Of a DNA stretch of 50,177 nucleotides, positions 1-50,177 are shown in pieces (the stretch's first letter is position 1; each line of letters starts with the position of its first letter). Origin of the DNA: Candidatus Symbiothrix sp. (lineage in GTDB: Bacteria > Bacteroidota > Bacteroidia > Bacteroidales > Azobacteroidaceae); the NCBI GenBank assembly GCA_031290435.1, contig JAITNQ010000089.1, forward strand, positions 1-50,177, read 5' to 3'. Made by a program: the position numbers and the translations under genes. Below the pieces are notes generated by a model that was given only the letters and a program-made list of their open reading frames with translations, searched no databases and was not told the DNA's origin.

Positions 1-365
1 AGCAGCGAACCGGCAACAATGACGTGAATGTAATTTGCCTCTTCGTAGAAATAGCGCAAAATAGCCACAGCGGGCTTTGAAAACTGAATTTCGTCGATAA
101 AAAGCAGCACATTTTTGTCCGTTTTTTCAATGCCTTTGTAAAAAAAAATGTCCGTAATCGCCTTATGAACATCATTTCCCGTTTCAAAAAGTTGACGCTC
201 AGCCTCATTTTCCAAATTCAGTTCAATAAACACATCATATTCTTTGGCGAATTCACGCACCAAAGTTGTTTTGCCAACTTGCCTTGCACCCCTAAAAATC
301 AATGGTTTGCGATTTTCACTGTCTTTCCAACGCCTTAAATATTCAATAGATTTTCTTTGTATCAT
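1..365 (-). CDS. AAA ATPase, DUF4143-type, partial (N-terminal part only)
   Basis: The minus-strand frame opens with ATG at 365-363 and runs off the left edge, so only about 121 N-terminal residues are visible. They contain a Walker A motif GARQVGKTT preceded by KPLIFR, and a Walker B stretch LLFIDEIQF, followed by a sensor-like AGSLL at the edge. These are the hallmarks of the AAA ATPases that carry a C-terminal DUF4143 domain. The protein is clearly paralogous to the complete gene at 577-1917, with the same motif order and spacing and even similar DNA at the left edge. The biological role of this family is poorly defined and I infer none. A Bacteroidota -7 box and a 33-bp repeat array lie directly upstream. 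Confidence 0.85.
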   Translation of the reverse strand, partial: MIQRKSIEYLRRWKDSENRKPLIFRGARQVGKTTLVREFAKEYDVFIELNLENEAERQLFETGNDVHKAITDIFFYKGIEKTDKNVLLFIDEIQFSKPAVAILRYFYEEANYIHVIVAGSL

Positions 366-386
366 ATCAATCAATATTTGAGGTAG

Positions 387-420
387 CAAAGATAATACTT
401 TCTTTCGACATTGTAACAAA
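387..420 (-). promoter_or_regulatory. Promoter of the partial AAA ATPase gene
   Basis: Read on the minus strand, TATCTTTG at 394-387 matches the Bacteroidota -7 consensus TAnnTTTG exactly. A TTTG at 420-417 lies 22 bp upstream as the -33 element. This -33 element falls inside the first copy of the repeat array at 411-526. Confidence 0.6.
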
Positions 421-526
421 TTGACGGTATATTTTTCGATTTATTGTAATAAACAGATGGTATATTTTTCAAAAATATGTTTCAAACTGACGGTAAAAAT
501 CGCTATTTTTTGTTTCAAAGTGACGG
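411..526 (-). repeat. 33-bp-periodic repeat array upstream of AAA ATPase 1
   Basis: Four copies of a 17-bp motif start at 411, 444, 477 and 510, exactly 33 bp apart. In gene sense they read CCGTCAATTTGTTACAA, CCATCTGTTTATTACAA, CCGTCAGTTTGAAACAT and CCGTCACTTTGAAACAA. The 16-bp spacers are AT-rich and partly alike (AAAAATATA). The copy nearest the gene contains the -33 element. The spacing corresponds to about three helical turns, so the copies would face the same side of the DNA. A regulator-binding array is my inference. Confidence 0.8.
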
Positions 527-576
527 ACAAATGCTTTATTCCATTATTTTTTTCGAATATTATATTTATTCGATAT

Positions 577-1917
577 TCAGGTTATTATACCATTAAGCAC
601 TTTGTCTAAAACGCCAACATAGTAAAACGGCAAATTGATAAGCGAAAATTCTTTGCCTGCCTGCGTTTTGACTTTGTCAATCGAAAATTTGCCCGACCAC
701 ACCCGAACTGCGTAACTGTGCGGACATTCGTCCATAAACAAATGCAACGATTTGAGTTTGGCATTATGCCCCGATTTGACTTCGATGGGCAAAAGTTTTG
801 TGCCATATTGAATTACAAAATCAACCTCTGCCTGTGAGTTTTTGGCGTTTCGCACCCAAAAATTTCGTTTTGCCAAAACCGACTCGTTGGTAGCAAAAAG
901 TTCCTGCGCTACTATGTGTTCGGCAATTTTTCCTTTATACGCCTCGCTAATATCTTGAATTCCAAATAATTTTTGCTGCAAACCCGCAACGTGATTGACC
1001 AAACCCGTGTCCAACCAAAGCAGTTTTGGCGATTTTTTCAGGTCTGGCGACAGCGGCAGAGAAGATTCAACAGTAGGGTATGCCAATTCAAGCACAAACG
1101 ATTTTTCCAATGTGCGAAACGCTTCCGCCACTTCGCGCGACTTATAATTGGAATCGGCAAAACACTCAAACTTAATGCGTTGTCCTGCAAAACGCCAACC
1201 GTTCATCAAAATATGTCGCATCACATTTCGCTCCGTTGGGTTTTGCGCGTATTTTTCAATATCATCTCTGTAACCGCTCAAAAGCGTGTCATACACCTTG
1301 CGAAGCGCTACTAAATCGTGCTTTTCGGCATACAACGCCACTGCTTCGGGCATTCCGCCAACCAGAACAAACTCATTGAAAAGTTTCATTACGCGAGCGT
1401 GAATACTTGCGGGCAAAGCGGCTGACTGTAAAGATTCGAGTATGGCATTTTCGCCCATCGCGCCCAGAAATTCGCAAAACGAACAGGGGCGCAAAGCCAA
1501 ATATTCCACCCGTCCAACAGGAAAAGATATATGGCGGTCAATGAGCGTTTCGAGCAGCGAACCGGCAGCTATAACGTACAAATCAGGCAAATCCTCGTAA
1601 AAATACCGCAACAGTGCAACGGCTTTGGGTGAAAACTGTATCTCGTCAATAAACAGCAAAATGCGCCCTTGTTTGCGTGGTTTATTTTTCAACAGATAAA
1701 TTGCCGTCAGCACATCTTCTGCCGAATCATTTTCGTCAAAAACGGTTCTTTCTGCTTTGCGTTCGAGGTTCAAATGCAGGAAAGTATCAAATTCTTCTGC
1801 GAATTTTTCTACAATAGTCGTTTTGCCAACCTGCCTTGCACCACGTATGATTAGCGGTTTTCGGCGCGGGTTTGCAGCCCAATCTCGCAACAAAAAAACA
1901 AAATTTCTGTAAAACAT
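577..1917 (-). CDS. AAA ATPase with C-terminal DUF4143 domain
   Basis: This 446-residue protein has a Walker A motif GARQVGKTT at residues 26-34, a Walker B motif ILLFIDEIQF near residue 90 and the AGSLLE sensor region that follows. The C-terminal third is the DUF4143 region, with EVDFVI and PIEVKSG near residues 368-385, a pattern resembling the PD-(D/E)xK nuclease fold. Length and motif order are normal for the family, which is abundant and often multicopy in Bacteroidota and whose function is not well established. It is a tandem paralogue of the partial gene at the left edge and has its own promoter and its own repeat array. The start ATG sits about 23 bp downstream of a perfect -7 box, which supports the chosen start. 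Confidence 0.9.
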   Translation of the reverse strand: MFYRNFVFLLRDWAANPRRKPLIIRGARQVGKTTIVEKFAEEFDTFLHLNLERKAERTVFDENDSAEDVLTAIYLLKNKPRKQGRILLFIDEIQFSPKAVALLRYFYEDLPDLYVIAAGSLLETLIDRHISFPVGRVEYLALRPCSFCEFLGAMGENAILESLQSAALPASIHARVMKLFNEFVLVGGMPEAVALYAEKHDLVALRKVYDTLLSGYRDDIEKYAQNPTERNVMRHILMNGWRFAGQRIKFECFADSNYKSREVAEAFRTLEKSFVLELAYPTVESSLPLSPDLKKSPKLLWLDTGLVNHVAGLQQKLFGIQDISEAYKGKIAEHIVAQELFATNESVLAKRNFWVRNAKNSQAEVDFVIQYGTKLLPIEVKSGHNAKLKSLHLFMDECPHSYAVRVWSGKFSIDKVKTQAGKEFSLINLPFYYVGVLDKVLNGIIT

Positions 1918-1940
1918 AGTATTTTCAATTAATTACGCTG

Positions 1941-1972
1941 CAAAGTTATAACTAATTTGTAATAAAACCAAA
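1941..1972 (-). promoter_or_regulatory. Promoter of AAA ATPase 2
   Basis: On the minus strand a -33 TTTG at 1972-1969 is followed after 20 bp by TAACTTTG at 1948-1941, a perfect match to the Bacteroidota -7 box. The -33 element is embedded in the gene-proximal copy of the repeat array at 1957-2041, the same layout as at the paralogous gene. Confidence 0.65.
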
Positions 1973-2041
1973 TATAAAATCACTTTTTTTGTTACATTTC
2001 TAAAGTGAAAATCGGGAAATTTTGTAACATTTCCAAAGTGA
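1957..2041 (-). repeat. 33-bp-periodic repeat array upstream of AAA ATPase 2
   Basis: Three 20-bp copies start at 1957, 1989 and 2022 (period 32-33 bp). In gene sense they read TATATTTGGTTTTATTACAA, TCACTTTAGAAATGTAACAA and TCACTTTGGAAATGTTACAA. The core TCAcTTTG...TTACAA is shared with the array of the first ATPase gene, but here six extra bases separate the two halves. Confidence 0.7.
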
Positions 2042-2116
2042 TTTTTTTCATGTAAACCAAAATGTCAAAGAAATCTTTTTCGTTTTTATTTTTTAATTAA
2101 TTCAATTCTTTTTTCT

Positions 2117-2356
2117 CTACTCCTTGATATTCAGGATTTTCAGCCTGCGAAGCAGGCTACTTACTATCGTTGCTACATTCTTCAAATTCAAAATACTACT
2201 TTTCATTTTTCCTATTTCATTATTTGATATACATTGCTGATTTTTTGCCCATAGGGCATTCATACCAATAGAAAATAGTGTTCGTTCTGCCAACAAACCT
2301 CGCAGAGGTTTCACGTGAGCAATTGGATAGGAGTTATAATTTTTCATAAACCGCAA
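2117..2356 (-). repeat. Hairpin-rich intergenic element (spurious 79-aa frame)
   Basis: A 79-codon frame exists here, but three perfect short palindromes point to a non-coding element: AGCCTGC/GCAGGCT with loop GAA at 2142-2158, TGCCC/GGGCA with loop ATA at 2246-2258, and AAACCTC/GAGGTTT with loop GCA at 2295-2311. The frame contains phrases such as KPLRGLLAERTLFSIGMNAL that I recall from many short hypothetical proteins in Bacteroidota, which is what a dispersed repeat misread as coding would give. The frame also overlaps the 3' end of ispG by 23 bp. I see no transposase or terminal repeats, so mobility is only a guess. Confidence 0.55.
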
Positions 2357-4148
2357 TCAGCCTGAGCAGTTCCTCCACAGCTTCCGATTCGGGGATATTT
2401 TTCTTTATACATTGCTTACCTTTGTAGAGACTGATTTTACCCATTCCTGCGCCGACATATCCGTAGTCGGCATCCGCCATCTCGCCCGGACCGTTCACGA
2501 TGCAACCCATGACGCCGATTTTAAATCCTTTCAAATGACTTGTCGCCGCTTTTATTTTTTTCAAAGTCGATTGCAGGTCAAACAGGGTGCGTCCGCAACT
2601 CGGACAGGAAATATATTCCGTTTTACTGATGCGCCGACCGGTTGCCTGAAGAATACCAAAACTACAGGAATCAATGGCTTTTGTGTCAATTGATTGTCCT
2701 TCGTTTTGAAGGAAAATGCCATCGGATAGACGGTCTAAAAAGAAAGCGCCGCAATCGGTAGCCGCTTTGATTTGAAAACTTTCCAAATTTTTTTCCGCAT
2801 AAATTTGCCGGACAATGACCGGATTTTTTACGCCTTTCGCCCTCAGGCTGCAAAGTAAAAATTGCTGGTCGTATGGCCGCTTGGATGGTTCGCCTGTCAA
2901 CAAGAGGATGGTTTGCGGCCTTTGCTTCAGCGCTTCAATGAAGTCGGCGTCCAAGCAGGTCTCGTCCAAACAGAGAAATTGCATCCCGGAATTGTCGGCC
3001 AAACAAGCCTCTTTTTCCGTTGCAAGAAATAGCGGAATTTCATTTTTTTTCGATGAAAACGCAGAAAAATCTACAATCACCAACTGGTTTTCAGGGTATT
3101 TTAATGAAGTATTGGTTCCAAGATACAGAAAATCAGGCTTCAATTCCGGAGAAATTTCACAGTTTGTCGCCCGGGAATAGTCGGAGATAACGACAGGAAG
3201 TTGAAACAGCCGGTTATCAGCGGATTGAAGCGGATAGCAAGTCGAAGTTGCCGGAACGAAATCATGGGCCTGTGCTTTTTCTCCGATGTAATCCAGCAAT
3301 TTTTTTGCCACAGGAATCTCTGCTTCAGGGTCTTCGCTCAGCGAAACACGAATCGTATCTCCAATGCCTTCCAGTAATAAAGTTCCGATGCCTACGGCCG
3401 ATTTTATTCTTCCGTCTTCTCCGTCGCCGGCTTCCGTAACGCCTAAATGTAAGGGAAATGCCATTCCTTCCGATTCCATCCGTTCGACCATCAGGCGAAC
3501 GGTTTGCACCATCACCAAAGTATTGGAAGCCTTGATGGAAATCACCACATCGGCGAAATTTTCGCTGACGCAAATCCGTAAAAATTCCAGACAGGATTCA
3601 ACCATGCCTTCCGGCGTATCGCCATAGCGGCTCATAATCCTGTCCGACAAGGAACCATGGTTTACGCCAATGCGGATAGCCGTATGGTGTTCCTTGCAAA
3701 TATGCAGGAAAGGAACCAAACGTTCCCGGATTTTCGCTATTTCCCGCTTGTATTCCGCTTCGGAATATTCGAGCGCTTTGAAAGTTTTGACAGGATCGGC
3801 GAAATTTCCCGGATTAATCCGTACCTTTTCAACAATTCCGGCTGCCGTATAAGCGGCCTGCGGATTGAAGTGTATATCAGCCACCAAAGGTGTTTGATAG
3901 CCTGAGCCACGCAGTCCACTTTTAATATTCCGGAGGTTTTCAGCCTCTCGTACACCTTGAGCGGTCAGGCGGACATATTCTCCTCCGGCTTCGATAATGC
4001 GGATGCATTGCGCAATACTTGCCTCCGTATCAAGGGTGGAGGTATTGGTCATGGACTGTACCCGGATGGGGTTTTCGCCTCCCATCGGGGTACCTCCAAT
4101 ATGAACGACCGAGGATTTTCTCCTGCTATAGTGAAAAAGATATGGCAC
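2334..4148 (-). CDS. ispG: 4-hydroxy-3-methylbut-2-en-1-yl diphosphate synthase (IspG/GcpE), long form
   Basis: IspG makes HMBPP from methylerythritol cyclodiphosphate in the MEP isoprenoid pathway, using a [4Fe-4S] cluster. The N-terminal TIM-barrel half is recognisable (IRVQSMTNTSTLDTEAS, VADIHFNP, RIGVNHGSLS). The C-terminal reductase-like half carries the cluster cysteines in SCPSCGRTLFDL and GCIVNGPGE near residues 510-560. At 604 residues it is the long form with an extra central domain (roughly residues 300-480), as I recall for Bacteroidota, Chlamydiae and plants. Translation starts at GTG at 4148-4146. It shares one base with the purE stop (TAGTG), so the two genes are translationally coupled. 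Confidence 0.95.
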   Translation of the reverse strand: MPYLFHYSRRKSSVVHIGGTPMGGENPIRVQSMTNTSTLDTEASIAQCIRIIEAGGEYVRLTAQGVREAENLRNIKSGLRGSGYQTPLVADIHFNPQAAYTAAGIVEKVRINPGNFADPVKTFKALEYSEAEYKREIAKIRERLVPFLHICKEHHTAIRIGVNHGSLSDRIMSRYGDTPEGMVESCLEFLRICVSENFADVVISIKASNTLVMVQTVRLMVERMESEGMAFPLHLGVTEAGDGEDGRIKSAVGIGTLLLEGIGDTIRVSLSEDPEAEIPVAKKLLDYIGEKAQAHDFVPATSTCYPLQSADNRLFQLPVVISDYSRATNCEISPELKPDFLYLGTNTSLKYPENQLVIVDFSAFSSKKNEIPLFLATEKEACLADNSGMQFLCLDETCLDADFIEALKQRPQTILLLTGEPSKRPYDQQFLLCSLRAKGVKNPVIVRQIYAEKNLESFQIKAATDCGAFFLDRLSDGIFLQNEGQSIDTKAIDSCSFGILQATGRRISKTEYISCPSCGRTLFDLQSTLKKIKAATSHLKGFKIGVMGCIVNGPGEMADADYGYVGAGMGKISLYKGKQCIKKNIPESEAVEELLRLIAVYEKL

Positions 4149-4654
4149 TAATTGGTCTTGAATTTGTATTTTACAGTTGATAAATCCACGTTGGCTTTGA
4201 CGATTTTTTGTTTTAATGCTTCCTTGTAGTCAATCAACTTTTCTTGCAAGGCTTCGTCTTTCACCGACAAAATCTGAGCGGCTAAAATGGCCGCATTCAT
4301 CGAGGCATTGATGCCGACAGTCGCCACCGGAATACCCGGAGGCATCTGCACAATCGCCAAGAGCGCATCCAAGCCTTCGAGGCTTGAATTAATCGGCACG
4401 CCGATCACCGGAAGGCTTGTCATAGCAGCAATAACTCCCGGAAGGTGGGCGGCCATCCCTGCTGCGGCCACAATCACTTCTACTCCTCGTGATTTTGCGT
4501 TTTTTGCAAAATTTTCCACTTCGGCAGGCGTACGATGGGCCGACAAAGCGAGCATTTCGAAAGGAATTTCGAAGTCGTCTAAAATTTTAGCCGCTTTTTC
4601 CATGATGGGCAGGTCGGAAGTACTGCCCATGATAATGCTTATCTTCGGATTCAT
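4148..4654 (-). CDS. purE: N5-carboxyaminoimidazole ribonucleotide mutase (PurE class I)
   Basis: PurE converts N5-CAIR to CAIR in purine biosynthesis. The 168-residue protein has the diagnostic MGSTSDLPIM loop near the N-terminus, SAHRTP, AGMAAHLPG and SLEGLDALLAIVQMPPG, all conserved around the active site of class I PurE. Length is typical. It begins directly after the gcvH stop codon (TAAATG) and its own stop overlaps the ispG start by one base. I see no purK next to it; the partner would have to lie elsewhere. Confidence 0.95.
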   Translation of the reverse strand: MNPKISIIMGSTSDLPIMEKAAKILDDFEIPFEMLALSAHRTPAEVENFAKNAKSRGVEVIVAAAGMAAHLPGVIAAMTSLPVIGVPINSSLEGLDALLAIVQMPPGIPVATVGINASMNAAILAAQILSVKDEALQEKLIDYKEALKQKIVKANVDLSTVKYKFKTN

Positions 4655-5035
4655 TTATTTTCCAATAAATGCCCGGTATCCGTCTGCATCCAACAGTTTG
4701 TCTAATTCCGAAGCTTTGGATACGGAAATTTTGACTATCCAACCTTGCCCATAAGCATCGGAATTTGCCAATTCGGGCTGGTCTTCTAAGTCAGGATTCA
4801 CTTCCAACACTTCTCCACTTATGGGCATCAACAGGTCAGAAACGGTTTTTACCGCTTCAATCGAACCGAAGGCTTCACCTTGTCTGATGGTTTCACCTTC
4901 GCTTGTTACGTCCACAAAAACGATTTCACCCAATTCACTCTGGGCGTAATCCGTGATTCCGACATAAGCTTCGTTTCCTTCCACACGAATCCATTCGTGG
5001 TCGTTTGTGTACTTTAATTCTTTAGGAAAATTCAT
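4655..5035 (-). CDS. gcvH: Glycine cleavage system H protein
   Basis: The H protein shuttles the aminomethyl group on a lipoyl arm between the P, T and L proteins of the glycine cleavage system. The 126-residue product has the full H-protein pattern, including [12 protein letters not shown] near the N-terminus and the lipoylation site [11 protein letters not shown] with the acceptor Lys63. Length is standard. gcvP and gcvT are not nearby. It sits 49 bp downstream of rpoN on the same strand and is fused head to tail with purE (stop and start adjacent), so the expression unit is probably rpoN-gcvH-purE-ispG. Confidence 0.95.
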
Positions 5036-5084
5036 ACAATTTACTCTTTAATTAATTATTATTGGTTTATATAATGCGCATAGC

Positions 5085-6548
5085 TCAAATTTCCTTTCTC
5101 AACCGGGCAACCGGCACATTCAATTGTTCCCTGTATTTCGAAATGGTTCTCCGGGCTACCTCGTATCCTTTGTTTTTCAGCTCCTTCATCAGCAAATCGT
5201 CGGTCAAAGGTTTGGATTTGTCTTCATCGTCGATACACTTTTTCAGGATGGCTTTTATTTCACGGGTGGAGATTTCCTCCCCTTCATCGTTTGTCATTGA
5301 TTCCGAAAAAAAGTATTTCAAGGAATAAACGCCAAAATTAGTCTGGACATATTTACTGTTGCTCACCCTCGAAACCGTAGAGATATCGTATCCGCATAAT
5401 TCGGATACATCTTTCAGTATCATGGGTTTCAAATCGGACTCTTCTCCGGAAAAGAAGAAATCATGTTGAATTTCGATAATGGCCGACATGGTTTTTCGCA
5501 AAGTGATACTTCTTTGTTTGATCGCATCAATAAACCATTTGGCTGAATCTAATTTCTGCTTGACAAAGTTGACGGCTTCTTTTTGTCCGGAACTTTGCTT
5601 CTTTTTCGGATTAGAATATTCGTTGAACATTTCTCCATATTCCCGGTTTACTCTTAATTCGGGAATATTTTGTTCTTGCATACTGAAAACCAATTCGCCA
5701 TTGACAACATCCACGAAAAAATCGGGGGTGATTTGCGCCATTTTGGTTTCCATATTGCTTTCCCATGCGTTTCCGGGGCGAGGATTCAGCAGGGTTATTT
5801 CTTTGATACTGTCTTTCAGTTCTTCCTCGTTCAAGTTTAAATTTTTAAGAATTTTCTCGTATTGCTTTTTAGAAACGGCATCGAAATAATTTTCCAAGAT
5901 TTGAATAGCATTGTTCCGCGCATGTGTTTTTTCTTTCCTTTTCAACTGCACCAGCAAGCATTGTTGCAAATCGGTAGCGCCTATTCCCGGAGGGTCCATT
6001 TCCCAGATAAGGCTCAGAACCTCTCGGATACGGATAATCGAAACTTCTATCCCATATTGAAAGGCCAGATCATCAGAAATGGCATCCAATTCCCGGCGGA
6101 TATACCCGTCTTCATCAATATTCCCGATAAGATACTCTCCAATGGTACGGAATTGCTCATCCGGCAGATTTTTCAAATGAAACTGTTCCAACAGGTATTC
6201 TTGAAAAGATTCGTTTTCGGAATAGGGAATATCTTCTCTCACATTTTTTTCGGAATAGTAGTTCTGCGGAAGATTGTAATCGGGAATATCTTCTTCGGTG
6301 CGATAGTCGCCCAAAGACAAGTCTTCTTGTGAAATATCTCCTTCATCCGATTCGAAATCCTCGGCAATACCATCCTCTCCCGTTTCGGAAGGCGATTCAG
6401 TCATCTCTTCCAAAGCAGGATTCTCTTCTAACTCCTGATTTATTCTCTCTTCTATTTCAATACCCGTAAGTTCCAACAGTTTAACTTGTTGAATTTGCAA
6501 AGGAGAAAGTTTTTGCTGCTGTTTTTGCGTTAATTGTTGCCTAATCAT
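5085..6548 (-). CDS. rpoN: RNA polymerase sigma-54 factor
   Basis: Sigma-54 directs RNA polymerase to -24/-12 promoters and needs an AAA+ activator. The glutamine- and leucine-rich region I (QLTQKQQQKLSPLQIQQVKL) is at the N-terminus, followed by an acidic region II (about residues 50-110), the core-binding region, and the HTH region. The invariant RpoN box appears as ARRTISKYREQLNVP close to the C-terminus. The length, 487 residues, is usual for the phylum. A perfect -7 box with a -33 TTTG lies 33-64 bp upstream of the ATG. No enhancer-binding protein is encoded in the window, so its regulon cannot be inferred here. Confidence 0.95.
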   Translation of the reverse strand: MIRQQLTQKQQQKLSPLQIQQVKLLELTGIEIEERINQELEENPALEEMTESPSETGEDGIAEDFESDEGDISQEDLSLGDYRTEEDIPDYNLPQNYYSEKNVREDIPYSENESFQEYLLEQFHLKNLPDEQFRTIGEYLIGNIDEDGYIRRELDAISDDLAFQYGIEVSIIRIREVLSLIWEMDPPGIGATDLQQCLLVQLKRKEKTHARNNAIQILENYFDAVSKKQYEKILKNLNLNEEELKDSIKEITLLNPRPGNAWESNMETKMAQITPDFFVDVVNGELVFSMQEQNIPELRVNREYGEMFNEYSNPKKKQSSGQKEAVNFVKQKLDSAKWFIDAIKQRSITLRKTMSAIIEIQHDFFFSGEESDLKPMILKDVSELCGYDISTVSRVSNSKYVQTNFGVYSLKYFFSESMTNDEGEEISTREIKAILKKCIDDEDKSKPLTDDLLMKELKNKGYEVARRTISKYREQLNVPVARLRKEI

Positions 6549-6580
6549 TTGAAGCCGTCAATTACTTTTAAAAAACAGTA

Positions 6581-6612
6581 CAAATATAAGATTTTACAAG
6601 CGTCAACCCAAA
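6581..6612 (-). promoter_or_regulatory. Promoter of rpoN
   Basis: On the minus strand, TTTG at 6612-6609, a 20-bp spacer and TATATTTG at 6588-6581 match the Bacteroidota -33/-7 promoter. The -7 box lies about 32 bp before the rpoN ATG. Confidence 0.65.
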
Positions 6613-6635
6613 TATTTTACGTTTTTTTACAAATT

Positions 6636-7997
6636 TTACGGCACAAGATGCTCCAAAACATTGACTGTTTTAGCAATATCCGCATCACTCAATTGGTAGT
6701 TCTTCATGTTTCCGCTGAGATACTGGTCGTAAGCGCTCATATCAATAAGGCCATGACCGGAAAGATTAAACAAAATGGTTTTTTGTTTGCCCTCTTCCTT
6801 GGCTTTTTTTGCTGCACGGATAGCAGAAGCAATTGCATGTGTTGATTCGGGCGCCGGAATGGTTCCTTCCGTCTTTGCGAACAATTGCCCGGCTTCGAAG
6901 GATTCTATCTGAGGAATATCTTCCACATCAACGAAATTGTCTTTTCGTAACTGGCTGACAATCGTACCTGCACCGTGATAACGCAATCCGCCGGCATGGA
7001 TATCGGCCGGTTGAAAATCGTGTCCCAAAGTATACATGGGAAGCAAGGGGGTCAAACCGACTGTGTCCCCGAAATCATATTCGAATTTTCCGCGGCTCAG
7101 TTTAGGACAACTGGCCGGTTCGGCTGCAATAATCTGTATCTCTTTCCCTGCAACCAATTTGTGACGCAGGAAGGGAAAACTGATTCCGGAAAAATTGGAA
7201 CCGCCTCCGAAACAACCGATTACCACATCCGGAAACTCGCCTGTCATTTCCATTTGTTTTTCGGCTTCCAAACCAATAACCGTTTGGTGGAGAATTACAT
7301 GGTTTAATACGGAACCCAAAGTGTATCGGATTTCCGGATCAGAGACCGATTTTTCAACCGCTTCCGAAATGGCTATTCCCAAACTTCCGGAGTTACCGGG
7401 ATCCCGTGCAAGAATTTTCCTGCCCGATTCTGTCCTGTCGCTGGGTGAAGCATAAACATCGGCGCCCCAAGTCTGCATCATGCTGCGGCGATAAGGTTTC
7501 TGGTTGTAGCTCACTTTGACCATATATACTTCCAAATCCAAGCCGAATACGCTACAAGCAAAAGCCAAAGCGGCGCCCCATTGGCCGGCTCCGGTTTCGG
7601 TAGTGAGCTTTTTAATCCCCTGTTTTTTATTGTAATAGGCCTGTGGCAAAGCCGAATTCAATTTATGTGAACCGACAGGGCTTATCCCTTCATTCTTGAA
7701 ATAGATATGCGCAGGCGTATCCAAGGCTTTTTCCAAGCCGGTTGCCCGTACCAAAGGCGTAGGGCGCCAGATTTTGTACAAATCGCGCACTTCTTCGGGA
7801 ATTTCTATCCACCTGTCTTGAGATAATTCCTGCTTGATTAATTCGGTGGCAAAAATCGGTTCCAGATCCTCCGGATTCAAGGCTTGTTTCGTTCCCGGAT
7901 GAAGAGGGGGCAAGGGTTTGTTTACCATGTCCGCCACAATGTTATACCACGCAGTTGGAATGTCGTTTTCACTTAATAAATACTTTTTTGTTGCCAT
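6636..7997 (-). CDS. trpB: Tryptophan synthase beta chain, TrpB2 type
   Basis: This is a PLP enzyme that condenses indole (or a related acceptor) with serine. The 453-residue product is longer than classical TrpB and has TrpB2 features: YLLSENDIPTAWYN at the start, the PLP lysine in GSHKLNSALPQAYY near residue 110, and the phosphate-binding GGGSNFSG. A frame extension to 8030 exists, but TrpB2 proteins begin close to the KYLL motif, so I chose the ATG at 7997-7995. No trpA or other trp gene is adjacent, which fits TrpB2 acting as a stand-alone indole-salvage enzyme; that role is inference. It is divergent from polA. Confidence 0.9.
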   Translation of the reverse strand: MATKKYLLSENDIPTAWYNIVADMVNKPLPPLHPGTKQALNPEDLEPIFATELIKQELSQDRWIEIPEEVRDLYKIWRPTPLVRATGLEKALDTPAHIYFKNEGISPVGSHKLNSALPQAYYNKKQGIKKLTTETGAGQWGAALAFACSVFGLDLEVYMVKVSYNQKPYRRSMMQTWGADVYASPSDRTESGRKILARDPGNSGSLGIAISEAVEKSVSDPEIRYTLGSVLNHVILHQTVIGLEAEKQMEMTGEFPDVVIGCFGGGSNFSGISFPFLRHKLVAGKEIQIIAAEPASCPKLSRGKFEYDFGDTVGLTPLLPMYTLGHDFQPADIHAGGLRYHGAGTIVSQLRKDNFVDVEDIPQIESFEAGQLFAKTEGTIPAPESTHAIASAIRAAKKAKEEGKQKTILFNLSGHGLIDMSAYDQYLSGNMKNYQLSDADIAKTVNVLEHLVP

Positions 7998-8067
7998 GTT
8001 ATTTGTTATGTTAAATAAAATTTTCCACAAAGTAAGCCAAAATATTTTTCATTTCCTATACTTTCCG

Positions 8068-8075
8068 TATCTTTA
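8068..8075 (+). promoter_or_regulatory. Probable -7 box of polA
   Basis: TATCTTTA matches seven of eight positions of the TAnnTTTG consensus and lies 26 bp before the polA ATG. No convincing -33 element is visible, so the call is tentative. Confidence 0.4.
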
Positions 8076-8101
8076 CCGTTCAAATAAAGTATTATATACA
8101 G

Positions 8102-10873
8102 ATGAAATTATTTTTATTAGATGCTTATGCATTGATTTATCGTTCTTATTATGCGCTTATTAAGATGCCCCGCATTACCACAAAGGGTTTGAATACCTCG
8201 GCTATCTTTGGTTTTGTGAATACTTTGGAAGAAGTGTTGAAAAAAGAAAATCCAACGCATATAGGGGTGGCTTTCGACCCTTCCGGCCCGACTTTCCGCC
8301 ACGAGGCTTATCCGGAATACAAGGCGCAACGAGAAGAAACGCCCGAAGTAATCCGGACGTCCGTGCCCATAATCAAAGATATTATCCGTGCATATAATAT
8401 TCCAATTCTGGAAGTACCTTGTTATGAGGCGGATGATGTAATTGGAACGCTTGCCAAAAAAGCGCCTTCCGACTACAGTGTGTACATGATGACACCCGAC
8501 AAAGATTACGGCCAATTGGTAGATAAAAATATTTTCATGTACAAACCGGGATTCAAAGGGAATGAGTTTCAAGTCTTGGGTGTGATGGAAATAAAGGAAA
8601 AATACGGATTGAAAGACCCGCTTCAGGTGATAGACCTCTTGGCTTTGATGGGTGATAAAGTGGATAATATTCCCGGTTGCCCGGGGGTGGGAGAGGTGAC
8701 TGCCAAAAAACTGATTGCCGATTTCGATAGCGTTGAAAATCTGATAGCGCATGTGGAACAATTGCAGGGCGCACTCAAAACAAAAGTGATGGAAAATAAG
8801 GACAAAATCTTGTTTTCAAAATTTTTGGCAACGATTAAAACCGATGTTCCCATTGATTTTAACCCTGATGAATTGCTCCGGCAAAAAATGAATGAACCGG
8901 CGCTCCGAAAGATTTTCGATGAATTGGAATTCCGTACGCTTTTGGCACGGATTTTCGGCACAGAGACCAAACCGGCTTTTGTCGCCCCGAATCAGCCGCG
9001 ACAGACTTCGCTTTTCGATGAAGTTTCAACAGATTCACCGGAAGAAATTTTCCATACTTCCTTGGAAAGTATACAAACTACACCGCATCGTTATTCGCTT
9101 GTGCAGGAAGAAAAAGATATACTTGATTTAATCGCTGCCATAAAGGCGCAGAAATTCGTAGCGTTTGATACGGAAACAACCGGGCTTGACACTTTATCGG
9201 CCGAACTGGTGGGTATGTCCTTCGCTTTAAAAGAAGGCGAAGCCTATTTCGTTCCGGTGCCGGAGAACCGCGTGGAAGCACAGAAAAGGGTCGATTTTTT
9301 CAAGCAGGTCTTAGAGAGTCCCGACATCCTGAAAATCGGTCAGAATATCAAATTCGACAGCAATGTGCTGAAAAAATACCGGGTGAATGTGGCCGGTCCG
9401 CTGTTCGATACCTTGGTCGCCCATTACCTGCTGAATCCGGAATACCGGCACAACTTGGATTATCTGGCCGAAACCTACCTGAATTACCGCACCATTCATA
9501 TTGAGGAATTGATTGGCCCCAAAGGCAAGAATCAATTGAATATGCGGCAGGTTTCTTTGGAACTTTTGGTCGATTATGCCGCGGAAGACGCCGATATCAC
9601 CTTGAAATTGAAAAATAAGTTTGAAGCATTAATCGAAAAAAACAACTTCTCCGAATTGCTTTATACCATTGAAATGCCTTTGGTAAAGGTCTTGGGCGAT
9701 ATGGAAGCCGCCGGTGTGCGGTTAGATACTTCAGCATTGAAACAATCGTCTGTCGACTTGTCGGCGTATTTATTGCAAATCGAACAGGAAGTTTATACTT
9801 TGGCCGGCATTGAGTTCAATATCGCTTCCCCAAAAATGGTAGGCGAAGTTTTGTTCGACCGACTGAAAATCGTAGAAAATTCGAAGAAAACCAAATCCGG
9901 CCAATACACCACAAGCGAGGATGTTCTGGAAAACCTGAAATCCAAGCATCCGGTCGTGGAGAAGATATTGGAATACAGGAAATTCAAGAAACTATTGTCC
10001 ACCTATATTGATGCTTTGCCCACCTTAATCAGTCCGGTGGACGGGAAAGTGCATACCACTTACAACCAAACGATTACCTCGACAGGTCGTTTGAGTTCGA
10101 CCAATCCCAACCTGCAAAACATCCCCATCCGGGACGAAGAAGGCAAGGAAATTCGCAAGGCTTTTATTCCCGATGATGGTTGTTTGTTTTTATCGGCCGA
10201 CTATTCCCAGATTGAGTTGCGTTTGATGGCCGATTTAAGCGAGGACAAGAATATGATTGAAGCCTTCCTGAGCGGCAAGGATATACATGCCGCCACCGCT
10301 GCGAAAATTTTCGGAATACCAATTGAAGAGGTAAGTCGTGACATGCGCCGCAAAGCCAAATCAGCCAATTTCGGCATCATTTACGGCATCTCCGTATTCG
10401 GTTTAAGTGAACAGTTGCATATCCCCAGAGGAGAAGCCAAGCGTTTGATTGACGGCTATTTTGCTACTTATCCGGACGTGAAGGAATATATGGAACGCAG
10501 TATTGAAAAAGCGCGTAAGAACGGTTATGTTGAAACCATTTTCCACCGCAAACGCTTTTTACCCGATATTAATTCGCGGAATGCGATTGTGCGGGGTTAT
10601 GCCGAACGAAACGCCATTAACGCCCCGATTCAAGGCTCGGCTGCAGACATTATCAAGGTTGCAATGAACAGGATATACCATCGTTTCGAAGAGGAAAATC
10701 TGCAATCAAAGATGATTATGCAGGTGCATGACGAATTGAATTTTAATGTTGTCGCAACCGAATCGGATATTGTCCGGAAAATTGTGGTGGAGGAAATGGA
10801 AAACGCCGCCCGGCTGAAAGTTCCGCTCGTGGCCGATTGCGGTATCGGGAAAAACTGGTTGGAAGCGCATTGA
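8102..10873 (+). CDS. polA: DNA polymerase I
   Basis: Pol I fills gaps after repair and removes RNA primers. The 923-residue protein has all three domains. The 5'-3' exonuclease (residues about 1-290) begins LFLLDAYALIYRSYY and has MMTPDKDYGQLV and the helix-hairpin-helix region GCPGVGEVTAKKL. A 3'-5' exonuclease has its catalytic motif FDTETTGLD near residue 356, so proofreading looks intact. The polymerase domain has motif A SADYSQIELR near 697, motif B RRKAKSANFGIIYG near 749 and motif C QVHDEL near 873. It is divergent from trpB2 and convergent with pfkA, with only 39 bp between the stops and no clear terminator. Confidence 0.97.
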   Translation: MKLFLLDAYALIYRSYYALIKMPRITTKGLNTSAIFGFVNTLEEVLKKENPTHIGVAFDPSGPTFRHEAYPEYKAQREETPEVIRTSVPIIKDIIRAYNIPILEVPCYEADDVIGTLAKKAPSDYSVYMMTPDKDYGQLVDKNIFMYKPGFKGNEFQVLGVMEIKEKYGLKDPLQVIDLLALMGDKVDNIPGCPGVGEVTAKKLIADFDSVENLIAHVEQLQGALKTKVMENKDKILFSKFLATIKTDVPIDFNPDELLRQKMNEPALRKIFDELEFRTLLARIFGTETKPAFVAPNQPRQTSLFDEVSTDSPEEIFHTSLESIQTTPHRYSLVQEEKDILDLIAAIKAQKFVAFDTETTGLDTLSAELVGMSFALKEGEAYFVPVPENRVEAQKRVDFFKQVLESPDILKIGQNIKFDSNVLKKYRVNVAGPLFDTLVAHYLLNPEYRHNLDYLAETYLNYRTIHIEELIGPKGKNQLNMRQVSLELLVDYAAEDADITLKLKNKFEALIEKNNFSELLYTIEMPLVKVLGDMEAAGVRLDTSALKQSSVDLSAYLLQIEQEVYTLAGIEFNIASPKMVGEVLFDRLKIVENSKKTKSGQYTTSEDVLENLKSKHPVVEKILEYRKFKKLLSTYIDALPTLISPVDGKVHTTYNQTITSTGRLSSTNPNLQNIPIRDEEGKEIRKAFIPDDGCLFLSADYSQIELRLMADLSEDKNMIEAFLSGKDIHAATAAKIFGIPIEEVSRDMRRKAKSANFGIIYGISVFGLSEQLHIPRGEAKRLIDGYFATYPDVKEYMERSIEKARKNGYVETIFHRKRFLPDINSRNAIVRGYAERNAINAPIQGSAADIIKVAMNRIYHRFEEENLQSKMIMQVHDELNFNVVATESDIVRKIVVEEMENAARLKVPLVADCGIGKNWLEAH

Positions 10874-10912
10874 AAATCAGCAAAACCAAATGCACTTCCG
10901 AAAATGCTCCGC

Positions 10913-11929
10913 TTATATTCCGAAAGAAATTCCCATGCGTTTCCCTTGGATGATCAGGTCATGGTCAGAACGAACCAATTTCAGCTTACCTGCCACTTTT
11001 TCTAAGGGGAATGAGGTAATTTGTTCATCTATCAAGGAAATCATCCGGCCGAATTGTCCCTTGGCAATCAGTTCCGTGGCATGACCTCCCAAGCGGGTAG
11101 CCAAGTTTCTGTCGAAGGCCGATGGATTTCCGCCTCGCTGTACATACCCCAAAATGGTCTCGCGCGTCTCAATCCCGGTTCCGACTTCAATTTGATGTGA
11201 CAAACGCGATGCCGGATTGCCTTGAATCCCATCCAATTCTAATCCTTCTCCCACGGCTACAATGGAATAGGGTTTCCCTTTTATAGCCCGGTTGAGGATG
11301 GTGTTATTTACTTTGTCGATATCGCAACCTAATTCCGGAAGGAGAATGACATCAGCGCCTCCGGCCATTCCTGCATAGAGCGTAATCCAGCCGGCTTTAT
11401 GCCCCATCAGTTCAATAACCATCACCCGATTGTGCGCCGATGCCGTGGAGTGTAAGCGGTCGATGGCTTCCGTGGCAATATCTACCGCCGAGTGAAACCC
11501 GAAAGTAATGTCGGTGCCATAAACATCGTTATCAATGGTTTTAGGGATGCTGATAACATTCAATCCCATTTGTGAAACTTTATAGGCCGTTTTCTGCGTA
11601 CCGTTTCCACCGATGCAGACCAAGCAGTCGAGGCCTAAAGCATGATAATTATCCGCAATGATTTGCGGTTTCTCATTCTCACTCCCATCCGGAAACTTCC
11701 TGAAAGGCTTTTCGCGGGACGTTCCCAGAATAGTTCCTCCCAAGTTTAACAAGCCCGACAAAGATTTATCATCCAATTGGGTATAATCTTTGTTCAACAG
11801 GCCTTGGAAACCGTAACGGATACCTACCACCTCCATGCCGAAATGGCTTACAGCCGTCTTCCCTACGCCACGGATGGTTGCATTTATCCCCGGACAATCT
11901 CCTCCGGAAGATAAGATGCCAATTTTCAT
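10913..11929 (-). CDS. pfkA: 6-phosphofructokinase
   Basis: PfkA phosphorylates fructose 6-phosphate in glycolysis. The 338-residue product has the PFK signature SSGGDCPGINATIRG at the N-terminus, the catalytic PKTIDND, the substrate-binding EIMGHK-type segment (ELMGHKAGW) and GYVQRGGNPSAFDR. Aligned by eye with the E. coli enzyme, the cofactor site reads GGNGT instead of GGDGS (Asn at position 103, Gly at 104) and Lys instead of Gly at position 124. Gly104 indicates ATP use, whereas Lys124 is usual in pyrophosphate-dependent enzymes, so the phosphoryl donor is not settled by sequence. Its ATG follows the stop of the DUF349 gene immediately, indicating co-transcription. Confidence 0.93.
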   Translation of the reverse strand: MKIGILSSGGDCPGINATIRGVGKTAVSHFGMEVVGIRYGFQGLLNKDYTQLDDKSLSGLLNLGGTILGTSREKPFRKFPDGSENEKPQIIADNYHALGLDCLVCIGGNGTQKTAYKVSQMGLNVISIPKTIDNDVYGTDITFGFHSAVDIATEAIDRLHSTASAHNRVMVIELMGHKAGWITLYAGMAGGADVILLPELGCDIDKVNNTILNRAIKGKPYSIVAVGEGLELDGIQGNPASRLSHQIEVGTGIETRETILGYVQRGGNPSAFDRNLATRLGGHATELIAKGQFGRMISLIDEQITSFPLEKVAGKLKLVRSDHDLIIQGKRMGISFGI

Positions 11930-14125
11930 TTATTTATTATCAAAATTATCGTCTATAACTTCAATTTTCTTGACAATTAAGTTCAATTCTTCTTTCAGGC
12001 TTTCGATTTTCCGGTTCATTTCCTTCACCATACCGCTACCGCCTTTAGAAGAAACGGACAGGAAGCCGATATTGTTCTCATAGGTCTGAATATCGTTTTT
12101 CAGCCGTTCGTAGGTACGCATCAGTTTTTCGCGTTCGCCCAACAGTTTGTTCTTCGATTTCTCCCCACCGGCGGAAATATCATCCAAATTCGTTTTGAAT
12201 GATTGCAAACGTCTTTCCGTCTTGGTGACTTTTAACCGGTCAAAATGCTTATCCACCGCTTGCTGGTATTCTTTATTGATTTTTTCTTTATCACGGAATG
12301 GAACAAAACCTATTTTATTCCATTCGGCAATAAATCCGCGGATAGTAGAAATAGCTTCCTGTGCCGGTAAACCGGTATCTATCACATTAATTTTCTCAAG
12401 GATAGCCTTTTTCTTGTTTAAGTTCTCAACTTCTTCCGATTTCTGAGAGGAGAAATGTGAACTTTTTTGTTCGAAGAAATGGTCGCAAGCGCCGATAAAT
12501 TGCCTCCATGTTGATTCGGAAAATTTGCGCGGAACCGGCCCTATTGACCGCCATTCTTTTTGCAGTGCAATCAGTTTGTCCGTTGTATCTTTCCATTCCT
12601 GACTGTCTTTTAAGGCTTCTGCCTGTTCGCAAAGCGACTGTTTCTTTTCAAGATTGGAATCCATATTCCCTTTAACTTGTTTGTAAAATTCCGCTTTTTT
12701 GTGGAAAAATGCATCGCAAGCTGCACGGAAACGTTCAAAAACTCTCACATTGTTTTTCTTGGGTGCAAAACCGATGGTTTTCCATTTCTCCTGAAGTTCA
12801 AGAACTCGTTTGTTTTGCGCGTCCCAAGTTTTGAAACTATTTAGTTTACTAAAATCAATGGCTTCCATCTCTTCGCAAAGCACGGCTTTTTCTTCCAAAT
12901 TCCGGTGTTCCAACGAACGCAAGGACTCGAAGTGGTCCTGGTGTTTTTTGTTAATTACAGAAGAAGCTTTTTTGAATCGCGACCATATTTCTTCGCGGAC
13001 TTCTTTGGCTACCGGCCCTATTTCACGCCATTCCTGATGCAGTTTCTGCAATTGATAGAAAGCCGAAATCACATCTTTTTCGCTATCTAATTTTTCTACC
13101 GACTCGCAAAGCGCCTGTTTCAACTCCAGATTCTTTTTGAAATCGTAATCCCGCATCTCGTTATTGATTTTCAGTAAATCATAAAATTTTTCACTGTAAA
13201 GCTGGTATTCTTTCCAGAGGTCATTGACAGCAGCCTGAGGCACTTGCTTGACTTCTTTCCAGCGTTGCTGTAGCTTGCGAAATTCATTGTATATCTTGTA
13301 GAAGTCATCTTTGCTCTCAATCATTTCTTTCAATCTCTCAATGATTTGTTTCTTGATGCGTAAATTGTCTTCTTTCAATTTTTCTGTTTTTGCCGTTAAT
13401 GAGGCTTTTTTCTCTCGAAACTGCACCAGCAGTTCTTTCAATTTTTCTTCAGCATCATCCTTTTCAGGTGCAAAATCTTCTTCTAAACCGCCTTCTGTTA
13501 CAAAAAGATTAACCGCTTCTTCGACTTCAATTTTTTTCAACTTATAAAAGGCCTGCCGTAAAGTTTCTACTTCATTTCTGATGATATCGCTTATTTCCAA
13601 ACCGACTCTTTCCGCTAATTTTTCAACAATTTGCAATTTGTCTAACTTGTCGATTTCCTGCAAGCTCGTTGCCACATCAGCATCGGACGCGAATTCCTGC
13701 ACTTCGGCTTCTTCTTCCGAAGGAATGTCTGCGAGTACCTCCGCTACAGGTTCTTCCGGAACAGATTCCGCTACAATAGAGTCATCTGCAACAGATTCCA
13801 CTACAATAGCATCCTCCGCAACAGGCTCTTCTGCAACAGATTTCTCTGCAATAGATTCCGCAACAATAGGCTCTTCCGCAACAGTTTCTTCCGTTGCAGG
13901 CTCCGTTGTTACGGGGTCTTCATCTCCGGGGTTTTCAACCATAGGTTCCTCTACCGGCGTTGTATCTTCCGGTAAATCTCCTTTTTCTGTTTCGTCCGTA
14001 TTGACGTTTAAGGACTCTTCTGGTATTCCTGTTTCTTCGGGAGTAGCAGAGACTTTGTAATCTTCAGAGGTCGCATCATTTGCGAAACCGTCCGAATCGA
14101 GAAGTTTATTCATAGCACTCAACAA
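11930..14125 (-). CDS. DUF349 repeat protein with acidic N-terminus
   Basis: The 731-residue protein has an acidic, low-complexity N-terminal region (about residues 20-150) built from imperfect AEEPVAE/ESVADDSIVAE units. It is followed by about five DUF349 repeats, each with a pattern like LQKEWRSIGPVPRKFSESTW and a preceding CEQAEAL helix. The C-terminal 120 residues look like a coiled coil (LMRTYERLKNDIQTYENN and MNRKIESLKEELN). There is no signal peptide, so it is probably cytoplasmic. DUF349 proteins have no firmly assigned function that I can state. It is the first gene of a two-gene unit with pfkA. An in-frame ATG four codons downstream is an alternative start. Confidence 0.85.
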   Translation of the reverse strand: MLSAMNKLLDSDGFANDATSEDYKVSATPEETGIPEESLNVNTDETEKGDLPEDTTPVEEPMVENPGDEDPVTTEPATEETVAEEPIVAESIAEKSVAEEPVAEDAIVVESVADDSIVAESVPEEPVAEVLADIPSEEEAEVQEFASDADVATSLQEIDKLDKLQIVEKLAERVGLEISDIIRNEVETLRQAFYKLKKIEVEEAVNLFVTEGGLEEDFAPEKDDAEEKLKELLVQFREKKASLTAKTEKLKEDNLRIKKQIIERLKEMIESKDDFYKIYNEFRKLQQRWKEVKQVPQAAVNDLWKEYQLYSEKFYDLLKINNEMRDYDFKKNLELKQALCESVEKLDSEKDVISAFYQLQKLHQEWREIGPVAKEVREEIWSRFKKASSVINKKHQDHFESLRSLEHRNLEEKAVLCEEMEAIDFSKLNSFKTWDAQNKRVLELQEKWKTIGFAPKKNNVRVFERFRAACDAFFHKKAEFYKQVKGNMDSNLEKKQSLCEQAEALKDSQEWKDTTDKLIALQKEWRSIGPVPRKFSESTWRQFIGACDHFFEQKSSHFSSQKSEEVENLNKKKAILEKINVIDTGLPAQEAISTIRGFIAEWNKIGFVPFRDKEKINKEYQQAVDKHFDRLKVTKTERRLQSFKTNLDDISAGGEKSKNKLLGEREKLMRTYERLKNDIQTYENNIGFLSVSSKGGSGMVKEMNRKIESLKEELNLIVKKIEVIDDNFDNK

Positions 14126-14160
14126 TTAATAGATAAAACTATCCGATGTATTATAACTTG

Positions 14161-14168
14161 CAAATCTA
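14161..14168 (-). promoter_or_regulatory. -7 box of the DUF349-pfkA unit
   Basis: TAGATTTG on the minus strand is a perfect TAnnTTTG match, 36 bp upstream of the DUF349 protein start. I did not find a clear -33 element at the expected distance. Confidence 0.5.
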
Positions 14169-14327
14169 TAAAATAATTTCGAGAACTCGTTGTTTTTTTA
14201 AGAATTTTTATGAAAATCACACTATTTTGTTTGGTACAAAGCTAAATTTAGGGCTGTTTTTTTATATATAATTTGAAATATTCGAATTTAAAGAGATATG
14301 GTAAGGATGAAATTTAAATTTTATTTT

Positions 14328-14335
14328 TATCTTTG
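14328..14335 (+). promoter_or_regulatory. -7 box of the prenyl diphosphate synthase gene
   Basis: TATCTTTG is a perfect TAnnTTTG match, 22 bp before the ATG at 14357. The upstream 40 bp are very AT-rich with no evident -33 TTTG. Confidence 0.55.
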
Positions 14336-14356
14336 CATTTTTATTAGCAAAATAAG

Positions 14357-15331
14357 ATGGATAAACTAAAGGTCATTGCACAGCCTGTTCAAGCAGAAAT
14401 GGACGCCTTTGACCGGCTCTTTATGGAAACTTTGCAGGGTCATAACGATGATTTTCAATCCATGATTGACTTCATTTCGGGCAGGAACGGTAAACGTATC
14501 CGTCCGCTTATACTGATGTTATCGGCCGGACTGTGTGGAAAAACAAACCCGAAAACGATTGATTATGCGATTGTTCTCGAACTGCTTCACACGGCAACGC
14601 TGATACACGACGATGTGGTTGACAACACTATGGAAAGGCGTTCCCAGCCGTCCGTCAATGCCGAATACGATAATCGGGTTGCCGTTCTTCTGGGCGACTA
14701 CATCCTCTCGCTTGCCATTATGCGCGCCGTCATGACACAGAATCTTTCCATATTGGATATCATTTCCCGGCTTGCACAAAATCTGGCGGAAGGGGAGCTG
14801 ACGCAATTGATTGCTTCCAAGGAACATATTTTTGAAGAAGAACGTTATTTTAAAGTGATATGGAAAAAAACGGCTGTGCTGCTATCCTCCTGTTCGGAAA
14901 TGGGTGCATTATCCGTTAATGCAAGCCCTGAAAAAAAAGAAAAACTCCGGGTAATCGGAGAAAATCTGGGTATCTGTTTCCAAATCCGAGACGATATTTT
15001 CGATTATTTCGAACAAGGAGAAATAGGAAAACCGACCGGGAACGACATCCGGGAAGGCAAAATCACCCTCCCCTTGATATATGCGCTGAAAACAGCGCCA
15101 GAAGCCATTTCAGAAGCCATGTTTGACATTATTAGGAAAAAAGATTTTTCTGAAAAAAATATAACCCGGCTTACCGGCTTTGCAAAGGAATACAAAGGGA
15201 TAGAATATGCTTATTCGAAAATGCAGAAAATAAAAGAAGAAACCCTTGCCTTATTGACTGACTTCCCGGATTCCACAGCCAAAATAGCTATGATTCGCTT
15301 AATTGATTATATCATTGAAAGGAAAAAATAA
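14357..15331 (+). CDS. Long-chain polyprenyl diphosphate synthase
   Basis: This trans-prenyltransferase elongates FPP or GGPP with isopentenyl diphosphate to give the side chain of menaquinone. The 324-residue protein has the RPLILMLSAGL segment, a first aspartate-rich motif HDDVVDN near residue 84 and a second RDDIFDY near residue 211, which bind the diphosphates through magnesium. Glycine residues and GKPTGNDIREGKITLPLIYA after the second motif are typical. The product chain length cannot be read reliably from the sequence. It uses the isoprenoid supply that includes IspG, also encoded in this window. It converges on the DUF5686 gene. Confidence 0.92.
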   Translation: MDKLKVIAQPVQAEMDAFDRLFMETLQGHNDDFQSMIDFISGRNGKRIRPLILMLSAGLCGKTNPKTIDYAIVLELLHTATLIHDDVVDNTMERRSQPSVNAEYDNRVAVLLGDYILSLAIMRAVMTQNLSILDIISRLAQNLAEGELTQLIASKEHIFEEERYFKVIWKKTAVLLSSCSEMGALSVNASPEKKEKLRVIGENLGICFQIRDDIFDYFEQGEIGKPTGNDIREGKITLPLIYALKTAPEAISEAMFDIIRKKDFSEKNITRLTGFAKEYKGIEYAYSKMQKIKEETLALLTDFPDSTAKIAMIRLIDYIIERKK

Positions 15332-15382
15332 CCCGCTAATCTTTCTTCCTATCTCTTTCCCGAATGACTTCTTGACGATTTA

Positions 15383-17794
15383 TCACTTAAACGAAACACT
15401 TATAGCTACTTTCAGCGCCAGATTATCTGCAAATTTATCGTTTTGATAATATCCGCAACGCAGAAATCCACCGACGCCCAAGCGCAGATAGGCTACATTT
15501 AAAATATTAGCCCGAAGAATATTATCGACTATAATACCGGCTTCCTGATAAGTATGGTTTTTTACTTTAAAATTCATTCCTGTGTAGGAAGTCGCATCGG
15601 ATAAATTTCCCCAACCGGCATTATAAGCCAAAGAAAATTCGGGGCTGAAACGTTTGGTTTTAAAAAGCAAAGAACCGAAATGGTGCGAATAAAATACATG
15701 CGCGTATTTATCCGATAAAAATTCATCCGGCCGCATGGTCTGAAAGGTATTTTCGACAACAAATGAAATATCCGCCCGTTTGCTGCCTTCACCGGTAAAA
15801 AGTATACCGTAAGGCAAACTCCTGTCAATATATCCACCTTCAAGCCGCAAGTTCGATTGGCCTATCAGACCATTATAGGCAATCAAATCGACAGAAGCCT
15901 CTAAGCGGTTGTATACAAAACTGTTTTTTCGCAGAAAATCAAGACCGCGCGTATAAGAGACATTCAAAATCGGATTCCCAAGCACAGTCACCATTCGGTA
16001 TGTGCCGAACAAAGTATGCTTTTCCCCTTTTGCATAACGCAAGGAAAAAAACAGGGCATCGGCTTTGTAGTCCGGCAAGGGAGAGCCTTTGTAGATAGAG
16101 GTATAGGCCGGTCTTACATCCTGCATCCGGAAGGAAGCGTATAATTTCAGTTCTCTGAAAATATGGTAAACGCTTGAGATTTTATTTTCAATGCAATATT
16201 CGAAGCGGGAAGTGGAAATAATTCTGCCGTAATCACTCAATAAATTGAAATTCATATTGTTACCAACTTCCTTCAATGTATTTTGATACGAATAGTTTAT
16301 CTTTGCCGACCGCTGCCGGTTAAGCGTAAATTCCAATTCTCCGCCGTATTTTGGTTCATTATCCTTGCTGCCGTAACCCACATAAGCGCCGACAGCGATA
16401 TATTTCAGCCAAAATTCGTTTGTATGCAAACCCAATCCCCAACGCGAACCTTCGTAAGTGTTACTGCCATAAAATCTCAATAGGTCTATATCTATCTTAT
16501 TTACAGGTATTTTCCCTTCTAAAAATTTTGGCGCCATATTCATTATTATGTCCGGAACAGGATTGTTGCGGAAAGCGCTATCCTTTTTCATATAGACTCC
16601 TATTTCTTTATCCGAAAGCCGGACAGGCCTGACCTCATCGAGGATGGCATTACTCTTGGTGATACTTTTTTCGTCAAGATACACTCTATCCAAATGCTTA
16701 GGAAGATTTTTCCCCGGTGCATCAAAACGAACACTGTCGATACTTGATGTTAAGAAATAAGCAAAATAAGCAGGGGAGCCTTTTCGGGGATGCATTTGGA
16801 GGACGCTGATTTCTTCTTCCAACTTTTGAGGAAACCATTTCCCGTCGACTAAATTATAAATCTGGTTGAACTTAAAATCAATCAACCCTTTATCGAAAGG
16901 ATGCGCGACAATATTTGTAAGGGCATACCCATTAGAACTGATAAACATTGTACCTTGCAAGGCATTAAAATTGCTATGTTTTTTAGGAAAATAATTTATC
17001 TCGAATAGGGTATCGTTGCCGGTAATATATTCCGCATTAAGTTGAAAATTATATGCATCCAAACTTTCAGCGGTTAAAGGACTTACATAATTGAAGCGCA
17101 TTTTTTCCTTGGGTTCGGATTCTCCGAAAATCTGAATGGAATGGTTATAAAAAGAAATTGTTTTGTGAAAAAATGCGTAACTGAATTGTCCGAATACCGG
17201 TGTCCTGAAGCCGGAAGTACGAGTTGCGATGATTTTATTTTCAGTCTGCCCACCCGATTTACTACACAAAGAGAATGTTTCCGAAATCAGTTGTTCGTTG
17301 AACGATTTTTCTTTTTTCGAACTATCCGCAGGCAGTTCGGTCGGCGTTTGCAAACCGCCAAGCGCTTTGAAGTAGTTGCGATAGGAATAATTGTCGTATT
17401 TATCGAAATTATTTTTATCCTTGTTTGCCAGTACATTTCTAATAATCCTCAGAGCGGGATTGTTTTGGGGCATAATTTCCACTTCATCGACAAGAAACGC
17501 CTGCTCTTCCAAGGCAATGATGAAAGGAGAAGTTTGCCGGGAAAGTACGGTGAAAGTATCTGTTTTGTACCCGATACAAGAAACAGTAATTTGCACCGGA
17601 AAATGAGCCGGAAGTAAAAAGCAAGCTTGGCCATCCGTAATAAACCCTTTTTGCAAAGAATCCGTTTTGTAGGCAACAGAAGCAAAAGGAATAGGGAGTC
17701 GGGTAGTTTTGTCAATTACAATCCCTTGTAATTGAGCAAAAAGGGTGCAATTTGAAAATATGATGAATAAAAAAATACCAAAATACGTTTTCAA
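15383..17794 (-). CDS. DUF5686 outer-membrane protein with CarboxypepD_reg-like domain
   Basis: The 803-residue protein starts with a clear Sec signal peptide (MKTYFGIFLFIIFSNCTLFA, cleavage before Q). A CarboxypepD_reg-like beta-sandwich follows at about residues 22-100 (GIVIDKTTRLPIPFASVAY). The rest matches the DUF5686 family, with alternating aromatic strands consistent with a C-terminal beta-barrel ending in VAISVSFK, so an outer-membrane location is likely. The function is unknown; members are common in Bacteroidota. It is the last gene of the long minus-strand run and lies 31 bp downstream of the VanZ-family gene. Confidence 0.85.
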   Translation of the reverse strand: MKTYFGIFLFIIFSNCTLFAQLQGIVIDKTTRLPIPFASVAYKTDSLQKGFITDGQACFLLPAHFPVQITVSCIGYKTDTFTVLSRQTSPFIIALEEQAFLVDEVEIMPQNNPALRIIRNVLANKDKNNFDKYDNYSYRNYFKALGGLQTPTELPADSSKKEKSFNEQLISETFSLCSKSGGQTENKIIATRTSGFRTPVFGQFSYAFFHKTISFYNHSIQIFGESEPKEKMRFNYVSPLTAESLDAYNFQLNAEYITGNDTLFEINYFPKKHSNFNALQGTMFISSNGYALTNIVAHPFDKGLIDFKFNQIYNLVDGKWFPQKLEEEISVLQMHPRKGSPAYFAYFLTSSIDSVRFDAPGKNLPKHLDRVYLDEKSITKSNAILDEVRPVRLSDKEIGVYMKKDSAFRNNPVPDIIMNMAPKFLEGKIPVNKIDIDLLRFYGSNTYEGSRWGLGLHTNEFWLKYIAVGAYVGYGSKDNEPKYGGELEFTLNRQRSAKINYSYQNTLKEVGNNMNFNLLSDYGRIISTSRFEYCIENKISSVYHIFRELKLYASFRMQDVRPAYTSIYKGSPLPDYKADALFFSLRYAKGEKHTLFGTYRMVTVLGNPILNVSYTRGLDFLRKNSFVYNRLEASVDLIAYNGLIGQSNLRLEGGYIDRSLPYGILFTGEGSKRADISFVVENTFQTMRPDEFLSDKYAHVFYSHHFGSLLFKTKRFSPEFSLAYNAGWGNLSDATSYTGMNFKVKNHTYQEAGIIVDNILRANILNVAYLRLGVGGFLRCGYYQNDKFADNLALKVAISVSFK

Positions 17795-17825
17795 GAATTA
17801 AGCTGAAATTTGTTTTGACCATATA

Positions 17826-18209
17826 TTATTTAGCTACCGGCAAGCGACGATTAATCAGCAGACAGACAAGGATTCCGATAAAAGCGCCGATTCCATCGAA
17901 TAAAAAATCCCACCAATCGCCTGAACGAGTGGTGGTAAAATATTCCTGTCCCAATTCTATGGCGCCGCTAAAAAGCGTTGGAAAAAGAAATGAAGCCAGA
18001 AAAAGTCGATATACGTCTATCTGTTTTTTCAGGTAAGCCGTGTTGTCGAAAAATACAGAGCCGGATAAGGCTAAGAACATCAGTAAATGCACAAATTTAT
18101 CAAAATTCGCTACGGGAGCGGCAGGTAAAGGCGCCATATTCATAAAACACAATACAAGTATTACAACAATTAATGCAATACTAATCATATACTTTTTCAG
18201 AAAACTCAT
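17826..18209 (-). CDS. VanZ family membrane protein
   Basis: The 127-residue protein has three or four hydrophobic segments, at about residues 7-26, 39-55, 68-85 and 100-120, with the family pattern NFDKFVHLLMFLALSG and a second block FSGAIELGQEYFTTTRSGDWWDFLFDGIGAFIGI, whose Asp-rich centre is characteristic (quoted in two parts: FSGAIELGQEY, then DWWDFLFDGIGA). It is an inner-membrane protein of unknown role; some relatives affect teicoplanin resistance. It overlaps the deoC stop by four bases (ATGA), so it is translationally coupled to deoC. Confidence 0.85.
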   Translation of the reverse strand: MSFLKKYMISIALIVVILVLCFMNMAPLPAAPVANFDKFVHLLMFLALSGSVFFDNTAYLKKQIDVYRLFLASFLFPTLFSGAIELGQEYFTTTRSGDWWDFLFDGIGAFIGILVCLLINRRLPVAK

Positions 18210-19063
18210 CCTATTTGCTCTAAAATGTTATTAATCAAACTACTTGCTCCTATTCTAAAATATTGCGGACACAGCCATTCTTCTCCCAGAACTTCCTTGA
18301 CTATGGTATAATATTTCACCGCATCTTCGGCTGTGCGGACACCGCCTGAGACTTTTATGCCAATCTTCTTGTTGTGAAGGCCGTGATATTCCTTTATGGC
18401 CCGGCAAATCACATAAACGGCTTCCGGACTGGCGCCGGGATATACTTTTCCGGTAGATGTTTTGATAAAATCAGCGCCTGAATACATGCATAAAATAGCG
18501 GCTGTTTTGATATTGACAGCCGTTTTTAATAGTCCTGTTTCTAAAATTACTTTCAACCGGGCATTGCGACAAGCATGTTTAATTTCTTCTATTTCACAGT
18601 TGAGGTCTTCGTAATTTTTTTCAAAAAATTCGCCGGTATTTAGGACAATATCTATCTCGTCTGCTCCATCTGCCACTGCCATAAATACTTCTGCAATTTT
18701 GATCTCCATAAATGTCTGGGAAGTTGGAAACCCAGCTGCAACCGCCGCAATTTTCACATCCATCGCTGTCAAAGCTTCTTTAACGGTTGCTACAAAATTT
18801 GGAAAAACACAAATCGCAGCCACATTGGCAATATCCGATTTTGAACCATCGAAATCGTTGACCGTTTCTGTGAATTTCCAGATTTTCTCTTTGCTATCAT
18901 CTGTGTTTAAGGATGTTAAATCAATGCAAGAGTGCAAAATCTTCAAGGTATCCGGGGTATGGTTTGCTGGGGATTTTTCAAGAATTGCAGCACTTGCTTT
19001 ATAAACTTCTTCATCCGTTACATCTAATTTAAACTTTTTGAAAACGTCTTCGTATTTACTCAT
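18206..19063 (-). CDS. deoC: Deoxyribose-phosphate aldolase
   Basis: DeoC splits deoxyribose 5-phosphate into glyceraldehyde 3-phosphate and acetaldehyde in deoxynucleoside catabolism. The 285-residue protein shows the Schiff-base lysine in ADFIKTSTGK and the second conserved lysine in KIGIKVSGGVRT, with the earlier DEIDIVLNTGEF segment. It is the longer bacterial form with an N-terminal extension of about 40 residues. It follows the MazG-like gene by two bases and overlaps the VanZ gene by four, so it belongs to the nucleotide-metabolism operon. Confidence 0.95.
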   Translation of the reverse strand: MSKYEDVFKKFKLDVTDEEVYKASAAILEKSPANHTPDTLKILHSCIDLTSLNTDDSKEKIWKFTETVNDFDGSKSDIANVAAICVFPNFVATVKEALTAMDVKIAAVAAGFPTSQTFMEIKIAEVFMAVADGADEIDIVLNTGEFFEKNYEDLNCEIEEIKHACRNARLKVILETGLLKTAVNIKTAAILCMYSGADFIKTSTGKVYPGASPEAVYVICRAIKEYHGLHNKKIGIKVSGGVRTAEDAVKYYTIVKEVLGEEWLCPQYFRIGASSLINNILEQIG

Positions 19064-19065
19064 AT

Positions 19066-19395
19066 TTATTGTAATTTAGGATTTTGTTTATGTCGTTCGC
19101 TATCTCTTAACGTTTTTTTTTGCATATTATTTTGGAATGCTTCGGTTAAATTTACGCCGGTTTGATTGGCCAGACAAAGCAGTATCCATAAAACATCCGC
19201 CATTTCATCGGCTAAATCAGTTTTTAAGTCCGATTTCTTAAAGGATTGTTCGCCATAAGTCCTCGCCATTATCCGAGACAACTCACCTACTTCTTCCATC
19301 AGGAGAACCATATTGGTCAATTCCGAGAAATAACGGACACCATAGGATTGAATCCATTCATCTACCATTTTTTGCGCTTCTTGTATCGTCATCAT
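19066..19395 (-). CDS. MazG-like nucleotide pyrophosphohydrolase
   Basis: The 109-residue protein has the single-domain MazG fold pattern: a helix with EEVGELSRIMAR and a second with DLADEMADVLWILLCLANQ, giving the EExxE and ExxD metal-binding motifs. It probably hydrolyses an unidentified (d)NTP to the monophosphate. It overlaps the dtd stop by four bases and precedes deoC by two, so it is an operon member with a housekeeping nucleotide role. Confidence 0.88.
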   Translation of the reverse strand: MMTIQEAQKMVDEWIQSYGVRYFSELTNMVLLMEEVGELSRIMARTYGEQSFKKSDLKTDLADEMADVLWILLCLANQTGVNLTEAFQNNMQKKTLRDSERHKQNPKLQ

Positions 19396-19844
19396 TCTTT
19401 ATTTTTTGAATCAACAATAATTGTAACAGGTCCATCGTTGCATAAAACGACCTGCATGTCGGCGCCGAATTCGCCTGTTTGAATTTCTTTTCCCAGCGCA
19501 TTAGCCAAATTTTCGCAGAAGCGGTTATACATGGGAAGGGCAAAATCCGGTTTTGCCGCTTTGATATACGAAGGACGATTCCCTTTTTTGGTTGATGCGT
19601 GAAGCGTGAACTGGCTTACACAGAGTATCTCTCCTTCTGTTTCCAAAACGGAACAGTTCATTACTCCGCTTTCGTCGGCAAAGATACGAAGATTTATTGT
19701 TTTTTTCACTAAAAAATCAATGTCATCCTGATTATCTTCCGCTTCTATGCCTAAAAAAATAAGAAGCCCCTCCCCTATCGCCGACTTGGTTCGTCCGTCA
19801 AGCATCACAGACGCATTTTTTACTCTTTGAATTACAATTCGCAT
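19392..19844 (-). CDS. dtd: D-aminoacyl-tRNA deacylase
   Basis: Dtd removes D-amino acids (and glycine mischarged on tRNA-Ala) from tRNA. The 150-residue product begins MRIVIQRVKNASV, has the catalytic SQFTLHA motif and the cross-subunit GP motif in NDGPVTIIVDS near the C-terminus, plus KGNRPSYIKAA. The length is standard. It lies five bases after uvrC and overlaps the MazG-like gene by four. Confidence 0.95.
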   Translation of the reverse strand: MRIVIQRVKNASVMLDGRTKSAIGEGLLIFLGIEAEDNQDDIDFLVKKTINLRIFADESGVMNCSVLETEGEILCVSQFTLHASTKKGNRPSYIKAAKPDFALPMYNRFCENLANALGKEIQTGEFGADMQVVLCNDGPVTIIVDSKNKE

Positions 19845-19849
19845 ATAAT

Positions 19850-21646
19850 TTATTTTTTCAATCCCTTCAATAGTAAATTGGTTTTATTTTCTCCGATTAA
19901 TTCGGCAATTTCCGACTCCGGAACCTCTCGAAGTCGTTTCACACTCTTGTATTTTTTCAGGAGCTTTTCTTTTAGCACAGGCCCTATTCCTTTGATGCTA
20001 TCCAATTCCGAAACGGTTTGTTGCTTGCTTCGTTTATTCCGGTGGAAAGTAATTCCAAAGCGGTGAGCTTCATCCCGCAACTGCTGGATTAATTTCAGGC
20101 TTTCGGAATTTTTATCCAAATACAAGGGGATGGAATCTTCGGGATAATAAATTTCTTCCAGTCGTTTGGCAATGCCTACTATCGGAATCCGTCCGTATAA
20201 ATCCAAATCTCTCAGGGCGTCGGTAGCTGCATGCAACTGTCCTTTCCCTCCATCAATAACAATTAGTTGAGGCAATTCTTGTTCTTCGTCCAACAATCGC
20301 CGGTATCTGCGAAAAATCGTTTCGTACATAGATTGAAAATCATCCGGGCCGGTCACAGTTTTAATATTGAAATGCCGATAGTCTTTTTTGGAAGGCTTTG
20401 CCATCTTAAAAACCACGCAGGCAGAAACCGGATTTGTACCTTGAATATTAGAATTATCAAAACACTCGATATGATTGGGCATTTCTTTTAGATGCAAATC
20501 GTTTTGGAGGGTTTTTAAAATACGTGTTGAGCGTTGAGCAGGATTTAATTTTTCTGCTTGTTTCAACTGGTCAATCTTGTATTGTTGGGCATTTTTTTCG
20601 GAAAGAGTCAATAATTTTTTCTTGTCTCCTTTTTGTGGAACGATAAATTCTACCGCATTAATTTCAATATCCGGGAGAAAGGGCACAATTATTTCTTTAG
20701 CGCCACTTCCGAAACGGTTTCTTAGCTCAATGATTCCCATACCCAGAATCTGTTCTTTGGGTTCATCCAATTGAACGCGGTATTCGATTGTATAACCTTG
20801 CACAATGGCTCCGGAAGAAATATGAAGATAATTTATAAAAACAGATTGTCCGGATTCATCGAAAGAAAACACATCAATATTATTCAGATTGGGATTAACA
20901 ACAATGGATTTGGCCGAATAATTTTCCAATATTTTATATCTTTCTTTCAGGAATGCGGCTTCTTCAAATCGCAATTCTTCAGCCAAACGCAGCATTTCAT
21001 CGTAAATCTGTTTACTGACAAAATGAACATTCCCTTTCAAAATCTCTTCGATTACCTTTATGCCTTTGTTATACGCTTCCTCTGATTGAAGTGCAAGGCA
21101 AGGGCCCAGACATCTTTTCAAATGATATTGCAGACAGAGTCTGAATTTTTTCTTTTCTATATTTTCTTTGGAAAGAACATAATGGCAATTTCGTATCGGA
21201 TAAATAGTAGTCAGCAAACGCAAAAGATATTTGGCATTCAGCACAGAAGTATAAGGTCCGTAATAATGTGATTTGTCGTTTGTTTTCTGTCTGGTCAGAT
21301 AAATCCGGGGAAAAGGTTCATTTCGTACCACTATCCATGGATAAGTCTTATCATCTTTCAGTAAAATATTGTACCGGGGTTTATGCTCTTTTATCAAGTT
21401 ATTCTCCAAAAGGAAAGCATCTTCTTCGGATTCAACAACCAAATAGCGAATATTCCGAATTTTCCTCACCATAATCCGGGTTTTAGGATTATCCTGTATT
21501 TTATTGAAATAAGAAGAAACTCGTTTCTTTAGATTTTTTGCTTTTCCAACATAAATTATCGTATCGTTTTCGTCCAAATACATATAACACCCCGGGGTTT
21601 CCGGGATGGCGGACAAGATAGTCAATATGTTTTTATCAGCTGTCAT
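19850..21646 (-). CDS. uvrC: Excinuclease ABC subunit C
   Basis: UvrC makes both incisions in nucleotide excision repair. The 598-residue protein has the GIY-YIG nuclease domain at the N-terminus (GCYMYLDE and IIYVGKAKNLKKRV), a UVR domain that binds UvrB (about residues 200-240, YDEMLRLAEELRFEEAAFLK), the RNase H-like nuclease domain (IECFDNSNIQGTNPVSACVV) and a C-terminal helix-hairpin-helix pair (IKGIGPVLKEKLLKKYKSVK). It overlaps the apt stop by 11 bases. Confidence 0.96.
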   Translation of the reverse strand: MTADKNILTILSAIPETPGCYMYLDENDTIIYVGKAKNLKKRVSSYFNKIQDNPKTRIMVRKIRNIRYLVVESEEDAFLLENNLIKEHKPRYNILLKDDKTYPWIVVRNEPFPRIYLTRQKTNDKSHYYGPYTSVLNAKYLLRLLTTIYPIRNCHYVLSKENIEKKKFRLCLQYHLKRCLGPCLALQSEEAYNKGIKVIEEILKGNVHFVSKQIYDEMLRLAEELRFEEAAFLKERYKILENYSAKSIVVNPNLNNIDVFSFDESGQSVFINYLHISSGAIVQGYTIEYRVQLDEPKEQILGMGIIELRNRFGSGAKEIIVPFLPDIEINAVEFIVPQKGDKKKLLTLSEKNAQQYKIDQLKQAEKLNPAQRSTRILKTLQNDLHLKEMPNHIECFDNSNIQGTNPVSACVVFKMAKPSKKDYRHFNIKTVTGPDDFQSMYETIFRRYRRLLDEEQELPQLIVIDGGKGQLHAATDALRDLDLYGRIPIVGIAKRLEEIYYPEDSIPLYLDKNSESLKLIQQLRDEAHRFGITFHRNKRSKQQTVSELDSIKGIGPVLKEKLLKKYKSVKRLREVPESEIAELIGENKTNLLLKGLKK

Positions 21647-22166
21647 ATTTGATTAGCGAATCTACCTGCACTTCCGGCGGGAAGACTCCCCTACCCTTCA
21701 AATCTTCCAGTTCAATCAAAAAATTCACATACATTTTTCGAGGGTGAAAATTCCGGACTAAGTTTACAGCAGCGCTCATCGTTCCTCCGGTTGCCAACAA
21801 ATCGTCGTGTAGTAAAACAATATCGTTCGAATCAACAGCATCCCGGTGAATCTGGATAATATCGGTGCCATATTCTTTTTCGTAGGATTCTTCAAAAACC
21901 GCAGCCGGCAATTTTCCGGGTTTACGAATCGGAACAAATCCGGCATTCAGCCGAACAGCCAACAAAGGGCCAAGAATAAAACCGCGCGATTCAATCCCCA
22001 CAACCTTGCTTATGCCTTTGTTTTTATATAACTCATACAATCCATCCGTAAGCTCCCGTAAAATATCCGGGTCTTTAAACATGGTAGTAACATCTTTAAA
22101 TTGTATTCCGGGAATCGGAAAATCCGGAACATTGCGAACAGATTTTTTTATTTTTTCTATGTCCAT
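21636..22166 (-). CDS. apt: Adenine phosphoribosyltransferase
   Basis: Apt salvages adenine to AMP with PRPP. The 176-residue protein has the N-terminal PDFPIPGIQFKDVT signature, the GIESRGFILG loop, and the PRPP-binding motif VLLHDDLLATGGTMSA. Its length is typical. Just upstream lies a 22-bp perfect palindrome that resembles parS. It is the head of the apt-uvrC-dtd-MazG-deoC block. Confidence 0.96.
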   Translation of the reverse strand: MDIEKIKKSVRNVPDFPIPGIQFKDVTTMFKDPDILRELTDGLYELYKNKGISKVVGIESRGFILGPLLAVRLNAGFVPIRKPGKLPAAVFEESYEKEYGTDIIQIHRDAVDSNDIVLLHDDLLATGGTMSAAVNLVRNFHPRKMYVNFLIELEDLKGRGVFPPEVQVDSLIKYDS

Positions 22167-22183
22167 AAAATTATATTTTTACA

Positions 22184-22205
22184 AATTGTTCCACGTGGAA
22201 CAATT
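22184..22205. promoter_or_regulatory. Candidate parS site (22-bp perfect palindrome)
   Basis: The sequence AATTGTTCCACGTGGAACAATT is split here as AATTGTTCCAC and its exact reverse complement. The core TGTTCCACGTGGAACA (22187-22202) differs at one position from the B. subtilis parS site as I remember it (TGTTCCACGTGAAACA). ParB-parS sites usually mark the origin-proximal chromosome. A bidirectional hairpin terminator or an apt operator are alternatives, but the CACGTG-centred core is better explained as parS. Confidence 0.6.
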
Positions 22206-22221
22206 GTTTTTAAGAGCTATC

Positions 22222-22950
22222 TTATAGGCCTACTTTCTTAAAAAACACGGTTCGTCTGGTTTTTGCAACCACCATATATCCTTTTGCCTTTAAATGGGTA
22301 TATATCTGCGTCGCATTATATCCCATAAAATCTTTGTTTTCATATTCTAATTCTTCAATCAAAAAATAATCAGGTGCATATTTTTCAAAATCGAATGTTT
22401 CTAATATGATCCATTCAAAATCCTCAACATCCATTGAGATAAAATCTATATGTTGCCCTTGGGGTAAATATTTCTCCAACAAATCATTAATTGGTTGAAC
22501 TTTGACTCGAATTATTTTTTCAAATTTTATAAAATCATCTCTTTCTTGCGAAAGAGATTTGCTAAATGTATTTCCTGTTGAATACTTTCCATAATAATAA
22601 AATTCCAACTCGCCATAAGCATTAGAAACCCCTGCCTCAATATTGATATCCCGAGACCTTAATCTATTGAATATTTTCATCGCCCCAGGAGTTGCATCTA
22701 TGTTGATACCTCTCCATCCTTTCTCATAAAATAATTGTGTATTAGAAAAAATGATTGGATGATAAGCTCCTATATCTATATAGAAACCTTTATAACTATT
22801 TCCTATATGTTCATAAAAAGTCTCCAGCAATACATCTTCTCCGTCTTCGGAATAATAATGCCTTGAAAATAATTTTTTTACTCTTAGGAAGAGTAAAATT
22901 CTTTTCACTAATTTTCGCGATTTAATAATCAATCTTCTTAAAATCTTCAT
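22222..22950 (-). CDS. FkbM family methyltransferase
   Basis: The 242-residue protein has the FkbM-type SAM-binding pattern: EDVLLETF, then GFYIDIGAYHPIIFSNT (motif I), GINIDATPGAMK (motif II) and DFISMDVEDFEWIILETF, as in sugar or O-methyltransferases of this family. The N-terminal 30 residues are very basic. The acceptor is unknown. The gene is visibly more AT-rich than its neighbours, has its own -7 box and interrupts the otherwise conserved mnmG-apt succession, all of which suggest an acquired gene, possibly from a surface-glycan locus. Confidence 0.85.
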   Translation of the reverse strand: MKILRRLIIKSRKLVKRILLFLRVKKLFSRHYYSEDGEDVLLETFYEHIGNSYKGFYIDIGAYHPIIFSNTQLFYEKGWRGINIDATPGAMKIFNRLRSRDINIEAGVSNAYGELEFYYYGKYSTGNTFSKSLSQERDDFIKFEKIIRVKVQPINDLLEKYLPQGQHIDFISMDVEDFEWIILETFDFEKYAPDYFLIEELEYENKDFMGYNATQIYTHLKAKGYMVVAKTRRTVFFKKVGL

Positions 22951-22988
22951 GTTATTTTAGTTTAATTTTTGTTTTTATAAATATCCCG

Positions 22989-22996
22989 CAAAGATA
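22989..22996 (-). promoter_or_regulatory. -7 box of the FkbM methyltransferase gene
   Basis: TATCTTTG on the minus strand is a perfect TAnnTTTG match, 39 bp before the ATG, in the 89-bp gap after mnmG. It would separate expression of this gene from that of mnmG. Confidence 0.55.
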
Positions 22997-23039
22997 TTCA
23001 AAATTCTCATTTATAATAATTATGTAAAAATCGTTTTCA

Positions 23040-24914
23040 TTACCTTCCTAATAAAACCAACAAAACATTTATATCGTTTGGAGAAACCCCCGGTATCCGA
23101 GATGCTTGCGCAATCGTTTCCGGATTGATTTTTGTCAACTTCTGTCTGGCCTCTGTCGATAAGGATTGAATGGTAGTATAATCAAATTTACTTTGAATCC
23201 GAATATTCTCCAAACGATTGATTTTAGCTGCAATTATTTTTTCCCGTGCAATATAGCCTTCGTATTTCATTAAAATCTCGGCTGCTTCAATTATTTCTTC
23301 TCTCCGATTAGACAAACTGTCTAATTGTTCCTGAAAAGCCGGAATCAGTGCAGCTATATTTTCAATCGTCAATTGTGGCCGAAGAATTAAATCAGCCAGC
23401 TTCACATTGTGCCGAAGAGGAGTCGTCCCAAAGGATGCCAAAGCCGAATTAACAGATGCTGCTTTCACAGAATAATTTTTGGCAAAAGAAACAATCTTTT
23501 CAATTGCACTTTTCTTTTGCTGCAACAATTCATATCGCCGGGAATCTGCCAAACCTAAATTGTATGATTTTTCCGTTAAACGCATATCTGCATCATCCTG
23601 ACGCAACAAGATACGATATTCTGCACGCGAAGTAAACATCCGGTAAGGTTCATCAACGCCTTTTGTTACCAAGTCATCTATCAATACGCCGATATAAGCT
23701 TCGTTTCGCCCTAAAACAAAGTCATTTCCGCCATGTACTTTATTATGCGCATTGATTCCGGCCATTAAACCTTGCGCACCTGCCTCTTCGTATCCGGTAG
23801 TCCCATTGATTTGTCCGGCAAAAAATAAATGCTGAATGCGCTTGGTTTCAAGCGTTGGATGTAACTGCGTCGGCGGGAAAAAATCATATTCAATGGCATA
23901 GCCCGGACGATAAAGCCGGACATCTCGCAAAGCCGGAATTTTCCGCAAGGCTTCCAACTGAACCATGAACGGAAGTGAAGATGAAAATCCATTCAGATAA
24001 TATTCTTGCGTATGCTCGCCTTCCGGCTCTAAAAATAATTGATGCTGCGTTTTGTCGGCAAAAGTTACAATTTTTGTCTCAATACTGGGGCAATACCTCG
24101 GCCCGATACTTTTAATCTGACCATTGTACAAAGGAGAATCAGCCAAACTGTTTTGCAAGACTTCATGCACAAATTCATTGGTGTATAAAGTCCGACAACT
24201 CACTTGAGAAAGCGGACGAGGGGTAAAATCCAAATAAGAAAACTTGTGAAAATCATTCTCTCCTTTTTGTTCTTCCGTCAGAGAGAAATCTACACTTCGG
24301 CCATCAATACGCGGCGGCGTACCGGTTTTCATACGGCCGACTTCAAAACCATGGGCTATCAATTGTTCGGTCAGACCGAAAGAGGCTGGTTCGGAGATAC
24401 GACCACCCGAAATTTGAGTTTTACCAATATGCAAAAGTCCATTCAAAAATGTACCTGCGGTGAGAATTACCGCCCTTGCATGAAATTCAACATCCAAAGC
24501 AGTGATAAGTCCACAAACCGCTCCATCTTTTATAATTAACTGTTTTACAGTATCTTGCCAAATAGACAGATTGGGAATAGCATCCAATGCCTCTCGCCAG
24601 TAAAGAATAAATTTCGTCCTGTCGCTCTGTGCACGCGGACTCCACATAGCAGGGCCTTTGGAACGGTTCAACATCCGAAATTGAATAGCAGATCTATCGC
24701 TAACAATCCCCATCTGACCGCCTAAAGCATCAATTTCACGCACAATCTGACCCTTTGCAATTCCGCCTACAGCCGGATTGCAACTCATCTGCGCAATTTT
24801 GTTCATATCCATTGTTATCAGCAGGGTTTTGGAACCGAGATTTGCCGCCGCTGCCGCTGCATCACAACCGGCATGACCTGCTCCAACAACGATTACATCG
24901 TATTCAAACTTCAT
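23040..24914 (-). CDS. mnmG: tRNA uridine-5-carboxymethylaminomethyl modification enzyme MnmG
   Basis: MnmG is the FAD-dependent partner of MnmE that installs the cmnm5 group on wobble uridine 34 of tRNAs. The 624-residue protein has the FAD-binding motif DVIVVGAGHAGCDAAAAAA at the N-terminus, the family signature MSCNPAVGGIAKGQIVREID, GQINGTTGYEEAGAQGLMAG, and the C-terminal domain with RIPGVSPNDINVLLVLLGR at the very end. The length is standard. Its start overlaps the HEPN gene by 11 bases, so it is co-translated with the upstream toxin-antitoxin-like pair. Confidence 0.97.
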   Translation of the reverse strand: MKFEYDVIVVGAGHAGCDAAAAAANLGSKTLLITMDMNKIAQMSCNPAVGGIAKGQIVREIDALGGQMGIVSDRSAIQFRMLNRSKGPAMWSPRAQSDRTKFILYWREALDAIPNLSIWQDTVKQLIIKDGAVCGLITALDVEFHARAVILTAGTFLNGLLHIGKTQISGGRISEPASFGLTEQLIAHGFEVGRMKTGTPPRIDGRSVDFSLTEEQKGENDFHKFSYLDFTPRPLSQVSCRTLYTNEFVHEVLQNSLADSPLYNGQIKSIGPRYCPSIETKIVTFADKTQHQLFLEPEGEHTQEYYLNGFSSSLPFMVQLEALRKIPALRDVRLYRPGYAIEYDFFPPTQLHPTLETKRIQHLFFAGQINGTTGYEEAGAQGLMAGINAHNKVHGGNDFVLGRNEAYIGVLIDDLVTKGVDEPYRMFTSRAEYRILLRQDDADMRLTEKSYNLGLADSRRYELLQQKKSAIEKIVSFAKNYSVKAASVNSALASFGTTPLRHNVKLADLILRPQLTIENIAALIPAFQEQLDSLSNRREEIIEAAEILMKYEGYIAREKIIAAKINRLENIRIQSKFDYTTIQSLSTEARQKLTKINPETIAQASRIPGVSPNDINVLLVLLGR

Positions 24915-25329
24915 GATCTACGTAAGGAGATGATTCTGTAATGAGTTTTTCGAGTGCATCAATAAATTTATCTGCAGGTTCCACAAAAGACTGCACATCT
25001 GCTTCCTCCATAACCATCCAATCGCTATAATCGCCTGTCTGGCGAAGTTCAAAAAGCTGACTGTAGAATTTTCCTAATTCTTTGCAAATAATCCCTTTGG
25101 AAACAAAATGCAAACTTAATAATCCAATGATTCCTGCGTGAGTATGCGCCGAGTATCCATGCTTCATAAGTAATGCGCTTGCTACATAGTAACAAGCATA
25201 ATACAAGCGATTCGCTGCCGTATTCCAATATCCAAGCGCAATAGTTCCTTTCGCTTCTACCAATGTGTCCTTTGCTTTCTGTAAGCGATGCAGTACAATC
25301 GCTGTTTTTTCTTCTTCACTTAATTTCAT
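24904..25329 (-). CDS. HEPN domain protein, probable toxin of an MNT/HEPN pair
   Basis: The 141-residue all-helical protein carries the HEPN pattern: RLQKAKDTLVEAKGTI in helix 1, then NTAANRLYYACYYVASALL, HTHAGIIGLL and ELRQTGDYSDW. HEPN proteins paired with a small nucleotidyltransferase are often RNases neutralised by the partner. The canonical Rx4-6H catalytic motif is not obvious in this copy, so an inactive or non-nuclease role is possible. The start overlaps the MNT gene by four bases (ATGA) and its end overlaps mnmG by 11. Confidence 0.82.
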   Translation of the reverse strand: MKLSEEEKTAIVLHRLQKAKDTLVEAKGTIALGYWNTAANRLYYACYYVASALLMKHGYSAHTHAGIIGLLSLHFVSKGIICKELGKFYSQLFELRQTGDYSDWMVMEEADVQSFVEPADKFIDALEKLITESSPYVDHEV

Positions 25330-25637
25330 ACTATTTCAATTCCATCATGTTCAACATTTTTGTAAAACAGAGACGGCTTTTGCTTTTCCCAATCTGATTG
25401 AGTGAAAACTTTTGCACTAAAGTATTTACCAAACTTCCAACCCAATTCCGTAAAAGGGTAAGCATAGTTGCCATAATCATCAAATGTACGCTTAGACTTT
25501 TTTAACAAAATAAGCAAGTCCCAATCCGACTCTTCGGTAGCATCGCCACGAGCCTGAGAACCAAACAGGATTAATTTACCATCCGGTAAAATCTCCTGTT
25601 TCAATTGTTTTATTTCTTCCAATATTTGCTGATTCAT
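25326..25637 (-). CDS. Minimal nucleotidyltransferase (MNT), probable antitoxin
   Basis: The 103-residue protein has the nucleotidyltransferase motif GSQARGDATEESDWDLLILL, with the GS and the paired aspartates (DWD) that bind metal and NTP; a third acidic position is less clear. In known MntA-HepT systems the MNT adenylylates the HEPN toxin. The four-base overlap with the downstream HEPN gene strongly supports a functional pair. It lies six bases after ybeY. Confidence 0.85.
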   Translation of the reverse strand: MNQQILEEIKQLKQEILPDGKLILFGSQARGDATEESDWDLLILLKKSKRTFDDYGNYAYPFTELGWKFGKYFSAKVFTQSDWEKQKPSLFYKNVEHDGIEIV

Positions 25638-25643
25638 AGATCT

Positions 25644-26063
25644 TTATTTTGATAAATCGGCCAAAGCCTTATTTTCCATTTCTCGCATCAATTGCTCCTC
25701 TTCAGGCGTTTTGTCTTTGAAACCGCAAAGATGCAATACACCGTGAATCATTACACGATGTAACTCTTCGTCATAATTCGTTTTGAATTTTTCTGAATTT
25801 GTACGGACAGTATCCAAAGAAATAAACAAATCACCGGAAACAATTTCACCTTCCGTGTAATCGAAAGTGATAATATCCGTGTAATAATCATGCTGCAAAT
25901 ACTGCCTGTTTATGCGCAATATTTCTGCATCCGAACAAAAAATATACGTTATATTCCCTGTTCGTTTATCATGTGATGCTATCACGGATTTTATCCAAGC
26001 GCTTGTTTTCCTGCGTTTAATTTTCGGAAAAGAAACCGTATCCGCTTCATAAAAAAATGACAT
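25644..26063 (-). CDS. ybeY: Endoribonuclease YbeY (16S rRNA maturation)
   Basis: YbeY is a zinc-dependent endoribonuclease involved in 16S rRNA 3'-end maturation and ribosome quality control. The 139-residue protein has DIITFDYTEGEIVSGDLFIS and the metal motif region HGVLHLCGFKDKTPEEEQLM. The usual third histidine (HxxxHxxxxxH) is Asp here, a variant that I believe is common in Bacteroidota. It heads the minus-strand run, with its own -7 box 21-28 bp upstream. Confidence 0.93.
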   Translation of the reverse strand: MSFFYEADTVSFPKIKRRKTSAWIKSVIASHDKRTGNITYIFCSDAEILRINRQYLQHDYYTDIITFDYTEGEIVSGDLFISLDTVRTNSEKFKTNYDEELHRVMIHGVLHLCGFKDKTPEEEQLMREMENKALADLSK

Positions 26064-26083
26064 CGCCTTTGTGTTACAAAAAA

Positions 26084-26091
26084 CAAAGGTA
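26084..26091 (-). promoter_or_regulatory. -7 box of the ybeY-MNT-HEPN-mnmG run
   Basis: TACCTTTG on the minus strand is a perfect TAnnTTTG match 21 bp before the ybeY ATG. It is back to back with the promoter of the TPR gene at 26115-26122. Confidence 0.55.
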
Positions 26092-26114
26092 CAATATTTT
26101 TACAAAAAAAACAG

Positions 26115-26122
26115 TATATTTG
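26115..26122 (+). promoter_or_regulatory. -7 box of the TPR protein gene
   Basis: TATATTTG is a perfect TAnnTTTG match, 38 bp before the ATG at 26160. Confidence 0.5.
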
Positions 26123-26159
26123 CAGTCAAATCTGATAAACTTCATTTACAATTTTTTAT

Positions 26160-27470
26160 ATGCCGAATATTTCTCGTAAAAAAACAGTATTGTGGATAAT
26201 CTTTTTACTGCAAATCACATTTGTCAGCTACGCGCAAGATGTTAATGACTATATCAATCGCTGCCAATATCAACAAGCAATTGCATATATTGAACAACAA
26301 AATGATACATCTAAGGTAGCGGCAATGCAAAAAATAGCGTGTTACACTTACTTGCAGAACTATTACAAAGCAGTTGAGGACTTACAATTGCTCCAGGAAA
26401 GCTATCCGGATGATGTACAAATAAAAACGGAATTAGCGCTTACTTATAAAAAAGCATCTATGTATCAGAAAAGTATGGATTACTTTGATGAACTGACAAA
26501 AATAGATTCTACCAATACCTATTTTAAAATTCAAAAAGCGGATGTATTGTTTCAATTGGCGCAATACGATTTGGCTTTGGTAGAGTACAAAGCGGCCTAT
26601 GATGAATGTGGCGCACTCAATCTACTGAAACAAAGTGCATTCTGCTTTGAAAAAATGAATCAAACGGATAGCGCCAAATATTATTATGAATATGTATGGA
26701 AAATGGATTCAACCGACCAAAACGCAATGGCAAAGTTAATCAAAATCAATATTGACGAACAAAATTTCGAAACGGCATTGGACTACTCGGAAAGTTTCAT
26801 CGCCAAAGACACAAGCAATATGCAGATAAATTTCTTAAATGCATTTTGCCACTATGAGTTAAACGATTATCTAAGCGCCATTGAACGTTTTGAAAAATGT
26901 TATGCGGCTGGAGATACATCTCGCATAGTAAACAGCAGTTTGGGCACTTCGTACTACTTTATGAATGATTATGAAAATGCACTTCACTATTTTAATCTGG
27001 CATATAGACAAGACACCACAAATAATAATGTCTTATATGGTTTAGCGCAAGCGAATAGTAAATTGAACAATTCGGCGGAGGCTATCCTGTGTTATGAAAA
27101 GCTCATACAACGCACCCTTTCTGCTATCACATCCATGTATGTCTATCACAAAGGACTTGCGGATATTTATTATCTTGATGAAAATTACGAATTTGCGATT
27201 GAAAATTACAAACAAGCCTTGCACTATGCCACACCTACGCAAAGTGTAAACGTGCTGTCTGCTTTAGCTGAAATATATGACATTCGACAGGAAAATTATC
27301 CAACGGCAATCAATTATTACAGACTGTACAAAGAAAGTTTGGTAAATTACCGGCAATATGCAGAAATAGAGAAAGATAGTAGCAATATCAGGCATATATC
27401 CGCCAGAATAAATTATGTGGATAAGCATCTACGCTATCTGGAAGAAAAGATAAAGCCGGAAAATCAATGA
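26160..27470 (+). CDS. Exported TPR-repeat protein
   Basis: The 436-residue protein begins with a signal peptide (TVLWIIFLLQITFVSYAQ). The remainder consists of about ten degenerate tetratricopeptide repeats with the spacing of Ala, Tyr and Leu typical of TPRs, for example YENALHYFNLAYRQD and YEFAIENYKQALHYA. Periplasmic scaffolding or protein-protein binding is likely, and no enzymatic domain is visible. It converges on the lipoprotein gene with only two bases between the stops. Confidence 0.85.
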   Translation: MPNISRKKTVLWIIFLLQITFVSYAQDVNDYINRCQYQQAIAYIEQQNDTSKVAAMQKIACYTYLQNYYKAVEDLQLLQESYPDDVQIKTELALTYKKASMYQKSMDYFDELTKIDSTNTYFKIQKADVLFQLAQYDLALVEYKAAYDECGALNLLKQSAFCFEKMNQTDSAKYYYEYVWKMDSTDQNAMAKLIKINIDEQNFETALDYSESFIAKDTSNMQINFLNAFCHYELNDYLSAIERFEKCYAAGDTSRIVNSSLGTSYYFMNDYENALHYFNLAYRQDTTNNNVLYGLAQANSKLNNSAEAILCYEKLIQRTLSAITSMYVYHKGLADIYYLDENYEFAIENYKQALHYATPTQSVNVLSALAEIYDIRQENYPTAINYYRLYKESLVNYRQYAEIEKDSSNIRHISARINYVDKHLRYLEEKIKPENQ

Positions 27471-27472
27471 TT

Positions 27473-27991
27473 TTAATTCACCTTAAAACTCGCCGTAATC
27501 TTATCAAACCCAGCCTTATTTTTCTTTTCATCTTCGTTCGCTTCCTGATAAGAAATGCAAATTGCTTTCCCGTTCAGATAAAACATATATACTGAACCTT
27601 GATGAGGAACAGTAAGAAAATCAACAGTATAAGTAGATAGTAAGGCAGGATATTCGCCATAAACCGATTCTTTTATTTCCGTAAATTTTATATTCGGCGC
27701 TAAGTTATTTGCAGCGATAGAACTGCTATAAGACTCCAAATAGTCGTCAAAAGCAAAATCACTCTCATCTTCTATCTCTACCATACTAAACTGCACCAAA
27801 CCGGAAGAAGAAAATCCGCTTTTCTCAACGCAAATATAGGAATAACCATCTTCTTCAGTCGCATCGGTTAGTTTCCAATCCGCCGGACAAACAAATGATA
27901 TACCGTATTTTTCTACAACGGTGTCTTCTTTCTTTGAACACCCACACAAAATTACTACCAATAAGGTAAATAAAAGACTTTTACTTTTCAT
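27473..27991 (-). CDS. Small lipoprotein, PsbP-like fold suspected
   Basis: The 172-residue protein has a lipoprotein signal with a lipobox ending VILCGC (lipidated Cys18) and KKEDT after it. The mature part, about 150 residues, contains YGISFVCPADWKL and a strand-rich body ending in GFDKITASFKV, a pattern I associate with PsbP/DUF1795-like proteins that begin with FSIxxPxxW. Function is unknown. It is convergent with the TPR gene and divergent from the RiPP cluster. Confidence 0.75.
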   Translation of the reverse strand: MKSKSLLFTLLVVILCGCSKKEDTVVEKYGISFVCPADWKLTDATEEDGYSYICVEKSGFSSSGLVQFSMVEIEDESDFAFDDYLESYSSSIAANNLAPNIKFTEIKESVYGEYPALLSTYTVDFLTVPHQGSVYMFYLNGKAICISYQEANEDEKKNKAGFDKITASFKVN

Positions 27992-28243
27992 TCTGTTTTT
28001 ATTAAATTATATTTTTTCAACTTATCATATTGCGTGCAATTTAATCAAAAAAAAACAAATACAAACAATATTTTATATAAAATAGCATTTTCTTTCGAAT
28101 TCTGTCTGCAATCGCCTGTTTTTTTGAAAAAAATCATCCCTCTTTTATGTGTCATATTTGTACTTTATAAATCAATAATAGCATAATAATTTACTTTATT
28201 TTATTAAAAATAATTAATTAATACATATTTTGGATATTATTTC
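27992..28243. other. AT-rich intergenic stretch, no gene seen
   Basis: This stretch between the lipoprotein start and the RiPP promoter is very AT-rich. I see only homopolymer runs, including TTTTTTTGAAAAAAA near 28119-28133, and no convincing reading frame, hairpin terminator or RNA gene. It marks the left boundary of the AT-rich RiPP block. Confidence 0.5.
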
Positions 28244-28274
28244 TTGCAGAAAAACAATATTTGACATATCTTTG
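28244..28274 (+). promoter_or_regulatory. Promoter of the RiPP cluster
   Basis: TTG at 28244-28246, a 20-bp spacer and TATCTTTG at 28267-28274 match the Bacteroidota -33/-7 promoter. The -7 box is inside an inverted repeat TTGACA...TGTCAA (28261-28278) that could serve as an operator. A leader of roughly 85 nt would precede the precursor ATG. Confidence 0.65.
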
Positions 28275-28364
28275 TCAACAGTATGGAAAGTGACATTTCT
28301 TACAGACAAGGAAAAAGCCGAAAATTCTATAAATTGAGTAGGCAATAAATAACAATTACAATGT

Positions 28365-28550
28365 ATGGAAAATGTTAAAGAAAAATTGTCCACTCTCCAA
28401 AAGATCGACAATGCAGGAATGAAAACTATCAAGGGTGGCAAAACGCTCCACACGTTAACAGTGACCCCTCAAAAAGTTGTACTTAGAGCTGCAGGAGCCT
28501 TTGATTCTCAGGATGGAGATGACGGAGATGATGGTATTAAAAACGATTAA
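28365..28550 (+). CDS. RiPP precursor peptide, grasp-with-spasm (graspetide-type)
   Basis: The 61-residue peptide has a leader (LSTLQKIDNAGMKTIKGG) ending in a double glycine at residues 24-25, the classic cleavage site for GG-leader peptidases and the form common to Bacteroidales natural-product precursors. The 36-residue core has Thr at 27, 30, 32 and 34, Ser48, Lys at 26, 37 and 59, and a run of Asp at 47, 50, 52, 53, 55, 56 and 61 (DGDDGDDG). Such hydroxyl or amine donors plus carboxylate acceptors are what ATP-grasp enzymes join as omega-esters or omega-amides. The ATP-grasp gene follows directly after a hairpin. The exact ring pattern cannot be read from sequence. Confidence 0.85.
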   Translation: MENVKEKLSTLQKIDNAGMKTIKGGKTLHTLTVTPQKVVLRAAGAFDSQDGDDGDDGIKND

Positions 28551-28558
28551 ATCTCTGT

Positions 28559-28591
28559 AAAGAGAAGTGCTGTATAACAGCACTTCTCTTT
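28559..28591 (+). terminator. Attenuator/terminator hairpin between precursor and ATP-grasp gene
   Basis: A perfect 14-bp stem (AAAGAGAAGTGCTG core, with AGAGAAGTGCTG and CAGCACTTCTCT as the main arms) closes the 5-nt loop TATAA and is followed by TTTAT, a weak U-tract. A short competing helix, TCTCT at 28552-28556 with AGAGA at 28561-28565, uses part of the left arm. This arrangement would let most transcripts stop after the precursor and a minority read through to the enzymes. Confidence 0.75.
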
Positions 28592-28613
28592 TATGATCTA
28601 AAGTGATCTGCTT

Positions 28614-29588
28614 ATGATTTTAATTCTTTCTAATCACGGTGATTATTCTACAGACATTGTCATTGACTGGTTAGAGTATCTTGAAGCTAAGTATGTAAGG
28701 ATTAATTCTTTTGATTTAATGGATTATCCTTGGGATATTGATCTATCATGTTCGCAAATAAAAATAAAGGGACAGATTATAGATAATAGTAAGATAGGGG
28801 CTGTTTGGTTTCGCAAATTTGGTTTTTTCAGAAAGAGCAAACAAGCAAATGATATAAAGATGACATTAGATCCATATGCACAATCTTATTTTTCAACAGA
28901 ATTTTCCCGAGTTATGGAAGTCTTTGAATCCTTTTTCGCCCCAGCATTTTGGTTGACAAATCCCCAAAAAATTACACTAAATAAGTTTCTTGTACTGAAA
29001 AAGGCAGTTGATATTGGACTAAATGTTCCAAAAACTTATGTAACCAACAACAAGAATACTCTACGATTTCTTCAAGCTAATGGAATAGAACTTATTTCTA
29101 AATCTATATATGATCCATTATTTTTAAAAGTGGATAGTGAACGATACAGTATGTATACAGCACTTTTACAAGAAACTGACATGCAAAATATACCAGAAAC
29201 ATTTCTTCCATCTATGGTACAAGAAAAAATTTCCAAACGCTTTGAGATAAGGACATTTTATCTATGCGGTAAATGCTATTCTATGGCAATAATGTCCCAA
29301 ATGGATACTAAGACTTCCCTGGATTTCAGAAAGTACAATACTGAAAATCCAAATAGATTTTTGCCATATAAGTTACCTTTGCAAATTGAAGAAAGTGTGA
29401 ATCATTTAATGGAAGAGTTAGATTTAAACACAGGTTCACTTGATTTTATTCTTGATGAAAATGGCCAATATATATTTTTGGAAGTTAATCCTACTGGTCA
29501 ATTTGGAATGGTTGACTTCTCATGTAATTATGGACTACATGAAAAAGTGGCAAAAAAATTACTATTTGAAGATTTAAAAAGAATATGA
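28614..29588 (+). CDS. gwsG: ATP-grasp peptide maturase of grasp-with-spasm system (GwsG-type)
   Basis: The 324-residue protein matches the GwsG family pattern that I recall: a preATP-grasp N-terminus (MILILSNHGDYSTDIVIDWL), AVWFRKFGF, MVQEKISKRFEIRTFYL, YSMAIMSQMDTKTSLDFRKYN, and the metal- and ATP-binding block LNTGSLDFILDENG followed by FLEVNPTGQFGMV. ATP-grasp ligases of this type activate Asp or Glu carboxylates of the precursor and link them to Thr, Ser or Lys side chains. Its stop overlaps the next gene by four bases (ATGA). Confidence 0.88.
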   Translation: MILILSNHGDYSTDIVIDWLEYLEAKYVRINSFDLMDYPWDIDLSCSQIKIKGQIIDNSKIGAVWFRKFGFFRKSKQANDIKMTLDPYAQSYFSTEFSRVMEVFESFFAPAFWLTNPQKITLNKFLVLKKAVDIGLNVPKTYVTNNKNTLRFLQANGIELISKSIYDPLFLKVDSERYSMYTALLQETDMQNIPETFLPSMVQEKISKRFEIRTFYLCGKCYSMAIMSQMDTKTSLDFRKYNTENPNRFLPYKLPLQIEESVNHLMEELDLNTGSLDFILDENGQYIFLEVNPTGQFGMVDFSCNYGLHEKVAKKLLFEDLKRI

Positions 29589-29815
29589 AAGCCATTGAAT
29601 GCGCTAAAATATCAGACATAAAAGGGTCATTACCGCTTAATGCTTTGTTAGCAGAAAAGCTATCCACAGATCAGGATTATGCATTTTTGAAAGTGAACTT
29701 GTTTCCGCAAAAAAGTATATTCTACCAAAATGATGATTTTACATCATTCCTTTATCATAAAGAAATCGTCACAACAGTAGAAAACACTGAAAATATTGCA
29801 AAGACAAAACTATAG
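29585..29815 (+). CDS. Unassigned 76-aa protein inside the RiPP cluster
   Basis: I do not recognise this 76-residue product. It starts in an ATGA overlap with gwsG and ends seven bases before the gwsS ATG, so it is translated with the maturases and is likely real. It has no signal peptide, double glycine or cysteine cluster; it contains one Cys (residue 6) and segments such as DIKGSLPLNALLAEKL and YAFLKVNLFPQKSIF. The C-terminal part, HKEIVTTVENTENIAKTKL, is rich in Thr and Glu, so a second substrate is conceivable, as is a leader-binding or accessory protein. Confidence 0.7.
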   Translation: MKAIECAKISDIKGSLPLNALLAEKLSTDQDYAFLKVNLFPQKSIFYQNDDFTSFLYHKEIVTTVENTENIAKTKL

Positions 29816-29822
29816 TATTTAT

Positions 29823-30824
29823 ATGAAAAAAATGATATTGTCTCCATGTTGTAGAATTGTAAAAGGATATTGCAATTCATGTATATATGATTTACAGAAA
29901 AATAATATTTATAAATTTTCCAATACTCTTCTTTCTATATTTTCTTCAAATGGGGAAAAAGACGAAATAATTTTTGCAAACTCTCCCACAGCAGATGATA
30001 ACAATCAGAGTAAATTCATTGAAGACATGAAAGCAGAAGATTTATGTTTTGAAATAGATGATAGTAATGATTTTCAATCTATAAATACCAAAATTTCATA
30101 TACTCCTCAGTTTTGTGCAAATTGTATTATTGACAGAGACGCAAAATCTTCGTATTCGCTAAAACGATGTGAAGAACTTATAGCTCCTTTATTATGTGAA
30201 GCTATATGTTTTAGGTATTTTGATCCACTTTCACTTGATACATTATTATCTAATTTATCTTTTTTTAAAGAATCAACTTGCCGAAGTATTGAAATTAACT
30301 TTACTCCTAAGCAAGTTGTAAGTATTGATGACTGTTTGAAACTTAAAGAACAGAATGAGAGAATATTTAAAATTATTCTATTTTCACAGGCGAATAATCA
30401 AATAATAACCATCGGAACAGATTTAACAATACAATATTCTAAAGAAAATTTGATTGATGAATTTCAATGTGGATTTGTATCTGATTTTTACATGAACGCA
30501 CAAACTCAATTTTATATAGAATCCAAGAATCATAATAATTGTTTATACAAGAAAATTGCAATAGACAGAAAAGGAAAGATAAAAAATTGCCCTGCAATGA
30601 ATGAGGAATTTGGCACTATTGACAAAGAATGTGAGGACTTAAGGTCAATTGTTCAAACTCATTCCTTTCAGAAATATTGGTCAATATCAAAAGATCAAAT
30701 TGAAGTCTGTTGTGATTGTGAATATCGTTATGCTTGTCATGATTGCAGATGCTTTCTGAAAGATAAAAGTAATATAAAATCTAAACCACTAAAATGTAAT
30801 TATAATCCCTATGAAGAATCATAA
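29823..30824 (+). CDS. gwsS: SPASM-domain peptide maturase of grasp-with-spasm system (GwsS-type)
   Basis: The N-terminus, MKKMILSPCCRIVKGYCNSC followed by IYDLQ, and the cysteine-rich C-terminus match the SPASM protein that accompanies GwsG. I see no CxxxCxxC radical-SAM motif. The C-terminal SPASM-like region has Cys in KNCPAMNEEFG, VCCDCEYRYACHDCRC and LKCNYNP (residues about 255-330), which should bind Fe-S clusters. A role in precursor recognition or electron handling is inference. A TTG at 29796 would extend the frame by nine codons, but it overlaps the upstream gene, while the ATG at 29823 is cleanly placed after the previous stop. Confidence 0.85.
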   Translation: MKKMILSPCCRIVKGYCNSCIYDLQKNNIYKFSNTLLSIFSSNGEKDEIIFANSPTADDNNQSKFIEDMKAEDLCFEIDDSNDFQSINTKISYTPQFCANCIIDRDAKSSYSLKRCEELIAPLLCEAICFRYFDPLSLDTLLSNLSFFKESTCRSIEINFTPKQVVSIDDCLKLKEQNERIFKIILFSQANNQIITIGTDLTIQYSKENLIDEFQCGFVSDFYMNAQTQFYIESKNHNNCLYKKIAIDRKGKIKNCPAMNEEFGTIDKECEDLRSIVQTHSFQKYWSISKDQIEVCCDCEYRYACHDCRCFLKDKSNIKSKPLKCNYNPYEES

Positions 30825-30901
30825 CAGATTAACCGTAATAGTCACATTTTGCTGTCCATGTTTTGCAATCCAATTAGCAGAAAAATTAAATTATACTGAC
30901 T

Positions 30902-33226
30902 ATGGATCGGTCCTATAATATTTTCATCGCTATTATCCTATTCGCCACGGTATCTTTCTCCGGTACGGCACAAACCTTCACAGGAAGAGTTTATTGTAAA
31001 GAACTTCCGGTTGAATTTCTTAATGTTTTACTTTTTAGTTCGGATTCAACCATGCTTACCGGCGCTACAACTGACTCTTTAGGGAGATATTCCATTGAAT
31101 ATTCAAACATTGGAAGTAATACAAAACAAAATCCAAGTTATCTGCAATTTTCAAGTTTACAATACAAAAGCAAAATAGTAAGTATTGACTCCATTGAGCA
31201 TACTGATGCGCTTATCGAAGTGGTTGAAAATATAAAAGAATTGGATGCTATTGTTGTTGTCGGAAAACAGCCAATATATAAAATGAGCAATGGAACATTT
31301 ATAACAAATGTTTCTTCTTCCCCTGCTTTAAAGAATAGTGGTTCTATAGATAATCTCCTCAACAAAATTCCTTTTGTTTATGGGAAGAATGGATCCTACG
31401 AGGTTTTGGGTGCAGGTAATGCTGAAATCTATCTTAATAAACAAAAAGTACAAGATCCAAGCATTCTACAATCTTTGCGCTCACAAGATATAAAAACTGT
31501 AGAAATTCTTAAAAATCCAGGGGCAAAATACGCATCTGACGTAAATGCAGTTATTATAATAAATACACAAAAAAATGATAGGAAAAGCGCATTAAGTATT
31601 ACCCAACTTTTACAACAACAGAATAAGTTGAGTAGCTACACCGGAATAAATTTAAATCACGCCAATGGCCCTACCGATTTAAATTTAAATATAGCCTATA
31701 GCAATACCAACATGGAAACACAGTCAAATGACAAAATTCAGGTATTTGATAAACTAAATCCATCTGAAACAAATGATGATGCAAATATAAATTATCATTC
31801 CGACTATATTAGAATGGGACTCGGAATGAACTCAGAATTAGGAAAAAAGGCAAATATTGGATTTACAACGAATCTCAATATGGGACTAATGAATAATGAA
31901 GTTCTATCCAATGGATTGAAACATTTTCAGGGGAATAGTGCAACATTCGATAGTCCGACGAATGCAAATTCAATAGTTAAACCATTAAAATCCACAACAA
32001 ATCTATATTATAGCGGAAAGATTAAAACCACCTCTATCAATATTACAGACAATTTTTTACTGGGCAGAAACTATAATACATTTGAATATGCTGAAAAATT
32101 AAACAATGTCTCTGTGGCAACAGATGGAAAGCAAAAATTCTTAATGAACTCATTGCTGATTTCATTTAATTCGCCATGTACAGAAGGTGGAAATTTGGAA
32201 TACGGTATTGAACTTACGCATAGTATCAATAATAATATATTTAGCTATTCGCAAGAGCAGATAGAGACCGAAATGGAAAATTCGGAGATAAATCATACAC
32301 AAACTTTATATGCCGGTTATTTGGCTTACAGATACAATGTTAAGTCTTTTTCCATCTATGGCGGTTTGAGATATACGTATGAAATACCTGCGTATAAAGA
32401 AAACAATATTTCGATAAAGAAGGGTCAATATAGTCCATCTGTTTTTTCTCCAAGTCTTTCTATTAGTTATGACAAAGAGAATATTAACGCTGAATTATCG
32501 TATAGACGTACCCTATCCAAACCTTCCTACTCTTCGTTAAATAATTTCATTGTTTATGAGTCAAGATATACATATCAACAAGGAAATCCTCTATTAGACA
32601 ATCAAATCAAAGACATGTATTCTTTCAATGGAATGCACAAAAATTTTAAATTAAGTTTTACCTATAATGCTTACAAAAATTCTATTACTTCCATGTTGTT
32701 TCCTTTTAAAATTGAAGATGGAATTGTTTTGAGGAGACTTACGAACATTCCTAAATATTCAGATGCAAGCCTTGGTCTCAATTGGGGAACAACATACAAT
32801 CGTTATTCCCCAACAATTCAAATAGCAGGAGGTAAGCAATGGCTAAAATATTCGCATGAAACTTTTAATAGCCCTTTTATTTTGATAAGTTCGGATAATT
32901 ATTTTAAGTTAGAGAAGCAATGGGGTCTTAATTTATATTGTGCTTATACGTCATCAAAGTATGAACTATATGCTCGTATATCCCATCAGTGGGAGTATAG
33001 TATTTCATTGACAAAACAGAAAAATAACTTCAATATAAACTTCAATATAAATAATCTGTTTTTACCGAGATTTCTTTCTGAGGAAAAGAAAATGAACAAT
33101 ATATCCGCATTTGAAAGAGTTACGCAAGATTTTTCAGGCATTAGTTTAACTGTTTCGTATCGTCTCAATTCCATTAAACCTCGCTATAATAACAGAAAAG
33201 CGAGCGACGAGTTGCAGCGTTTTTGA
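30902..33226 (+). CDS. Outer-membrane beta-barrel protein (OMP_b-brl_3/TonB-receptor-like) next to RiPP genes
   Basis: The 774-residue protein has a signal peptide (FIAIILFATVSFSGTAQ), a CarboxypepD_reg-like domain (about residues 25-100), a plug-like region (LDAIVVVGKQPIYKMSNGTF, then NLLNKIPFVYGKNG and GNAEIYLNKQKVQDPSI) and a long beta-barrel rich in alternating aromatic strands (about residues 210-770). The architecture matches the outer-membrane beta-barrel family, a relative of TonB-dependent receptors. No TonB box is obvious. It follows gwsS by 77 bp without a visible promoter, so it is probably co-transcribed; export or uptake of the peptide product is a possibility. Confidence 0.82.
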   Translation: MDRSYNIFIAIILFATVSFSGTAQTFTGRVYCKELPVEFLNVLLFSSDSTMLTGATTDSLGRYSIEYSNIGSNTKQNPSYLQFSSLQYKSKIVSIDSIEHTDALIEVVENIKELDAIVVVGKQPIYKMSNGTFITNVSSSPALKNSGSIDNLLNKIPFVYGKNGSYEVLGAGNAEIYLNKQKVQDPSILQSLRSQDIKTVEILKNPGAKYASDVNAVIIINTQKNDRKSALSITQLLQQQNKLSSYTGINLNHANGPTDLNLNIAYSNTNMETQSNDKIQVFDKLNPSETNDDANINYHSDYIRMGLGMNSELGKKANIGFTTNLNMGLMNNEVLSNGLKHFQGNSATFDSPTNANSIVKPLKSTTNLYYSGKIKTTSINITDNFLLGRNYNTFEYAEKLNNVSVATDGKQKFLMNSLLISFNSPCTEGGNLEYGIELTHSINNNIFSYSQEQIETEMENSEINHTQTLYAGYLAYRYNVKSFSIYGGLRYTYEIPAYKENNISIKKGQYSPSVFSPSLSISYDKENINAELSYRRTLSKPSYSSLNNFIVYESRYTYQQGNPLLDNQIKDMYSFNGMHKNFKLSFTYNAYKNSITSMLFPFKIEDGIVLRRLTNIPKYSDASLGLNWGTTYNRYSPTIQIAGGKQWLKYSHETFNSPFILISSDNYFKLEKQWGLNLYCAYTSSKYELYARISHQWEYSISLTKQKNNFNINFNINNLFLPRFLSEEKKMNNISAFERVTQDFSGISLTVSYRLNSIKPRYNNRKASDELQRF

Positions 33227-33252
33227 TGATCTTTTTTTGTTTTCTAAACTAT

Positions 33253-33300
33253 TATAACCTGCCAAAAGCAGCTAAAATTACCCACTTTTGGCAGATTATA
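33253..33300. terminator. Hairpin between convergent genes (bidirectional terminator)
   Basis: CTGCCAAAAG (33259-33268) pairs perfectly with CTTTTGGCAG (33285-33294) across a 16-nt loop. After one mismatched pair, TATAA and TTATA extend the stem by five. It lies between the barrel gene and the convergent rubrerythrin gene and can act on both strands. Strong U-tracts are lacking, so efficiency is uncertain. Confidence 0.6.
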
Positions 33301-33316
33301 TTTTAAGCGTCAAGCA

Positions 33317-33898
33317 TTAATAATTATGCTTCATCGGCTCAAAATAGGCTTGCGGATGCAAACAAGCGGGACAAGCCTGTGGGGCAGCGACGCCTTTGTG
33401 CACATAACCGCAATTGCGACATTGCCATTCAATTTCTTCCTCTTTCTTAAACACTGTGCCGTCTAAAATATTAGCCAATAATTTTCGATAGCGTATCTCG
33501 TGCTGAACTTCAACCTTCCCTATCAATTTGAAAGCGGTTGCGATTTGAGGAAAACCTTCTTTACGAGCTACTTGCTCAAATTCAGCATACAACACTTCCC
33601 ATTCCTCGTTTTCACCTTCGGCAGCCGCCAAGAGATTTTGAGAAGTTGTTCCAATAATCCCTGCCGGATAAGAAGCAGTAATTTCCAACATACCACCTTC
33701 CAAAAATTTGAAAAAGCGTTCGGCATGTTCCTTTTCTTGTTCGGCGGTTTCTAAGAAAACACCTGCAATCTGTTCATAACCTTCTTTTTTTGCTACACTT
33801 GCAAAAAAAGTGTAACGGGTTCTCGCTTGACTTTCACCTGCAAAAGCCTTCAATAAATTCTGTTCCGTTTTTGTTCCTTTAATGCTTTTCTCTTCCAT
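33317..33898 (-). CDS. Rubrerythrin
   Basis: Rubrerythrin is a diiron peroxidase that protects anaerobes by reducing hydrogen peroxide. The 193-residue protein has the ferritin-like domain with repeated ExxH and EYxxxx-type motifs (GESQARTRYTFFASVAKKEG, ETAEQEKEHAERFF, KVEVQHEIRYRKLL) and a C-terminal rubredoxin domain with two CxxC knuckles (CRNCGY and CPACLH). Length and domain order are canonical. A perfect -7 box lies 29 bp upstream. Confidence 0.95.
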   Translation of the reverse strand: MEEKSIKGTKTEQNLLKAFAGESQARTRYTFFASVAKKEGYEQIAGVFLETAEQEKEHAERFFKFLEGGMLEITASYPAGIIGTTSQNLLAAAEGENEEWEVLYAEFEQVARKEGFPQIATAFKLIGKVEVQHEIRYRKLLANILDGTVFKKEEEIEWQCRNCGYVHKGVAAPQACPACLHPQAYFEPMKHNY

Positions 33899-33926
33899 AA
33901 GTGAATAATTTTAGGTAAACATACTA

Positions 33927-33934
33927 CAAAGATA
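33927..33934 (-). promoter_or_regulatory. -7 box of rubrerythrin
   Basis: TATCTTTG on the minus strand is a perfect TAnnTTTG match, 29 bp before the ATG. No clear -33 element is visible. Confidence 0.55.
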
Positions 33935-33973
33935 AGGATTTTCTTGTAATTTCTTTTAATTTTTTACTAAATA

Positions 33974-34006
33974 TTGAGTATTTTAGCAGTATTTGTTTTA
34001 CCTTTG
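33974..34006 (+). promoter_or_regulatory. Promoter of the SulP transporter gene
   Basis: TTG at 33974-33976, a 22-bp spacer and TACCTTTG at 33999-34006 fit the Bacteroidota promoter. The ATG is 25 bp downstream at 34031. Confidence 0.6.
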
Positions 34007-34030
34007 CAACGTTTTTTCAACTAAAAATCG

Positions 34031-35725
34031 ATGAATCTACTTAATTCAAAGGTGAATCCGGATTTTAAACCTAAATTATTCACCACCATTAGAAATTATT
34101 CTAAGGAAAAATTCATGACCGATTTAATGGCCGGGGTCATTGTCGGAATTGTTGCGCTACCCTTGGCTATCGCCTTCGGAATCGCTTCAGGCGTAAGTCC
34201 TGAAAAAGGTTTGATTACCGCCATTATAGGCGGTTTTATCGTTTCTTTCTTAGGAGGATGTTCCGTACAAATAGGAGGGCCTACGGGCGCCTTTATCGTT
34301 ATTGTTTATGGAATCATCCAACAATTCGGATTCAGCGGTTTGGCGGTTGCTACCGTTTTAGCCGGACTAATGCTGATTGGTATGGGACTCTTGCGATTGG
34401 GAACGATCATTAAGTTTATCCCCTACCCTATCATTGTTGGTTTCACAAGCGGTATTGCCTTGACTATTTTTACCACCCAGATGAAAGACTTTTTCGGCCT
34501 GAGTATGAATAGTGTACCGGCCGATTTCATATCAAAATGGATAGCTTACGGAAAATCTTTTGCCTCTATCAATTACGCTTCTTTACTTATCGGTGTGCTG
34601 ACGATTCTTATCATCGTCTATTCTCCAAAAGTAATCAAGAAAATTCCAGGTTCGCTGATTTCCATTGTTATCATGACGGTAGTTGTCTATATTTTAAAGA
34701 ATTATATAGGAATAAACGGTATCGAAACCATTGGCGACCGTTTTCAGATCAATGCTTCTTTGCCGACGCCGACGCCCATTTCCATTAACTTAGCAACCAT
34801 CAACTTGCTTCTTCCGGCAGCATTTACAATCGCCATGCTCGGCGCTATCGAATCCTTACTTTCTGCAACGGTTGCAGACGGTATTACCGGAGACAGACAA
34901 AACTCCAATACTGAACTGATTGCCCAGGGAGCAGCCAATCTGGTAACACCACTATTCGGCGGAATTCCTGTCACAGGAGCCATTGCAAGGACTATGACCA
35001 ATATCAATAACGGTGGAAGAAGTCCGGTTGCCGGTATTATTCACGCAATAGTCTTGTTGTTAATATTACTTTTCCTCGGCCCTTTGACCAAGCACATCCC
35101 CATGGCATGTTTGGCCGGGGTACTGATTATCGTTTCTTACAACATGAGTGAGTGGCGTGTCTTCAGCTCTTTAATGAAAAACCCTAAATCGGATGTAATA
35201 GTACTTTTGGTAACCTTCTTTTTAACGGTTATATTCGATTTAACGATAGCGATTGAAGTAGGTATCCTGCTGGCAATGGTGCTTTTGATAAAACGAATTT
35301 CCGAAACTTCTTCCGTATCGGTTATTAAAGACGAACTGAACATGCAATCGGATGCGGAAAAAACAGCCGACAACGACAAATTACTTTTGCCGAAAGACGT
35401 GGAAGTGTATGAAATAGACGGCCCTTTCTTCTTTGGAATTGCCAATAAATTTGAAGAAAGTATGCGTTCCATTGGCAGTAAGCGTCCTAAAGTACGTATT
35501 ATCCGTATGCGAAAAGTTCCTTTTATGGACTCTACAGGCTTACACAACTTGGAAAGCCTCTACCGTATATCGGACAAAGACGGCATACAACTAGTGCTCT
35601 CCGGCGTTAATGACAAAATAAAAATAGTACTCAAGAAATCTGGATTGGCCGATAAAATAGGTACTGATAATATTTGCAGCAACATCAATGAAGCCTTGGA
35701 AAGGACAAAAACATTGTTGAGTTAG
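34031..35725 (+). CDS. SulP family anion transporter with STAS domain
   Basis: The 564-residue membrane protein has the SulP core of about 14 predicted segments (residues 25-425), including DLMAGVIVGIVALPLAIAFG, GPTGAFIVIVYGI, and EGILSATVAD-like SLLSATVADGITGDRQNSNTEL, quoted in part. A C-terminal cytoplasmic STAS domain (about 450-560) contains MRKVPFMDSTGLHNLESL. SulP proteins move sulfate, bicarbonate or other anions, often with sodium or protons, and the substrate cannot be read from the sequence. No sulfate-assimilation gene is nearby. Confidence 0.92.
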   Translation: MNLLNSKVNPDFKPKLFTTIRNYSKEKFMTDLMAGVIVGIVALPLAIAFGIASGVSPEKGLITAIIGGFIVSFLGGCSVQIGGPTGAFIVIVYGIIQQFGFSGLAVATVLAGLMLIGMGLLRLGTIIKFIPYPIIVGFTSGIALTIFTTQMKDFFGLSMNSVPADFISKWIAYGKSFASINYASLLIGVLTILIIVYSPKVIKKIPGSLISIVIMTVVVYILKNYIGINGIETIGDRFQINASLPTPTPISINLATINLLLPAAFTIAMLGAIESLLSATVADGITGDRQNSNTELIAQGAANLVTPLFGGIPVTGAIARTMTNINNGGRSPVAGIIHAIVLLLILLFLGPLTKHIPMACLAGVLIIVSYNMSEWRVFSSLMKNPKSDVIVLLVTFFLTVIFDLTIAIEVGILLAMVLLIKRISETSSVSVIKDELNMQSDAEKTADNDKLLLPKDVEVYEIDGPFFFGIANKFEESMRSIGSKRPKVRIIRMRKVPFMDSTGLHNLESLYRISDKDGIQLVLSGVNDKIKIVLKKSGLADKIGTDNICSNINEALERTKTLLS

Positions 35726-35749
35726 AAAATTATAACCTGTGTATTTTTA

Positions 35750-35780
35750 GACATTCCAAGTTTTATAAACTTGGAATGTC
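35750..35780. terminator. Bidirectional terminator between SulP gene and nadA
   Basis: A perfect 14-bp stem GACATTCCAAGTTT/AAACTTGGAATGTC encloses a 3-nt loop (TAT) between the two convergent genes. The perfect symmetry allows it to act on both strands. The plus side is followed by TTCAG and not by a long U-tract. Confidence 0.75.
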
Positions 35781-35781
35781 T

Positions 35782-36774
35782 TCAGTAACCCAATCTTTCG
35801 GAAATTTCCAACATTTTCCGAATAGGTTTCACCGCTTTCTTTACAATTTCCTCATCCACAAATAGCTCCGGCATTTCATATTTCAAACAATTGTACAATT
35901 TCTCCAAAGTATTTAGTTTCATAAAATTACATTCATTACAAGCACAAGTACTGTCATTCGGAGGAGCTGGAATAAACAACTTATCAGGGTTCTTTTTCTG
36001 CATTTCATGTAAAATTCCAGCCTCAGTTGCCACGATAAATTTTTCAGAAGCAACAATAGTTGCAAATTTCAACAGAGAAGCAGTTGAACCCACATGGTCG
36101 GCTATTTTCAAAATAGGAGACTTACATTCAGGATGCGCCAGAATTAAAGCATCCGGATGCGCAGCTTTCAATTGTAGTATTTTTTCCAAAGAAAATTGTT
36201 CGTGTACATGACAAGCTCCCGGCCACAAAACCATATTTCTCCCTGTAAGACTATTTATATAATTTCCGAGATTAGCATCCGGCCCAAAGATTATCTTCGT
36301 TTCAGGCGGAAAACTATCCACAATCTGACGGGCATTGGTCGAAGTAACCACTACATCAGTTAAAGTTTTTACAGCTGCTGTCGTATTCACGTATGAAACC
36401 ACTACATGACCGGGATGTTCCGCAATAAATTCTTCAAATTTATCCGCAGGACAACTATCAGCCAATGAACAACCGGCATTCAAATCAGGCACAAAAACTC
36501 GTTTATCGGGTGAAAGTATTTTGGCCGTTTCGCCCATAAAATGGACTCCGCACAACACAATAATGTCTGCCGTTGTTTTCGCCGCCCATTGTGCCAGCGC
36601 CAAACTGTCGCCAACAAAATCAGCTATATCCTGAATCTCTCCTTCCTGATAATAATGCGCCAAAATAACAGCGTTCTTTTCTTTTTTCAGTTTATTTATT
36701 TCCACGATTAAATCAATAGACTTGGCAACCGGGATATTTAAAAATCCTGCTGCCTTAAAATCATTATCAACCAT
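35782..36774 (-). CDS. nadA: Quinolinate synthase A
   Basis: NadA condenses iminoaspartate with dihydroxyacetone phosphate to form quinolinate in de novo NAD synthesis, with a [4Fe-4S] cluster. The 330-residue protein shows AHYYQEGEIQDIADFVGDS, the three cluster cysteines in VLCGVHFMGETAK, WPGACHVHEQ and CACNECNFMKLN, and HPECKSP. The length is standard. nadB and nadC are not adjacent. A long non-coding region with a TAACTTTG box about 410 bp upstream precedes it. Confidence 0.95.
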   Translation of the reverse strand: MVDNDFKAAGFLNIPVAKSIDLIVEINKLKKEKNAVILAHYYQEGEIQDIADFVGDSLALAQWAAKTTADIIVLCGVHFMGETAKILSPDKRVFVPDLNAGCSLADSCPADKFEEFIAEHPGHVVVSYVNTTAAVKTLTDVVVTSTNARQIVDSFPPETKIIFGPDANLGNYINSLTGRNMVLWPGACHVHEQFSLEKILQLKAAHPDALILAHPECKSPILKIADHVGSTASLLKFATIVASEKFIVATEAGILHEMQKKNPDKLFIPAPPNDSTCACNECNFMKLNTLEKLYNCLKYEMPELFVDEEIVKKAVKPIRKMLEISERLGY

Positions 36775-37276
36775 AAACTATATTATTTATTTATTTATTT
36801 TTATTTAAAACTATACTAATAATAATAATTGCCTGTTGAAAAGTCTGATAAAATTAGCACAAAAAATTTGCTTTTTAATTTATCATCTTTAGAAATTCAT
36901 TCAATCATTATTTATCAACATCCAATCTTCTTTTAATTCCTTGCTATTTAATTTCTAACAAATTTTATTCACTTTATGTTGATAAAGTGGGAGGTTAAAA
37001 ACTAAATTTAAATATACGCTTTTTTGTTGTTAAAATAAGACTGATAATTTTACAAAAAAACCGCTTATTTTATTTTGAAATTTGAAAACCGACTTTTTAA
37101 ACATTTCGGTCGTTGATTACTACAAAAGAAATCAACAAGCATCGACAAGTTATCAACCTTTTTCTATCAATGAACGTAGCGCAAAGTTAGGTATTTTTAT
37201 GCTTCAATGGAAATAGTTTTGTAATTATGTAAAAAAATCCGCCGGTAGGGTGGGGTGGTATGAATATTTTTATTTT
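36775..37276. other. 500-bp non-coding region: long nadA leader or origin-like sequence
   Basis: No gene is visible here. The stretch is AT-rich and holds a (TTTA)4-type run just before nadA (about 36786-36805), an inverted repeat CACTTTAT-GTTG-ATAAAGTG at 36970-36989, and three TTATCAAC boxes: TTATCAACA at 36912-36920, TGTTGATAA at 36977-36985 and TTATCAACC at 37150-37158. TTATCAACA differs by one base from the DnaA box TTATCCACA. A perfect minus-strand -7 box lies at 37182-37189. It could be a replication origin segment, a regulated leader, or both. Confidence 0.45.
37182..37189 (-). promoter_or_regulatory. Possible distal -7 box for nadA
   Basis: TAACTTTG on the minus strand is a perfect TAnnTTTG match. 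If it drives nadA, the 5' leader would be about 400 nt, unusually long compared with the 10-85 nt leaders of the other genes in this window. Confidence 0.4.
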
Positions 37277-37909
37277 TTATAATTCCCTGAAAACCAAAAC
37301 TTTTCCATGCGTTATTTCAATAGTGAACTGTTCCGAAACGGCTTCATTCAGGGTACCCTGCCACCAAGAAGTCAACTTTCTGTTTTTTACCTCATAAGCC
37401 AAGTTTTGAAAAGTAAAAAGCGTATCGGGTGTAATGCTGAAAATAGAAATTTGTTGGCCGGGATAGCTTTCGTAAACGCATGTTTCTCGTTGTGGAACGA
37501 ACGAACCGTAATCGGTAAGCAACTGAACGTCTGCTATTGCTGCATAATCAACCAAAAGCGAAAGATTACCCAAGGTATGATCCTCTCTTTTTCCGGTTGC
37601 ACCGAGTATGCTGATTTTTTTCCAGTTGTTGTTGACACAGAAACGGATAGATTTCGTTAAATCGTTGGTTTCCTGATCGGGATTATGGTGTAAAATAGTA
37701 GCAAACCGCTCCTTTAAGGCCAATGAAATACTATCCAGATCGCCGACAATAAAATCAGGTTCTCGTCCGAAAGCCAAAAGATTTTCTGTTGCTCCGTCAC
37801 AACAGATGATTCGTTCGGCATGTTGCAACAGATTCAATAGGGTAGGGTGGTGGGGAAATGCACCGTTAGCCAACACAATTGTGTTGAAATTTTGTATGAG
37901 TGGAATCAT
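37277..37909 (-). CDS. Thiamine pyrophosphokinase
   Basis: TPK converts thiamine to thiamine diphosphate with ATP. The 210-residue protein has the diagnostic segments ICCDGATENLL, PDFIVGDLDSIS, DQETNDLTKSIRFC and GATGKREDHTLGNLSLL, which bind ATP and thiamine; the C-terminal domain is a beta-sandwich. The length is typical. It starts inside the pnuC-like stop region with a four-base overlap (ATGA), which ties the kinase to the transporter. Confidence 0.93.
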   Translation of the reverse strand: MIPLIQNFNTIVLANGAFPHHPTLLNLLQHAERIICCDGATENLLAFGREPDFIVGDLDSISLALKERFATILHHNPDQETNDLTKSIRFCVNNNWKKISILGATGKREDHTLGNLSLLVDYAAIADVQLLTDYGSFVPQRETCVYESYPGQQISIFSITPDTLFTFQNLAYEVKNRKLTSWWQGTLNEAVSEQFTIEITHGKVLVFREL

Positions 37910-38487
37910 TTTTTAATTGTTGATTTGCGCCATTCTTTTAATCCGACCACGGAAAGAACGGCATAAAATATAAATAAAACAGCGGTGGAATATAATCCTT
38001 GATAGAAATACAATCCTACTGCAAAAGAATTTACAAATATCCATAAATACCAGCATTCAATTATTTTCTTAGCAACCATCCAAGTTGCTGTGATGCTGAA
38101 AGTAGCAATCAAAGCATCCGGAAAAGCGACAGGAGAATCGGTAAAATGGAAAAGGATGAAAGAAAGTATTCCCAAGCATATAATGGTGAAAATAGTTAAC
38201 GGAAGAATGATTTTCATATCAATGCGATGAAAATCAGCATCATTTTCTTCTTTTTTTCGCGAGAATTTCCAACAATACAAGCCATAGACAGACATGATTA
38301 TATAGTAAATATTCATACCCGTTTCAGCATAGAGTTTCGCATCAAAAAAAATGTATACATAGAAACCCGAACTAATGATGCCGGCAATCCATAAAGTCCA
38401 TTTTTGCTTGATTTCGAGAACCAAGTATACAAAAGCTAAAATCGCTCCTGTAAGTTCAATCCAATTATTATTTAGCCATTCAGTCAT
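37906..38487 (-). CDS. pnuC: PnuC family transporter, probably thiamine (PnuT)
   Basis: The 193-residue protein has about seven hydrophobic segments and the PnuC core WTLWIAGIISSGFYVYIFFD with NIYYIIMSVYGLYCWKFS. PnuC-family proteins carry nicotinamide riboside, thiamine or riboflavin by facilitated diffusion, trapped by phosphorylation. Here the gene overlaps the thiamine pyrophosphokinase by four bases, so thiamine is the most likely substrate (PnuT type). No TPP riboswitch fits in the 45-bp upstream gap. The -7 box at 38495-38502 is only 8 bp from the ATG, suggesting a leaderless or near-leaderless mRNA. Confidence 0.88.
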   Translation of the reverse strand: MTEWLNNNWIELTGAILAFVYLVLEIKQKWTLWIAGIISSGFYVYIFFDAKLYAETGMNIYYIIMSVYGLYCWKFSRKKEENDADFHRIDMKIILPLTIFTIICLGILSFILFHFTDSPVAFPDALIATFSITATWMVAKKIIECWYLWIFVNSFAVGLYFYQGLYSTAVLFIFYAVLSVVGLKEWRKSTIKK

Positions 38488-38494
38488 AATTCCG

Positions 38495-38513
38495 CAAAAT
38501 TATATTATTTTTG
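38495..38513. promoter_or_regulatory. Back-to-back -7 boxes in a 45-bp divergent gap
   Basis: TAATTTTG on the minus strand (38502-38495) and TATTTTTG on the plus strand (38506-38513) are both perfect TAnnTTTG matches, separated by three bases. The minus box has a -33 TTTG 22 bp upstream. The two promoters necessarily overlap and could exclude each other. Confidence 0.6.
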
Positions 38514-38532
38514 CGTCTTATAATCAAAAAAA

Positions 38533-39759
38533 ATGGCTTTAAATTATATTTGGATTGCTTTTTTTGTAATCGCTTTCATTATTGGAATCTGTAAAGTATT
38601 GTTTACAGGTGATATAGGTATTTTTACACAAATGATGAATGCCACTTTCGATTCGTCAAAAAACGGCTTTGAGTTTTCTTTGGCTTTAACCGGCGTCTTG
38701 TCTCTCTGGATGGGATTTATGAAAATAGGGGAGAGGGGAGGCGTAGTAAATACCTTGGCTCGCTGGTCTTCGCCGGTTTTTTCGCGTTTGTTTCCGGAAA
38801 TTCCGAAAGGACATCCTGCTATGGGTTCTATTTTTATGAACTTTGCGGCAAATATGCTTAATCTGGATAATGCGGCCACACCGGTTGGCCTGAAAGCTAT
38901 GCAGGAGCTACAGAACTTGAATAAAGATAAAAATTCGGCCAGTAATCCGATGATTATGTTTTTGGTTCTCAATGCTTCCGGCTTAACCTTAATTCCGATA
39001 ATGGTGATGTCTTACCGGGCGCAGGCCGGAGCGAAAAATCCCGCGGATGTTTTTATTCCTTTGATGATTGCAACAACGATAGCCACGCTGGCAGGCGTTT
39101 TATTCGTCTGTTTCAAACAAAAAATAAAATTGGATAAGGTATTGCTCGGATTTTTCGGATTTTTGCTTCTATTTATCGCTTTGGTGGTTTGCTGTACGCA
39201 GGCTGTTTCTAAAGACAAACTTTCCGATTATACCTCATTAATAGCCAATTGTATTTTATTTATCGTAATAATAAGTTTTATTTTGGCCGGTGTTCGTAAG
39301 AAAGTCAATGTTTACGATGCATTTATAGAAGGAGCAAAAGACGGTTTTAAAACGGCGGTCATGATAATTCCTTATTTGATAGCTATTCTGGTCGGTATAG
39401 CCCTTTTTCGGACTTCCGGCGCCATGGAATTCCTGACAGACGGACTCTCTTACTGTGTTTCGGCTTGCGGCTTGCCTACCGCTTGGACGGAGGCTTTTCC
39501 GACCGCTTTGATGAAGCCTTTGAGCGGAAGCGGAGCCAGGGGCATGATGATTGATACCATGCAAACTTTCGGCGCAGATTCTTTTACTGGACGTATGGCT
39601 TGCGTTTTCCAAGGCTCAACCGATACTACTTTCTATCTGGTAGCGGTTTATTACGGTGCCGTGAATGTAAAGAATACGCGTTATACCATTCCAGGCGCTT
39701 TGTTGGCGGATTTGGCCGGACTGATAACAGCTATTTTTGTTTGTTATCTATTTTTTTGA
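38533..39759 (+). CDS. SpmA/SpmB-like nucleoside-recognition (Gate) membrane protein
   Basis: The 408-residue membrane protein is a fusion of the spore maturation proteins A and B, the usual form in Bacteroidota. The first half has MGFMKIGERGGVVNTLARW, FPEIPKGHPAMGSIFMNFAA and NMLNLDNAATPVGLKAMQEL. The second has GAKDGFKTAVMIIPYLIAIL, PLSGSGARGMMIDTMQTFG and GSTDTTFYLVAVYYGAV. Its substrate is unknown and no sporulation is implied. It is divergent from the pnuC-like gene. Confidence 0.88.
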   Translation: MALNYIWIAFFVIAFIIGICKVLFTGDIGIFTQMMNATFDSSKNGFEFSLALTGVLSLWMGFMKIGERGGVVNTLARWSSPVFSRLFPEIPKGHPAMGSIFMNFAANMLNLDNAATPVGLKAMQELQNLNKDKNSASNPMIMFLVLNASGLTLIPIMVMSYRAQAGAKNPADVFIPLMIATTIATLAGVLFVCFKQKIKLDKVLLGFFGFLLLFIALVVCCTQAVSKDKLSDYTSLIANCILFIVIISFILAGVRKKVNVYDAFIEGAKDGFKTAVMIIPYLIAILVGIALFRTSGAMEFLTDGLSYCVSACGLPTAWTEAFPTALMKPLSGSGARGMMIDTMQTFGADSFTGRMACVFQGSTDTTFYLVAVYYGAVNVKNTRYTIPGALLADLAGLITAIFVCYLFF

Positions 39760-39790
39760 TATAAATTCGTTATTTGCTTTCTGTTTCCAT

Positions 39791-41854
39791 TTATTTCTCA
39801 ATCCTAACTCTTGCATCTACGGCGATAATTCCTTGCTCTGTTGCTAATAACGGATTGATATCCAATTCTTTGATTTCAGTAGCAAAACGGAGTAATGCAG
39901 AGAGTTGAACAATAATCTTAGCAAATTGATTTTCATCAATTCCTTTTTGTCCGCGAGCGCCTTTGAAAACGTTGTATCCTTTCAGGGAACGAATCATCGA
40001 TAAAGCTTCTTCAGTGGCAAGCGGAGCCAAACCGGATGCTACATCCTTGAATATTTCCACAAATATGCCTCCTAAACCACAAAGCACAATATGTCCGAAT
40101 TTTTCTTCATACTTGGCGCCGGCAAACAGCTCTACACCTTTCAACATCGGTTGAATCATAACCGCTTCCGCACCGGGAATTTCCATTAGTCTTCCAAATT
40201 CGAAATCCAAATGTTCCTTTGAACGGATATTCACTACCACACCGCCGACATCTGATTTATGAACCGGACCGACTACCTTGGCTACTATCGGATAATGCGC
40301 TTTTTCCGCAAAAGCGCAGATTTCTTCCCAATTATCGGATACCAAATCTTCTACTATAGGGATTCCGGCTGCTTTGAACAATTCTTGTACCTGTTGAGGC
40401 GCAATATATCCCGATTGTGGAATGTTATCAATAATTCTGCGAATCATAGGAACACTAACTCTTTTCAATTCCAGATTGTTAGGTAAAGGAGGAGGTGTTT
40501 TCAGCACTTTTATCAAAGCATCGGCCAAGCCTACTTCGTCACTAAAATTGACATGTCCCTTTTTAACGAAGAAATCGGTTTCATCCCAAGCCGTACTTAC
40601 AGAAGGCAATACAGGGAAAATCGGTTTCGAGCAGGATTTCATTTTTTGGTCCAGTACTTCGTAAGCTTCGTAGACACGGGTCAATCCGGGACTGCCGAAA
40701 ATAACGGCTATACCATCAATATTGGTAAATTTGGATTCGCAATAATCAATAGCAATAGCCAAATGCTCAGGGCCTCCCGTCCCAATGATATCAATAGGGT
40801 TGCTGACGGATGAACCCGGGAGCAGTTGCTTTTTTAATTTGTCGGCAATGGAAGTGCCCGATAGTTGTGGAATTTCCATACCCCCTTTGGCCAATGCATC
40901 GGTCAGAATAACGGCTGGGCCGCCGGCATGGGTTACAATGGCGATGTTTTTACCTTTCAATTCTTTCAAAGTGAAAACAGCGCCGACAGTTGCCAATTCT
41001 TCTCGACTAAAGCAACGTACAACTCCGGCTTTCCGGAATAAGGCTTCTACGGCCAGATCCGGATTGGCCATGGCGCCTGTATGAGAGGATGCCGCCCTAC
41101 TGCCCGACTCGGATGTCCCGGATTTGATGGCTGCAATCCGACAACCTTTATGAATCAGGGAACTGGTGTGTTCGAGCAACTTATCCGGGTCTTTTATGCT
41201 TTCTATATACAAGAGTTTGATTTTGGAATCGGTCTCCGGATTAAAATTATCGTCCATATACTCCAAAACATCTTCCACTGAAATTTGCGCGGCATTGCCA
41301 ATTGACCATACTGAGTTGAAACGCAGTCCCATCCGAATGGAAGACTCCATGATAAATAAAGCGGTTCCTCCCGAACTGGATACCATATCCACACCCATAG
41401 GGTCCATTTCCGGTATAGGTAACGTAAATAAACTGTGGTGATAACGATTCAAGATCCCGATACAATTCGGCCCAATCAGGCTGGCGCCTGCATTATTGAT
41501 TACCTCAACAATCTTTTTTTCCATTTCACCGCCTTCGTTTGTTTCCTCTCCGAATCCGGCTGTATACATAATAAAAGCTTTTACGCCTTTTTCTTGTGCC
41601 AATATTGTAATTGTCTCTAAACAAGTCTTTGCCGGAATGGAAATAATGGCTAAATCCGTTTGTGGAATGTCTTTTATGTCGTTGTAACTCTTCAAGCCTT
41701 GTACCTCGCTTTCTTTTGGATTTACCACGTAAATATTGCCTTTATATCCTCCATTCAAGATGTTACGTATGCAATTACCTCCGGGTTTGGATGTTTTGTT
41801 AGATCCGCCTACTACGACAATACTTTTTGGATTGATTAGTTCTTGATTAATCAT
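39791..41854 (-). CDS. Acetate--CoA ligase (ADP-forming), fused alpha-beta
   Basis: The enzyme converts an acyl-CoA plus ADP and phosphate to the acid plus ATP, giving substrate-level phosphorylation in fermenting anaerobes. The 687-residue protein has the CoA-binding Rossmann domain (SIVVVGGSNKTSKPGGNCIR), a succinyl-CoA-synthetase-like ligase domain with GPNCIGILNR and the phosphohistidine loop SHTGAMA, and a C-terminal ATP-grasp domain (PIVAKVVGPVHKSDVGGVV, then LGGIFVEIFKD). Alpha and beta parts are in one chain. The acyl preference is not clear. It follows the ROK kinase gene by 48 bp. Confidence 0.92.
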   Translation of the reverse strand: MINQELINPKSIVVVGGSNKTSKPGGNCIRNILNGGYKGNIYVVNPKESEVQGLKSYNDIKDIPQTDLAIISIPAKTCLETITILAQEKGVKAFIMYTAGFGEETNEGGEMEKKIVEVINNAGASLIGPNCIGILNRYHHSLFTLPIPEMDPMGVDMVSSSGGTALFIMESSIRMGLRFNSVWSIGNAAQISVEDVLEYMDDNFNPETDSKIKLLYIESIKDPDKLLEHTSSLIHKGCRIAAIKSGTSESGSRAASSHTGAMANPDLAVEALFRKAGVVRCFSREELATVGAVFTLKELKGKNIAIVTHAGGPAVILTDALAKGGMEIPQLSGTSIADKLKKQLLPGSSVSNPIDIIGTGGPEHLAIAIDYCESKFTNIDGIAVIFGSPGLTRVYEAYEVLDQKMKSCSKPIFPVLPSVSTAWDETDFFVKKGHVNFSDEVGLADALIKVLKTPPPLPNNLELKRVSVPMIRRIIDNIPQSGYIAPQQVQELFKAAGIPIVEDLVSDNWEEICAFAEKAHYPIVAKVVGPVHKSDVGGVVVNIRSKEHLDFEFGRLMEIPGAEAVMIQPMLKGVELFAGAKYEEKFGHIVLCGLGGIFVEIFKDVASGLAPLATEEALSMIRSLKGYNVFKGARGQKGIDENQFAKIIVQLSALLRFATEIKELDINPLLATEQGIIAVDARVRIEK

Positions 41855-41902
41855 AAAATTTTATATTTGTATTACTATTACTTTGTTCAATTATGCCCCA
41901 TT

Positions 41903-42871
41903 TTATTTTATTTCCCATCCCAAAGCGCTTGCACCTAATACAGCGGCATCACCTTCCGGTAATTCGGATAACAAGAGCCTTGTTTTCCCTTTGAATATAC
42001 CTAAAGAATGTTCGAGCATAGCCTCTTGAATCGGATCAAAAATAAATTTACCGGCTTTCGCTAAACCGCCGAACAAAATAATTGCCTCAGGACTTGAAAA
42101 AGCAATAAAGTCGGCAAAAGCTTCTCCAAGAATTTGTCCGGTATATCTGAAAATATCTATCGCTACCTTATCGCCTTTTACAGCGGCGTCGTAAACATCT
42201 TTAGACGTGAGGTTATCTACATTGGGGTATTCGGTCAGAATGGTTTTTATTTTTCCTTCTTCAACGAATTTCCGTGCTGTCCGTGCTACGCCGGTAGCAG
42301 AAGCATAAGCTTCGAGGCAACCTTTGCGACCACAACCGCAGAGACGTCCATCTTCTTTTTTAACAATGACATGTCCCAATTCACCGGCAAAACCATCATG
42401 GCCGTAGACTACCTGTCCATTGATAACAATACCGCTGCCGACGCCGGTTCCCAAGGTGATCATGATGAAATTTTTCATCCCTTTTGCTACACCGTAAGTC
42501 ATTTCGCCTATTGCAGCCGCATTGGCGTCATTGGTTAAAATCGTAGTCACGCCGGTAGCGTATTCTACCATTTTTGCAAACGGGATGGTTTTTTCTTTCG
42601 CCCATCTTACATTAGGGGCGTCTTCGATGGTGCCGGCATAGTAGTTTCCGTTGGGAGCGCCTATCCCTATACCATTGAATTTTTCTTTTCCACCGGTTTT
42701 TTCAATAATTGTAATTAATTCTGGCGCTAAAACAGCAAGATAAGCTTCTGCTGTTTCATAATTGCCGGTAGAAATTTTACCTGAATCAATAATTTCACCT
42801 CTTGCATCCACAACACCGAATACAGTGTTTGTTCCGCCGATATCAACGCCAAGTACATACGGTTTATCCAT
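41903..42871 (-). CDS. ROK family glucokinase-like sugar kinase
   Basis: The 322-residue protein has the ATP-binding DIGGTNTVFGVVD, TLGTGVGSGIVINGQ, EXGH-type GELGHVIV with the catalytic region, and the ROK zinc motif CGCGRKGCLEAYAS. Glucose or N-acylhexosamine are the likely substrates. A longer frame would start at 42913, but a perfect -7 box (42911-42918) overlaps that position, so transcription must begin downstream and the ATG at 42871 is the real start. Confidence 0.92.
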   Translation of the reverse strand: MDKPYVLGVDIGGTNTVFGVVDARGEIIDSGKISTGNYETAEAYLAVLAPELITIIEKTGGKEKFNGIGIGAPNGNYYAGTIEDAPNVRWAKEKTIPFAKMVEYATGVTTILTNDANAAAIGEMTYGVAKGMKNFIMITLGTGVGSGIVINGQVVYGHDGFAGELGHVIVKKEDGRLCGCGRKGCLEAYASATGVARTARKFVEEGKIKTILTEYPNVDNLTSKDVYDAAVKGDKVAIDIFRYTGQILGEAFADFIAFSSPEAIILFGGLAKAGKFIFDPIQEAMLEHSLGIFKGKTRLLLSELPEGDAAVLGASALGWEIK

Positions 42872-42910
42872 GATAATAATTTTTAATGTTTGTTTTTGAA
42901 TTATCTCCCA

Positions 42911-42918
42911 CAAATGTA
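42911..42918 (-). promoter_or_regulatory. -7 box of the ROK kinase gene
   Basis: TACATTTG on the minus strand is a perfect TAnnTTTG match, 40 bp before the chosen ATG. It excludes the longer in-frame start at 42913. Confidence 0.55.
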
Positions 42919-42952
42919 CTATGTTTTTTTGTATTTCTATCTATAATTTTTG

Positions 42953-43016
42953 CAAAAAAAACAGATAGCCCGAAAAGTCTTTTGAAATGATGCTTCAAAA
43001 GGCTTTTCAGACTATC
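42953..43016 (-). terminator. Rho-independent terminator of the ferredoxin gene
   Basis: On the minus strand a long stem (outer GATAG/CTATC, inner CTTTTGAA/TTCAAAAG with a few mismatches, loop GCATCAT) ends in TGTTTTTTTT. Stem at 42964-43016 and T-tract at 42953-42962 form the strongest terminator in the window. Confidence 0.85.
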
Positions 43017-43042
43017 TTCAAAGTTACTTTTCAGTAAGAAAT

Positions 43043-43210
43043 TTAACCTGGTATTATTGCTTCCGATGGACAAGCATCCGCACAAGTACCGCAATCGGTA
43101 CAAAGATCCGGATCAATTTTATAGATATCGCCTTCGGAAATAGCGCTTACGGGACATTCATCAATACATGTCCCACACGCGATACAATCATCAGTAATTA
43201 CGTAAGCCAT
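43043..43210 (-). CDS. 2[4Fe-4S] ferredoxin
   Basis: This 55-residue frame (ATG at 43210-43208, TAA at 43045-43043) is short but unmistakable. It contains two CxxCxxCxxxCP cluster motifs: CIACGTCIDECP at residues 9-20 and CTDCGTCADACP at residues 37-48. Bacterial ferredoxins of this type carry low-potential electrons for pyruvate:ferredoxin oxidoreductase and hydrogenases in clostridial-type fermentation. It has its own -7 box and a strong terminator, so it is a single-gene unit. Confidence 0.95.
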   Translation of the reverse strand: MAYVITDDCIACGTCIDECPVSAISEGDIYKIDPDLCTDCGTCADACPSEAIIPG

Positions 43211-43239
43211 TTTCAATCTAAATTTAAATTAATAGACTA

Positions 43240-43247
43240 CAAAGATA
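43240..43247 (-). promoter_or_regulatory. -7 box of the ferredoxin gene
   Basis: TATCTTTG on the minus strand is a perfect TAnnTTTG match, 30 bp before the ferredoxin ATG. Confidence 0.55.
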
Positions 43248-43364
43248 AAATAAGTTTTATTAATTTCCATAATTTTTGCAATTAAAAAATAATGAAAAGG
43301 CTTAGTTTATAATGATTCAAAATAAGCGCTTCCTGCATAGCGTACTTTAAAACGCCTGTGCAAA

Positions 43365-44312
43365 CTATTTTTTATTTATATCCTGAATATCATTTAACTT
43401 GTGATTGTAACCGGTTATAATCTCCAACATTACTTCCTCAACACTTTGCAATTGGCGGAACAGGGAAGCTACCTGACCTATTTCCAACTCTCCTTCTTTC
43501 AAGTCACCCTCAAATAGCCCTTTTTTTGCACGACCTTTGCCCAAGAGTTTCTGTAACTCCTCCACAGTGGCGCCGCAAGCCTCGGCTGTTTCTACGGCAG
43601 ACATGAAATCTCCTTTCACTAAACGTGTAGGAGACAGCTTTTTCAGCAAAAGTTTAGTATCTCCCTCATTGATGTTCAAACATAATTGTTTAAAATTCTC
43701 GTGGGCAGAACTTTCTTTTGTCAGTGCAAAACGGGTTCCGATTTGCGCCCCTTCGGCGCCTAATGCCTGAACAGCTAACAAGGCCTCTCCGGTTCCTATG
43801 CCGCCTGCGGCTAACAAGGGAAGAGAAGTGACTTTTCGAACAGCGGGAATCAGACAAAGGCTTGTGGTTTCTTCTCTGCCGTTATGTCCACCCGCTTCAA
43901 AACCTTCTGCAACAATGGCGTCTACGCCTGCTTCCTCACATTTAACAGCAAATTTTGAACTACTTACTACATGTGCTACGGTGACGCCCCGTTCTTTCAG
44001 AAATCTTGTCCAAGCCTTGGGATTTCCGGCTGAAGTAAAAACTATTTTCACCCCTTCTTCCGCGATTAACTGCATAATAGTTTCTATTTCAGGATACATC
44101 AATGGAACATTGACCCCAAAAGGTTTATCTGTTGCAGCTTTACACTTCCTGATATGCTCCCGGAGCACTTCGGGATGCATAGAGCCTGCTCCCAAAAGAC
44201 CTAATCCACCTGCATTACTGACGGCGGAGGCCAAACGCCACCCGCTACACCAAACCATTCCCCCTTGTACGATGGGATAGGTAATCTTGAATAACTCACA
44301 AATTCTATTCAT
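43365..44312 (-). CDS. FabK/nitronate monooxygenase-like flavoprotein
   Basis: The 315-residue FMN-dependent TIM-barrel protein starts FKITYPIVQGGMVWCSG and has SNAGGLGLLGAGSM, EGFEAGGHNGREE and AAGGIGTGEALLAVQALGA, then GAQIGTRFALTKES. These motifs are shared by enoyl-ACP reductase FabK and nitronate monooxygenases, and the family boundary is not clear from sequence alone. The EAGGHNG segment is FabK-like. It would complete fatty-acid elongation if FabK; other fab genes are absent. It follows the DUF4139 gene by 31 bp on the same strand. Confidence 0.85.
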   Translation of the reverse strand: MNRICELFKITYPIVQGGMVWCSGWRLASAVSNAGGLGLLGAGSMHPEVLREHIRKCKAATDKPFGVNVPLMYPEIETIMQLIAEEGVKIVFTSAGNPKAWTRFLKERGVTVAHVVSSSKFAVKCEEAGVDAIVAEGFEAGGHNGREETTSLCLIPAVRKVTSLPLLAAGGIGTGEALLAVQALGAEGAQIGTRFALTKESSAHENFKQLCLNINEGDTKLLLKKLSPTRLVKGDFMSAVETAEACGATVEELQKLLGKGRAKKGLFEGDLKEGELEIGQVASLFRQLQSVEEVMLEIITGYNHKLNDIQDINKK

Positions 44313-44343
44313 ATTTTTTTGATATATTTCATACGTACATAAA

Positions 44344-46215
44344 TTACTCTACGGTCAATGTTCTCCCTTTCGGATATTTAACCTTGTATCTCAGTTCCAA
44401 TTCGTTTTTTTGGGTGGGAGGCAACACAAATTTCCATTTGACTTCGCCGTTTTCTTTGTCTAATTCGCCATTGGATAACAGTTCGGGAATCACTTCTATT
44501 TCCTGCATAGTTGATACCGGAATCTGGTCGAACAATACCATTGAAATCGGTTGACGTTTGTTGTTTTTCACGCTGATTTTCCAATCGCGAGTAGTTTCTG
44601 TTTTGCTTCCCAAAAACTTTTGAGTTGTGTATTCCTTTACCTTTTCGCGCTGTATGGACACATTTTTATCGCGACCTAATGCTATATTCAGCGTATCGGT
44701 CACGTATCGAATGTCTAAAATCGTTTTTCCAATAAATGTGTTTTCAAAGAAAATGTTGGCTTCTCCTTCCAATAAGTTGTATTGTTCCCAATCGGAGATA
44801 TTAGCTAATAAAAAGGCGTCTTTATCCACTTTTGGTATGCAATAATATTCATATTCGGCAGGGAGCGAGTAGCGTTCCATTTCAACAGTCGTGTTCTTAT
44901 TTTCAGACAAAATGGTATAAGGCGTTTTTATTTCAAATTCTACAGAGGTGGTGTTTTCCACCTGAATTACAGGAAGGGGAATATTTTTAGGTTTACTTTC
45001 CAAAATAGAAATTCCGGCAGCATTTCCTTCCATAGACATGGTTGATATTGCTCCTGTAAATGCAGCTTTCTTTTGCGCTACTTCTTCCAGCATCTTTTGG
45101 TCTTCCTCTAAAACAATATTCATATAGCTGTTGGATATAGGGAGTATTTTTTGTTTAAATCCGAGATAGGAAATCTGCAAATTACCGCCGCCTGCCGGAA
45201 TTGACAGAGAGAAATTCCCGTCTATATCAGTGGCTGTACCAATAGTAGTGCCTTTTATCATGATGGATGTGCCCATCAAGGCTTCACCGGATGTGTCCGT
45301 TACCTTTCCCCGTACTTGATTGGATAAATCATTTCCGTCATACCTCGGCGCTTGCGTGTAATAATTAAGCAAATACGTCTTCAATATTGGAGCAATATTA
45401 CCCAGATTCGGATTGACGGACGAAATTTTTAATTTGACGTTTTTCCATTCTTCTTTTGTATTTTGCATTACATTTGCTTTGTATACCAGCTCAATAGGTT
45501 CGGAAATATTTTTTGCCCGAATATCATACGAAGGATACCAAGCAGCATTATTCACATAATAAGACAATTCGACCGGCAGTCGCAAGGCCGTTTTCGAATC
45601 GACAAGCAGCATGACTTCGCCGGTAGGTTCCGGTTTTAGGTTACCGGCTATTGCTATTTTCCGTTCCAAGGTATATTTTTCATCCGACCAAGTTTTAATT
45701 TTCTTATCTGTTTCTATTTCTTTCATTTTTAGGGCGGCAATACGTTCGCCATAGTAAGTGGCTGTTGCTTTCAGATTGGTAAAATTGACCCCATCTGTTC
45801 CTCCGATTTTTTTATTTTCGCGCAGAAAAGTTAATTCTTCATTGATGATATCTTTGGTTGTTTGTTCTAATTTTATTTTCTCATTTAAATCGTTGATTTG
45901 TTTTGCATATTGTTCTATCTCATCGGTTTGTTTTATACTATCATTGTAATTCAGTTGATGGTTGACGGACAATACCATCACTTCTCCCTCTATTTTTACT
46001 TGCACGCTTTTTGCATCAATATAGGGAGACAATTGGGAAAAGCGAATGGTAGATTTTCCTGCTGGAAAATTGACGGTTGTTTTGCGCAGTACTTGCGCTC
46101 CTTTAATGAAAACAGTGGCTTCTGAAACGTCTGTTTTCAACACAATTTCTTTTTTCTCTTGGGCTACAAGAGAAGTACTTAGTAAAATAAGTAATAAAAG
46201 AGTAAATTTCTTCAT
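44344..46215 (-). CDS. DUF4139 (MuiA-like) exported protein with inserted CarboxypepD_reg-like domain
   Basis: The 623-residue protein starts with a signal peptide (MKKFTLLLLILLSTSLVAQ). The N-terminal part (about 25-120) matches DUF4140 (TVNFPAGKSTIRFSQLSPYI) and is followed by a coiled coil (about 120-190). The DUF4139 beta-rich region (about 200-620) is interrupted by a CarboxypepD_reg-like domain (VRGKVTDTSGEALMG and GTATDIDGNFSLSIPAGGG, residues about 300-380). I chose the ATG at 46215: the upstream frame to 46287 lies over the promoter box at 46240-46247 and lacks the signal. Function is unknown. Confidence 0.85.
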   Translation of the reverse strand: MKKFTLLLLILLSTSLVAQEKKEIVLKTDVSEATVFIKGAQVLRKTTVNFPAGKSTIRFSQLSPYIDAKSVQVKIEGEVMVLSVNHQLNYNDSIKQTDEIEQYAKQINDLNEKIKLEQTTKDIINEELTFLRENKKIGGTDGVNFTNLKATATYYGERIAALKMKEIETDKKIKTWSDEKYTLERKIAIAGNLKPEPTGEVMLLVDSKTALRLPVELSYYVNNAAWYPSYDIRAKNISEPIELVYKANVMQNTKEEWKNVKLKISSVNPNLGNIAPILKTYLLNYYTQAPRYDGNDLSNQVRGKVTDTSGEALMGTSIMIKGTTIGTATDIDGNFSLSIPAGGGNLQISYLGFKQKILPISNSYMNIVLEEDQKMLEEVAQKKAAFTGAISTMSMEGNAAGISILESKPKNIPLPVIQVENTTSVEFEIKTPYTILSENKNTTVEMERYSLPAEYEYYCIPKVDKDAFLLANISDWEQYNLLEGEANIFFENTFIGKTILDIRYVTDTLNIALGRDKNVSIQREKVKEYTTQKFLGSKTETTRDWKISVKNNKRQPISMVLFDQIPVSTMQEIEVIPELLSNGELDKENGEVKWKFVLPPTQKNELELRYKVKYPKGRTLTVE

Positions 46216-46239
46216 GACTGAATTTGTTCTAATAAAAGA

Positions 46240-46271
46240 CAAATATACGACAAATTTTTTAATAGTTTCAA
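46240..46271 (-). promoter_or_regulatory. Promoter of the DUF4139 gene
   Basis: On the minus strand TTG at 46271-46269, a 21-bp spacer and TATATTTG at 46247-46240 form a good Bacteroidota promoter, 25 bp before the ATG at 46215. Confidence 0.6.
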
Positions 46272-46330
46272 TTGGGGTGCAATTCAAATAGTCGTTTTTT
46301 AATCACTGAATCGTTGTTGGAAACGCAAAA

Positions 46331-46377
46331 CCAGCTCCCCTCGTTTCCTAACGAAGGGGAGCTGGGAAAACGAGGGG
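46331..46377 (-). terminator. GC-rich terminator of the surface-protein gene, with alternative fold
   Basis: CCAGCTCCCC/GGGGAGCTGG, with an inner TTCGTT/AACGA helix and loop AGGA, forms a strong hairpin (46331-46365) followed on the minus strand by TTTTGCG. An alternative helix pairs CCCCTCGTTTTCC with GGAAACGAGGGG (46337-46377). Confidence 0.7.
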
Positions 46378-46386
46378 CACTGATTT

Positions 46387-49300
46387 TTATTCTTTCACAA
46401 CCTTGCTAACTGCCATGCCTTTATCGGTATAAATTTTAAGCAGATAAATGCCTTTGGGCAAAGTGGAAATATCAATCGTTTGTGCACCATCCTGTAAAGA
46501 CGTTGCGCGCAACGTCTTTACAATGCGACCTGACAAATCCGAAATTTGTACATTGTCAAATTCCGTAATGCCGGAAATATTGATAATGTTTTTGGCGGGA
46601 TTGGGATAGATTTTGAAATCTTCTTTTTTGACTTCAGTTATGGCAGTTGAGGCAGTCCATTTTGCATACAAAGTTACAGTGCCATTATTTGTTGCCGTTA
46701 AATTTGAAACGGATTGACTGTTAGAATATACTACCGCTCCTGTTGCGCTTGTTGCCCAGCCTGCAAAAGTATATCCTGTTTTGGTAAATCCGTTTGCCGT
46801 TAAATTTTTTGCCACATCATAAGTATGACTGCTTGATACCGTACTGCCTCCTGTGTTTCCATTTCCATTGTAAACAACGGTGTAAGTATTTGCTGTGAAA
46901 TTTGCAACAAGAGTTCTATTCGCCGATACGGTAAATGTATAACTTGCGCTTGAAGAAACGACAGAACTGCCTTCTTTCCAACTTACAAACGTGTAACCAT
47001 TGTTTGCTGATGCGGTAACGCTACAGGAAGTTCCTGAAGAAAAAGTACCGCCACCACTTGTCGTACCACCTGTCGACGGATTGGCAGAAACATTGATAGC
47101 ATAAGTTGAAACCCCTGCTTGTGTAACACTGATTGTTCTTGTTAGCTCGCCGCTTGAAACCGTAACCGTTGCACTGCGGCTTGAGGCGCTTGTGTTTGCC
47201 GTTGCCGTCATTGTGAATGTACTGTTATTGCTACCGCTTGTTATAGAAGTCGTAAGCCACGAGGCATCGTCCGAAATTGTCCAACTTTGATTGGAAGTAA
47301 TTGTAAATGAAGACGAAGTACCACCGTTTAGAGGAAAATTGTAAAAAGTTGGCGAAACAATAAGAGCAGGAGCAGCATTTACAGTAATTGTAGCATCATC
47401 AGTTTTATTGCCGTCTGCGGTGGTTACGCGCACTGTGATTGTTCCTGCGCTATTACAAGTCAGTATATGTCCGTTTAAGGTGCCTAAACTACTGCCATTG
47501 ATAAGAGTATAGCTTACACTTTGGTTTGTGGCATTGTTTGGTGCAATTGTTGCAGAAAATGTTACTGTTTCACCTACTGTTTTTGTTACAGTTTTCGGCG
47601 AAATTGTTACTCCAGTCACATCAACATTCGTAGTTACCCATATTGCATACAAATTCACAGTGCCATTATTTGTTGCAGTTAAATTTAAAACAGATTGACC
47701 GTTAGAATATACTACTGCTCCCGTTGCGCTTGTTGCCCAACCTGCAAAAACATATCCTGTTCTTGTACATCCGATTGCTGTTAAATTTTTTGCAACATCA
47801 TAAGTATGACCGCTTGATGCGGTACTGCCGCTGCCTCCATTGCAATTATAAACCACTGTATAAGTGTTGGCTGTCCATTTTGCATACAAAGTTACAGTGC
47901 CATTATTTGTTGCAGTTAAATTTGAGATAGATTGACTGTTAGAATATACTACTGCTCCTGTTGTGCTTGTTGCCCAACCCGCAAAAGTATATCCTGTTTT
48001 GGTAAATCCGTTTGCCATTAAATTTTTTGCTACATCATAAGTATGACTGCTTGATGCCGTACTGCCTCCTGTGCTTCCATTTCCATTATAAACTACTGTG
48101 TAAGTATTAGCAGTCCATTTAGCATAAAGCGTTGTTGCACTGGTTTTATCCCAGTTCCTTGCGCTTCCCATTGAACTTGTATAATACTGCGTTCCACTTC
48201 CATTAGTACTTGTATAGTAGCCACCAAATGTATAACCTGTTCTTTCTGGAGCGGTTGCGCTTGGCATTGCACTTCCATACGTTGCTGTTACACTTGAAGT
48301 CCCGCCGGTACCGTTTTGCTTATCAAATGTTACTAAAGTTGGGCAATCAACCTTAATTGTAAAACTTCCGCTTGTTCCGTTAACATCAAGTACCCTGATA
48401 TAGTAAGTTGTTCCTGCCATACAGGTATATGTTACCGTTTCAATTGTTGAGTTATTACTTATTTCAGTTAATTTTGTTGTAGAACCACAACTCGCAAACA
48501 AATGCAAATCAATATCGTAAGAAGTATTGGTCTTCTCAAGTGTGATTCTGTAACTTCCTGCATAGGAAGTCGTGAATTTATAAAAGACATCTTTCAAGGT
48601 GCCATCACTATATATAGAGGTAGGTGTTGCACCTGTCAAAGTTCCAGATACGGTTGCGCTACAAAATAGATTTGTTGCATTGGCACATAGGTCGTTGGCG
48701 GGGGTAACCGTTACCCATTTTGCATACAAAGTTACAGTACCATTATTTGTTTCAGTTAAATTTGAGACAGATTGACTGTTAGAATATTCTACTGTTCCTG
48801 TTGCGCTTTTTGCCCAACCTGCAAAAGTATATCCTGTTTTAGTAAATCCGTTTGCCGTTAAATTTTTTGCTACACCATAAGTATGACTGCTTGATGCCGT
48901 ACTGCCTCCTGTACTTCCATTTCCATTATACACCACTGTATAAATATGGGCAGTAAAATTAGCAACAAGACTTCGAGTTGCAGTTTCAGGTACGGTAAAT
49001 GTATAATTTGCACCATAATAAACAGGATTGCCATTTTCTGTCCAGTTGGAAAAAGTATAACCACTGTTTGCTGTTGCAGTGACAGCGTGTGACGTTCCCG
49101 AAGCATAAGTGCCGCCACCACTTGTTGAGCCACCTGCCGTGGGATTTGAAGATGTGGTGATGATACAAGTGGGTGTTGCCGTTCTGATAACATTTACTGC
49201 CAACAAATATGTCCCTGTAGTACCCGAAGTGAAAGCTTCAACTTTGAAATAAAACGTTCCTCCGCTTTGTACTGTAAAGTAACCGCAGTCGGTATCATAA

Positions 49301-50097
49301 GTCGTCGACCAGGTACTACCGTCCGACGAATAGGAAAATTTCGCATCTACCGTATAGGTTTGTCCGTTAGTGCTACTATATGAATCATGTAAACGCGGTG
49401 TAACCGTATAGCCATAACCTGTAGGAAGCACAACTTTGTAATAGTCCACATCGCTGCTTGTGTGGATATTGGAACCTGTTGTATTTATGCTCGCTTGATT
49501 ACTCGAAAAACTCACACCCAAATTGGAAGCCTGCGCCTGCGTGTTGTTGGGTTCGTATGTGTCGGCTTGAAGTGGGGATTGTGTAAAGTTGGCCACAAGG
49601 TTTCTATTAGCAGACAAGGTAAATGTATAACTTGCACCATAATAAACAGGATTGCCGTTTTCTGTCCAGTTGGAAAAAGTATAACTACTGTTTGCTGTTG
49701 CAGTGACAGTGTGGGAAGTTCCCGAAGCATAAGTGCCGCCGCCACTTGTTGAACCACCTGCCGTGGGGTTGGAAGAAGTGGTGATAGTATATTGCTTTTG
49801 CGTGAATGTTACAGAAATTGTGTGATTTGCCGTTACATTCGAGAACATATAATACCCATACGTTTTTGCAGTTGAATTAGCAAATCCGTCAACTAACACT
49901 TGATTGATTTCGTAACCGGTGTTAGGATAAAAGTTATATGTTTGACTGTTGCCGGAATTAACTGTTTGCGTACCGCTTGGCGAAATACTGCCATTACTGC
50001 CCGAGGAAGCCGAAATAGTATAAACTATCTGTGTGAAATTGGCTGTAATGCTTTTAGCACCGTAAGCATTCGGGGAAGTGCATCTTTCACAGTCAAT
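46387..50097 (-). CDS. Large repetitive surface protein with T9SS C-terminal sorting domain (N-terminus uncertain)
   Basis: The open frame codes for 1236 residues, and its only in-frame start before the main domains is GTG at 49899. From the N-terminus come InlB-like repeats (SNPTAGGSTSGGGTYASGTS), PPC-like domains (DTYEPNNTQAQA; NDLCANATNL), four or five Listeria-Bacteroides repeats (GYTFAGWATSATG, VTLYAKW), a Big_2-like Ig domain (VTISPKTVTKTVGETVTFSA), a BACON domain (SWTISDDASWLTTS) and further repeats. The C-terminus is a type A T9SS sorting domain (FKIYPNPAKNIINISG ... LPKGIYLLKIYT). It is therefore probably exported by T9SS to the cell surface; adhesion or glycan binding is inferred. 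The start region is discussed separately. Confidence 0.85.
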   Translation of the reverse strand: MDCERCTSPNAYGAKSITANFTQIVYTISASSGSNGSISPSGTQTVNSGNSQTYNFYPNTGYEINQVLVDGFANSTAKTYGYYMFSNVTANHTISVTFTQKQYTITTSSNPTAGGSTSGGGTYASGTSHTVTATANSSYTFSNWTENGNPVYYGASYTFTLSANRNLVANFTQSPLQADTYEPNNTQAQASNLGVSFSSNQASINTTGSNIHTSSDVDYYKVVLPTGYGYTVTPRLHDSYSSTNGQTYTVDAKFSYSSDGSTWSTTYDTDCGYFTVQSGGTFYFKVEAFTSGTTGTYLLAVNVIRTATPTCIITTSSNPTAGGSTSGGGTYASGTSHAVTATANSGYTFSNWTENGNPVYYGANYTFTVPETATRSLVANFTAHIYTVVYNGNGSTGGSTASSSHTYGVAKNLTANGFTKTGYTFAGWAKSATGTVEYSNSQSVSNLTETNNGTVTLYAKWVTVTPANDLCANATNLFCSATVSGTLTGATPTSIYSDGTLKDVFYKFTTSYAGSYRITLEKTNTSYDIDLHLFASCGSTTKLTEISNNSTIETVTYTCMAGTTYYIRVLDVNGTSGSFTIKVDCPTLVTFDKQNGTGGTSSVTATYGSAMPSATAPERTGYTFGGYYTSTNGSGTQYYTSSMGSARNWDKTSATTLYAKWTANTYTVVYNGNGSTGGSTASSSHTYDVAKNLMANGFTKTGYTFAGWATSTTGAVVYSNSQSISNLTATNNGTVTLYAKWTANTYTVVYNCNGGSGSTASSGHTYDVAKNLTAIGCTRTGYVFAGWATSATGAVVYSNGQSVLNLTATNNGTVNLYAIWVTTNVDVTGVTISPKTVTKTVGETVTFSATIAPNNATNQSVSYTLINGSSLGTLNGHILTCNSAGTITVRVTTADGNKTDDATITVNAAPALIVSPTFYNFPLNGGTSSSFTITSNQSWTISDDASWLTTSITSGSNNSTFTMTATANTSASSRSATVTVSSGELTRTISVTQAGVSTYAINVSANPSTGGTTSGGGTFSSGTSCSVTASANNGYTFVSWKEGSSVVSSSASYTFTVSANRTLVANFTANTYTVVYNGNGNTGGSTVSSSHTYDVAKNLTANGFTKTGYTFAGWATSATGAVVYSNSQSVSNLTATNNGTVTLYAKWTASTAITEVKKEDFKIYPNPAKNIINISGITEFDNVQISDLSGRIVKTLRATSLQDGAQTIDISTLPKGIYLLKIYTDKGMAVSKVVKE
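46660..48947 (-). repeat. Near-identical ~230-bp DNA repeats in the surface-protein gene
   Basis: Four copies of the Listeria-Bacteroides repeat, at about 46660-46892, 47641-47872, 47878-48112 and 48717-48947, are nearly identical at DNA level. Each contains GTTACAGTGCCATTATTTGT in the plus reading. Their similarity beyond protein constraint suggests recent duplication or gene conversion. Confidence 0.7.
48954..49785 (-). repeat. Near-identical ~200-bp InlB-like DNA repeats in the surface-protein gene
   Basis: Two copies, at about 48954-49170 and 49588-49785, share long exact stretches, for example ACAGGATTGCC followed by TTTTCTGTCCAGTTGGAAAA. A third, more diverged copy is at about 46898-47095. 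Confidence 0.6.
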
Positions 50098-50162
50098 TCA
50101 GAACCACTACCTTTGTCGAAAAAAAAGAGAGATGAAAAAAGAAAGAACAATCGCTTCACCAT
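50098..50162 (-). other. Possible displaced N-terminus of the surface protein
   Basis: An ATG at 50162-50160 opens a different frame coding for MVKRLFFLFSSLFFF, a plausible signal peptide, which then reads into SELTVKDALPR. It ends at a TAG about 45 codons on. The main frame is closed by TGA at 50100-50098. One extra base in the run GGGG at 50072-50075 would join this start to the repeat frame (VKDALP to NAYGAKSITANF). An 8-base A run at 50119-50126 also lies within the signal sequence. A sequencing error, a real frameshift, or phase variation are all possible. Confidence 0.45.
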
Positions 50163-50177
50163 TGAGCAAGTCGGCAG

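Follow-up and report, generated by a model that had tools for sequence, protein, structure and literature searches.

The stretch of DNA analysed here (the window, 50,177 nucleotides) is an entire contig of a Candidatus Symbiothrix genome that spans 3.2 Mb and is 87% complete. It contains a cluster of the grasp-with-spasm graspetide type, a kind that has already been described, in which gwsA, a hairpin, gwsG, a gene for a 76-aa LPL-type protein and gwsS follow one another on the + strand. A first-pass annotation made from the sequence alone had listed the open reading frames (ORFs), their residue positions and their co-directional order, all of which are present where it placed them. The features are as follows:

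28244..28274, + strand: Bacteroidetes-type promoter-like site, TTG-N20-TATCTTTG (pattern match)
28365..28439, + strand: gwsA leader, residues 1-25, with a KGG end (GG invariant in 8/8 aligned precursors)
28440..28550, + strand: gwsA core, residues 26-61 plus stop, TxxTxTVTP ... DGDDGDDGIKND (alignment, profile, shuffles)
28559..28591, + strand: hairpin of 15 bp with a 3-nt loop and a U-rich 3' side (folding against shuffles)
28614..29588, + strand: gwsG, ATP-grasp graspetide synthetase, 324 aa (TIGR04192; conserved positions kept)
29585..29815, + strand: LPL-type small protein, 76 aa, SLPLNALLAE motif, overlapping the 3' end of gwsG
29823..30824, + strand: gwsS, pseudo-radical-SAM protein with a SPASM domain, 333 aa (TIGR04193, cysteine counts, modelled fold)
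30811..30918, + strand: 35-aa ORF, a possible relic, overlapping the gwsS stop (read from the sequence; counterpart in locus L117)
30902..33226, + strand: OMP_b-brl_3 outer-membrane barrel (Pfam; homologue at the corresponding place in L117)

Elsewhere in the window, on the - strand at 24904-25637, adjoining HEPN-like (141 aa) and minimal nucleotidyltransferase-like (103 aa) genes were judged by eye to be of the MNT-HEPN toxin-antitoxin type.

GwsG, the predicted synthetase, scores 293.1 bits against TIGR04192 (cut-off 230), in line with its original naming, and it keeps K163, D237-R239 (DFR), D277, E290 and N292, so that its catalytic residues are intact by motif. We take K163, D277, E290 and N292 to be ATP/Mg positions, an assumption that does not extend to DFR. 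By profile and by its DFR residues, GwsG belongs to the same ATP-grasp family as the microviridin and chryseoviridin ligases (AMdnB, CdnC, 5ig9, 5ig8). The core motif of microviridins is TxKxPSD. This linear motif is absent from the GwsA core, just as had been claimed, and this sets the cluster apart from that group. The GwsA leader contains no proline and therefore lacks PFFARFL, the microviridin leader motif (PMC8939145). On these core and leader motifs, microviridin membership was rejected.

Proteins above the TIGR04192 cut-off were found, with the source genome counted each time, in 2/45 genomes of the host family, 18/393 sampled from the host order and 29/395 sampled from the host class. 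A GwsG tree was built from 123 sequences; locus L120 was left out because its gwsG is split over two frames. The window protein pairs with that of L117 (59% identity, SH-aLRT 100) within a nine-member clade (L117, L118, L119, L136, L138, L140, L164, L166 and the window; SH-aLRT 90). A second GwsG from the same genus (G004, locus L063), 34% identical to it, is not its closest relative. Two scans of IMG/VR viral sequences and a first genome-contig search with GwsG alone confirmed no relative. Among plasmids, 60 records match GwsG, none closely, the best being from Elizabethkingia at 36% identity. Annotated gwsG genes do occur on Elizabethkingia and Hymenobacter plasmids (NZ_CP071549.1, NZ_CP016375.1, NZ_CP114769.1), and grasp-with-spasm clusters may therefore be mobile.

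The precursor gene, gwsA (28365-28550), encodes 61 residues with GG at 24-25, Thr at 27, 30, 32 and 34, and Asp at 47, 50, 52, 53, 55, 56 and 61; with a limit of E <= 10 it has no hit in Pfam or NCBIfam. Relatives were sought in 80 loci fetched by GwsS from GTDB genomes, the best 80 of 567 places encoding a relative, by choosing small GG-leader ORFs upstream of gwsG by eye. Seven precursors from six other loci among these best 80 have the window-type core. They come from Porphyromonadaceae bacterium COT-184 OH4590 (L117), from Sphingobacterium sp. JB170 and a Bacteroidetes MAG (L118 and L119, near-identical to each other), from Sphingobacterium detergens (L136, with two precursors) and, in looser versions, from two Bacteroidales MAGs (L164 and L120). 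The core TxxTxT...DDGDDG[IV]xND is found upstream of gwsG in both the Porphyromonadaceae bacterium and Sphingobacterium. When the seven non-window precursors were made into a profile, gwsA scored 45.4 bits (E 3.3e-13), top of the 718 window ORFs, the next reaching 7.4 bits; 1000 shuffles of the gwsA core gave a maximum of 19.5 bits. The gwsA ORF is therefore not a product of chance.

Querying 15606 ORFs with all eight gave next matches that include L138 (31.9 bits, core ending CDDGQDAFD), L097 (28.6 bits, DSGSDAQL) and L064/L169 (25.1 bits, DDGDDSDI). In the 395 class genomes the precursor profile found, besides the window, 40 matches with a best E of 7.9e-4, none over the whole model; one of them, in G586 (E 0.015), corresponds to the precursor of L097, which adjoins gwsG. 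Scans of L063, which holds the full cluster of the same genus, found no window-type core beside gwsG. Within the synthetase clade, the L138 and L140 cores read TSTVxPx(n)[DE]DGxDxxD, and the L166 precursor departs from the core motif although it lies inside the clade. The core label, carried by six tree rows, requires 3 changes on the GwsG tree, against a mean of 5.9 with shuffled labels (0/500 as low).

Curated models, gene order and this homologous precursor family all bear out the initial filing of the locus as a grasp-with-spasm graspetide-type RiPP cluster, and it is a sound and ordinary member of that kind. The core had also been called unusual and Asp-rich. The same core turns up in other genera, so it is less unusual than supposed, and the residues singled out are conserved in part: three of the four Thr (27, 30, 32) and four of the seven Asp (53, 55, 56, 61), but not the rest. 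The GwsA core family was not found in the literature searched, and earlier work may already cover part of it; the main text of PMC8939145 contains neither DDG nor TxxTxT and has no mention of Sphingobacterium or Porphyromon.

Conservation across the eight aligned precursors is concentrated at the two ends of the core. GG, T27, T30, T32, G54, D56 and D61 are invariant (8/8), and D53 and D55 are present in 7/8. D52 occurs in four of the eight, T34 and D47 are common to the window and L117 only, and D50 belongs to the window alone. The T32-to-D53 spacer, counted by hand, is 6 residues in 5/8 precursors, among them the 22-residue Sphingobacterium core of L118, 9 in L120, 20 in the window and 24 in L117. 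A spacer of anything from 6 to 24 residues between a conserved Thr segment and a conserved Asp tail leads us to picture a stapled hairpin; the same differences in spacer length mean that a fixed ring topology is not certain. The calcium-binding DXDG motif of lipopeptide antibiotics was also considered for the Asp tail and was rejected, being absent by eye.

Known graspetides use Asp or Glu partners that lie C-terminal to Thr, an arrangement that the GwsA core would repeat if its tail supplies the acceptors. The tail might instead be a metal-binding or recognition segment, with acceptors elsewhere or with a single ring only, a reading that we consider improbable. It would account for a Gly-rich, nearly invariant sequence that exceeds what ring acceptors need, and other acidic core residues are to hand outside the tail in the window, L117 and both L136 precursors (4/8 cores). 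In L118, L119, L164 and L120, however, the core has no acidic residues outside the tail.

Upstream of gwsA, the promoter of the first-pass annotation corresponds to one Bacteroidetes-like site at 28244-28274, matched to what we take to be the Bacteroidetes consensus. The TTG-N20-TATCTTTG pattern occurs 7 times along the window's + strand (50 kb), and the site is therefore weak evidence for a promoter. The hairpin that had been noted lies at 28559-28591 and folds at -25.8 kcal/mol (z -6.0; 0/200 shuffles fold equally well), and a consensus terminator scan reported no site there, despite the strong folding. Folding likewise gives hairpins in the gwsA-gwsG gaps of L117, L118, L119, L136 (second precursor gene), L164 and L120, as judged from their first 160 bases, the shuffle control applying to the window hairpin only; behind the first precursor of L136 the fold is weak (-9.9 kcal/mol). 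Lying between precursor and enzyme genes, the window hairpin appears attenuator- or terminator-like, and partial termination there could leave the precursor in excess of the enzymes.

The gwsS gene begins 234 bases after gwsG. Its start is likely the ATG at 29823, the TTG at 29796 being only a mechanical ORF start. GwsS scores 192 bits against TIGR04193 (cut-off 175), which agrees with its earlier recognition as a GwsS-type SPASM protein; that its radical SAM motif is missing had gone unremarked. The CX3CX2C motif of the SAM cluster is missing from the window protein and occurs in 0/131 distinct GwsS homologues, and across residues 98-115, where it would be expected, there are never more than two Cys per row and none in 106/131. 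Judged by motif, then, GwsS falls outside the radical SAM enzymes, and the published radical SAM label of the family is contradicted by its sequences. NCBI already names a pseudo-rSAM family, TIGR04150, whose model hits 20/70 GwsS homologues but not the window protein at E <= 0.1. The window GwsS has no Pfam hit, and TIGR04085 reaches 19 bits, under its cut-off of 27.

The modelled GwsS fold, N-terminal part included, resembles radical SAM-SPASM RiPP maturases (TigE, CteB) by VIA-align, and the SPASM cysteines add to this likeness, from which the absent CX3CX2C is the difference. Maturases of this type carry an N-terminal RRE. Foldseek alone found no match for the GwsS model in the PDB at E <= 0.001, and a GwsS profile run against PDB chain sequences retrieved no SPASM enzyme, so that the claim about the fold rests on the model and VIA-align. 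Both auxiliary cysteine sets are complete in the window protein: C216, C240, C256 and C308, and C296, C299, C305 and C325, which, after anSME, we take to be AuxI and AuxII respectively. Among the homologues the SPASM cysteines persist, and the set assigned to AuxI is retained or lost as a block, being lost in 21/131 and reduced to one Cys in 1/131; AuxI is on this count dispensable. The N-terminal domain of the window protein has extra cysteines (CC at 9-10, C17, C20), with C17 found in 2/54 and C20 in 1/54 sequences.

These observations bear on whether GwsS could be a tailoring enzyme, acting by redox through its SPASM clusters or through an unusual SAM site and making a second modification besides the rings. 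The complete auxiliary sets of the window protein would suit such a role, as would the retention of C10 (120/131) and C125 (106/131) and the matches of many true radical SAM/SPASM NCBIfam models to the homologues (for example TIGR04545, 64/70), and Makarova 2022 (PMC8939145) names the family SPASM radical SAM enzymes. We nevertheless think this unlikely, given the loss of the AuxI block in a number of homologues, the overlap of others (although not the window's) with the pseudo-rSAM model, and above all the absence of CX3CX2C from all 131, because of which radical SAM tailoring is demoted as the default. A family in which no homologue examined has the motif leads us to look for a ring-closure partner, not necessarily a second modification.

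Such partners have a precedent. The rosaritide synthetase MirB is inactive without its partner MirC (PMC13097080), and GwsS adjoins GwsG in 76/80 loci (loci chosen by GwsS; the best 80 of 567), which together make GwsS a good candidate for a synthetase partner. MirC resembles the proposed GwsS in having an N-terminal domain weakly similar to an RRE, and differs in having a SurA-like chaperone domain where GwsS has a SPASM fold (PMC13097080).

Between gwsG and gwsS, the small protein that had been proposed is present at 29585-29815; it has SLPLN at residues 15-19 (SLPLNALLAE), and LYHKEI forms a second, weak motif. In 115/128 pairs gwsG is separated from gwsS by a 40-130-aa ORF; a loose LP-type pattern accounts for 68 of the 109 distinct intergenic ORFs and a YKPIS-type pattern for 35. 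The predicted LPL structure is a poor model (pTM 0.30). An auxiliary or ligase-contacting role for the LPL protein was proposed earlier by Makarova et al. (PMC8939145).

Beyond gwsS, the window has the OMP_b-brl_3 barrel in common with L117 (E 3.4e-158); the barrel is probably encoded by the last gene of the cluster, and its family is listed as associated with the grasp-with-spasm group (PMC8939145). Where the window has the 35-aa ORF at 30811-30918, L117 carries a 219-aa lipoprotein-like gene, of which the ORF is possibly a relic left by deletion, to judge from its position. Compared with its positional counterparts in five other loci, the L117 protein matched none, and it has no Pfam hit. 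A C39 protein is absent from the window contig; the source genome has 7 C39 matches elsewhere, five in frames of 582-754 aa, and a C39-like ORF is present in 65/140 loci searched.

Some relatives of the cluster have a short or split gwsG. L169 (4188-7008; same genus) and L064 have a precursor end VDDGDDSDI and an intact gwsS; the L169 gwsG ORF is about 85 aa and covers only residues 1-77 of gwsG. In L120 (4716-5778), from a Bacteroidales MAG that has a related precursor, gwsG lies in two frames, through a frameshift or an assembly error.

It is conceivable, and in our judgement very unlikely, that the window cluster is itself decaying and yields little or no product. The missing local C39 exporter, the possible shrinkage of the lipoprotein-like gene, the truncated gwsG of L169 beside an intact gwsS, the split gwsG of L120 and the occurrence of gwsG above cut-off in just 2/45 family genomes could all be read in this way. 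Yet gwsA, gwsG, the LPL gene and gwsS are all open in the window and keep their conserved residues, the outer-membrane barrel is intact, and C39 proteins are available in trans.

The cluster fits branch 5 of Makarova 2022 by gene content, sharing with it GwsG, an LPL-type gene directly upstream of the SPASM gene, a GG-leader precursor upstream and an OMP barrel; the difference is that the SPASM protein is treated there as a radical SAM enzyme (PMC8939145). Its co-occurrence with a SPASM protein also agrees with the description of graspetide group 14, to which it is likened on that description (PMC13097080). The portions of PMC8939145 and PMC13097080 available to us give no characterised product for grasp-with-spasm clusters or group 14.

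Judging from the genes and their conservation, a peptide product bearing rings is very probably made from the short GwsA template, and ring formation is plausible by analogy with the GwsG family. GwsS would consist of an RRE-like N-terminal part, a degenerate radical-SAM barrel and a SPASM domain; it probably binds the GwsA leader and presents the core to GwsG, and the LPL protein perhaps serves as an adaptor. GwsG would activate Asp side chains with ATP and join them as esters to the hydroxyls of Thr27, Thr30 and Thr32, the acceptors lying most likely among Asp53, 55, 56 and 61. Up to three macrolactones could form, at a cost of 18 Da each, stapling the Thr strand to the Asp strand across the variable loop. 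Cleavage after GG and export of the product probably fall to a C39 protein whose gene lies elsewhere in the genome. Taken as a whole, presentation by GwsS, ester closure by GwsG and export in trans by C39 make up the best explanation of the locus, and one that we hold with good confidence.

More tentatively, we speculate that GwsS descends from an RRE-radical SAM-SPASM maturase, that loss of the SAM cluster across the family has left it as an Fe-S-stabilised, leader-binding activator of GwsG, that the LPL protein acts as a leader mimic in trans, and that the core adopts a new three-ester topology. Grasp-with-spasm clusters are frequent in Bacteroidota (29/395 sampled class genomes above cut-off), and this core, being small and recurrent and having four conserved Asp besides its three invariant Thr, offers a clean substrate for tests. 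If the proposal is true, the largest poorly characterised ATP-grasp group of Makarova 2022 (190 loci) would consist of partner-dependent graspetides.
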